Shown one piece after another: positions 1-40,072 of a stretch of DNA of 40,072 nucleotides (its first letter is position 1; every line of letters begins with the position of its first letter). The position numbers and the translations under genes were made by a program. This DNA comes from Acidobacteriota bacterium (lineage in GTDB: Bacteria > Acidobacteriota > Terriglobia > Terriglobales > Acidobacteriaceae): the NCBI GenBank assembly GCA_003225455.1, contig QIAB01000015.1, positions 21,200-61,271 on the forward strand. The letters run 5' to 3'. Below the pieces are notes generated by a model that ran no database searches, was not told the DNA's origin, and saw nothing but the letters and a program-made list of their open reading frames with translations.

Positions 1-1
1 G

Positions 2-871
2 ATTGAAACTTTCCGCAAAATGCTCGGTCTGGGCGACGAGAACGCCCAGCGGGGATACCAGCAGATCATTGATACTTACCGCGAAGCCAGACAGTGGCAG
101 CAGGCTACTGACGTCGCCAAAGAGGCAGTACAGAAGCTGCCGAACGACCGTGGGCTAAAGATGGTCTATGCGTCACAGCTCGCCGACATGGGTCAGGCCG
201 ATACCGGTTTGCAGCAGGTAAAAGCTCTGCTGAAAGGCAAACCAGAGGACCGCGAGGTCTATATCACTCTGGCGCAGATGTACAGCCGCTTGAAGCGCTG
301 GTCCGATGCGGAAGAATCTCTCGACAAAGCCGAGCAGTTCTCCAGCAAACCGGAGGACAAGCAGTACGTTTACTTCCTCCGCGGCTCCATGTTTGAGCGC
401 CAGAAAAAATACGATCAGGCGGAAGAGATGTTCCGCAAGGTGCTCAGCGCTGATCCCGATAATGCCACAGCGCTGAACTATCTCGGCTACATGCTTGCCG
501 ATCGCGGCGTGAAGCTGGAAGAAGGTCTGAAGTTCATAAAGAAAGCTGTCGACCTCGATCCCGCGAACGGCGCTTATCTGGATTCGCTTGGCTGGGCGTA
601 TTTCAAGCTGGGAAAATACGAGCTCGCCGAAGATAACCTGCTTAAGGCTTCGCAGCACATTGGAACCGATCCCACCGTTCAGGATCATCTTGGCGATCTG
701 TACCAGAAAACCGGACGCCTGAAGCTGGCAGCCGTGCACTGGGAGCGCGCGCTGCAGGAATGGAATAAAGCCGTCTCCGCTGAAGTTGATTCAGCTGATG
801 TAGCCAAAGTGCAGAAGAAGCTCGAATCAGCCAAAGTCAAGCTGGCGAAGGAAGATCCGAACACCAAGTAG
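2..871 (+). CDS. TPR repeat protein, 5' end cut by the window
   Basis: The reading frame is open from the first bases, so the true start lies upstream and only the last ~290 residues are visible. The protein is built of tetratricopeptide repeats, helical pairs that serve as protein-protein interaction scaffolds. Typical TPR signatures are seen, such as ALNYLGYMLADRG and YLDSLGWAYFKLGKYELAE, each followed by acidic/proline turns (DPDNA, DPANGA). The last ~40 residues are a charged, Lys/Glu-rich tail. The spacing and the LGY/LGWAYFKLG signatures resemble large acidobacterial and deltaproteobacterial TPR proteins of unknown role. Partner and location cannot be told because the N-terminus, and any signal peptide, is missing. 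The next gene starts 47 bp downstream on the same strand. Confidence 0.85.
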   Translation: METFRKMLGLGDENAQRGYQQIIDTYREARQWQQATDVAKEAVQKLPNDRGLKMVYASQLADMGQADTGLQQVKALLKGKPEDREVYITLAQMYSRLKRWSDAEESLDKAEQFSSKPEDKQYVYFLRGSMFERQKKYDQAEEMFRKVLSADPDNATALNYLGYMLADRGVKLEEGLKFIKKAVDLDPANGAYLDSLGWAYFKLGKYELAEDNLLKASQHIGTDPTVQDHLGDLYQKTGRLKLAAVHWERALQEWNKAVSAEVDSADVAKVQKKLESAKVKLAKEDPNTK

Positions 872-918
872 TGCGAGCTGATCTGTCACATTGAATCAAT
901 CCACGCATCTATAGAAGT

Positions 919-1548
919 ATGGTGCGCCCTTTCAAACCATTCGTGTTCCTTGCTTGCCTGCTGCCCCTGGCCCGCCTGGGATGGAAAGCCTACATGGGCT
1001 TGCTGGGCGCCAATCCCATTGAAGTCATCACCCATTCGACCGGCGACTGGACGTTAATCTTCCTATTGATTACGCTCGCCGTTACGCCGCTCCGGAAGCT
1101 CAGCGGGCAGCTCTGGTTGATCCGCTACCGGCGCATGTTTGGCCTCTTCGCGTTCTTCTACGTAACGTTGCACTTTCTCACCTATATTTGGCTCGACAAA
1201 TCTTTCGATGGGCACGAAATGCTCGCCGATATTGCCAAACGTAAGTTCATCACGGTCGGCTTCACAGGATTCGTCCTTCTCATTCCTCTAGCTATCACCT
1301 CCACCAAAGGCTGGATTCGCCGCTTGGGTGGCAAGCCGTGGCAAATGCTACATCGCCTTATCTACGCCAGCGCCATCTGTGGAGTGATCCACTACCTGTG
1401 GCTGGTGAAAGCTGATATCCGCAAGCCGCTGCAGTACGGGCTGGTTCTGACTGTCCTGCTTGGTTATCGTGCTGTGAACTGGGCGTTGCCGAAGCTGAAG
1501 GCGCAGAAAGTGGCATCGCTGCCGGCAGGGACCGTACCCCAGGGCTAG
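919..1548 (+). CDS. msrQ: MsrQ, haem-binding membrane subunit of the MsrPQ methionine sulfoxide reductase
   Basis: A 209-residue polytopic membrane protein of the ferric-reductase-like YedZ/MsrQ family. In characterised systems MsrQ passes electrons from the respiratory chain through b haems to the periplasmic molybdoenzyme MsrP, which repairs oxidised methionines in envelope proteins. Visible support: about six hydrophobic segments, conserved histidines suited to haem ligation (His85 in YVTLHFLTYIW, His145 in WQMLHRLIYA, His158 in GVIHYLW), and the family signature THSTGDWTLIFLL. Length is normal for the family. No msrP lies beside it, so the partner must be elsewhere or just outside the window. 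There is no clear Shine-Dalgarno. A TATAGA box sits only a few bases before the ATG, which suggests a very short leader. Confidence 0.9.
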   Translation: MVRPFKPFVFLACLLPLARLGWKAYMGLLGANPIEVITHSTGDWTLIFLLITLAVTPLRKLSGQLWLIRYRRMFGLFAFFYVTLHFLTYIWLDKSFDGHEMLADIAKRKFITVGFTGFVLLIPLAITSTKGWIRRLGGKPWQMLHRLIYASAICGVIHYLWLVKADIRKPLQYGLVLTVLLGYRAVNWALPKLKAQKVASLPAGTVPQG

Positions 1549-1606
1549 AGTGCCCTATTAAAACGATTTACTTATCGTCCACAACCTTGTATTCTGGTTG
1601 CGCCCC

Positions 1607-2546
1607 ATGCCCCATTTCGACGTTACCCTGGCTGGTGAACTCCAACTTGACCTGATCCTTTACGGTGTTCCCGAAGAACTTCCCCGTGAGCGTGAACTGG
1701 TTGCAGACGGGATGATGCTGACCCTTGGCGGCTCATCCACCAACGCCGCCCACAACCTGGCAGCGCTCGGCTGCAGCGTTGGCTTTATCGCTCGCATCGG
1801 AGATGATCCACTTGGCCGTATCGCGATGCAGCGTCTCGCCAACATTGGTGTGGACGTCTCCCGCGTAAAGAGCGTTTCGGGTGCCACAAAAACCGGAATC
1901 ACCGTAGTTCTTCAACGCGAGAATTGGCGCAACATGGTCAGCTATCTCGGCACCATTTGCGAGCTTACTTTTGAGGATCTTGATCTCGATTATCTTGCCG
2001 ATTCGCGCCATTTCCATCTTTCTTCTTTCTACTTGCAAGGTGGATTGCAGCCACGCGTGCCTGAGCTTTTTCGCAGGCTCAAATCCGCTGGCCTAACGAT
2101 TTCTCTCGATACTAACGACGATCCTCTCGACTGCTGGCAGGGCGGGATTCTCGACGCTCTGCAGTTTGTAGATGTCTTCCTTCCCAATGAGCGCGAGGCG
2201 CGCAAGATCGCTGGCACCCGTCCAAAAACTTACATCAATCGTTCCGGTGGTTGTTGTGAAGCTCGGAGCTGATGGTGCGCTTGCACGGCGCGGCCATGAA
2301 ACTTTTCGCAGCCCGGCCATCGATGTTCCCGTCGTGGATGCAGTCGGCGCGGGAGACAGCTTTAATGCCGGATTCCTCTCGAAATACGTGCGTGGCGCTG
2401 ATTTGCCCTCCTGCCTCGCCGCAGGTAACGCTGCTGGCGCTCTCTCCGCGACGCGTCCGGGAGGAACTGAAGCGTTCACCGACCGCCAGTATATGGAGCA
2501 ATTCTTGGACGAGCACAGCCAGCCAACATCGCAAGCGATTAAGTAG
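1607..2546 (+). pseudogene. PfkB-family carbohydrate kinase, frameshifted
   Basis: Two overlapping frames together make one ribokinase/PfkB-type sugar kinase of ~310 residues. The first frame (1607 to about 2215) carries the N-terminal substrate lid and the GG motif (MLTLGGSSTNAAHNLAALG) and runs to the NEREARKIAG motif. It then turns to nonsense and stops at 2272. The second frame continues from about 2215 with KLTSIVPVVVVKLGADG and the catalytic anion-hole/base motif DAVGAGDSFNAGF. The usual 8-10 residues between these parts are missing, so a small deletion that is not a multiple of three is more likely than one lost base. An ATG at 1607 gives a better N-terminus than the TTG at 1598. A sequencing or assembly error remains possible. 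All catalytic motifs are still present across the two frames. Confidence 0.8.
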
Positions 2547-2580
2547 CCCCAGTCCCATAAATTCGTTGCATACTTTTCAA

Positions 2581-2680
2581 ATTGTCATCCTGAGTGGCCT
2601 TCAGGCCGCGAAAGACCTATGCATTTGGATTCGCAATACTTCGCAATACATAGATCCTTCGCTTCGCTCAGGATGACAAT
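2581..2680. repeat. Dispersed inverted-repeat element (ATTGTCATCCTGAG ends)
   Basis: A perfect 14-bp inverted repeat, ATTGTCATCCTGAG (2581-2594) and CTCAGGATGACAAT (2667-2680), encloses about 72 bp. The interior includes a second short inverted repeat (GGCCTTCAGGCC) and the phrase GATCCTTCGCTTCGCTCAGG. The same CTTCGCTCAGG / CTGAGCGAAG word recurs near 37.15-37.34 kb and in degenerate form near 38.05 kb. No coding potential. It fills most of the gap between the sugar kinase remnant and the lipoprotein gene. Likely a non-autonomous dispersed repeat (MITE- or REP-like); it may also fold as a terminator hairpin. Confidence 0.7.
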
Positions 2681-2825
2681 CTGAGCTTATGTTGCAAACT
2701 TACGGGACAGCACACTAGCCAGGGTGTATACAACCGTAATCCTCAGAACTTCCCGTTACGATCTGTGTTAAAAGGGTGTAATCATTCATCTCGGGGGAGA
2801 TTGCAGACTTGCTGCAACATTTGTT

Positions 2826-4286
2826 ATGAGACAACTGTTTTTCGCCTTGGGAATTTTGGGGATTGCGTTGTCTGTGGGATGTAGTTCTGGAAACCGTGGC
2901 CAGATTGTCGTTCCCCAGGGGAATTTTTCCAACGCCAGCCTGAGTGGGAGCTACGTTTACCAAATCGCGGGCAGGGACTTTGCCACGAGCAACGGTTCGC
3001 CGTATCGAGAGTCCGGGGTTTTTACTGCCGACGGTAACGGGCACATTACGACGGGTACAGACGACTTCGTTGAAGGAACCGGCGGTCCTACCAAAACCGG
3101 CATCACGGGAACCTATTCGATTGGCAACGACGGGATTGGAACCGTGTCACTCAGCAATGGCTTGAAATTCTCTATCACCCTGGTCAGGTGGACTAAGGCT
3201 TATCTGATCGAAGCAGACGCCGGTTTAAACGCCAGCGGACTGGTTGAAAAGCAGGACACGACCGCGATTACAAGCATCCCCAGCGGCACATTTGCGTTTC
3301 ACATTCATACGTTGAATGCATCGAATGCATCCCTTGTTCCCTCGGCGCGCGTAGGTGTGATGACCGTCACAAATGCTTCAGTGACGAACAGTGAAGAAGA
3401 TCTGAACACTAACGGGACTTTCACCACGCCAACGATCAAGAGTGGCTTTTTCAATATCCCATCTGCTGGACGCGGAGATGCGAACCTTGACGACGGCTCT
3501 GGATCGGTGAATTTCAAGTACTACATCGTAGACGCCAACAACATTCGGTTCCTCGCCAGCGACTCGGGTTTTGTAGGCAGCGGGAGCGCGGAAAAACAAA
3601 ATGGCACGCTGGCTCTCTCCGGGAGCTACGCCTTCGGCAGCAAGGGCGATACGAATAATTTTGGGATCGGCGGCGTTAACACCGTTGGCCGCTTCACCTC
3701 CGATGGTGCGAACGCCATTACAGGCGGCGTGATGGATTCTGTACAGGATGGCAACCAAACTCTCGCTGGCAATTTCAGCGGCAGCTTCTCTTCGGTAGAC
3801 ATAAGAGGCCGTACAGTCCTTACTTTGAGCGGCTTTACCAGCATTACCGAAGTCGTCTACGTCGTGAGTCCATCGCGAGGGTTTTTCTTGATAAACGATC
3901 CCAACAAAGTGGAAGATGGAACTCTAGATCTGCAACAAACGTCGTCGTTCTCCAATTCAACTCTCAGTGGCCAGTTCGCGTTTGTCAACGACGGGTTCGA
4001 CACTAGTCCTGACTTCATCGATCGCGTCGGCACCATGAACTGGGATGGCAACGGCAATATGACGTTCTACGAAGCTGTCAACAGTGGCTTGAGTGGCACT
4101 CGACTTCTGGGATTTTTTTCCGCAAGCTATTCAGTCGCGAGCAATGGACGCGCCACGGCAACAATAAGCAACGTTTCGTTGACTAATAATGATTTCGTGT
4201 TTTACCTGGTCTCCGGCAACGATGCTTACATTCTGGAAAATGACACAGGAGTGGAGATCAGCGGTGTAGCCAGCAAGCAGCCGTAG
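2826..4286 (+). CDS. Repeat-built surface lipoprotein of unknown function
   Basis: A 486-residue protein with a lipoprotein signal peptide: a hydrophobic stretch ends in a lipobox-like LSVGC, so Cys19 would be lipidated. The mature part consists of four related units of ~110 residues. They start near NASLSGSYVYQIAG, SGTFAFHIHTL, LALSGSYAFGSKG and STLSGQFAFVNDG. Units share the features SG-x-Y/F-F/V-F at the start, a DGNG-like turn, a YSV-type strand, and a G-x-x-EKQ or VASKQ end. The composition (Gly, Ser, Asn, Thr) suggests beta-rich extracellular domains. I do not recognise an enzyme. Proteins of this type are known as multi-copy families in Acidobacteriota. There is no Shine-Dalgarno at the ATG, but the signal peptide begins exactly there. 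Confidence 0.8.
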   Translation: MRQLFFALGILGIALSVGCSSGNRGQIVVPQGNFSNASLSGSYVYQIAGRDFATSNGSPYRESGVFTADGNGHITTGTDDFVEGTGGPTKTGITGTYSIGNDGIGTVSLSNGLKFSITLVRWTKAYLIEADAGLNASGLVEKQDTTAITSIPSGTFAFHIHTLNASNASLVPSARVGVMTVTNASVTNSEEDLNTNGTFTTPTIKSGFFNIPSAGRGDANLDDGSGSVNFKYYIVDANNIRFLASDSGFVGSGSAEKQNGTLALSGSYAFGSKGDTNNFGIGGVNTVGRFTSDGANAITGGVMDSVQDGNQTLAGNFSGSFSSVDIRGRTVLTLSGFTSITEVVYVVSPSRGFFLINDPNKVEDGTLDLQQTSSFSNSTLSGQFAFVNDGFDTSPDFIDRVGTMNWDGNGNMTFYEAVNSGLSGTRLLGFFSASYSVASNGRATATISNVSLTNNDFVFYLVSGNDAYILENDTGVEISGVASKQP

Positions 4287-4316
4287 TTTTCTCCCCACCC
4301 CAGCAGGCACTCGTCG

Positions 4317-5888
4317 TTAGCTTACTTGCCAAACTGTGTCCAACACGGTCCCATCTACCCACTTGACGACTGCCACCGGGCGGTCTCCCATTTTCGGACG
4401 CGCCGGCTTGCCGCCGCAGATTTTTTCAACCTCAGCTTTTATCTCCCGAATCGGCCGGATCGGCAGGTTTGAGCCCTTCATGGCATCTAGCAAATCTTGC
4501 CGCTGGGGATTAATGGCGATCCCTCGCTCGGTGGCTACTACATCGATCAATTCGCCCGGGCCAGTCAGCGTGGTTACCTCATCCACGATCACAGGAATGC
4601 GATCGCGAAACGAGGGTAGCGCAAGAATCGTGCAGCCCGCTTCGAGGCAGTTCTGCCACCCACCTATTCCATGCAGCAGCCGGCCATCGGAGTGCGTGAC
4701 CACGTTGGCATTGAAATTTACGTCCACTTCCGTCGCCCCCAGCACTACGGCGTCAACCATCGAGGCGAAATTTCCTTTGCCGTGGTAGTTGTATGACGTG
4801 AATGGTGAGGTCGCCACGTGTCGCGGATCGCTGGCAATCGACCTTACGCCATCCAGATCGAACGTCTGGCCATCGAGGATGTAATCCGTCAGGCCTTCCT
4901 GTAAAAGATCAACCAGATATTTCGTCGATCCGCCGCGCACGAATCGCGCCTTCACTCCATCTTCTTTCATCATGCGCCGCAAGTAATCCACAAATGCCAG
5001 CGCAATGCCACCCGCGCCCGCCTGAAACGAAAACCCATTACGCATGATCCCCGACTCCCGTAGAAAGCGCGCCACGAACTCCGCAATACGAATTCGGTCT
5101 GGTGATCGCGTAATCTGCGTCGTTCCAGAAACAATTTTTGCCGGATCGCCAATCGAACCCACTTCGACCACAAAATCCACGTTGTTGCCCTGAATCTGCC
5201 ACGGAACGCAAGGGAACGGAACCAGATTGTCGGTCACAACGATTACGTGATCCGCGTACATGGAATCTGCCAGAGCAAAGCCAAGGGAACCGCATGCCGA
5301 CCTGCCGTGGGAGCCATCTGCATTTCCGAACGGATCAGCCGCGGGAGCGGCGATTGCCGCAATATCAATGTGCACTTCGCCGTCCTGCACCGCCTGCCAG
5401 CGACCGCCGTGCGAGCGCAGAACACCCATGCCGCGCATCTTGCCCTGCGTGCAGTAGTCACCCAGCGGCCCGTTCATTGAGCCTTCGATGTGATGGATTA
5501 CCCCTCTTTCCATGAGTTCGATCGCACCCTTCTGTGATGGAAAAGACGCGCTGGGAAACCACGTCAGATCTTTGACCCCAATTCTCGCCGCAGCTTCAAG
5601 CGCCATCAGAGCAACGCGATCTCCATCGCGTAAATGGTGATGATTCGAAATCACCATTCCATCGCGCAGCCCGCATTCGCGCAGCGCAGTTTCGAGGTCA
5701 ACCACGCGTTTATCGCCATCCTTCCGATAATCTCTGCTGGAGCGCACCGGAGGCGCCCCCTTCCGTCCATTTGGTCCGTACTTGCCGACGCCCAGATAAG
5801 GCACCTGCGCATGCCCATTCACCACGGCAGGCACCATTCGCCCCGCCGCATTCTGCGCCAGCTCAACTTGTTCCTGTGTCTTCGGCAT
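4317..5888 (-). CDS. citF: Citrate lyase alpha subunit homologue (citrate CoA/ACP-transferase)
   Basis: A 523-residue protein that aligns along its whole length with CitF, the subunit that exchanges acetyl-ACP for citryl-ACP. Visible family segments are LRDGMVISNHHHLRDGD, SHGGRWQAVQDGEVHIDIA, ACGSLGFALADSMYADHV, GFSFQAGAGGIALAF, VDVNFNANVVTHSDG and the C-terminal VAVVKWVDGTVLDTVWQV. Length matches known CitF (~510). GGAGG lies 8 bases before the ATG and fixes the start. It follows sucA on the same strand after 85 bp, so co-transcription is likely. The ACP subunit (citD), the lyase subunit (citE) and the prosthetic-group genes are absent here. It may therefore act as a free-standing CoA transferase rather than as part of a normal citrate lyase; that is an inference. 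Confidence 0.88.
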   Translation of the reverse strand: MPKTQEQVELAQNAAGRMVPAVVNGHAQVPYLGVGKYGPNGRKGAPPVRSSRDYRKDGDKRVVDLETALRECGLRDGMVISNHHHLRDGDRVALMALEAAARIGVKDLTWFPSASFPSQKGAIELMERGVIHHIEGSMNGPLGDYCTQGKMRGMGVLRSHGGRWQAVQDGEVHIDIAAIAAPAADPFGNADGSHGRSACGSLGFALADSMYADHVIVVTDNLVPFPCVPWQIQGNNVDFVVEVGSIGDPAKIVSGTTQITRSPDRIRIAEFVARFLRESGIMRNGFSFQAGAGGIALAFVDYLRRMMKEDGVKARFVRGGSTKYLVDLLQEGLTDYILDGQTFDLDGVRSIASDPRHVATSPFTSYNYHGKGNFASMVDAVVLGATEVDVNFNANVVTHSDGRLLHGIGGWQNCLEAGCTILALPSFRDRIPVIVDEVTTLTGPGELIDVVATERGIAINPQRQDLLDAMKGSNLPIRPIREIKAEVEKICGGKPARPKMGDRPVAVVKWVDGTVLDTVWQVS

Positions 5889-5973
5889 TAAATTGCCTCC
5901 GTCAAGCCAGACTACGGCAACCTCAACTGGTTGATGGACGGAGTTCCTCGTCTCAGGAATTTTAATAGCCTCT

Positions 5974-8466
5974 TCAGATCTTTGTCGTAAACGCCAGCGT
6001 CAGCAATGTCTTCTGCTCGACTTCATGCGCTTTCGCGGATCCCGTTGATGGGCTCGCGCTCGCCGAGCGCTTGACCGAAAGGACCGATCGGCTTCCCGAA
6101 AGATGGCGCAAGCGCGGCAGCAGGTAAAAGAGAGCGCCCATATTCGCAGGCTCTTCCTGCACCCAAACGATGTCCCGCGCTGAAGCATGCTGCTGGATTG
6201 CTTCTGTCAACTCGTGCTCCGGGAACGGATATAACTGTTCCAAAAACAGGACAGCCGTCGAGCGATCTTTTCTCTTCTGCCGCTCCATCCGTAGCTCGTG
6301 CCCGATCTTCCCCGTACAGATCAAAATGCGCTGGGCATCGTTTACTTCGGTATCCGGCAACACTGGCAAAAATCGTTTGTGCGTGAAGTCTTCAATCGGT
6401 GAGTTTGCATCCGGATGCCGCAACATGCTTTTTGGCGTGAATACTACCAACGGCTTGCGCCAATGACGCAGTGCTTGCCGGCGTAACAAATGGAAGTACT
6501 GGGCCGCATTCGATGGCTGGCAAATCTGGAAGTTGTCGCGGGCCGCCAGTTGCAGAAATCGTTCGATGCGCGCGCTCGAATGCTCCGGCCCCTGGCCTTC
6601 GTAGCCGTGAGGCAGCAAAAGTACCAGGCCGGAGAGCAAGTTCCATTTGTCTTCACCCGCGCTGACGAACTGATCAATTACTGCCTGCGCCACATTCGCG
6701 AAATCTCCGAATTGCGCTTCCCACAATACCAGCGCCTCGGGATAGTCTCGGCTGTAGCCGTACTCAAACCCGAGCACGCCTGCCTCTGACAGAGGCGAAT
6801 TGTAGATCTCGCATCGGGACTGTCCTTCGGAAATGTGCTCCAACGGCACATACTCGTGTTCGTCTTCGATATCGACCAGCACAGAATGTCGCTGATTGAA
6901 TGTCCCGCGGCGGGTGTCCTGTCCAGTCAGGCGAACTGGAATCCTCGCCTTCACCAGACTTGCAAACGCCAGCGCTTCGGCCATTCCGTAATCAACGGGA
7001 CGTTTTCCGGTCCCCATTTCTCCGCGCTGTTCCAGCAGCTTTTTCACCTTGGGATGAATGTGGAATTTTTCGGGGTACGCGGTCAGCCGTTCCGTCAGCG
7101 CTCGCAACTCTTCGCTCGATAGCCCTGTATCAACTTCATACTGCGGTTTGTAGCGCCCGCCCTTGAATTGGTCCCAATACTTTGGCAGCTCGCGCAGGAC
7201 TGGTTTCTTCGTTAACGAAGCGGCTTTTTTCTGCGCAGCTTCATACTCGGCGCGCACCTGCGCGACCCGCTCCTCAACATTTTCCGCTCCGATGTCCTCG
7301 GCATAGACCTCCCACAACGGCCGGTGCTCTTTGATTGCCTTATACAACAGCGGTTGGGTTACCGTGGGATCATCCACTTCGCTGTGCCCATGCCGCCTGT
7401 AACCGATCAGGTCAATCACCACATCGTTTGCGAACGTGTAGCGATACTCCAACGCCATTCGGCCGGCGCGGATTACGGCGTCCACATCGTCGGCATTCAC
7501 ATGAAAGATAGGAATCGACTGCCGGCAGGCAAGCTGCGCGGAAAAGCGCGATGAATGCTCTTCGTTGTAGAGCGTGGTGAATCCAAGCAAGTTGTTGGCA
7601 ATGATGTGCACTGTGCCGCCGACGGTGTACGCTTTTAAATCCGCCATATTCAGCGTCTCTGCGGTAATGCCTTGTCCAGCAAATGCAGCATCGCCGTGAA
7701 CAAGCAGGGGCAAATATTTTTGCCGGCCATCCTCTCCGGCACGGTCCTGCTTGGCCCGCGTGCGCCCTACGGTTACCGGATCGACGGCCTCCAGGTGACT
7801 GGGATTCGAAACCAGATGGATGTGGATTTTGGCCCCGCTCCGGGTTTCGTACTCCCCGGTTGCCCCCATGTGATATTTCACGTCGCCACTGCCGAGCACG
7901 CTGCGTGGGTCGACATCTTCGAATCCAGCAAAAACCTCTTCTGGCGCGCGCTTGGCCACCTGCACGATCACGTTCAGCCGTCCTCGGTGGCTCATGCCCA
8001 TTACGAGTTCGATCGCGCCACGCTCGCCCGCTGCCTCGATTATTTCGTCTACCAGCGGGATCAGCGCAGCGATTCCCTCCAGCGAAAATCGCTTGCTGCC
8101 GAGGTAACGCTGCTGCAAGACCTGCTCAAATAACTCGGCCCGAATCAACTGATCGAGCACGTGCTCCTGATCGACCTCTGGCTGCCGTCCCTCCATGCGG
8201 TCCTGAATCCAACGGCGGCGCTCCAGATCAGCAATGTGCGAGAACTCGACACCGATGGTTCCGGAATAGACGCGCCGGGCTTCCCGCGCAAATTCATCGT
8301 CAATCTGCAGCTCAGGATGCGGCTCAGGCTTGAAGAACCCCAGAGGATCGAGATCGGCTTCAAGATATCCCCAACGCCGGAACGCATCGAACACACGCTC
8401 CCGCTCGGCGTTCGGAGCGCCGAACTCGCGACCGGCTTCCGCCGCAGTTTTGGTCAAAGTGCCCAT
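5974..8466 (-). CDS. sucA: 2-oxoglutarate dehydrogenase E1 component
   Basis: A thiamine-diphosphate E1 enzyme that decarboxylates 2-oxoglutarate in the TCA cycle and hands the succinyl group to the E2 lipoyl enzyme. Conserved segments include ANLDPLG-like LEADLDPLGFF, IGVEFSHIADLERRRWIQ, MGMSHRGRLNVI, VKYHMGATGEYE, VSNPSHLEAVDPV, GDAAFAGQGITAET, the cofactor-loop NNLLGFTT, IFHVNADD, YRRHGHSEVDDPTVTQP and YSRDYPEALVLWEAQFGDF. An ATG at 8466 gives 830 residues; an upstream TTG at 8529 would add 21. Either is about 80-100 residues shorter than E. coli SucA: the N-terminal segment that contacts E2 is missing. E2 and E3 genes are not in the window. The gene is divergent from the histidine kinase. 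Confidence 0.93.
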   Translation of the reverse strand: MGTLTKTAAEAGREFGAPNAERERVFDAFRRWGYLEADLDPLGFFKPEPHPELQIDDEFAREARRVYSGTIGVEFSHIADLERRRWIQDRMEGRQPEVDQEHVLDQLIRAELFEQVLQQRYLGSKRFSLEGIAALIPLVDEIIEAAGERGAIELVMGMSHRGRLNVIVQVAKRAPEEVFAGFEDVDPRSVLGSGDVKYHMGATGEYETRSGAKIHIHLVSNPSHLEAVDPVTVGRTRAKQDRAGEDGRQKYLPLLVHGDAAFAGQGITAETLNMADLKAYTVGGTVHIIANNLLGFTTLYNEEHSSRFSAQLACRQSIPIFHVNADDVDAVIRAGRMALEYRYTFANDVVIDLIGYRRHGHSEVDDPTVTQPLLYKAIKEHRPLWEVYAEDIGAENVEERVAQVRAEYEAAQKKAASLTKKPVLRELPKYWDQFKGGRYKPQYEVDTGLSSEELRALTERLTAYPEKFHIHPKVKKLLEQRGEMGTGKRPVDYGMAEALAFASLVKARIPVRLTGQDTRRGTFNQRHSVLVDIEDEHEYVPLEHISEGQSRCEIYNSPLSEAGVLGFEYGYSRDYPEALVLWEAQFGDFANVAQAVIDQFVSAGEDKWNLLSGLVLLLPHGYEGQGPEHSSARIERFLQLAARDNFQICQPSNAAQYFHLLRRQALRHWRKPLVVFTPKSMLRHPDANSPIEDFTHKRFLPVLPDTEVNDAQRILICTGKIGHELRMERQKRKDRSTAVLFLEQLYPFPEHELTEAIQQHASARDIVWVQEEPANMGALFYLLPRLRHLSGSRSVLSVKRSASASPSTGSAKAHEVEQKTLLTLAFTTKI

Positions 8467-8622
8467 AGATTTACCACTAGCATAAAGGATGAGGCTGTGT
8501 GCTTGCTGGATTCCAGGCTCAGCTAGCAACTGCGTCTAACGCAGACCGACGGAAAGCCACCCGGATTCGCGTCTTCATTCCCAAATTGCTTCCCTCCTGA
8601 ATTGATACCGTTTTTCAAGCCA

Positions 8623-10662
8623 ATGCTCGCCGCACCGCCGACAACTATCAATACTCCTAACCACATCTCCGATGTAGCAGACATGGATCGTGCCCAGGAC
8701 CCGGCCCTCAGCGCCCAGATGCAGCTGCTTTGGGTTGGAAACAACGAGAAAGGATTCGACTATGTCCGCGATGTTTTGACTCGCTCGGGCGAAGGAGGAG
8801 TGGGGCTTGAGCGAGTCCGTTCGCCGGAGGAGGCGCTTCAGCGACTCAACCAGACAACCTATGACCTCGTGCTCTGTGACTATAAGTCTGGCGATGGCAT
8901 GGCGTTGCGGCTTCTTCACGAAATTCGTAAGGAAGGCCCCCGCGCACCCATCATCTTCCTAAGTGATCATATCGATCGAGCCGCTGTAGACGCCGCTATT
9001 AATGCGGGCGCGTCGGACTGCCTGCAAACCTCCAATCTGAATGAGTCCGCAATCGCACGCGCCATCCGCTATGCCATCGATGTTTACTGTAAGGAACGCC
9101 AGCGCCAGAAAGCAGAAGATACTGTGCGCAAGTTGTGGCGCGCGGTTGAGCATTCTGCCGATCTGGTGATCATTACCGATCGCGGCGGAGTTATTGAGTA
9201 TGTAAATCCCGCGTTTGAAACTCTGACCGGATACTCGCGCGAAGAGGCCGTGGGAAGAACACCGCGTATCCTGAAATCCGGCCAACAGTCGGCCGACCTT
9301 TATCAGGAATTATGGGAAACGATTCTTGCCGGTAATGTGTTTCGCGGCGTGCTCGTGAATCGCAAGAAGAATGGACAGATCTTTTATGCAGAAAAGACGA
9401 TCACGCCGTTAAGAGATTCTGAAGGCGAAATCACCCACTTTATTTCCAATGACCGCGACATCACGGAGCGCCGCCGCCTGGAATCACAGCTCCAGCAAGC
9501 CCAAAAAATGGATGCGATCGGCCGTTTGGCAGGCGGAGTGGCACACGACTTCAACAATCTCCTCATGGTTATCAGTGCGTATGCGGAATTGATGTCCGAT
9601 TCATTGGGGCACGAACATCCTCTTCGCCACAACGTCCAGGAGATTATGGGGGCATCACGGCGGGCAGCGGAACTCACCCGTCAATTGCTTGCCTTTGGAC
9701 GTAAGCAAATGCAGTCTCTCCAGCTTCTCGATTTGAACTGGGTGGTTCGCGAAATCAATCAATTGCTGCCGCGGCTGATTGGCGAGGACATCCAGCTCAT
9801 CTTTGCTCCCGGCAAAAGTGTAGGCAAGATCAAAGCCGATCCGGTGCAGATTGAACAAATCGTAATGAATTTAGCAGTCAATGCGCGCGATGCTATGCCA
9901 GACGGCGGCAAACTCACGATCGAGACGGCTGACGCTCACTTGGACGAGTCCTATACTCAGCGTCACTCCATCGTTCCGGCCGGGGAGTATGTGCTGCTGG
10001 CAGTCAGCGACACCGGCGAAGGTATTGCCCCGGAGCACGTCCCACACATCTTCGAGCCGTTTTACACCACCAAAGCGGAAGGCAAGGGCACCGGCCTGGG
10101 ATTGGCCACTGTGTATGGAATCGTCAAGCAGAACGCCGGCTTTATTTGGGTTTACAGCGAACCGGGACTCGGGACGACTTTCAAAATCTATCTGCCATGC
10201 GCGCAGGACCAGACCGAGCAAAGGCGGTCACTCAACCTTGTTGAGGAGCTGCTGCCTGGCAGCGAGACACTCCTGCTGGTGGAAGATGAGCCGGCAGTGC
10301 GCCAATCGGAGCGCGAGTTCCTCGCCCTCACTGGCTATAACGTACTCGAAGCAAGAGACGGAGAAGACGCGATCTCGGTTGCCAGGGAATATAATGGAAA
10401 CATTGACATGATGATCACCGACGTGATCATGCCTCACATGAACGGCGCGAAGCTTGCGGAGCGATTACTTCTGGAACGGCCGGAAATGAGAGTGCTGTTT
10501 GTCTCTGGCTATGCGGAGACTACAGTCCTACGGCATGGCGCGATCGACGTGACCACCCGCTTCCTGCAGAAGCCATTCTCTTTGAAAATGCTTGCCAAGA
10601 AAATCCGCCAAGTGCTGGAGACTCCCACACGGGCGTCAGTGGCCTCCTTGTCTGCGCCATAG
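8623..10662 (+). CDS. Hybrid sensor histidine kinase (REC-PAS-HisKA-HATPase-REC)
   Basis: A soluble hybrid kinase of about 680 residues. Numbering here counts from a TTG at 8602. A receiver-like domain covers ~41-165, with a candidate phospho-Asp at 93 (LVLCDYKSGDG). A PAS domain (~175-290; EHSADLVIITDRGG, FETLTGYSREE) ends in the typical ISNDRDITERRRLE. The HisKA phosphoacceptor is His315 in GGVAHDFNNLL. The ATP domain shows NLAVNARDAMPDGG (N box), DTGEGI (G1), FEPFYTTK (F box) and GTGLGLATV (G2). A C-terminal receiver follows, with ITDVIMPHMNG and the switch Lys in FLQKPF. There are no membrane segments. The start is uncertain (TTG 8602, ATG 8623 or ATG 8683; none has a good Shine-Dalgarno). 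No DNA-binding partner lies next to it, so output probably goes through phosphorelay. Confidence 0.9.
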   Translation: MLAAPPTTINTPNHISDVADMDRAQDPALSAQMQLLWVGNNEKGFDYVRDVLTRSGEGGVGLERVRSPEEALQRLNQTTYDLVLCDYKSGDGMALRLLHEIRKEGPRAPIIFLSDHIDRAAVDAAINAGASDCLQTSNLNESAIARAIRYAIDVYCKERQRQKAEDTVRKLWRAVEHSADLVIITDRGGVIEYVNPAFETLTGYSREEAVGRTPRILKSGQQSADLYQELWETILAGNVFRGVLVNRKKNGQIFYAEKTITPLRDSEGEITHFISNDRDITERRRLESQLQQAQKMDAIGRLAGGVAHDFNNLLMVISAYAELMSDSLGHEHPLRHNVQEIMGASRRAAELTRQLLAFGRKQMQSLQLLDLNWVVREINQLLPRLIGEDIQLIFAPGKSVGKIKADPVQIEQIVMNLAVNARDAMPDGGKLTIETADAHLDESYTQRHSIVPAGEYVLLAVSDTGEGIAPEHVPHIFEPFYTTKAEGKGTGLGLATVYGIVKQNAGFIWVYSEPGLGTTFKIYLPCAQDQTEQRRSLNLVEELLPGSETLLLVEDEPAVRQSEREFLALTGYNVLEARDGEDAISVAREYNGNIDMMITDVIMPHMNGAKLAERLLLERPEMRVLFVSGYAETTVLRHGAIDVTTRFLQKPFSLKMLAKKIRQVLETPTRASVASLSAP

Positions 10663-10678
10663 CTCTCGGGCCATTTCG

Positions 10679-10684
10679 TATAAT
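10679..10684 (+). promoter_or_regulatory. Probable -10 box of the GT39 gene
   Basis: A perfect TATAAT lies 17 bases before the ATG at 10702. No good -35 is seen at 16-18 bp. With a start point near 10691 the leader would be about 11 bases, too short for a normal Shine-Dalgarno, and none is present. Confidence 0.4.
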
Positions 10685-10701
10685 CGTTCAGCGGAACCCG
10701 A

Positions 10702-12561
10702 ATGAGCTTGCCTGTCGCGTCACAGCGACCTCATCCCAATTTCGAATCGCAGATTTCATTATCACGGCCGGTCCAGCCGTTTCGTGCCAGTTCCTGGATC
10801 ATCATCTTTTTCTTCTGGGCGACGATTTACGTCGCAGGCATGTTTACCCCGGCGCTGCTCGACGATGCGGATACCGTTCACGCCGAGGCCGCGCGAGAAA
10901 TGGTCCAGCGGCAAGATTGGGTAACACTCTACGTGAATGGAATTCGGTATCTTGAAAAAGCGCCTCTCATGTACTGGGGAGTGGCCACCAGTTACGTGCT
11001 GTTCGGTGTGCATGAATGGAGCACGCGTCTTGCTCTAATGTTGGGGATCTTGGCGTGGCTACTAAGCGCGTACATTCTAGGGCGCTACGCCTACGGCGAA
11101 CGTGGCGGATTGTATTCAGCGATTGTGCTGGCTACTACCCTTGGCCCATATCTCTTCACACGGTTTCTCATCCCTGACGTTCTGGTCGGTTTATGGTTAA
11201 TTTTGGCTTTCTATTTCTTTCTCCGTTCTCTTGAGGAGAATCCGCCTTCGCGGTTCAGTTGCTGGGGCCTCGCCGCAAGCTGCGCGCTCAACGTGCTTAC
11301 GAAGGGCTTGATAGGCCTGGTTTTTCCGATAGCCGTTATTGGGCTATATTTACTTCTGACGAGCAACCTCCGCCATTTGTTGCGGCTGCGTTTGGTTTCA
11401 AGTTCGCTGGTATTTCTGGCGATTGCTGTCCCATGGCATGTGCTGGCCGCATTGCGCAATCCAGATCAAGGGCCAATCCGCGGCTTTCTTTGGTTCTATT
11501 TCGTGAATGAACACGTCCTCCGCTATTTGAACAAGCGTGTGCCCCGCGACTATGACACCGTGCCGCTGCTTTTATTCTGGGCCTTGCTTTTGGTCTGGCT
11601 TATCCCCTGGATCGCATTCTTGCCACAGGCTGTGAGAAGAGTCCCGGCGCGCTGGCGTCAGATCCGATCACAACTCGGCCGTGAACAGCGTGCCAATCTA
11701 CTATTTATTCTTTGGGCGCTGGTGATCGTGGTGTTCTTCAGCTTTTCCACTCGGCAGGAGTACTACACGATTCCTGCGATCCCGCCCTTGGCTTTGCTTA
11801 TTGGAGGATGGCTCAAAAACGAGGCTGAGTCGCCAGCCAACAGCGATGATCGTCGAGCGGGAGTAATTTCTTCTACTGTTCTTGTTGTGTTGGGCATACT
11901 CGTCTTTGCCGTTGGCATGTTTTTTGTTGCCTACTCAAAGCCGCCGGCTCCGGGAGCGGATATTTCTGAACTGCTCACCAAGAATCCCGATGAATACCAG
12001 CTGTCGTTTGGTCATTTGCTCGATCTCACGCCGCAAGCTCTCGGCGCGTTTCGAGCCCCTTTGGCTGGATTCTCCATCGCATTTTTCCTCGGGACAGGGC
12101 TGAATTGGTTCTTGCGGCGCCGCGGACGTCCCGCTCACGCCAACGTTGCTCTGGCTCTGATGATGGTCGCCGTGCTCGCCTGTGTGCATTCCGGATATGT
12201 GATTTTTTCGCCAGTGCTGACTTCGAAGCCCCTGGCTTTAGCGATAAAGCAGCATTACCGGTCAGGAGACATCGTGGTTGTGGGCGGTGACTATGCTGCC
12301 GCCTCCAGCCTGAACTTTTATGCAGGTGTCCATTTGCTAGTGCTGCACGAGCCGGCAGCTATCCTGTGGTACGGTTCTCAATTTCCTGACGCACCGAAGG
12401 TCTGGGAAACTCAGTCTTCGTTCGATTCGCTGTGGTCTGGGCCGCAGCGCGTGTTTCTATGGACCGACCGCAAGGACCCGCCGGAACTGCGCGGCGCCCC
12501 GCGCTATCTGCTCGCCAGCAGCGGCGGCAAATCCATCGTGACTAATCAGCCGGCGAAGTGA
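10702..12561 (+). CDS. GT39-family membrane glycosyltransferase (ArnT/PMT-like)
   Basis: A 619-residue multi-span membrane protein of the dolichyl/undecaprenyl-phosphate-sugar transferase type. These enzymes move a sugar from a polyprenyl-phosphate donor to lipid A, protein or another lipid on the outer face of the inner membrane. The first periplasmic loop carries the hallmark acidic motif (LLDDADTVHAEAAREM) followed by YLEKAPLMYWGVATSY, as in ArnT. Further family features are LIPDVLVGLWLIL, VLTKGLIGLV and a basic RQEYYTIPAIPPLALL segment. About 11-12 hydrophobic segments are followed by a C-terminal periplasmic domain. The substrate cannot be told. The next gene, another glycosyltransferase, starts 34 bp downstream, so both may act in envelope lipid or polysaccharide modification. 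Confidence 0.88.
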   Translation: MSLPVASQRPHPNFESQISLSRPVQPFRASSWIIIFFFWATIYVAGMFTPALLDDADTVHAEAAREMVQRQDWVTLYVNGIRYLEKAPLMYWGVATSYVLFGVHEWSTRLALMLGILAWLLSAYILGRYAYGERGGLYSAIVLATTLGPYLFTRFLIPDVLVGLWLILAFYFFLRSLEENPPSRFSCWGLAASCALNVLTKGLIGLVFPIAVIGLYLLLTSNLRHLLRLRLVSSSLVFLAIAVPWHVLAALRNPDQGPIRGFLWFYFVNEHVLRYLNKRVPRDYDTVPLLLFWALLLVWLIPWIAFLPQAVRRVPARWRQIRSQLGREQRANLLFILWALVIVVFFSFSTRQEYYTIPAIPPLALLIGGWLKNEAESPANSDDRRAGVISSTVLVVLGILVFAVGMFFVAYSKPPAPGADISELLTKNPDEYQLSFGHLLDLTPQALGAFRAPLAGFSIAFFLGTGLNWFLRRRGRPAHANVALALMMVAVLACVHSGYVIFSPVLTSKPLALAIKQHYRSGDIVVVGGDYAAASSLNFYAGVHLLVLHEPAAILWYGSQFPDAPKVWETQSSFDSLWSGPQRVFLWTDRKDPPELRGAPRYLLASSGGKSIVTNQPAK

Positions 12562-12578
12562 TCGGCAATCCACGCGTT

Positions 12579-12584
12579 TATAAT
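12579..12584 (+). promoter_or_regulatory. Probable -10 box of the first GT21 gene
   Basis: TATAAT in the context GTTTATAATCC, 11 bases before the ATG at 12596. The predicted transcript would be nearly leaderless. No Shine-Dalgarno is seen. Confidence 0.4.
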
Positions 12585-12595
12585 CCGTCCAGATC

Positions 12596-13804
12596 ATGTG
12601 GCACGCTCTCTTAGCCCTGGCCCTGCTGGGCATAGTCAGTTCCACAGTTTTCCTGATCCTCGCGCTGGTAGCAGCTCGTCGGTATCGACGTCATGCTGAC
12701 AACGCCAGCCGCAGCGCCAACGCAGTTCCTGAATCCGCACTGCCTCCGGTCACCTTGCTGAAGCCCGTGCACGGGATGGAGCCGCGGCTGCGCGAGAATC
12801 TGGAAAGTTTCTTTCGCCAGAATTATCCTGATTTTGAAATCATCTTCGGAGCTCGTTCCGCCGATAACGCCGCTCTCACTGTGGCGGAAGAATTACGCAC
12901 CGTTTACCCGAATGTAAGGTGCAAAGTCGTTCTCTCAGGCCCGCCGGCGTGGCCAAGCGCGAAAGTCTTCTCTCTGGACAAGATGATTGCGCACTCAAGA
13001 AATGATTACTTTGTGATCAGCGATAGCGATGTCGAGGTCGGCCCCGACTTCCTTCGCAACATCATTCCGCCGCTTCTAGATCCTAAGAATGGTCTTTTAA
13101 CATGTGTCTACCGCGGTGTTCCTGCCCGAAGCTTCTGGTCCTCGCTGGAAGCGCTTGGTATGTCGGTTGAGATGACGTCCGGCGTTCTGGTTGCCGACAT
13201 GTTGGAAGGGATGCGTTTCGCCCTGGGTGCAGTCATCGCAACAAAGCGGGAAGCCCTGGAGAGAATCGGCGGCATTGGCACTACCGCGGATTACTACTCA
13301 GATGATTTTGTTCTTGGGAATCTGGTTTGGGCAGCCGGCTACCACGTTGTGCTCTCGCATTACATTGTCGATCACGTGCTGATTCCCAGCTCTTTCCTGC
13401 GCACTTTCGGCCATCAGGTGCGCTGGATGAAGAGCACGCGCTTCTCGCGACCAAAAGGACATCTCGGAAGCGGCCTCACGTTTGCGGTTCCTTTCGGTTT
13501 GCTCGGCTTGATCTCTGCCAGCGTGCTCGGGCACCCAATTGGTGGGCTTGTGTTGCTCGGCGTTTCGATTCTCAATCGAATCATTCAGTCGGTCGCAATA
13601 GGATGGTCGGTGACGCGCGATCCCCGTGGTCTTAATCTTTGCTGGCTCTATCCTCTTCGCGATCTGATGGGTTTCGTCACCTGGGTGGCCAGCTACAGCA
13701 GCCGCAGCTTCTTCTGGCGGGGTGAAACCTATCAGTTCACCCGCGGCGGTAAAATCGTGCCCCAACAGCGCGCGATGGAAGATGTATTTGTGAATCAACC
13801 GTGA
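12596..13804 (+). CDS. GT21-type glycosyltransferase, HpnI / ceramide glucosyltransferase-like
   Basis: A 402-residue inner-membrane glycosyltransferase. An N-terminal anchor (residues ~5-27) is followed by a GT2/GT21 catalytic domain: VTLLKPVHGMEPRLRENL, NYPDFEIIFGARSAD (first Asp, 90), the metal/nucleotide site VISDSDVEVGPDFL (Asp143, Asp145), the base motif DYYSDDFVLG and the acceptor motif HQVRW. C-terminal hydrophobic segments follow. This is the organisation of HpnI, which adds N-acetylglucosamine to bacteriohopanetetrol, and of ceramide glucosyltransferase. One oddity: the usual GxNxKVxNL donor-loop is replaced by WPSAKVFSL, so donor use may differ. It meets a paralogue tail-to-tail 16 bp downstream. 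No hpnJ/hpnK genes are nearby, so a hopanoid role is only one possibility. Confidence 0.85.
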   Translation: MWHALLALALLGIVSSTVFLILALVAARRYRRHADNASRSANAVPESALPPVTLLKPVHGMEPRLRENLESFFRQNYPDFEIIFGARSADNAALTVAEELRTVYPNVRCKVVLSGPPAWPSAKVFSLDKMIAHSRNDYFVISDSDVEVGPDFLRNIIPPLLDPKNGLLTCVYRGVPARSFWSSLEALGMSVEMTSGVLVADMLEGMRFALGAVIATKREALERIGGIGTTADYYSDDFVLGNLVWAAGYHVVLSHYIVDHVLIPSSFLRTFGHQVRWMKSTRFSRPKGHLGSGLTFAVPFGLLGLISASVLGHPIGGLVLLGVSILNRIIQSVAIGWSVTRDPRGLNLCWLYPLRDLMGFVTWVASYSSRSFFWRGETYQFTRGGKIVPQQRAMEDVFVNQP

Positions 13805-13819
13805 CTGCGCGCTATTCCG

Positions 13820-14995
13820 CTACCGGCTCAATTCTTGCAGCTTGCCATTCTTAAGCCGGAACCGAACCCCTCGCCAAACCACGGTTCGACTGCAAAAGCT
13901 CGAAATCCAAACCAATAGTGCCAGTATGTCTCTTAGCGGCAGTAAGGGAGTCATCGCGAGCGCCTGCCTGTCACGCAGCGCTTCTCTGCCAACCGCAAAC
14001 GTGATCCCGATTCTCATAGCGAAGACCGCAGCCAGCAGTGCCCAAGCCCAACTCGCACCGTGAGAAAAAACAAGTGTTATCAATGCCCACGGCAGTCCGA
14101 AGGTGAGGATGAGTCCGAAGTGCCCTAGCGGCCGCGCATCGCGGATGGTGCGTGCCCAACGGAGCTGGTGCTGGAAGAATTGCCGCATGTTGTAGCGTGG
14201 CAGAAAAGTTTCCACGACTACATCAGAAAGTTTGACGGCCCGGCCAAGAGCGGCAATGCGGCGTCCGAGCTCATAATCATCAGCGAGATAATCCGCGAAA
14301 GATTCGAACCCACCGATAGCCGCCAAATCCTGCCGTCGGAAAGCAAGCGTCGATCCCAATCCGAATCGAATGCCGCGCTCAATAGCGCGCGCAGCTAAGA
14401 CGCCGGGAATGAAATCCGTGCCGATTCCCAACGACTCCAGCCGCGATCCCAGCGTTCCGCTCGGAACTCCACGATAGAGGCACGTGACCAAGGCAACGTT
14501 TTTGTCTGTCAAAGGTGAAACGACATGCGACAAATAATCAGGCGGAACTCGAATGTCGCTATCGCTGATAACGAATATCTCGTATCGTGCCTCGCGTGCC
14601 ATTTGTGCGAGATTGCTGACTTTGACGTTCGCTCCAAGTTTTTGCTCGCAAACGAGCATCCGGATTGCGTGCCGGGGAAATTCCTGCTTTAGTTGTTTCA
14701 CTAACTCCAGCGCCGGATCATCAGCCTCGCTCGCGCCGAAAATTATTTCGTATTCCGGATAGTCCTGAACGCAATGGCTGCGAAGGTTTTCGTAAATCTC
14801 CTGGTCAGTGCCTTTAAGCGGTTTGAGAATTGAAATAGGAGAGAATAATTGTGTGGATCGGGCGCTCTTGTCCGACTTCTTTTCTTCTCGCAGGAATGCC
14901 GCCGCGCTCCAGATGCACAATCCGTAATAGCAAATGCTGGCAGCAGCACCCAGCGCAGAGAGAATTTTCAGGATTTCGAAGATGTGATGGGCCAT
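13820..14995 (-). CDS. GT21-type glycosyltransferase, HpnI-like paralogue
   Basis: A second membrane glycosyltransferase of the same family, about 391 residues from the ATG at 14995. A GTG at 15091 would add 32 residues with no family match. Motifs: ISILKPLKGTDQEIYENL, YPEYEIIFGASEADDPAL, an intact donor loop KLGANVKVSNL, VISDSDIRVPPDYL, the base motif DYLADDYELG and the acceptor motif HQLRW. An N-terminal anchor and three or so C-terminal hydrophobic segments place it in the inner membrane. It is convergent with its paralogue; their stop codons are 16 bp apart. Unlike the paralogue it keeps the canonical GxNxKVxNL loop. Likely a lipid (hopanoid or ceramide-like) glycosylation enzyme; the acceptor is unknown. 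Confidence 0.85.
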   Translation of the reverse strand: MAHHIFEILKILSALGAAASICYYGLCIWSAAAFLREEKKSDKSARSTQLFSPISILKPLKGTDQEIYENLRSHCVQDYPEYEIIFGASEADDPALELVKQLKQEFPRHAIRMLVCEQKLGANVKVSNLAQMAREARYEIFVISDSDIRVPPDYLSHVVSPLTDKNVALVTCLYRGVPSGTLGSRLESLGIGTDFIPGVLAARAIERGIRFGLGSTLAFRRQDLAAIGGFESFADYLADDYELGRRIAALGRAVKLSDVVVETFLPRYNMRQFFQHQLRWARTIRDARPLGHFGLILTFGLPWALITLVFSHGASWAWALLAAVFAMRIGITFAVGREALRDRQALAMTPLLPLRDILALLVWISSFCSRTVVWRGVRFRLKNGKLQELSR

Positions 14996-15103
14996 GAGGG
15001 TCTGCAGCAAATCCGCCCGGATCCCACGTGTTACTCGTGCCCTCAGTGATTCGAAACTAAGTAAAAACCATATAATGACACGAAGCCACACGAAGGAAAA
15101 TCT

Positions 15104-16366
15104 TTATTCGTACCGCAGCGCCTCAATCGGATCAAGATTCGCCGCCTTCCACGCAGGATAAATCCCAAACACCAGTCCTTCTAATGCTGCCGCGCAAAAT
15201 CCAAAGCTTGTCCAGAATACGGACATTCGCGCCGGCAAAGAACTCCAGATCGCGGGAACGATCCACGTGATTATCGCGCCGAAAAGCACCCCAAGCGCCC
15301 CACCAGCAGCAGTCAACGTAATTGCCTCAAGCGTGAACTGCAGCAGGATATCCCGCTTACGCGCGCCGATAGCTTTGCGTACGCCGATTTCCCGCGTCCG
15401 CTCGGTCACCGCGACCAGCATAATGTTCATGACGCCCACACCGCCCACGATCAAACCAACGCTCGACACCGCAAACATGAAAATAAACACCGCCCCCGTG
15501 ACCTGATTCCATATATCAGAAAGTGAATCCTGGGTGAACACGGCGAAATTGTCAGGCTTGTCGGCGGGCACCTTTCGTCTGCGCCGAAGCAACTCCCGCA
15601 TTTCGTCGATCGCCTTGGGCATATCTTCATGCGAGGTCGCTTTTACGATGATCCAATGTTGCTTTAGCTCGGGATGCAACTTGTGAAAAGTCGCCATCGG
15701 GAAATAGACGGTATTGTCGCTCGGGTTCTTGCCACCCGCAAAAACACTCTTCAACTTTTCCAGTACTCCGATAACCGTGAACATCTCGCCTTCGATGTTG
15801 ATCTCTCTGCCTTCCGGCAATTCGTTTGGAAAAAGCTCCTCGGCAGTGTCCGAACCAAGCACGATAACGGGAGCTCGGCGCTGCTCGTCGACTTCACTGA
15901 ACCAGCGGCCCGAAGTGGTGGTGAGGTCATAGACTCTGGTGAACGATGCAGTAATTCCTTCGAGAGCCGTGTTCTTTGCCTTACGACCGCCGTATTTCAC
16001 AACATAGGTGCCCGTGCCGAACTCAGGTTGCGCAAAAACTACCGCTGCGGTGACCGCCTTCACGTGTGGCAGATCGCGCGCAGCCGCTGCATCTTCGAAG
16101 GTCAGTTCCTTACGGGTACGCATCTCTTCGGTGGGTCGGCCGAACCTTATGGGCTGAAGGTGGAAGGCGAAAATCATGTTCGACCCAATGCTGGTAATAA
16201 CCTGCCGCACGTTGTCGTTCAGTCCGCGCACCACTGACGAAATGCCGATTACTACGGCGACTCCAATCACAATCCCGAGGACAGTGAGTGCCGAACGCAG
16301 CTTGTTGCTGCGAATGGTGTCCAGCGCCATCTGGACGATCTCGCCGTAGTCGCGTCTGCGCATCAT
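15104..16366 (-). CDS. MacB/FtsX-type ABC transporter permease (second of a pair)
   Basis: An ABC permease of ~420 residues with MacB topology: one N-terminal membrane helix ([20 protein letters not shown]), a large periplasmic MacB_PCD-like domain, and three C-terminal helices of the FtsX core. The core is preceded by the family signature [20 protein letters not shown]. Such permeases couple cytoplasmic ATP hydrolysis to periplasmic mechanical work or export. They usually work with a separate ATPase, often with an adaptor of the HlyD family. The ATG pair at 16366 lies 16 bases after the stop codon of the upstream permease; a longer start at 16393 would overlap it by ten bases. No ATPase gene is found beside either permease. 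Confidence 0.88.
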
Positions 16367-16382
16367 AACAATTTCGCAAGCT

Positions 16383-17612
16383 TCACAGTTCAAATCTCAG
16401 CGCCGCAATTGGATCCAGCCGCGCCGCCCGCTTTGCCGGATACACGCCAAAGAAAACACCTACGCTGGCTGAAACGATCAGCCCCGCTGCTACCGCCCAG
16501 AGTTTTATTGCGGAGGGCATTCCGATGACAGCTGTAACGCCCTTTGCGACCGCGATCCCGAATACTACCCCGACGACTCCGCCCACCAGCGCCATCGTTC
16601 CAGACTCGATCAGAAATTGCAGCAGCACGTCATCCCTACGTGCGCCCATGGCTTTGCGAATCCCAATCTCGCGGGTTCGCTCCGTCACCGAAACCAGCAT
16701 GATATTCATGATGACAATGCCGCCAACGACCAGCGAAATTGCCGCAATGGCGATCATCGCGATGAAAAACGTCCCACTCAGATTCGACCAGATGCTCAGA
16801 AAACTGGCGTTGGTTTCGGCGACGAAACTGTCCGGCTGTCCCGGCAGGTCGTGGCGGCGTGCGCGCAGGATCGCTCGCGCCTCATCGATGGCCGCATCCA
16901 ACTGGCTGCCTACTCCGTTCGCCTTTCCCGAAATCCGAATAGTCGAGTGCGCCCCGAATTGCTTAAAGTAGGTGCTGATCGGGATCGCCACAAAATTGTC
17001 ACGGCTTTGCCCCAGCGTCTTGCCCTGCTTCTTCGCCACACCAATTACACGATATAGCTGGCCTTCGACGCGAATTTCTTTGTCCAACGGATCCACACCA
17101 GGGAACAGAGTGTCAACGATGTCAGTGCCGATCACCCCAACGTTGGAGCGGTTGTTCACATCATTTTGATTGAGCCAGCGCCCGGCCGTTAGATCAATGT
17201 TGAGAATGGCCCCATGCGAAGGAGTAAGGCCGCGCACCCATGAATCGCTGATCGACTGCTCGCCATATTTCACGTGGCCGTTAAGATTGACCGCGGCAGC
17301 TCCGATCAACGCACAGTGCGTACAGGCCTCGGCCACCGCGTGGTAATCCTCCATGGTGAGGTCCTTGCGTTTCTGGCCTTCCAAAAGCTGATCTATGTTG
17401 GTAATGACAGGGCTGATCTTGCTGATGATGAAAGCGTCTGCGCCCAAATTGAAGATTTTCTCGGCCACGTAGCCGTTGATTCCGTTGACGAACGTTACGA
17501 CCGCAATCACCGCCGCAACGCCGATCACGACTCCAAGCAGCGTGAGAGCCGAACGCAGCTTGTTTGCCCAGAGCGATTGCAGCGCCACGCGGATGGCTTC
17601 GAGAAAGTTCAT
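16383..17612 (-). CDS. MacB/FtsX-type ABC transporter permease (first of a pair)
   Basis: A 409-residue permease homologous to its downstream neighbour. The N-terminal helix with the FtsX-like entry [18 protein letters not shown] is followed by a periplasmic domain and three C-terminal helices after [20 protein letters not shown]. The end shows the usual [18 protein letters not shown]. The periplasmic part contains two cysteines (CTHC) that are absent from the partner. The two genes are contiguous on one strand and very likely make a heterodimer. The gene is first in its transcript: upstream lies the rnpB promoter region on the opposite strand. The cognate ATPase must be encoded elsewhere. 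Confidence 0.88.
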
Positions 17613-17742
17613 TTTGGTCTTTAGCCGTTGGCAAAGAAACTCAAGTTTAACAAAGCAACGATTTCGGTTTGTCGATAGATTAAACAGAGTGATACTGCGT
17701 TAGAGCTCTTGCCAACGACCAAGGACTATCGACCAACGACCA

Positions 17743-17770
17743 ATGACGGCTCTCACGCATCGAATATAAT
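17743..17770 (+). promoter_or_regulatory. rnpB promoter
   Basis: A consensus -10 TATAAT (17765-17770) is preceded after 16 bp by a -35-like ATGACG (17743-17748, 4 of 6 matches to TTGACA). The expected start point, near 17776, falls at the 5' edge of the RNase P RNA. Confidence 0.6.
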
Positions 17771-17772
17771 GA

Positions 17773-18175
17773 TCCAGTTGGCAGCCGGACCGGACGGTCG
17801 CTCTCGCCGCATTCCGCGGCGCGGGAGGAAAGTCCGAACTCCGTAGAGCAGTGTGCCGGATAACGTCCGGGAGACTGGCTTCAAGGTCAGTCGACGGAAA
17901 GTGCCACAGAAAACATACCGCCTTCGTTCTTCGGAACTGGGGTAAGGGTGAAAAGGTGCGGTAAGAGCGCACCGCCGCGGCAGCAATGCAGCGGGCAGGG
18001 CAAACCCCACACGGAGCAAGACCAAATAGGGAGGGATCTCGGGTTCGCCCGAGGACGTGCCGGCTCGGCGCGTCAAACCTCCGGGTAGGTCGCTAGAGCC
18101 GCGCAGCAATGCGCGACCCAGAGGAATGACCGTCCTGGCGGAGCAATCCGTCAGACAGAATTCGATTGGCTGGCG
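17773..18175 (+). ncRNA. rnpB: RNase P RNA, bacterial type A
   Basis: The catalytic RNA of RNase P, which trims tRNA 5' leaders. The universally conserved blocks are present in order: GACGGTCGC near the 5' end, GAGGAAAGTCCGAACTCC (17825-17842; one half of P4), ACAGAAAACATACCGCC in the middle, the GTAAGGGTGAAAAGGTGCGG block, GCAAACCCCACACGGAGCAAG (the tRNA-CCA side), GAGGAATGACCGTCC, and ACAGAATTCG (18155-18164; the other half of P4) near the 3' end. The ends can pair as P1 (CCAGTTGG at 17774 with TTGGCTGG at 18166, several G-U pairs). The length of about 400 nt is typical of type A. Open frames seen on either strand across it are chance. Confidence 0.95.
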
Positions 18176-18224
18176 AGTGTGCCGTTTTTGTGCCACTCGA
18201 TTTCGGGGGACGCCCCGCAATCTC

Positions 18225-18707
18225 ATGTCCTCGCATTCTTTGTCGCAAACGAAAAACTATATTCGCAAGGCACTGTGGAAGGCGGCAGACCCAGCGCCAT
18301 CAGCCAAACAGGTCCAAGGGCTTTGGGAGCATTTTCAATCGAGCTGTGCATACTGCGGACGTCCCTTGCAGAAAGCCGAGCGCACGGCACATCTTGACCA
18401 TCTTGAGGCAACCGGGCGCAATCATATCTCAAATCGTGTCCTTGCGTGTGGCCTTTGCAATGGGGATGAGAAACGCGAGCAGAATTGGGAAGACTTCTTG
18501 GTTAAGAAGTGTGGCCCCGGCGCTGAATTGTCCCAGTCTCGCAGAGACAGAATTCTCAGTTGGCAACGGCAGTGTGAACAACCGCAAGCACTGAATGCAG
18601 AAGTCGCGGCCAAGGTAGAAGCGTCAATTATCCGGTGCAATCAAGTTTTGGATGATTGCTACAAGGAAGTACGCCAGATTGCGAGCGGGCAAAAAAATAT
18701 CAGTTAG
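18225..18707 (+). CDS. HNH endonuclease-domain protein
   Basis: A 160-residue protein with a zinc-bound beta-beta-alpha-metal (HNH) nuclease fold. Two cysteine pairs, CAYC (41-44) and CGLC (75-78), frame the catalytic signature AHLDH (His59 as general base) and Asn70 in GRNHISNR, followed by CNGDEKREQNWEDFL. This is the arrangement of free-standing HNH nucleases of the McrA type. The rest is helical and charged, with no second recognisable domain. The gene begins only 50 bp after rnpB, with no obvious promoter or terminator between, so it may be read from the rnpB promoter. An upstream extension of the frame runs into rnpB and is not coding. Target and role (defence, homing or repair) are unknown. 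Confidence 0.8.
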   Translation: MSSHSLSQTKNYIRKALWKAADPAPSAKQVQGLWEHFQSSCAYCGRPLQKAERTAHLDHLEATGRNHISNRVLACGLCNGDEKREQNWEDFLVKKCGPGAELSQSRRDRILSWQRQCEQPQALNAEVAAKVEASIIRCNQVLDDCYKEVRQIASGQKNIS

Positions 18708-18950
18708 CGAAGGCAGGGCCGAAGCCTATTGGACTTGAGGCTTCAGCAACGGTTGTGACGCTTAAGCGTACTGCTGTTTATTAGTTCTCAGTTTTCTTGA
18801 ACTCCCCGGCGCGAAAGCAACTCATTCTGAGGTTGATAAGATGAGTTCTAGTCGATTTTCAGTTCCGCTGGCGATACTCTCTCGCTCCTTGCCGAAGACA
18901 AACGACTAACCTCTAACGACCGCTCCTTGCTATCCTGAAGCTGTACTCCC

Positions 18951-21179
18951 GTGAAATCTTTGCTTCAAGAAGCGCCTCCGGCGCAGGCGACTGAGCGCAA
19001 GCTCGTGGGCCGAGTGGTGCTCGCCTTACTTTTCTTGGTCGCCGCTTTGGTTGGCGCGGCTACCGGCCTTTTGCTTGTGTACTCCACTGATCTTCCTCAG
19101 GTCGAACAACTGGAGCACTTTCGTCCCAGCTCTACGACTGAGCTCTACGATGACCAGGGCCGCATCATTGGGTCATTCGCGCTGCAGCGGCGCGTGGTGG
19201 CCTCTTACAGCGATTATCCACCCGTGCTGCGCGACGCCTTGATTTCTATTGAAGATAAAGACTTCTATCGTCACTGGGGCGTTAACGTTTGGCGCATCGC
19301 CGGAGCCGCTTATCGCGACATTGTGTCTGGCGGCAAGGTTCAGGGTGCATCCACTCTGACCATGCAGCTTGCTCGAAATCTGTTTTTGTCTCCTGATCGT
19401 TCTTTTCATCGCAAGATTCAGGAAGCTCTGCTAGCCGTGCAAATCGAGCGGCGCTTCACCAAGCCGCAAATCTTCACGCTTTACGCAAACCAGATTTATC
19501 TCGGACACGGAGTTTACGGATTCGAAGCTGCGTCGCAGTATTACTTCAGCAAGCCCGCCCGGCAGCTCTTGCTAGAAGAAGCCGCGCTGCTGGCGGCATT
19601 GCCGAAATCGCCGAACTACTACTCCCCGATTAATCATGCGGATCATGCGCTCAAGCGTCGCAATCTGGTAATCAATTCCATGTTGGAGGATGGAAAAATC
19701 ACCGCGAAGCAGGCCGACGAGGCGCGAAACAAGCCTTTGGATTTGAACCTTCAACATGATCCCAGCTCGCTCGCGCCGTATTTTGTTGAGGAAATCCGCC
19801 GTTACCTTGAAGCGAAATACGGATCCGATCAGGTCCACCAGGGCGGACTGCGCGTGCATACATCACTCGACATGGACTTGCAGCGCGCGGCAAACCGCGC
19901 TCTGCTCGATGGTCTGGCTGCATACGAGCGGCGCCATGGCTGGAAGGGTCGCCTGGAAAATGTGCTACGGGGCAATGCTACGCTGGCCGCATACCAGCAT
20001 CCTGACTGGGAGGACGAACCTGAACCTGGCAATTACGTTCACGCGCTCGTTACCAGTGTTACGGCAGGGTCGGCACAGGTTCGCTTCGGCAGATATACGG
20101 CGACCGTGACTCCATCGGATGCTGCTTGGAGCGGGCGTAAGATCGCGGCAATCCTGAAGCCAGGCGATATCGTCTACGTCAAGATCGTTTCGCTTGGCGC
20201 ACGCGGTAGATCTCATGTCAGTCTTGAGCGAGATTCCGGCGCACAAGGCGCCCTCATAGCCATTGACAACGCCAGCGGCGAGATCAAGGCGATGGTCGGC
20301 GGCCGCGATTTCAATTTGTCGAAGTTCAATCGGGCAACGCAGGCTTTGCGCCAGGTGGGTTCGTCATTCAAGCCATACGTCTATACAGCGGCCATCGATC
20401 AGGGCGCGAACCCGGATGATACCGTGCTCGATGTTCCAGTCACGTTTCAGACTCCCTCTGGCCCCTACATCCCGCACAATTACGATGAGAAATTCGAGGG
20501 CGTTATCACGCTGCGGCGCGCGCTGGCGCAATCGCGCAACATTCCTGCGTTGAAGCTGGCCGATGGCATGGGGATAAAAACCGTGATCGACTACGCTCAT
20601 CGCTTCGGAATCACCTCGAACATTCCTCAGTATTTGCCGGTGGCGCTGGGCGCGGCGGAGATCACACTGTTGGAGCAGGCCTCGGCGTACAGCGTGTTTC
20701 CCAACGACGGAGTGCGCATCACGCCTCGTTACATCACCAAAGTGACAGATTATGAAGGCCGGGTCTTGGAAGAAGACTTTCCAGATGTGAAAGATGTTGT
20801 CGGCTCCCGCACTGCCCGCATTTTGACTGCGATGCTGCGGGAGGTGGTTCTACACGGAACTGCGGTCGGCGCCAAAGGCTTGCAGATTCCGATTGCCGGC
20901 AAAACCGGGACCACAAACGATTTCACCGACGCTTGGTTCATTGGCTTCTCGCCTTCGATTACCTGCGGCGTGTGGATGGGCTACGACGAGAAGCGAACGT
21001 TGGGAGCCAAGGAAACCGGAGCGCACGCCGCCCTGCCGATCTGGATGGATTTCATGACGGCTGCGACAGCCGGCAAAGATCCCGGCGACTTCCAGCCCGC
21101 GCCGGAGATACCGCCAGCTTCTGCTACGCAAAGATTGGATACTCCTGACACGGCTCCAGCGGAAGAGGAGACGCACTAA
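18951..21179 (+). CDS. Class A penicillin-binding protein (PBP1 family)
   Basis: A bifunctional peptidoglycan synthase of 742 residues, anchored by one helix (~21-43) with the bulk in the periplasm. The GT51 glycosyltransferase domain shows ISIEDKDFYRHWGVN (catalytic Glu101), GASTLTMQLARN, RKIQEALLAVQIERRF and LYANQIYLGHGVYG. The transpeptidase domain carries the active-site motif SSFK (Ser471, Lys474), an SRN motif and KTGTT (Lys651). Between them lies an OB-like segment. The C-terminus is Pro/Ala-rich. It starts at GTG (CCCGTGAAATC) with a TATCCT-like -10 box about 14 bases upstream and no Shine-Dalgarno. A PASTA protein gene lies 1.4 kb downstream, past an oppositely oriented aminotransferase gene. 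Confidence 0.93.
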   Translation: MKSLLQEAPPAQATERKLVGRVVLALLFLVAALVGAATGLLLVYSTDLPQVEQLEHFRPSSTTELYDDQGRIIGSFALQRRVVASYSDYPPVLRDALISIEDKDFYRHWGVNVWRIAGAAYRDIVSGGKVQGASTLTMQLARNLFLSPDRSFHRKIQEALLAVQIERRFTKPQIFTLYANQIYLGHGVYGFEAASQYYFSKPARQLLLEEAALLAALPKSPNYYSPINHADHALKRRNLVINSMLEDGKITAKQADEARNKPLDLNLQHDPSSLAPYFVEEIRRYLEAKYGSDQVHQGGLRVHTSLDMDLQRAANRALLDGLAAYERRHGWKGRLENVLRGNATLAAYQHPDWEDEPEPGNYVHALVTSVTAGSAQVRFGRYTATVTPSDAAWSGRKIAAILKPGDIVYVKIVSLGARGRSHVSLERDSGAQGALIAIDNASGEIKAMVGGRDFNLSKFNRATQALRQVGSSFKPYVYTAAIDQGANPDDTVLDVPVTFQTPSGPYIPHNYDEKFEGVITLRRALAQSRNIPALKLADGMGIKTVIDYAHRFGITSNIPQYLPVALGAAEITLLEQASAYSVFPNDGVRITPRYITKVTDYEGRVLEEDFPDVKDVVGSRTARILTAMLREVVLHGTAVGAKGLQIPIAGKTGTTNDFTDAWFIGFSPSITCGVWMGYDEKRTLGAKETGAHAALPIWMDFMTAATAGKDPGDFQPAPEIPPASATQRLDTPDTAPAEEETH

Positions 21180-21183
21180 TCCT

Positions 21184-22506
21184 TTAAGATTGCTGTAGCG
21201 CCGCGAAGCTTTCGTCCAAGATTCTCACGGCCTCATCCACATCTGTCTTTGTGATGTTCAGCGGCGGCGACAGGCGAATCACGTTGCCGTAAAATCCGCC
21301 TTTGCCAATCAGCAGCCCGCGTTGGCGCGCTTCTTCCATCAGGGAATTCGTTTTCGCGGGCGCTGGTTGTTTCGTCGTGCGATCTTCTACCAGTTCCAGA
21401 GCCTGCATCAGGCCCATGCCGCGAACATCGCCGATGATCGCATGCTTTTCTTGCAATTCTTCCAGCCTCTGGCGGAAATAGCCGCCGACCACGGCCGCAT
21501 TGGTTCGCAAGTCGTCTTCTTCGATTACGTCGATAACAGCTTTCGCCGTCGCGCAGGTTACGGGATTACCGCCGAAGGTCGAAATTGTCAGTCCCTGGAA
21601 TGAATCGGCGATTTCGGGTTTCGCAATCGTCAATCCCACAGGCACTCCGTTGCCCATCCCTTTTGCGCTCGTGATGATGTCTGGCTCAACCTCCCAATGC
21701 TCAATGCCGAACCACTTGTGCCCGGTGCGTCCCCAGGCGGTTTGGACTTCGTCCGCAATGAAATCGCCGCCATATTGCTTGACGATGCTGAAGGCCATCT
21801 TGAAATATTCCTTCGGCGGAGTGATGAAACCACCGACGCCCTGGATAGGCTCGGCAAGAAATGCGGCAATGCGCCCAGAGGTCGAGAACTGAATTACGTT
21901 TTCAATATCCTTCACGCAAGCGACTTCGCATTCGGGATACTTGAGCCCCAGCGGGCAGCGATAGCAGTAAGGATTCATCGCGTGGACGATTCCGACCTCG
22001 ATGGTCGCTCGCCGCCAGGTATTCATTCCCGTAAGCCCGCGAGCAAGGGAGGAACGGCCGCTGTATCCATGGCGCAGTGCGATGACTTCAAAGTTTCCAG
22101 TGTGCATGCGCGCAACCTGAATCGCCGTCTCGTTCGCCTCGGTGCCGCTGTTCGTGAAATAAGATTTCTTGAGCGTGCCGGGAGTAATCTGCGCCAGCTT
22201 TTCCGCCAGCGTAACCATCGGCTCATTCGGAAAGCATGTGGAAACGTGTTGCAGCCGGTCGATCTGTGCCTTCGTACGGGAGATGACGCGCGGATTGCAA
22301 TGACCTACGCTGATGGTGACGATCCCGCCGAAGAAATCAAGGTACCGTTTGCCATCTACATCCCACACGTGCTGCATGAGCGCGTGATCCATGGGAACGG
22401 GATCGGAGTAGTACGTGGTAACCGAAGGAAAAACGAATTCCTTTTGTTTCTGATTGATTTCCTGGCGCGTCAATTGAGATGAGTTTGTAGTAGTTGCGGG
22501 AGTCAT
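21184..22506 (-). CDS. Class III PLP-dependent aminotransferase (AGXT2/GABA-transaminase-like)
   Basis: A 440-residue fold-type I aminotransferase. Motifs: YLDFFGGIVTISVGHCNP, the phosphate-binding SGTEANETAIQ, the cofactor-stacking segment RHGYSGRSS, DEVQTAWGRTG, and the Schiff-base lysine Lys282 in TSAKGMGNGVPVG. It converts an amino donor, often an omega-amino acid or alanine, with pyruvate, glyoxylate or 2-oxoglutarate. An unusual insert, NPYCYRCPLG followed by ECEVAC, holds four cysteines (181, 184, 193, 197). This recalls the Cys-x2-Cys of mammalian GABA transaminase, which binds an iron-sulfur cluster. The gene ends only 5 bp from the stop of the PBP gene (convergent) and is divergent from the PASTA gene. 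Substrate unknown. Confidence 0.88.
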   Translation of the reverse strand: MTPATTTNSSQLTRQEINQKQKEFVFPSVTTYYSDPVPMDHALMQHVWDVDGKRYLDFFGGIVTISVGHCNPRVISRTKAQIDRLQHVSTCFPNEPMVTLAEKLAQITPGTLKKSYFTNSGTEANETAIQVARMHTGNFEVIALRHGYSGRSSLARGLTGMNTWRRATIEVGIVHAMNPYCYRCPLGLKYPECEVACVKDIENVIQFSTSGRIAAFLAEPIQGVGGFITPPKEYFKMAFSIVKQYGGDFIADEVQTAWGRTGHKWFGIEHWEVEPDIITSAKGMGNGVPVGLTIAKPEIADSFQGLTISTFGGNPVTCATAKAVIDVIEEDDLRTNAAVVGGYFRQRLEELQEKHAIIGDVRGMGLMQALELVEDRTTKQPAPAKTNSLMEEARQRGLLIGKGGFYGNVIRLSPPLNITKTDVDEAVRILDESFAALQQS

Positions 22507-22586
22507 GGACTTGACCTGAGGTTAAACATCATAAACCACCCGGAGAGCCGATAGGTCGGCTGGGGCCTTGGCTTCGGGCGAATCGC

Positions 22587-22592
22587 TATAAT
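22587..22592 (+). promoter_or_regulatory. Probable -10 box of the PASTA gene
   Basis: TATAAT in GCTATAATGAATTT, 11 bases before the ATG at 22604. This is the third gene in the window with this spacing pattern and no Shine-Dalgarno. Confidence 0.4.
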
Positions 22593-22603
22593 GAATTTTC
22601 TCG

Positions 22604-23326
22604 ATGAAATCATTATTCCGGTTCGCGCTGCTGGCGCTGATGCTGCTCGTGGTTGCGTTGCTTTCGGCGCTTACTGCCATGCAGTTGGCGATTCATGGCC
22701 GGGAGGTTGCCGTACCTGACTTGGTGGGAAAAACTCCGCCGGATGCTCGCAGAATCGCCGAGCAGAGCGAATTGCAATTGGATGTGGAGCGCCAGTATTA
22801 CAGCGCGAGCGTGCCTGCCGGGAATGTGCTCTCACAACTACCGCCGCCAGGCGCACAAGTCCGCCGAGGCTGGCAAATTCGCGTGGCGGAGAGCCTGGGA
22901 CCACAGCGCGTGGCGATTCCGAGCGTGGTGGGTCAGAGTGAGCGCGCGGCCGAGATAAACATAGAACGCCGCGGATTGAACGTGGGCGCAGTTGCGCATC
23001 TGGAACTTCCAGATGCTGCAGCTGGCGAAGTGCTCTCACAGGCGCCGCCGACAAATGCCGGCAGCGTTTCTGCGCCGAAGATCAGTTTGCTGGTAAGCGA
23101 GCCCTCACAGCCGCAGTCTTTCGTCATGCCAAGCTTCGTCGGCCAGCCATTGGGAAGCGTAACGTTGGCATTGCAGGATGCAGGCTTCCGTTTGGGGAAC
23201 GTTACAAACCAATCCGAAAATGCAGCATCGACCTCACGCTCGCCAGCAAGCATTATCGTCTCGCAGAATCCCGCGGCAGGGGAGAAAGTGGCGATTGGCA
23301 CAGCAGTAAGTTTTGAGGTGAGATAA
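22604..23326 (+). CDS. Membrane-anchored PASTA-domain protein
   Basis: A 240-residue protein with one N-terminal helix (~5-28) and three PASTA domains. Each starts with the hallmark (V/I)P-x-(L/V/F)VG: VAVPDLVGKTPPDAR, VAIPSVVGQSERAAE and FVMPSFVGQPLGSVT. Each of the first two ends with a VLSQxPP-type strand and the third with IVSQNPAAGEKV. PASTA domains bind muropeptides or stalled peptidoglycan. They usually sit on Ser/Thr kinases or on PBPs; here they stand alone with no kinase. With a PBP gene upstream, a cell-wall-sensing or scaffold role is a fair inference. Confidence 0.88.
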   Translation: MKSLFRFALLALMLLVVALLSALTAMQLAIHGREVAVPDLVGKTPPDARRIAEQSELQLDVERQYYSASVPAGNVLSQLPPPGAQVRRGWQIRVAESLGPQRVAIPSVVGQSERAAEINIERRGLNVGAVAHLELPDAAAGEVLSQAPPTNAGSVSAPKISLLVSEPSQPQSFVMPSFVGQPLGSVTLALQDAGFRLGNVTNQSENAASTSRSPASIIVSQNPAAGEKVAIGTAVSFEVR

Positions 23327-23377
23327 GAAATGTGGAAGCAATCCTGCGGAAATCAACATAATTTTGGACCAAACTGT

Positions 23378-24019
23378 CTATGCCGATCTCGCTTCGCGGT
23401 CGCTCACGGAGGTAATTTGAGCCTCGGCTTTAGCCGCATCGGCTTTGGTCGGGGGTTCGAGAGCAAATTGGCAGGACCCCCTAGCCACCTCTCTCCCTAA
23501 CGCATGCAGTTGCTCGGTCAGTGTCGAGTCCACGGGCTTACCCTCTTCGTCGAATGCCTTCCACGCTTGCGCTGTCGGCATTACCAGAGGAACAGCCCAG
23601 CCTCTTAGAGCGCGAACGGCGAATTCCATTGTGTTTACGGCTTGCAATCCTTGCACACCACCAGCGGTGCTAATCAGGCCCACTACTTTGTCGGTCAGAT
23701 AAGGAGGAGTGCGATTACCCAGCAATTGCAGCCAATCGAGCGCGTTCTTGAACGAGCCGCTGATCGTACCGTGGTACATCGGACTGCTCCAAATCAGGCC
23801 ATCGGCATCGTGTACGGCATCGCAGAGTTTCAATACCGAGTCCGGCGGTTCGCTATTGCTGGGATCGTACATTGGCAGCGAAAGCTGACGGAGATCGAGA
23901 AGCTCTGTCCTCGCACCCGCTTCTGCCCCACCCTCCAATGCAATCTTCAATGCAGCCAGACTGTTGGAATTCTTCGAGAGCGAACCCCCGAGGCCAACCA
24001 CCAGCAATTGAGATTTCAT
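23378..24019 (-). CDS. NAD(P)H-dependent FMN reductase / flavodoxin-fold oxidoreductase
   Basis: A 213-residue flavodoxin-like protein. The N-terminus LLVVGLGGSLSKNSNS is the FMN-phosphate loop of the NADPH-dependent FMN reductase family (SsuE/ArsH/EmoB). DAVHDADGLIWSSPMYHGT with SGSFKNALDWL is the second FMN contact, and GLISTAGGVQG the third. The start at 24019 is set by a strong GGAGG nine bases upstream; a longer start at 24043 lacks support. The promoter region holds two palindromes (24065-24100), so expression is probably controlled. Substrate unknown (quinones, azo dyes or free FMN). Confidence 0.87.
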   Translation of the reverse strand: MKSQLLVVGLGGSLSKNSNSLAALKIALEGGAEAGARTELLDLRQLSLPMYDPSNSEPPDSVLKLCDAVHDADGLIWSSPMYHGTISGSFKNALDWLQLLGNRTPPYLTDKVVGLISTAGGVQGLQAVNTMEFAVRALRGWAVPLVMPTAQAWKAFDEEGKPVDSTLTEQLHALGREVARGSCQFALEPPTKADAAKAEAQITSVSDREARSA

Positions 24020-24064
24020 ACTCTTGTCCTCCGGAAGGATCATAGTCCAAGGCAGCGGTCGTTA

Positions 24065-24100
24065 CACTCACTGACCGGTCAACGAGTGATATCGCGATAT
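24065..24100. promoter_or_regulatory. Two abutting palindromes, probable operator(s)
   Basis: The first, 24065-24088, reads CACTCnnTGACCGGTCAnnGAGTG, a 24-bp dyad with only two mismatched pairs. It is of the kind bound by TetR-family repressors. The second, 24089-24100, is the perfect 12-bp palindrome ATATCGCGATAT and begins at the next base. They lie between the FMN reductase (minus strand) and the small plus-strand gene at 24172. No regulator gene is adjacent. Confidence 0.6.
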
Positions 24101-24171
24101 TACGACAGATCAGACTGGGAAGCCCGGAGCGGGGGATGGCATTGGGGCGTCGCCTGTGGGAAAATTGAGGC

Positions 24172-24402
24172 ATGAAAAAACCTGAATTGACTGGCGTGGA
24201 TTGGCTTGGGCCCAAGGAAGAGATGGATCGAGCCAGTCATCTTTTCGGCAAGTGCTCTGAGTGTCATGAGATCATTTGCGTGGAGAAGTCCGTGACTGAT
24301 ACGCAGGACACGCAACCAGAAACCACTGAAATGCTTTATAAGGCCTTTCGCAGCCACGTTGACCTGAGGCACTCCGAGGAGCAAGCGCTGCGCGCGTCGT
24401 GA
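24172..24402 (+). CDS. Small Cys/His-rich protein of unknown function
   Basis: A 76-residue soluble protein. It has a CSEC pair (residues 28-31) followed by His32 and Cys36, and a C-terminal helix KAFRSHVDLRHSEEQA with two more histidines. Cys-x2-Cys plus a spaced HxxxxH hints at a small zinc-binding domain. Small proteins of this general form are common in Acidobacteriota, where the C-terminal part resembles a degenerate C2H2 finger; this is family-level recollection. The ATG follows TTGAGG with close spacing. It is divergent from the FMN reductase gene and may share its operator. Confidence 0.55.
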   Translation: MKKPELTGVDWLGPKEEMDRASHLFGKCSECHEIICVEKSVTDTQDTQPETTEMLYKAFRSHVDLRHSEEQALRAS

Positions 24403-24570
24403 CAGAGACCGCCGCCATGGATTAACGATTCGAGCGACGCAAGTCAATGACTGATAATGCGATGTCACGACAGCTATGACGGAACCCTGTGAAACGGGAG
24501 CGTCGTCCCCTCTACTTCCTTGAGTATCAGCTAGCAGTATCTCCTAACCCCTCCCACGTTTTCAAAAACA

Positions 24571-24595
24571 GGCCCTAGCTGGTGTCGGCCTTTTT
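24571..24595 (+). terminator. Weak terminator-like hairpin
   Basis: GGCC, a 12-base loop and GGCC are followed at once by TTTTT (the stem extends by one A-T pair). It sits in the 225-bp gap after the small Cys/His gene. The rest of that gap shows nothing recognisable. Confidence 0.35.
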
Positions 24596-24627
24596 GCATC
24601 AAAAAGGTGGCTTGGAGGAGACACGGT

Positions 24628-25152
24628 ATGATCAACGAGGACATAGCGCAGGAGATACTGCATCAGTTATTTTCTTCGCTTGAGGCTCTGGAGACTCAGT
24701 GCGCGGCCATCCTGCAATTCTTGAAAGAAAAAGGAATAGCTAGCGAGGAAGAACTGGCTGTCCATTTCGAGCAGGCGGGAAACGCCAGCAGCATTCGATG
24801 GCGTGCCGCGCGCTTACGCATTGATCACCTGCTTTCTTCCGCCATAAAAGCTGCCGAACAGGAGCGTCCGAAGCCTGAGCCCAGGAAGTCTTCGGAAAAC
24901 AGACAAGAGCCCCCGCCAAAGACAAGTATGAAAACAGCTATGGAAGCATCTTCCAAAGGACAGCCCGAAAGCGAGTCTCAAGCCACAGAGAAAGTTGCTG
25001 CAAGCGGCGAATCGGAAGCAGAGGAGGAGCAGCAGGTCGAAGCGAGTGCTGGGAATAAACGGAAGCAGGAGAATGACGGAACCAGCAAAAGCCCGGAGGA
25101 TGCAGTCAAGAGCGATAGCCCAGAGGACGCTCGGGGCAGGAAAACTGCGTAA
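24628..25152 (+). CDS. Unknown protein with helical head and acidic disordered tail
   Basis: From the ATG at 24628, supported by GGAGGA ten bases upstream, the protein has 174 residues. Residues 1-70 are predicted helical (INEDIAQEILHQLFSSLEAL; FLKEKGIASEEELAVHFEQA) and may form a small winged-helix-like or coiled dimer domain. From ~75 to the end it is Glu, Ser, Lys, Pro and Gln-rich and surely disordered. No signal peptide or membrane helix. I do not recognise the family. The next gene, tatA, begins 200 bp downstream on the same strand. Confidence 0.65.
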   Translation: MINEDIAQEILHQLFSSLEALETQCAAILQFLKEKGIASEEELAVHFEQAGNASSIRWRAARLRIDHLLSSAIKAAEQERPKPEPRKSSENRQEPPPKTSMKTAMEASSKGQPESESQATEKVAASGESEAEEEQQVEASAGNKRKQENDGTSKSPEDAVKSDSPEDARGRKTA

Positions 25153-25352
25153 AATGCGCGCCGAACGTGCACCCTGCGGAATGACATTCCCAACTGTTGA
25201 ACCAGGCGTATTCGCTCGGAACCCCACACAATCAATGCTCTCGGTATTTTTGACTCCTGGAACATGCTGGCCTAGAATTTCTCCAGGGAGTTTGCGCAAA
25301 CGCAGAGGCGCTGCTCAGAGCGCTGCGGCGAACCCCACAGGAGGCTCACGAT

Positions 25353-25520
25353 ATGCCTGGAAAATTGGGTTTGCCAGAGATTCTGCTGATCCTGTTCATC
25401 GCTCTTTTGATCTTTGGACCCAGCAAGCTGGCTGATTTAGGTAAGGGCATCGGCGAGGGCATCAAGAATTTTAAGTCAGCAGTCAAAGACGGCGAGCAGG
25501 GAACGGAAAAGAAGTCATAG
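25353..25520 (+). CDS. tatA: TatA/E twin-arginine translocase subunit
   Basis: A 55-residue protein. A short N-terminal membrane helix (PEILLILFIALLIFGPSKL) ends in the invariant FGP hinge (Phe21-Gly22-Pro23). An amphipathic helix follows (LADLGKGIGEGIKNFKSAV), then a short charged tail. TatA forms the pore that carries folded proteins with RR signal peptides across the inner membrane. GGAGG lies nine bases before the ATG. No tatB/tatC is adjacent. The Rieske protein encoded at 31.4 kb has an RR signal peptide and is a likely client. Ends three bases before the convergent maf gene. Confidence 0.92.
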   Translation: MPGKLGLPEILLILFIALLIFGPSKLADLGKGIGEGIKNFKSAVKDGEQGTEKKS

Positions 25521-25522
25521 GC

Positions 25523-26092
25523 CTATTTCACTCCATGCTCCTGCAGCATTCGCAGTACCAGCGCCACGGGTAATCCCACCACATTAAAATAATCGCCCTC
25601 GATGCGCGGAATCCACCGCGAAGCCATGCCCTGAATGCCGTAAGCTCCGGCCTTGTCCAGAGGCTCTCCTGCGGCGACGTAGGAGCGAATATCTTCGTCG
25701 CTCAATTCACTGATGGTTACAGACGTAGTTTCCGAGCGAGTGTCCTGAAATCCAGCTTTCAAGCTAGGTCCCATCAGGCAAACTGCTGTGATGACTTCGT
25801 GCGTTCGCCCAGAGAGCAGGCGCAACATGCGAGCGGCGTCAGCGGGATCGCGAGGCTTGCCGAGGATCATGTTATCTATAACAACAACAGTATCGGCGCC
25901 CAGAACGAAATCCTTCGGGCGGTTACGAAACACTGTCTCTGCCTTTTCCCGAGCCATGCGTTCGGCGAAATCTTGCGGAAGCTCGCCATCTCGTGCGACT
26001 TCAGGAATGCTGGTTGCTTCTACGACGAACCGAATGCCCGCATTGCGCAGGAGCTCCTGGCGGCGTGGGGAAGCCGAGGCCAGCACCAGCAT
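25523..26092 (-). CDS. maf: Maf-family nucleotide pyrophosphatase (YhdE-like)
   Basis: A 189-residue protein that hydrolyses dTTP/UTP and modified nucleotides to monophosphates, a house-cleaning activity. Signatures: the N-terminal loop LVLASASPRRQELL, GADTVVVIDNMILGKP, SGRTHEVITAVCL, and the C-terminal GAYGIQGMASRWIPRIEGDYFNVVGLPV, which is the dTTP/UTP-type motif. The ATG at 26092 lies just four bases after the stop codon of the upstream amidohydrolase gene. Translational coupling is therefore likely. A TTG at 26113 would overlap that gene. Confidence 0.92.
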   Translation of the reverse strand: MLVLASASPRRQELLRNAGIRFVVEATSIPEVARDGELPQDFAERMAREKAETVFRNRPKDFVLGADTVVVIDNMILGKPRDPADAARMLRLLSGRTHEVITAVCLMGPSLKAGFQDTRSETTSVTISELSDEDIRSYVAAGEPLDKAGAYGIQGMASRWIPRIEGDYFNVVGLPVALVLRMLQEHGVK

Positions 26093-26096
26093 GCCG

Positions 26097-27539
26097 CTAT
26101 CGGCTCCCCGCAATTCCCCTGACGGATTCGATCAGCTTCGCTGAGTCGTATCCAATTCCATCTTTGAAGACGATCTCTACATTCTCGATATCATCAATTT
26201 TCTTCGACGGGTCGCCCTTAATGACCACGAGATCGGCCTGCTTGCCCGGAGCAATTGTGCCGATGCGGTCGTCGCCCAAATATTGCGCGCCATTAGCGGT
26301 CGCGATGTGAATAGCTTCGAGCGGCGTGAAGCCCGCTTCAACCAGCAGCTCAAGTTCACGCTGATCCCCGAAGCCCGCGATCACACCTCCAATTCCGGTG
26401 GGGTCAAGACCGGAAATCAGCAATCCTCCGGCTTTGACGAAGGCATATTCAAATTCCATCTCCTTCTTGAAAGCCCCAATCATAGGAGATGTCTCTGTGC
26501 CGTAAATCCGCTTTAGGCGACTTGCATCGGCGGCGCGAACTTTGTTCTCCAGGAAAGCTGCGCGCGCATCTGGTGACAACGCATCCAGAACCCGCTGCTG
26601 AATCGCAGGCCGGCCCGGCACATCAACTTCGAAAACCGGCAACGTCGATGTAATTGCGACATGACGCTTTACCAGATCGGCAATCATTTCGCGGACTGGC
26701 GAAGACTGCAGATCGAGGCTCGCGTAGAACGGCAAATCTTTCGGATTGTCCGGACATTCCCCAGGCTTTTTCCACGGGAAGAATTCTGTATCGACCAGCA
26801 GGCCGTGCTCTAAATCATCAATTCCCAGCGCCGCGGCTTCACGAAAGCCAATGGAGCAAAGATGCCCGGTGACTTTTGCTCCACGCTTGTGCGCGGCGGT
26901 AATCGCAGCCGAAAGCTCGTCCGCGGTGATGAAGTTATAGATTTTGAAATTATCCACGCCTTCATCGAGCCAGTAGTTCACGGTTTTGGTAGCGTCCTCG
27001 GGCCCGGTGAGCTGGTGCAACTGCAAAGCCCAACTGCCCTTGCCTTCCAGATAAGGCCCGGTGACGTGGATGTGCGGGCCGGGCATGGCGCCGGAATCCA
27101 CGGCTTTCTTGATTTCGAGGTCGGTATATGGCTCCAGCGACCCTGTGGTGCGAATGGTCGTCACGCCGCCGGCAAGGTAGAGCCGCGGAAAGCTGTAGGC
27201 CATCTCGCCAAAGACGATGTTGCCCATGGGATAGAACATGTGATCGTGCATGCCGACCAAGCCAGGAATCACTGAGTAGCCGTGCAGATCAAGCATCTGC
27301 GCGGAGGCAGGAGCCTTTGCCGAGGACGCGTCCGAGACGGACTGAATCTTTCCGCCTGATACAACAATGGTTTGGTCCTCGCGGGCGGCAGCACCCGTTC
27401 CATCAATGATTCTCACGTGAGTGAGCGCGACCACCGGTACGTTCACCTTGACGAACTTGAGCACCTCGGGCGAAAGGGTCTGGGTCTGAGCGATTGGCGC
27501 GATGAGACAGCAGGCGATGGAAAGCAAGACTCTCCGCAT
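26097..27539 (-). CDS. Exported amidohydrolase (imidazolonepropionase/prolidase-like)
   Basis: A 480-residue metal-dependent hydrolase of the amidohydrolase superfamily. It starts at the ATG at 27539 (AGGAG ten bases before it) with a signal peptide, so it acts in the periplasm. Family features: the composite beta-sandwich entry VALTHVRIIDGTGA, the metal site GMHDH (His98, His100), KVTGHLCS, IDDLEHGLL, a late SGLDPTGIGG, and the C-terminal IGTIAPGKQADLVVIKGDP. Substrates of this group are often dipeptides (prolidase-like) or cyclic amides; the exact one is unknown. It sits between the Cys-rich gene and maf on one strand, probably one transcript. Confidence 0.88.
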   Translation of the reverse strand: MRRVLLSIACCLIAPIAQTQTLSPEVLKFVKVNVPVVALTHVRIIDGTGAAAREDQTIVVSGGKIQSVSDASSAKAPASAQMLDLHGYSVIPGLVGMHDHMFYPMGNIVFGEMAYSFPRLYLAGGVTTIRTTGSLEPYTDLEIKKAVDSGAMPGPHIHVTGPYLEGKGSWALQLHQLTGPEDATKTVNYWLDEGVDNFKIYNFITADELSAAITAAHKRGAKVTGHLCSIGFREAAALGIDDLEHGLLVDTEFFPWKKPGECPDNPKDLPFYASLDLQSSPVREMIADLVKRHVAITSTLPVFEVDVPGRPAIQQRVLDALSPDARAAFLENKVRAADASRLKRIYGTETSPMIGAFKKEMEFEYAFVKAGGLLISGLDPTGIGGVIAGFGDQRELELLVEAGFTPLEAIHIATANGAQYLGDDRIGTIAPGKQADLVVIKGDPSKKIDDIENVEIVFKDGIGYDSAKLIESVRGIAGSR

Positions 27540-27598
27540 GTCCACTCCTGGCAAGAGATATTCGAGGCTCAGATTGTAATGGAGAGGCGAGATAGCCG

Positions 27599-27997
27599 CT
27601 AATCGGATTCGTGGTCTGCAATTTCGCGCAGGCACTCGAGAAATGGCCTGCCGGAATTCGCGAGTTTCCACTCCAGCCTTGTCGTGCAATCACAGTCGCC
27701 ACAGGCCCAGGGTTCCGACCCGTTTTGATCGCGACATTTGCGGCGGTCGTGTGCGTCCTGGACTTTGGTTAGATCAAAATACTCTTCCCAGTATGGACGC
27801 TCTTCCTGTAAAGGCGTCGGGCAGTAGCACACCTCAACCCAGCGGGCAGTTTCGTCGGCGCACAGCCGCGCATCTTTCATATTGCGGAGATACTCGCCTT
27901 CAGCGACTGAGCCTTCACCTAAGTTCTCATTCTCAACTGCGGTCAGCAGGTCTCTTTCGCGACCCGGCTTCACCCGCGCTCTAACCAGATAACGCAT
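27599..27997 (-). CDS. Cys-rich conserved-looking unknown protein
   Basis: A 132-residue soluble protein. The first ~75 residues ([56 protein letters not shown]) look like a ferredoxin-like alpha/beta fold. The C-terminal part has a cysteine cluster, [18 protein letters not shown] (C-x11-C-x2-C-x-C), that could bind a metal. The codon pattern and Trp/Cys content support a real gene. I do not recognise the family well enough to assign a role. It is first in the minus-strand cluster with the amidohydrolase and maf and is divergent from lepA. Confidence 0.75.
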
Positions 27998-28101
27998 ATG
28001 TTTATATTTTAACCTGTTGTCATGACGGTGAGTACGATGCTACTTGCACGCAGAGAGCGCCAACAGCTTGCCTGTTAGAATCGAAATTGATCCTCTCAGC
28101 T

Positions 28102-29907
<1,806 letters not shown>

Positions 29908-30040
29908 TTCCGGATCTCGCGCCGATTCTCACGGATCTCACGTTCAACGCGCGAGAAGCTGCGGTAATGGTACTGCGCCATTACAAAAAACCTTAAAGTA
30001 CGACCATGACATAATGACCATAGCCTTTATTGGAATTGAC

Positions 30041-30274
30041 ATGAAAATAGTGCCCGCAGGTGCATTCAAAACCAATTGCCTGGCAATCATGGACGAGGTC
30101 AAGGCGAAACGCGAGACAGTCGTGATTACTAAACACGGTGAGCCAGTGGCGAAACTCGTGCCAGTCAACTCCGGCAAGGACGAGATTTTTGGTTTCTTCG
30201 CCGGCAGAGGCCGCGTAAAGGGCGACATTATTTCTCCGGCGCTTTCCGAAGAAGAAAGGGGTAACCTCCGGTGA
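30041..30274 (+). CDS. Phd/YefM-type antitoxin
   Basis: A 77-residue antitoxin of the Phd/YefM family. The N-terminal DNA-binding part reads PAGAFKTNCLAIMDEVKAKRETVVITKHGEPVAKLVPV, the standard fold. The C-terminal part (IFGFFAGRGRVKGDIISPALSEEE) is the segment that wraps the toxin. The ATG at 30041 fits the family N-terminus better than the one at 30014. Its stop codon overlaps a GTG of the downstream toxin remnant (GTGA), the classic coupling of toxin-antitoxin pairs. The 5' region has repeated GACCAT words that could be part of an operator. Confidence 0.82.
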   Translation: MKIVPAGAFKTNCLAIMDEVKAKRETVVITKHGEPVAKLVPVNSGKDEIFGFFAGRGRVKGDIISPALSEEERGNLR

Positions 30275-30660
30275 TTTGGTGGACACGCATGTTGTAATCT
30301 GGCTGGCGCTGGAACCGGCCAGAATCTCCAAAAAAGCCAGAATGCCGATTGAGGAGACACGTCAGCGTGGTTTGGGGCTTGCTGGCCGATATAACTCTGC
30401 TGGAAATCGCCACGCTTGAGAGCAAACGCCGGGTTCAGTTGAACAGCAGCCTGGAAACATTCCTTTCGGAGATTGAAATCAGATTCATCCTTCTGCCGAT
30501 TACGGCGCGAATATGCGCCCGCGCGATGGCATTTTCTGCCCCGTACCCTAAAGATCCAGCCGACCGGATCATCGGAGCCACTGCGCTGGTGGAGGGTACT
30601 TCTCTCGTTACTGCAGATGACGAAATCAGGCAAGCGAAGGCTGTGCCGACAATCTGGTAA
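30271..30660 (+). pseudogene. VapC-type PIN-domain toxin, frameshifted
   Basis: A PIN-domain ribonuclease (~130 residues when repaired) broken into frames. After GTGATTTGG the frame with VDTHVVIWLALEPARISKKA holds the first catalytic Asp; it needs one more T in the T-run at 30275-30277 to join the GTG at 30271. Between about 30371 and 30390 the frame returns to that of the GTG and continues as ADITLLEIATLESKRRV to DPADRIIGATALVEGT and SLVTADDEIRQ, with the other acidic residues. The two lesions compensate (-1 then +1). The segment between would still be read wrongly from the GTG start. Reading from a TTG/GTG at 30276-30281 would need only one shift. Probably inactive unless the sequence is in error. 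Confidence 0.75.
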
Positions 30661-30697
30661 GCGGCGCTTCAGGCCCGCGCACTTCCTGGAGGCCGCA

Positions 30698-30725
30698 CTC
30701 CCCCGCTAACCGGATCCCGGGGGAG
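30698..30725. other. GC-rich hairpin
   Basis: CTCCCCCG (30698-30705) and CGGGGGAG (30718-30725) form a perfect 8-bp stem with a 12-base loop, shortly after the toxin remnant. There is no T-run on either side, so an intrinsic terminator is uncertain. The rest of the 272-bp gap up to 30932 shows no gene. Confidence 0.45.
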
Positions 30726-30932
30726 GTGTCTCGGCTCTCCAGATACCTACAGGCACATCGGGTCGAGTGACGGCGAAACAGCCACTGCACAAAGGGCAAC
30801 ATTCACGGGAATAGGAAGCCACATGTGAGTTTATCGACTTTGTCCGCTCTCAGCGGAACGAATCGCTTTCATGCTGTTATTGTAAGTACTAAGATCCGCG
30901 ATAAAAAGATCTCAAACCGGAAAGGGGGGAAG

Positions 30933-31271
30933 ATGATGACCATGCTGAAAAATGATGTCACGGCTGCTCTGTTTCTAATGATCGCGCTCGCGGGGATCGC
31001 ATCCGCCGAGAGTGGCGCTGCCGGAAAAGATATTTTTACAGCTAAGTGCGCTGTCTGTCACGGTGCCGACGGCTCCGGCCAAACATCGATCGGTAAGAAT
31101 CTCAAAGTTCGTGACCTCCATTCGCCGGACGTCCAGAAGCAATCGGATGCGGATCTGAAAGCCGTTATTAGCAAAGGCAAAGGGAGGATGCCGGCCTTCC
31201 GAGGCAAGCTGAAAGAGGAGCAGATTGAGCAGCTCGTGAGTTTCATTCGCGAGCTTGGCAGCCAGAAGTAG
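30933..31271 (+). CDS. Exported class I monohaem cytochrome c
   Basis: A 112-residue periplasmic cytochrome c. A signal peptide (FLMIALAGIASA) is followed by the haem-binding CAVCH (Cys39, Cys42, His43). Met86 in GRMPAF is the probable distal ligand, and EEQIEQLVSFIREL is the terminal helix. The start at 30933 has GGGGGAAG just upstream; longer starts to 30825 have no signal-peptide logic. It opens an operon with the Rieske protein (80 bp downstream) and the cytochrome b/c fusion, and is likely a subunit or direct electron acceptor of that complex. Confidence 0.9.
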   Translation: MMTMLKNDVTAALFLMIALAGIASAESGAAGKDIFTAKCAVCHGADGSGQTSIGKNLKVRDLHSPDVQKQSDADLKAVISKGKGRMPAFRGKLKEEQIEQLVSFIRELGSQK

Positions 31272-31351
31272 AGGCTCAAAAACGTAGATGGGTCCGCATT
31301 GTCGCTCCTTAAACGGACCTCAAGATCAGAGCAGGAAAACGGATCGAGGAC

Positions 31352-31864
31352 ATGCATCGTGATCAGCAACGCGCAAATGATCAGTCCATCTGTTCGCCAC
31401 CAGATGCGGGCAGTCCCCCGCGACGGTCATTTTTAGGTGGCTTACTGGCAGCGGGTACTGCCGGAGTCGGCGCACTACTGATCATCCCGGTAATCAGGTT
31501 CGTCTTACATCCCGTGCTCGCCACGACTACTGAGAAGTCCTGGTCGGAGGTCGGCAAGGTGGATGAACTTCAATCGATCACTGTGCCAGTGCAGAAGCTG
31601 GTACAGATTGAACAACTGGACGGTTGGCGAAGGACAGTCTCCCACGTTTGCACCCATTTGGGATGCACCGTGCCCTGGATAGATAAACAGAATAAGTTTG
31701 TCTGTCCATGTCATCAGGCGGTCTTCAACCCGGAAGGCAGGCTCATTGGCGGACCGGCCCCACGCAGCATGGATGTTCTCCCGACAAAGGTCGAACAGGG
31801 TGTGCTGAAAGTCCAATATCAATTCTTCCGGCAGCTTACCCCGAAGAAAGAAGCGGTTGCGTAG
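31352..31864 (+). CDS. Rieske iron-sulfur protein of a bc-type complex, Tat substrate
   Basis: A 170-residue protein carrying a [2Fe-2S] Rieske cluster that takes an electron from quinol at the Qo site. The N-terminus has a twin-arginine signal (PPRRSFLGGLLAAG) and a helix that stays as an anchor. The cluster motifs are CTHLGC (Cys100, His102, Cys105) and CPCHQAVF (Cys118, Cys120, His121). GGPAPRSMDVLP is the Pro loop. The soluble head is compact, as in b6f or actinobacterial-type Rieske proteins. The gene lies between cytochrome c and cytochrome b genes; the stop is 9 bp before the next ATG. Confidence 0.94.
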   Translation: MHRDQQRANDQSICSPPDAGSPPRRSFLGGLLAAGTAGVGALLIIPVIRFVLHPVLATTTEKSWSEVGKVDELQSITVPVQKLVQIEQLDGWRRTVSHVCTHLGCTVPWIDKQNKFVCPCHQAVFNPEGRLIGGPAPRSMDVLPTKVEQGVLKVQYQFFRQLTPKKEAVA

Positions 31865-31873
31865 GAGATCTGA

Positions 31874-33337
31874 ATGGACGATGGTCGTGCAAGCAACCGC
31901 GGTACCGAATCTGACGAGAGCATTGTCGCAAGGCTGGTTCATTGGAACGAGGCCCGAACCGGCCTCAATTCGCTATTGCGTCATGCGCTGGACGAGCCTA
32001 TTCCCGGCGGTGCCAGGCTGGCTTATGTCTTTGGTTCCGCGCTGCTTTTCCTTTTTTTGTCACAGATCGTGACCGGTGTATTTCTGGCGATGTATTACGT
32101 CCCTTCGGCCGACCACGCCCACACAACAGTTTCATACATAACTAAGGAGGTTTCAGGCGGTTCCTTCCTGCGCAGCATTCATTCCTATGGTTCGAGTGCG
32201 ATCGTGATTGTGCTCTTACTGCACGTGATTCAAACCTTCATGTACGGTTCGTACAAAGGTCGCCGCGAGCTGCTCTGGATTGTGGGCTGCATTCTATTCG
32301 CATTGATGCTGGGAATGGCATTTACCGGCTATCTCCTGCCTTGGGACCAGAAGGCGTACTTCGCAACAACTGTAGGTACCAACATTTTGAGTGAGATTCC
32401 TGTGGCAGGCAATTGGTTGAAGCAACTTCTGCGCGGCGGCACAGAGATGGGAACTCTCACTCTTTCACGATTTTTTGTTCTGCACGTATTCCTGATCCCG
32501 GCGTTGATCTTCCTCTTTGTAGCTCAGCACATTTATCTCTTCCGCAAAGCTGGAGCCGCGGGTCCAGTTTCGGCTGATCCAATCTACCCAAACCTGCCAA
32601 CAGAGCCCTTTTATCCCAAGCAACTCGTCATAGATATGGGCTTTGCTCTGCTGATCGTAGTTGTTATTGGATTTCTGGCCTGGAGGATCCCGACGATGCT
32701 CGGCCCGAAAGCAGACCCGTCCGAAACCGTCTTCTTGCCCCGCCCCGAGTGGTACTACATCCCTGTTTTTCAATATCTGAAGTACTGGAGAGGCTCAACG
32801 TCAGTCATCGGTATCCTGGTCATTCCAGCCATTCTGGGCCTTTTGCTGGTCGGCTTGCCGTTCTTTGATCGCAGCTTGGAGCGCCGGCCTTGGAAGCGTC
32901 CCTTCAGCGTGGGAGCATTTACAGCAGTCTTCGTACTGGGATTTTTTGGTGTCCAGAGCCACCGCGAAGATATGCAAAGTCCCGGCGTAGCCGCCCAACT
33001 TCGGAAACAGAGGCAGCACGAAGAAGAATTCATGAAAGAACCATTTCAACCGGAAGTCGTTGGTGCATCCGCGGGTGGCGCAGCAACAAATCCCCTTGCT
33101 GGCAAAGGCCAGAGTCTATTTACGGCTCAGGGCTGCGATGCCTGCCACGGTGAGAACGGCACAGGCACAGCAGCGGCGCCGAAGCTCACGAGAATTGGTA
33201 TCAAGTACGATTCAGCCAAGCTCGAATCATTGTTGAAGTCGCCTACCTCTAATATGCAGCTCGCCGGTATGCAGCCCGTGGATATGAAACAGGACGACCT
33301 GGACGCGCTAGTCGCCTATTTGCAAAGTCTGAATTGA
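31874..33337 (+). CDS. Cytochrome b fused to a C-terminal cytochrome c domain
   Basis: A 487-residue quinol-oxidising subunit. The cytochrome b part has haem ligands His103/His117 and His204/His219. The first pair is separated by 13 residues and the second by 14, the spacing of b6 rather than mitochondrial b. TGYLLPWDQKAYFATTVGTN is the usual Qo segment. The petD-like half carries the PEWY motif (291-294). After a last helix (~345-360) and a linker, a cytochrome c domain follows with CDACH (421-425) and a Met-rich LAGMQPVDM. The b6, subunit-IV and c functions are thus in one chain. With the Rieske protein and the small cytochrome c it makes a compact bc complex in the inner membrane. Confidence 0.93.
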   Translation: MDDGRASNRGTESDESIVARLVHWNEARTGLNSLLRHALDEPIPGGARLAYVFGSALLFLFLSQIVTGVFLAMYYVPSADHAHTTVSYITKEVSGGSFLRSIHSYGSSAIVIVLLLHVIQTFMYGSYKGRRELLWIVGCILFALMLGMAFTGYLLPWDQKAYFATTVGTNILSEIPVAGNWLKQLLRGGTEMGTLTLSRFFVLHVFLIPALIFLFVAQHIYLFRKAGAAGPVSADPIYPNLPTEPFYPKQLVIDMGFALLIVVVIGFLAWRIPTMLGPKADPSETVFLPRPEWYYIPVFQYLKYWRGSTSVIGILVIPAILGLLLVGLPFFDRSLERRPWKRPFSVGAFTAVFVLGFFGVQSHREDMQSPGVAAQLRKQRQHEEEFMKEPFQPEVVGASAGGAATNPLAGKGQSLFTAQGCDACHGENGTGTAAAPKLTRIGIKYDSAKLESLLKSPTSNMQLAGMQPVDMKQDDLDALVAYLQSLN

Positions 33338-33715
33338 TCCTGCTAAGCCGGCTGGACCACTGATCTTCTGGGCTCCGCTGAGAGGTCTTAGCCCCATTGG
33401 ATGTGCAAATCTCAAAGGTTGCCTGCTTTTTCTCGGCAACCAGCCGCGACGAGTGCCAATGATCCCCACAAGGTAAGTAGCTGCTTTTGCGGATGCTTAT
33501 AACGTGGCTTTTGAAGATTGATTACCGACCGGGCGGTCGCTTGGTCGCCTGCCGCAGAAAACTTCAGCGATTCCACAGGCTTTCCACAGGCTCTGGAATG
33601 AGAGTTGTGGGCCTGATTTCAGCCAATCTTTAGCCTGGGACGGTCGTTTTCACAGCAGAATTTGCGAGCTTCGCGCCGACACTTAGCCCCGCCGGATCAC
33701 TCCTCATCAACAGCT
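33338..33715. other. Gene-free gap between the bc operon and the HIT gene
   Basis: 378 bp with no convincing ORF. It holds a hairpin, GGTTGCC (33417-33423) with GGCAACC (33435-33441), that may end bc transcription though it lacks a T-run. A palindrome CGACCG-GG-CGGTCG (33526-33539) is of the TetR-operator type. A tandem TTCCACAGGC word starts at 33571 and 33582. Confidence 0.6.
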
Positions 33716-34198
33716 CTACTTCTGCAAAGCGGTCGTTAACTTCCTCCACGTCTCGTCCAGTGACTCCGGCAGCACCCGGCTCTCTCCCGTGACCGTCATG
33801 AAATTGGTGTCGCCGACCCAGCGGGGCAGGACGTGCATGTGAACGTGGCCGGCGATTCCGGCGCCGGCAGCCTTGCCGATGTTCATGCCGAGGTTGATGC
33901 CGTCGGGCGAGTAAATCTGGCGAAGCACGCTCTCGGTTTTTTGCGATAGCGCCATCATCTCCTGGGCGGCGGCTTCGGGCAGCTTCTGCAATTCATCGAG
34001 ATGCGCAAACGGTACGATCATCACATGGCCTGACGTGTAGGGGTAGGTATTCAGCACGATATAAGAATGATGCGCGCGATGGACGATATGCACTTTGGCA
34101 TCGTCGCCGCATTTAGGCAGATCGCAGAAAATGCAGCCGGAGACCTTTTCCGCCGTTGTCACATACGCGTAACGCCACGGGGTCCAGAGGTAATCCAT
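33716..34198 (-). CDS. HIT-family nucleotide hydrolase/phosphorylase
   Basis: A 160-residue histidine-triad protein. The triad is HVHMHV (His118, His120, His122), followed by LPRW. The N-terminal MDYLWTPWRYAYV and the CIFC pair (Cys22, Cys25), probably zinc-binding, are those of the AP4A-phosphorylase-like HIT group common in Actinobacteria and Acidobacteriota. It likely cleaves dinucleoside polyphosphates or AMP conjugates. The ATG at 34198 matches the family start; a longer frame to 34300 is not coding by similarity. Divergent from rpsA. Confidence 0.92.
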   Translation of the reverse strand: MDYLWTPWRYAYVTTAEKVSGCIFCDLPKCGDDAKVHIVHRAHHSYIVLNTYPYTSGHVMIVPFAHLDELQKLPEAAAQEMMALSQKTESVLRQIYSPDGINLGMNIGKAAGAGIAGHVHMHVLPRWVGDTNFMTVTGESRVLPESLDETWRKLTTALQK

Positions 34199-34293
34199 TT
34201 GCAGGGCAGAGTACCAGATGGCCACAGCTTTCGGGAACTTACACAATCGTTGCGCGGTAAAAAAAATTCTGTGTTCCCTGCACTGATTCTTGT

Positions 34294-34323
34294 TTGACAC
34301 TGTTCGGAACCCGTTGCTATAGT
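34294..34323 (+). promoter_or_regulatory. Promoter of rpsA
   Basis: A consensus -35 TTGACA (34294-34299), an 18-bp spacer and a -10 TATAGT (34318-34323). It would give a leader of about 150 bases before rpsA, long enough for ribosomal-protein leader regulation. The leader contains GC-rich self-complementary stretches such as GTCCGTCCGCCAGGACGG, but I cannot assign it to a known leader motif. Confidence 0.7.
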
Positions 34324-34482
34324 CGAAGAGGTTCGCCTTTGGAAGCGGGTTCGCTTTAACAGTCCGGCCGCTGGGATTGTCCAGTCCGTCCGCCAGGACG
34401 GGCTCAACATAACCATAGACTCACGCCAGCAGTCCGCAGAGTAATAGCCCGCCTCCGAAATGCCGCAGAGAGGCCATTAATC

Positions 34483-36315
34483 TTGTTCGACGATAATACT
34501 GCCCACAGTCTGGATTCCGCGACCACCGAGGTGGTTGAACGTCCCGCGGATTCCTCCGAGGGTTCGACCCTGCACAGCATCCCGCCCCAGCCAACAACAA
34601 CCTCCCAGCCTCAGGATGAGAAGCAGCCCGGAACCAGCGACGACTTTGCTGCTGCGCTCGAGAATTTCACTACCGAGAGCAAAGAAGCAGTCAGCGAAGA
34701 TCATGTGCTCAAGGGCACTGTGCTGAAGCTCACGCCAACTCACGTCGTCGTGGATATTGGCGCCAAATCCGAAGGCATGCTGCCCATCGCCGAGGTCCTC
34801 GATCACGAAGGCAATCCCAAGTTCCAGCCCGGCGATGAGATCGACGTCATGCGGAATAAGGGAGAGACCGAAGAAGGCTACGTCAATCTCTCCCATCAGA
34901 AGGCGCAACGCCTGCGCGCCTGGGATGAAATTGAGAAGTCCTACAACGAGAACAAGCCCATCACGGCTCGCGTCGTTGAGCGGATCAAGGGAGGCCTTAC
35001 CGTCGATATCCTCGGGGCGCAGGCATTCCTGCCCGGCTCACAAGCTGACCTTCGTCCGGTGCGCAACCTGGACGTACTCAAGGGCCAGCCCCTGGAAGTT
35101 GCGGTCATAAAGCTGAACAAGAAGCGCGGCAATATTGTCGTCTCCCGCAAGCAGATTCTGGAGCAGGAACAAAACGAGAAAAAATCCAAAACGCTGGAGC
35201 ATCTGGAAGAGGGCGGGGTGCTAACCGGCGTGGTGAAGAACCTTACCGAGTACGGCGCGTTCGTTGATCTCGGCGGGATCGACGGGCTTTTGCACATCAC
35301 CGATATGTCATGGGGGCGGCTCACTCATCCCCGCGATCTGGTTAACGTCGGCGATCAGATTCAGGTAAAGGTGCTGAAGTTCGACAAAGATAAGCAGCGC
35401 GTTTCGCTCGGATTCAAACAACTCACGCCTGACCCATGGCTGGATGCTTCGCATCGCTATCCCGTTGGCGCGCACGTTTCCGGACGGGTGATCAGCGTCA
35501 CCGATTACGGCGCTTTCGTAGAACTCGAACAGGGAATCGAAGGGCTGGTTCACGTAAGCGAGATGACTTGGTCCAAGCGCATGAAGCATCCCTCGAAGCT
35601 CGTCAATGTCGACGATCAGGTGGAGTGCGTGGTGCTTAACGTAAACCCGCAGGAACGGCGAATCTCCCTCGGGATGCGGCAACTCGCACCCAATCCTTGG
35701 GACGCTCTACATGACAAATATCCTGTCGGCGCGAACGTCGAAGGCCGCGTGCGCAATCTCACCGACTTCGGCGCATTCATCGAAATTGAAGATGGGATCG
35801 ACGGTCTGGTTCACGTCAGCAACCTGAGTTGGACCAAGCGCGTGAAGCATCCCTCGGAAGTGCTGAAAAAGGGCGACCGTGTGAAAGCAGTAGTTTTAGC
35901 GATCGAGCCGGATAAACGCCGTCTTTCACTCGGCGTCAAGCAGCTTCAACCTGACGTCTGGGAGACCTTCTTCGAACAGCATCACGTCGGCGACATTCTG
36001 CATGGCAAGGTTCTGAGAGTCGCCAGCTTCGGCGCGTTTGTTGAGCTTGCCGACGGAGTCGAAGGGCTCTGCCACAACTCCGAAGCTGTCGACGGCAACG
36101 GCCAGCCGGTTCACCTGGAGCCCGGCCACGAGCACGATTTCAAGATCATCAAAATGAATCAGGACGAAAAGAAAGTCGGCCTTAGTGTTCGTGCCGTGGG
36201 AGAAGAGGCATCACGCAAAGAAGTTGAGGCATACAAGCACCCCGCCTCCAGCACTGGTGGTTCGACAATCGGCGAGCTGGTGTCGTGGAAACGCGCTGGC
36301 AACGAAAATAGCTAG
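34483..36315 (+). CDS. rpsA: 30S ribosomal protein S1
   Basis: A 610-residue protein that brings mRNA to the ribosome. Six S1 (OB-fold) domains follow an acidic N-terminal tail. They are recognisable by LKGTVLKLTPTHVVVDIG, ITARVVERIKGGLTVDI, LTGVVKNLTEYGAFVDLG, VSGRVISVTDYGAFVELE, VEGRVRNLTDFGAFIEIE and LHGKVLRVASFGAFVELA. The first two are divergent, as expected for the ribosome-binding pair. The start codon appears to be TTG at 34483, with GAGAGG upstream; no in-frame ATG fits. The N-terminal ~55-residue Ser/Thr/Gln-rich extension is longer than in E. coli S1. Confidence 0.95.
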   Translation: MFDDNTAHSLDSATTEVVERPADSSEGSTLHSIPPQPTTTSQPQDEKQPGTSDDFAAALENFTTESKEAVSEDHVLKGTVLKLTPTHVVVDIGAKSEGMLPIAEVLDHEGNPKFQPGDEIDVMRNKGETEEGYVNLSHQKAQRLRAWDEIEKSYNENKPITARVVERIKGGLTVDILGAQAFLPGSQADLRPVRNLDVLKGQPLEVAVIKLNKKRGNIVVSRKQILEQEQNEKKSKTLEHLEEGGVLTGVVKNLTEYGAFVDLGGIDGLLHITDMSWGRLTHPRDLVNVGDQIQVKVLKFDKDKQRVSLGFKQLTPDPWLDASHRYPVGAHVSGRVISVTDYGAFVELEQGIEGLVHVSEMTWSKRMKHPSKLVNVDDQVECVVLNVNPQERRISLGMRQLAPNPWDALHDKYPVGANVEGRVRNLTDFGAFIEIEDGIDGLVHVSNLSWTKRVKHPSEVLKKGDRVKAVVLAIEPDKRRLSLGVKQLQPDVWETFFEQHHVGDILHGKVLRVASFGAFVELADGVEGLCHNSEAVDGNGQPVHLEPGHEHDFKIIKMNQDEKKVGLSVRAVGEEASRKEVEAYKHPASSTGGSTIGELVSWKRAGNENS

Positions 36316-36319
36316 GCAC

Positions 36320-36345
36320 GTGTGGCGCGGGCGCCCTCGCCCGCG
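36320..36345 (+). repeat. REP palindrome 1
   Basis: GTGTGG followed by an 8-bp stem CGCGGGCG, tetraloop CCCT, and CGCCCGCG. It lies just after the rpsA stop codon and could act as its terminator. Same design as five other copies around the RAYT gene. Confidence 0.75.
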
Positions 36346-36450
36346 AGGGCCGGAATCCACAATCGCTGGACTATCTTGATGTTCATTCGTCACAGACTTG
36401 ACCAGATCGCCTCTATTTAACTCCGAGGACCGGACAGAGTGCCAGGCAAG

Positions 36451-36476
36451 CGCGCACAAGAGTGTGCGCGCCACAC
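36451..36476 (-). repeat. REP palindrome 2
   Basis: The stem CGCGCACA / TGTGCGCG with loop AGAG, then CCACAC on the plus strand; on the minus strand it reads GTGTGG + stem + CTCT + stem. It lies immediately upstream of the transposase start, oriented opposite to copies 1, 3, 4 and 5. Confidence 0.75.
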
Positions 36477-36491
36477 AACATGCACACGGCA

Positions 36492-36968
36492 ATGTTTCCG
36501 ACTCGCGCATACCAGTACCGGCGCAGGCTGCCGCATTTTCAGAAATTCGATCGAGCTTTATTTGTCACCTTTTGTAAGTTAACGAGAGATGCCTTTCCCG
36601 ACGACGCACGAAATTTGGTATTGCAGCATTGTGTATTTGAGCACGGGAAGAGGATCGAACTTCATGCAGCCGTGGTGATGCCTGACCACGTGCATCTGCT
36701 GTTTACACCCTTACGCGATGAACATGGCTGGCCGTATCCGCTGCCGAACATTTTGAAGATGATCAAAGGCACGGCGGCTCGGGACATTAATAGATTGCTG
36801 CGCAAAGGCGGGCCAGTTTGGCAAGATGAGTCGTTCGATCACGTGCTGCGATCACAGGAGAGTTTAGCGGAGAAGATTGAGTACATCCGCATGAATCCGG
36901 TGCGAGCCGGGCTGGCCCAGAAACCTGAAGAGTACAAATGGTTGTGGCTCGCGCCGTGTGAATTTTAG
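36492..36968 (+). CDS. REP-associated tyrosine transposase (RAYT, Y1/HUH family)
   Basis: A 158-residue single-strand DNA transposase-like enzyme related to IS200/IS605 TnpA. It has RALFVTFCKL, the metal-binding HUH motif in HAAVVMPDHVHLLF (His66, His68), and the catalytic Tyr131 in EKIEYIRMNPVRAGL, a hallmark of RAYTs. An ATG at 36480 would add four residues; a frame reaching 36462 runs into REP palindrome 2. No insertion-sequence ends are present. REP palindromes 1-4 lie within about 170 bp on either side of it. RAYTs of other bacteria cleave and process REP sequences as single strands, so this gene and its repeats form one unit. Confidence 0.88.
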   Translation: MFPTRAYQYRRRLPHFQKFDRALFVTFCKLTRDAFPDDARNLVLQHCVFEHGKRIELHAAVVMPDHVHLLFTPLRDEHGWPYPLPNILKMIKGTAARDINRLLRKGGPVWQDESFDHVLRSQESLAEKIEYIRMNPVRAGLAQKPEEYKWLWLAPCEF

Positions 36969-36972
36969 ACCC

Positions 36973-36996
36973 GTGTAGGCGGGACACTCCTGTCCG
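36973..36996 (+). repeat. REP palindrome 3 (degenerate)
   Basis: GTGTAGGCGGGACACTCC then TGTCCG. The stem is GGACA/TGTCC with loop CTCC; the outer pair is mismatched. It starts four bases after the transposase stop codon (TAG 36966-36968). Confidence 0.65.
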
Positions 36997-37007
36997 ACCA
37001 ATGCTTT

Positions 37008-37040
37008 ATCGAGAGAAAATCTCGATGGCCTTTTCCTTTT
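37008..37040 (+). terminator. Intrinsic terminator after the RAYT gene
   Basis: ATCGAGA (37008-37014), loop GAAAA and TCTCGAT (37020-37026) form a perfect 7-bp stem followed by GGCCTTTTCCTTTT. Confidence 0.6.
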
Positions 37041-37051
37041 GGTAACTTAAT

Positions 37052-37077
37052 GTGTGGCGCGGGCACTCTTGCCCGCG
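37052..37077 (+). repeat. REP palindrome 4
   Basis: GTGTGG, stem CGCGGGCA, loop CTCT, stem TGCCCGCG: a perfect 8-bp stem. Its 3' edge abuts AATTTATGCCGGCAAC, a piece of the 5S rRNA 3' end. Confidence 0.75.
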
Positions 37078-37344
37078 AATTTATGCCGGCAACTTGAGGC
37101 GCCTAGCAGGCGTGAATGAGGCGCTGATAAGCGGCGATTGGAGCCTGCTGCCGAAACCCTGAGCGAAGCGGAGGGCAATCGAAGGGAACCGGATTTTATC
37201 CTGAGCGAAGCCGAAGGACTCCCACACTTTCGCGTGCAGCACAATCGGCCCTGCGGGGCTTAAGTTGCGGCGTTTGCGTGGCGTCTGAGCCACGCGCCGC
37301 AATCCTGAGCGCAGCGGAGCGGAGTCGAAGGATCTCTCGTTGAG
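37078..37344. repeat. 5S-derived mosaic A: 5S 3' pieces with repeat insertions
   Basis: Two pieces match the intact 5S gene region at 39.3 kb: ATTTATGCCGGCAAC (37079-37093) and a 45-nt stretch from CTCCCACAC to GGGGCTTAA (37219-37263; one substitution and a 2-nt gap). They are split by a ~125-bp insert that starts TTGAGGCG and contains CCTGAGCGAAGCGGAGG and TCCTGAGCGAAGC. A related repeat (TTGCGGCG, then CCTGAGCGCAGCGG, TCGAAGGATC) follows to 37344. No gene is seen on either strand in 37041-37344; open frames there are by-products of the repeats. Confidence 0.7.
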
Positions 37345-37758
37345 TTAGTACCTCGGCTGGGTACCGCCGAGAGCGCATCGAAGGAACAAGGAAATCGGAA
37401 CAATGAACGGCAGCAATACTGAAAACCAGAACCCTAGGCGGAATGCCATCTTGCGGAAATTTGCAATGCGACTCGGCTTTATGATTTTTTCAGAGAATGG
37501 GCCGAGGTAATAAAGTACATTCGCTACTCCCATCATGAGGAGATAGCCAACCGCCTGAAAAAATATTGTGAAGATCGTAATTTCAAAATCAACGGTGCTA
37601 TGCCTTTGAATGCACCACTCCCCCACTGCCGCATAGCATACGAAAGCCAGAGGTCCTGCGATCACCAAGCCGATGTTGTAACCAAGGCGCTGACCGCTCC
37701 ACCAATTTTCAGAAGCGTAAGCACTAGAGTCTTCGATGAGGGTTAAATCGGATGGCAT
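37345..37758 (-). CDS. Small multi-span membrane protein, unknown
   Basis: 137 residues from the ATG at 37758. Three hydrophobic segments are clear: NIGLVIAGPLAFVCYAAVG, FTIFFQAVGYLLMMGVANVL and LGFWFSVLLPFIVPISLFL. The N-terminal ~30 residues are soluble (SAYASENWWSGQRLGYN). The strong hydrophobic periodicity supports a real gene, but I do not recognise a family. It lies between two 5S-derived mosaics (A at 37.08-37.34 kb and B at 37.80-38.02 kb). Its last codons abut the repeat tract, so the C-terminus may be altered by it. Confidence 0.65.
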   Translation of the reverse strand: MPSDLTLIEDSSAYASENWWSGQRLGYNIGLVIAGPLAFVCYAAVGEWCIQRHSTVDFEITIFTIFFQAVGYLLMMGVANVLYYLGPFSEKIIKPSRIANFRKMAFRLGFWFSVLLPFIVPISLFLRCALGGTQPRY

Positions 37759-37868
37759 AACAAGCACAAGAGACTAAACCAATACTAGCTCGGAACAAAG
37801 GCAAAGGCCACGCTCATTTCTGAATGTGGCCTGTATTTATGCCGGCGACGACCTACTCTCCCACACAG

Positions 37869-37894
37869 GTGTGGGGCGGACACTCCTGTCCGCC
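37869..37894 (+). repeat. REP palindrome 5
   Basis: GTGTGG, 8-bp stem GGCGGACA, loop CTCC, TGTCCGCC. Forms an inverted pair with palindrome 6 ten bases further on, inside 5S remnant B. Confidence 0.75.
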
Positions 37895-37904
37895 ACATGT
37901 CTTT

Positions 37905-37930
37905 CGCGGGCAAGAGTGCCCGCGCCACAT
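37905..37930 (-). repeat. REP palindrome 6
   Basis: Stem CGCGGGCA, loop AGAG, TGCCCGCG, then CCACAT; inverted relative to palindrome 5. The pair has the structure of a BIME (two REPs head to head). Confidence 0.75.
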
Positions 37931-37953
37931 GGACACATTTGAATCCCAAACGG

Positions 37954-37987
37954 AAAAGGCCAATCAGACTTCTCCGACTGGCCTTTT
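37954..37987. terminator. Bidirectional terminator-like hairpin
   Basis: AAAAGGCCAATC (37954-37965) pairs with GACTGGCCTTTT (37976-37987), 11 of 12 positions, with A-run and T-run on the two sides. It is part of the insertion in 5S remnant B. Confidence 0.55.
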
Positions 37988-38206
37988 CGCGTGCAGTACA
38001 ATCGGCCCTGCGGGGCTTAACTTGAGGCGATTAGAAGGCGTGAGCGACTCTGAGCGTAGCGAAGAGGAGCGGGAGCCTTCTGCCGAAATCCCGAACGAAG
38101 TGAGGGATCTGCTTGAGGCGTTTTGCCGGTCGTGGCGAGTGGGACCTGAGTGTTCGTTGCGAAGGATATCGCGCCCAGAGTGCTATTCTTGGTTCAGGAA
38201 GTCAGC

Positions 38207-38668
38207 ATGCCTACACTAGATGATGTCTATCGGAAGTTTGGCGAAACGGCAGAAGCGGCTCAGCTGCTAGAAACTGAACTAGGAACGGCGCTTATGGTTG
38301 TTGACGCACTAGAGGAGAACCTTTTGACCGCGGCGAATCCAGGGCGAGCGGCCGAGCTGTTGGATGAAATCAACTCCAGCACCTTGGGACGCGTGCTTAA
38401 GCGCCTAACGGCTAAGACTCAGGCCTCGGGGGAGTTGGAGCGCCTGCTGTCCAAAGCACTCGTGGAACGCAATCGGCTTTCGCATTCGTTCTATCGGCGA
38501 CACAATTTCCGGAGAAATTCGGACGAAGGACGAGCCCTCATGCTAGATGATCTCCAATCGATCCATGAGTCGATAATCAGTGCCTACAAAGCCGTCATGC
38601 TGCTTTCCGGAGTAGATCTCGATTCCGTCAGTGGCAGCCCCACGCCAACTCGCCACTTGCCCATTTAG
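38207..38668 (+). CDS. Unknown helical protein with an Rx4H (HEPN-like) motif
   Basis: 153 residues from the ATG at 38207, supported by CAGGAAG eight bases upstream. It is all-helical by pattern (TAEAAQLLETELGTALMVV; LMLDDLQSIHESIISAYKAV). The segment ALVERNRLSHSFYRRH contains Arg88-Asn89-x3-His93, the R-N-x3-H form of the Rx4-6H motif that marks HEPN-domain proteins, many of them RNases in toxin-antitoxin and defence systems. This assignment rests on that motif and the helical layout only. It begins a three-gene cassette on one strand between two copies of the rrn 3' end. Confidence 0.65.
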   Translation: MPTLDDVYRKFGETAEAAQLLETELGTALMVVDALEENLLTAANPGRAAELLDEINSSTLGRVLKRLTAKTQASGELERLLSKALVERNRLSHSFYRRHNFRRNSDEGRALMLDDLQSIHESIISAYKAVMLLSGVDLDSVSGSPTPTRHLPI

Positions 38669-38774
38669 GACGACAGGCATATGGGAGAGCACACAGGAAT
38701 AGAAGAGGCCACGGCGCTTCCGGTTCGACCCGTGTGGTATGGTCTGCTGCAGACCGTCTGTTTGGGGGATTTGT

Positions 38775-38975
38775 ATGGACTGGCCGAGCTGGATAAATAT
38801 CTTGAGCGCGTTCCTGACAGCTGCAGGACTGGTTCTTGCTGCAGTGCAGACTCTAAGGGTAAAGAAGCTGAAGAGGCGGAATCGGGAGCTTCTTACACTT
38901 TTTATCGAGGACGCTTCGTACGTCAGCTTTGAGCACGAGTTGATCGACGAGATTGCGAAGAGGCTTGACGATTAG
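38775..38975 (+). CDS. Small single-span membrane protein, unknown
   Basis: 66 residues from the ATG at 38775, with GGGGG about eight bases upstream. One transmembrane helix (WINILSAFLTAAGLVLAAV, ~6-27) is followed by a strongly basic stretch (RVKKLKRR) and a 30-residue cytoplasmic helix (FEHELIDEIAKRLDD). Topology is N-out/C-in by the positive-inside rule. The next gene starts four bases after its stop, so the two are coupled. No family recognised. Confidence 0.55.
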   Translation: MDWPSWINILSAFLTAAGLVLAAVQTLRVKKLKRRNRELLTLFIEDASYVSFEHELIDEIAKRLDD

Positions 38976-38978
38976 GTC

Positions 38979-39269
38979 ATGCTTCGCTATCTAGTCGCTT
39001 CCCACCAGCGTGGATGCGACCTCTACCGACATCTTGTTGACTACTACCTCTCGGATGAACCGAGTTTCACGTTCAGCGATTTGGCTCGGCTCTGCAAGAC
39101 AGATTTGATCGGTTATCGCTGGCAGGAGCAGTCCTGGCGTTCGTTAATCGCGACACGGGAGGAAAACCGAGGAACTCCCATCCCAACCGACCTATTCCTT
39201 TCGGAAAACAAATCTCCGCGCTATGCCTACTGGAAGGCGCGCGTAGATTCGAAAACGGACAGAGGCTAA
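38979..39269 (+). CDS. Small soluble protein, unknown
   Basis: A 96-residue protein rich in Arg, Tyr and Trp (CDLYRHLVDYYLSDEP; LARLCKTDLIGYRWQEQSWR; PRYAYWKARVD), with no signal peptide or membrane helix. The ATG is three bases after the stop of the membrane protein gene. It ends 13 bp before the rrn terminator, which is read from the other strand. Possibly a nucleic-acid-binding partner in the cassette; no family recognised. Confidence 0.55.
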   Translation: MLRYLVASHQRGCDLYRHLVDYYLSDEPSFTFSDLARLCKTDLIGYRWQEQSWRSLIATREENRGTPIPTDLFLSENKSPRYAYWKARVDSKTDRG

Positions 39270-39281
39270 TCCCTCATCAAA

Positions 39282-39322
39282 AGGCAAAGGCCACATTCGT
39301 TTAAGAACGTGGCCTTTATTTA
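39282..39322 (-). terminator. Terminator of the rRNA operon
   Basis: On the minus strand, AAAGGCCAC and GTGGCCTTT form a 9-bp stem with a 14-base loop, directly after the 5S 3' end and followed by a T-rich stretch. The same structure is repeated at 37798-37840. Confidence 0.75.
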
Positions 39323-39440
39323 TGCCGGCAACGACCTACTCTCCCACACACTTTCGCGTGCAGTACAATCGGCCCTGCGGGGCTTAACTGCCGTGTTCGG
39401 GATGGGAACGGGTGGATCCCCCGCGGTAAGATCACCGACA
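39323..39440 (-). rRNA. rrf: 5S ribosomal RNA
   Basis: About 118 nt on the minus strand. The 5' end TGTCGGTGA pairs with the 3' end CGTTGCCGGCA (helix I). CCGTTCCCATCCCGAACACG is the universal loop A/B region, followed by AGTTAAGCCCCGCAGGGCCG, and GTGGGAGAGTAGGTCG near the 3' end is typical. It is last in the operon; 23S lies 346 bp upstream in the direction of transcription. Confidence 0.95.
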
Positions 39441-39786
39441 AACTTGATCGCGCAAAGCGCGAAGCTTTTAGCCGTTAGCTCTTAGCCTTTTAGCAAACCA
39501 ACGCGGCGAAGCCGCACAGCTAAGAGCTAAAAGCTAATCGCTAAGAGCTGAATTCTCAAAGATCGCGAGGCCTCAAACGCCAGACGATATCTCACAACTG
39601 AATAGATTGGGTGTAGCTTACTCTCTTCTTGGTTTGCTTCCAATTTCAGCTACCCACTACATAGGCTTAGCTTTTCACAAAGCTCGTCGGCGCGAAGCTC
39701 AAAAGCCAGCTTCCAGCTTCTGCTCAGGTTCTAGCTAAGAGCTAAAAGCTATTGGCTAAGAGCTTCTTCTGCACCGAGTAAATTTT
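39441..39786 (-). other. 23S-5S spacer with AGCTAAGAGCT repeats
   Basis: The spacer has no gene. It holds a 32-nt direct repeat (39518-39549 and 39733-39764; AGCTAAGAGCTAAAAGCT core, 30 of 32 identical). A partial inverted copy lies at 39463-39494 (AGCTTTTAGCCGTTAGCTCT), so the RNA can fold back between 39463 and 39549. The short core words AGCTAAGAGCT and AGCTAAAAGCT are themselves near-palindromes. Confidence 0.7.

Positions 39787-40072
<286 letters not shown>

Follow-up and report, generated by a model that had tools for sequence, protein, structure and literature searches.

Why should an rRNA operon be followed by broken copies of its own last gene, each cut into by a different palindromic repeat? 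The window analysed here is a stretch of 40,072 nucleotides from an Acidobacteriaceae genome, the end of a 61-kb contig in a draft of 195 contigs, and carries at its right edge, on the minus strand, an intact 5S rRNA gene with the 3' end of 23S rRNA. Two split remnants of the 5S 3' half lie 1.3-2.2 kb past the intact 5S. In the initial annotation they were taken as a sign that a piece of 5S rDNA had become part of a dispersed composite repeat, multiplying like the 5S-derived SINEs of eukaryotes. In this study, we consider it likely that the remnants are rrn operon ends displaced by repeated insertion, the end of the operon being an insertion hotspot and not the source of a 5S-based mobile element.

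Two split remnants behind the intact 5S gene

In an Rfam search, 39323-39439 was the only 5S above the cut-off in the whole genome. The features of the region are as follows, with genes called as simple ORFs.

36462-36968, plus: RAYT-like (Y1_Tnp) transposase ORF (PF01797, E 1.1e-4, just short of the cut-off; VMPDHVHL motif)
37052-37079, no strand: REP adjoining remnant A, a 100% inverted copy of the REP in remnant B
37079-37093, minus: remnant A, 3'-most piece (TTTATGCCGGCAAC), 100% over 15 nt
37094-37187, plus: element E splitting remnant A after GGCAAC (E pattern, 0 mismatches)
37191-37218, plus: 28-bp hairpin insert GGATTTTATCCTGAGCGAAGCCGAAGGA at 5S "site 1", in the same position in seven other genomes
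37219-37263, minus: remnant A, 5S segment CTCCCACAC..GGGGCTTAA, 98% to the intact 5S
37264-37335, plus: E-like hairpin variant TTGCGGCG..CGCCGCAATCC..GGATCT (visible as an inverted repeat; G179 has a similar hairpin at this 5S site)
37345-37767, minus: array ORF between remnants A and B, no Pfam family
37797-37867, minus: remnant B1, rrn-type terminator and 5S 3' tail, cut after CCCACACA (89% to 39280-39350; nhmmer E 1.4e-15)
37869-37929, no strand: REP pair (GTGTGG..GGACACTCCTGTCC.. / ..GGGCAAGAGTGCCC..CCACA), repeats within the window
37950-37985, no strand: another terminator hairpin of the rrn type, joined to 5S (G006 and G043 have near-identical terminators behind their 5S)
37985-38022, minus: remnant B2, 5S segment TTTCGCG..GGGGCTTAAC, 100% to 39352-39389
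38022-38110, plus: element E (TTGAGGCG..GGGATCT) abutting remnant B (E pattern, 0 mismatches; family and stem covariation)
38150-38668, plus: array gene with RNRLSH motif, HEPN-like by eye only, no Pfam match
38681-38932, plus: array ORF, no Pfam family
38979-39269, plus: array ORF with its stop 11 nt before the rrn terminator unit, no Pfam family
39288-39317, no strand: bidirectional hairpin terminator of the rrn operon (inverted repeat GGCCACATTCG..CGTGGCC)
39323-39439, minus: intact 5S rRNA gene (RF00001, 102 bits)

The matches of both remnants to 5S are far beyond chance, with nhmmer E-values of 4e-12 for remnant A and of 1e-15 and 5e-11 for the halves of remnant B, and both splits are confirmed. 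Remnant A is interrupted after GCCGGCAAC by 125 bp (37094-37218), a composite insert made up of the dispersed palindromic element E (TTGAGSCG...GGATCT) and the 28-bp hairpin, and the junction GGCAAC/TTGAGGCG recurs in G023. Remnant B is interrupted after CCCACACA by 117 bp (37868-37984); this insert holds the REP pair, and the accompanying "hairpin" is better described as a second rrn-type terminator (AAAAGGCCAATCAGACTTCTCCGACTGGCCTTTT). Since this hairpin resembles the terminators behind 5S in relatives, remnant B is probably two fused tails, in which the 5S 3' end between the terminator and TTTCGCG has been lost.

As had been noticed, the two remnants stop matching 5S at the same place, GGGGCTTAA(C), so that GCTTAA(C/G) stands directly against TTGAGGCG in remnant B and against TTGCGGCG in remnant A. 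This common junction can be traced to a preference of E and its variants for AA(C/G), which the 5S sequence offers in GCTTAAC and GGCAAC. With 4 occurrences against 2.3 expected, the bare 8-mer TTGAGGCG is not significant in the window, but the longer element is. A second TTGAGGCG at 38113-38120, shortly past the E of remnant B, runs on into unrelated sequence and is possibly a truncated E.

Arrays of 5S tails in the Acidobacteriaceae

Sampling covered 40 relatives at first and then 140 genomes of the family, most of the genomes compared being drafts that break at rrn. Truncated copies of the rrn terminator with a 5S 3' tail occur in about 23 of the 140, at one to five per genome and generally no more than about 4 kb downstream of the intact 5S, with five in a row in G043. 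All remnants with a clear match are co-oriented with the intact 5S and lie on its 3' side, and a scan of the reverse strand for remnants returned palindromic terminators only. None was found in 25 further downstream regions in which no remnants were known beforehand, and the arrays are therefore a minority trait. The outer terminator is usually kept, as in remnant B and most remnants of relatives (remnant A has lost it), and the loss of 5S, from the inner side, stops at points that vary from 47 to 142 of 163. These points spread over about 95 nt and are clustered, with 9 of 43 falling within 4 nt, a concentration reached in 24 of 5000 uniform simulations.

Three junctions recur. GACC/28-bp hairpin/CTCCCACAC, seen in remnant A, is found in G024, G043, G061, G064, G092, G176 and G179; CCCACAC(A)/REP, seen in remnant B, has a repeat of this kind at the identical 5S position in G044, G099, G115, G142 and G162, with similar cases in G010 and G043, and often has a RAYT gene directly after it; GCTTAAC followed by E of the TTGAGGCG type, common to remnants A and B, is found in G061, G070, G115 and G154, with variants in G043 and G179. 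When the exact junction of the 28-bp insert with 5S was searched across GTDB, only G024 matched, because the insert varies, and alignment-type searches are required. The non-ribosomal junction is thus real, recurs in other genera and is not a different one in each copy, which bears out the view that plain decay is not enough to explain it.

Comparison with relatives shows where the remnants came from. In genus g37, a remnant of G108 at -2.9 kb aligns with the intact 5S and terminator of G180, and the backbone genes further out are common to both genomes and collinear, with some extra DNA; likewise, backbone genes that end beside 5S in G124 lie 4.1 kb off in G070, beyond the remnant. A remnant thus sits where a relative of the same genus has its intact 5S, and the remnants are therefore displaced 5S tails. 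The nearest tail in G115 and in G043 is the one most like the genome's own 5S (100% and 99%), and the outer tails are less similar; together with the genus comparisons, this order points to accretion at the 5S end, by which the old tail is displaced. The remnants of G061 and G154 and remnant B of G000 are slightly closer to the 5S of other genomes than to their own, so gene conversion or transfer blurs their ages. A secreted-like protein family (NLSIFATLLFCAL...), of which the G176 copy matches no Pfam family, adjoins an outer 5S tail in three genera (L124:6001-6870, L153:8287-9159, L050:3029-3589), which suggests an old array position common to all three.

The array genes of the window itself belong to no Pfam family. 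Across the family, genes between or beside the tails encode Shedu SduA_C with a cold-shock domain, GmrSD_N, SLFN_AlbA_2, nSTAND NTPase, DndB, FRG, Phd/YefM with PIN, PIN, ParE, DUF2442 and Y1_Tnp, largely defence or toxin-antitoxin types, and those listed 6-9 kb off are mostly housekeeping genes (DnaB, aconitase, LepA, glutamine synthetase). As the array genes were picked by hand, the comparison with control genes is descriptive and an enrichment of defence genes is not proven by it. Two Y1_Tnp and two reverse transcriptases are among the genes near rrn in genomes without remnants. G015, itself lacking a 5S remnant, has a reverse transcriptase gene with a YADD motif (L117:8513-9775) that ends about 250 bp from the rrn terminator.

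The strongest rival explanation for the 5S arrays is homology-anchored uptake of foreign DNA, that is, homology-facilitated illegitimate recombination in which 5S/23S serves as anchor, the other end is random, a foreign gene is added and the old tail is left behind. It draws on much of the evidence above, as rrn is a conserved anchor, the cut points vary, the array genes look foreign and some remnants are nearer to the 5S and terminator of other genomes than to the current ones of their own. We nevertheless find it doubtful, since it leaves unexplained both the junction specificity of E and REP and the tRNA cases described below, in which only E and 10-35 nt were gained.

Arrays of a comparable kind have been described. 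5S remnants with inserts at the distal ends of rRNA operons were reported from Peptococcaceae (Firmicutes) and Pseudoalteromonadaceae (Stepanov & Fox 2021, PMC7812874), as truncated 5S-like copies that lie downstream of a normal 5S, at times more than one, and each have a putative terminator. The present arrays are of the same kind: they lie downstream of a normal 5S at the distal end of the operon, lack a terminal part of 5S, contain large insertions and, remnant A excepted, mostly end in a terminator. They differ in coming from Acidobacteriaceae, Acidobacteria not being named in the text of that paper, and in their intervening genes, a dispersed junction element and a link to tRNA and tmRNA ends, features absent from its passages on these copies (PMC7812874).

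Element E and duplicated gene ends

Independently of 5S, 77 copies of E were collected from nine genomes by means of the E pattern or of matches to E. In 36 of the 77 a copied gene end abuts exactly the TTGAG end, with the second copy of the flank belonging to an intact gene, against 12 of 616 random anchors. About 20 of these 36 duplications are pieces of tRNA genes of many kinds, with an intact tRNA just beyond, and the tRNA junctions are usually cut at TCGAAC (T-loop GTTCGA). The duplicates measure 23-53 nt, 10-35 nt of unique sequence separate E from the second copy, and AAC or AAG precedes E in 54 of the 77. One stem pair of E is kept complementary by 19 of 20 copies, some with G-C and others with C-G. 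E has one fixed end, and it shows neither the terminal inverted repeats nor the fixed-length target duplication of classical MITEs and IS elements; the duplicated piece starts near the gene boundary whatever its length (23-53 nt), something that a simple staggered-cut model would not predict. At a locus labelled L224 (G007 C34), two tandem units of duplicate and E stand before tRNA-Asn with differing unique spacers, and the spacer sequence is therefore not part of E. Integron attC sites were considered, as GTTRRRY resembles GTTAAGC at the E-5S junction, and rejected, since the tRNA junctions read GTTCGA instead.

In the genome of the window, E and REPs, the latter including the REP of remnant B, are dispersed, and most good copies of E sit at RNA-gene fragments. 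The 5S remnants have two and a 3' remnant of tmRNA has one, and three more adjoin duplicated tRNA pieces, a 3' end of tRNA-Cys (one E) and 5' halves of tRNA-Gly (two E). A further E lies between two copies of the start of one MerR-type gene. On C105 (L174:3508-5035), the intact tmRNA is followed by E, a copy of the T-arm tail, a HigB/HigA-like toxin-antitoxin pair (by eye) and a tmRNA 3' remnant with E inserted in the T-arm. On C181 (L175:4393-4919), the intact tRNA-Gly(CCC) is immediately preceded by two units in tandem, each made of a tRNA-Gly 5' half and E.

About half of the E copies have no duplication within 420 bp, among them a copy in a coding linker of G001 that is absent from the relative G095, an empty site. 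E may therefore insert without duplicating, and the flank duplications may be a process separate from E insertion. Another reading is that unequal recombination or replication slippage made tandem duplications first and that palindromic repeats gathered later, tolerated only in the redundant copies, and that reading is consistent both with E and REP copies that lack a duplication and with the E inside the tmRNA remnant, which has tmRNA sequence on both sides. We hold it to be unlikely, as the duplication ends exactly at the TTGAG end in 36 of the 77 copies of E, and slippage supplies none of the whole unrelated genes that lie between the 5S copies.

Fragments of tRNA genes left by the integration of mobile elements are known (PMC9897764), and share with the present cases an intact gene and a partial copy across inserted DNA. 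A related explanation would be the site-specific integration of small islands or satellites at the 3' ends of 5S, tmRNA and tRNA genes by a tyrosine integrase acting in trans, the elements carrying the 3' part of the target. A regenerated target with a displaced 3' fragment, the classical signature of such islands, is indeed what is seen, and the E junctions at the tRNA T-loop, the toxin-antitoxin and defence cargo and the HigBA-like pair behind tmRNA would fit as well. The insert, however, is often only about 80-140 bp and non-coding, unlike in those tRNA fragments (PMC9897764), and the same element serves many RNA genes: one E joins at 5S, at coding starts and at many tRNA species, the tail matching the local sequence in each case, unlike a fixed-core integrase, and 5S is cut at variable points and not at one crossover core. 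No integrase was found in a Pfam scan of 30 array or neighbouring proteins. We therefore regard integration of this type as distinctly improbable.

A proposed model of repeated insertion at the rrn 3' end

We propose that the rrn 3' end would act as an insertion hotspot, at which each insertion into or behind 5S duplicates the 5S 3' part with its terminator; the intact 5S would be retained beside 23S, and the old tail would move outward with new DNA in between. Repeated events would build an array of intact 5S, terminator, gene(s), truncated tail with terminator, gene(s) and older tail. Palindromic repeats lie at the cuts, E after AA(C/G), REP at CCCACAC and the 28-bp hairpin at GACC/CTCCC, and give the remnants their common junction. 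E would act alike at tRNA, tmRNA and some protein-gene ends, the truncated gene-end copy abutting its TTGAG end and the intact gene coming after E and the short unique sequence. We infer that duplication and insertion are one event, in which the TTGAG end is fixed and flanking DNA, a few nucleotides or, at 5S, whole genes, is carried along; an intact gene would always follow because only events that spare the essential RNA gene survive.

Dispersed hairpins near Y1_Tnp genes are typical of REP/RAYT systems, and a separate group of REP-associated tyrosine transposases belongs to Acidobacteria (PMC8266576, PMC3733652). Here too a Y1_Tnp gene stands beside REPs in the window, and in relatives such genes stand directly behind REP-capped 5S tails. 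E differs from REP in its greater length, its two stems and the long gene-end duplications beside it. As RAYT-like genes occur in several arrays, a single-strand transposase of this type (RAYT/Y1-like) is a candidate for joining the hairpin in trans, perhaps, or else repair-coupled copying could do so; we put this forward tentatively. It is with similar reserve that we suggest E to be an undescribed small mobile element of this family with a fixed end (AA(C/G) before TTGAGSCG) and a loose end, which might insert at the ends of genes, those for structured RNAs among them, and keep the gene whole by duplicating a long local stretch of the target, its loose end at 5S bringing in whole defence or toxin-antitoxin genes and so giving rise to cassette arrays bounded by 5S tails behind rrn. 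A limited search of the open-access literature returned no description of E with long target duplications, of E-like elements at tRNAs or of 5S hotspots with defence genes.

If displacement by repeated insertion is right, the odd ribosomal mosaic is a record of insertion after insertion behind a single-copy essential RNA gene, in a region that gathers genes for defence and toxin-antitoxin systems with no integrase in sight. At tRNA genes, the footprints of E would offer dozens of natural insertions with exact ends, through which the movement of small bacterial palindromes becomes directly testable. Truncated 5S and tRNA copies in these genomes should with due caution be treated as junction scars and not as genes.

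5S-derived SINEs of eukaryotes join 5S sequence to other repeat sequence, as is the case here. The SINE-like reading could also draw on the non-ribosomal junctions common to many genera, on the 28-bp insert at an identical 5S position in several of them, and on a few 5S copies away from visible rrn, namely one on C17 of G158, 44.8 kb into a 294-kb contig, and others on three short contigs of G024. However, DNA and Rfam searches of the window's whole genome placed every 5S match on the rrn contig (C9), at most 2.3 kb from the intact gene, the very outcome that the annotation had named as speaking against its own proposal, and across the family the remnants are nearly all rrn-linked and co-oriented. 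Nor is the 5S part conserved in a repeat unit, E elsewhere carrying tRNA, tmRNA or protein-gene ends or nothing. Unlike the eukaryotic SINEs, the copies here consist of the 5S 3' half, are not dispersed and give no sign of 5S retroposition, and we consider the proposal very improbable. That the tails are leftovers of decayed additional rrn operons is hardly credible, for they bear rrn terminators but recur as 3' ends only, cut at recurring points and with as many as five in an array, and the window holds no 16S or 23S remnants.

The G024 copy with an insert on C97 was considered as a functional expanded 5S and rejected: it scores 25 bits in Rfam, below the cut-off of 38, its 5' half has diverged, and 23S does not adjoin it in the contig. 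Outside the array, the window also carries an RNase P RNA (class A) at 17782-18185 (262 bits).
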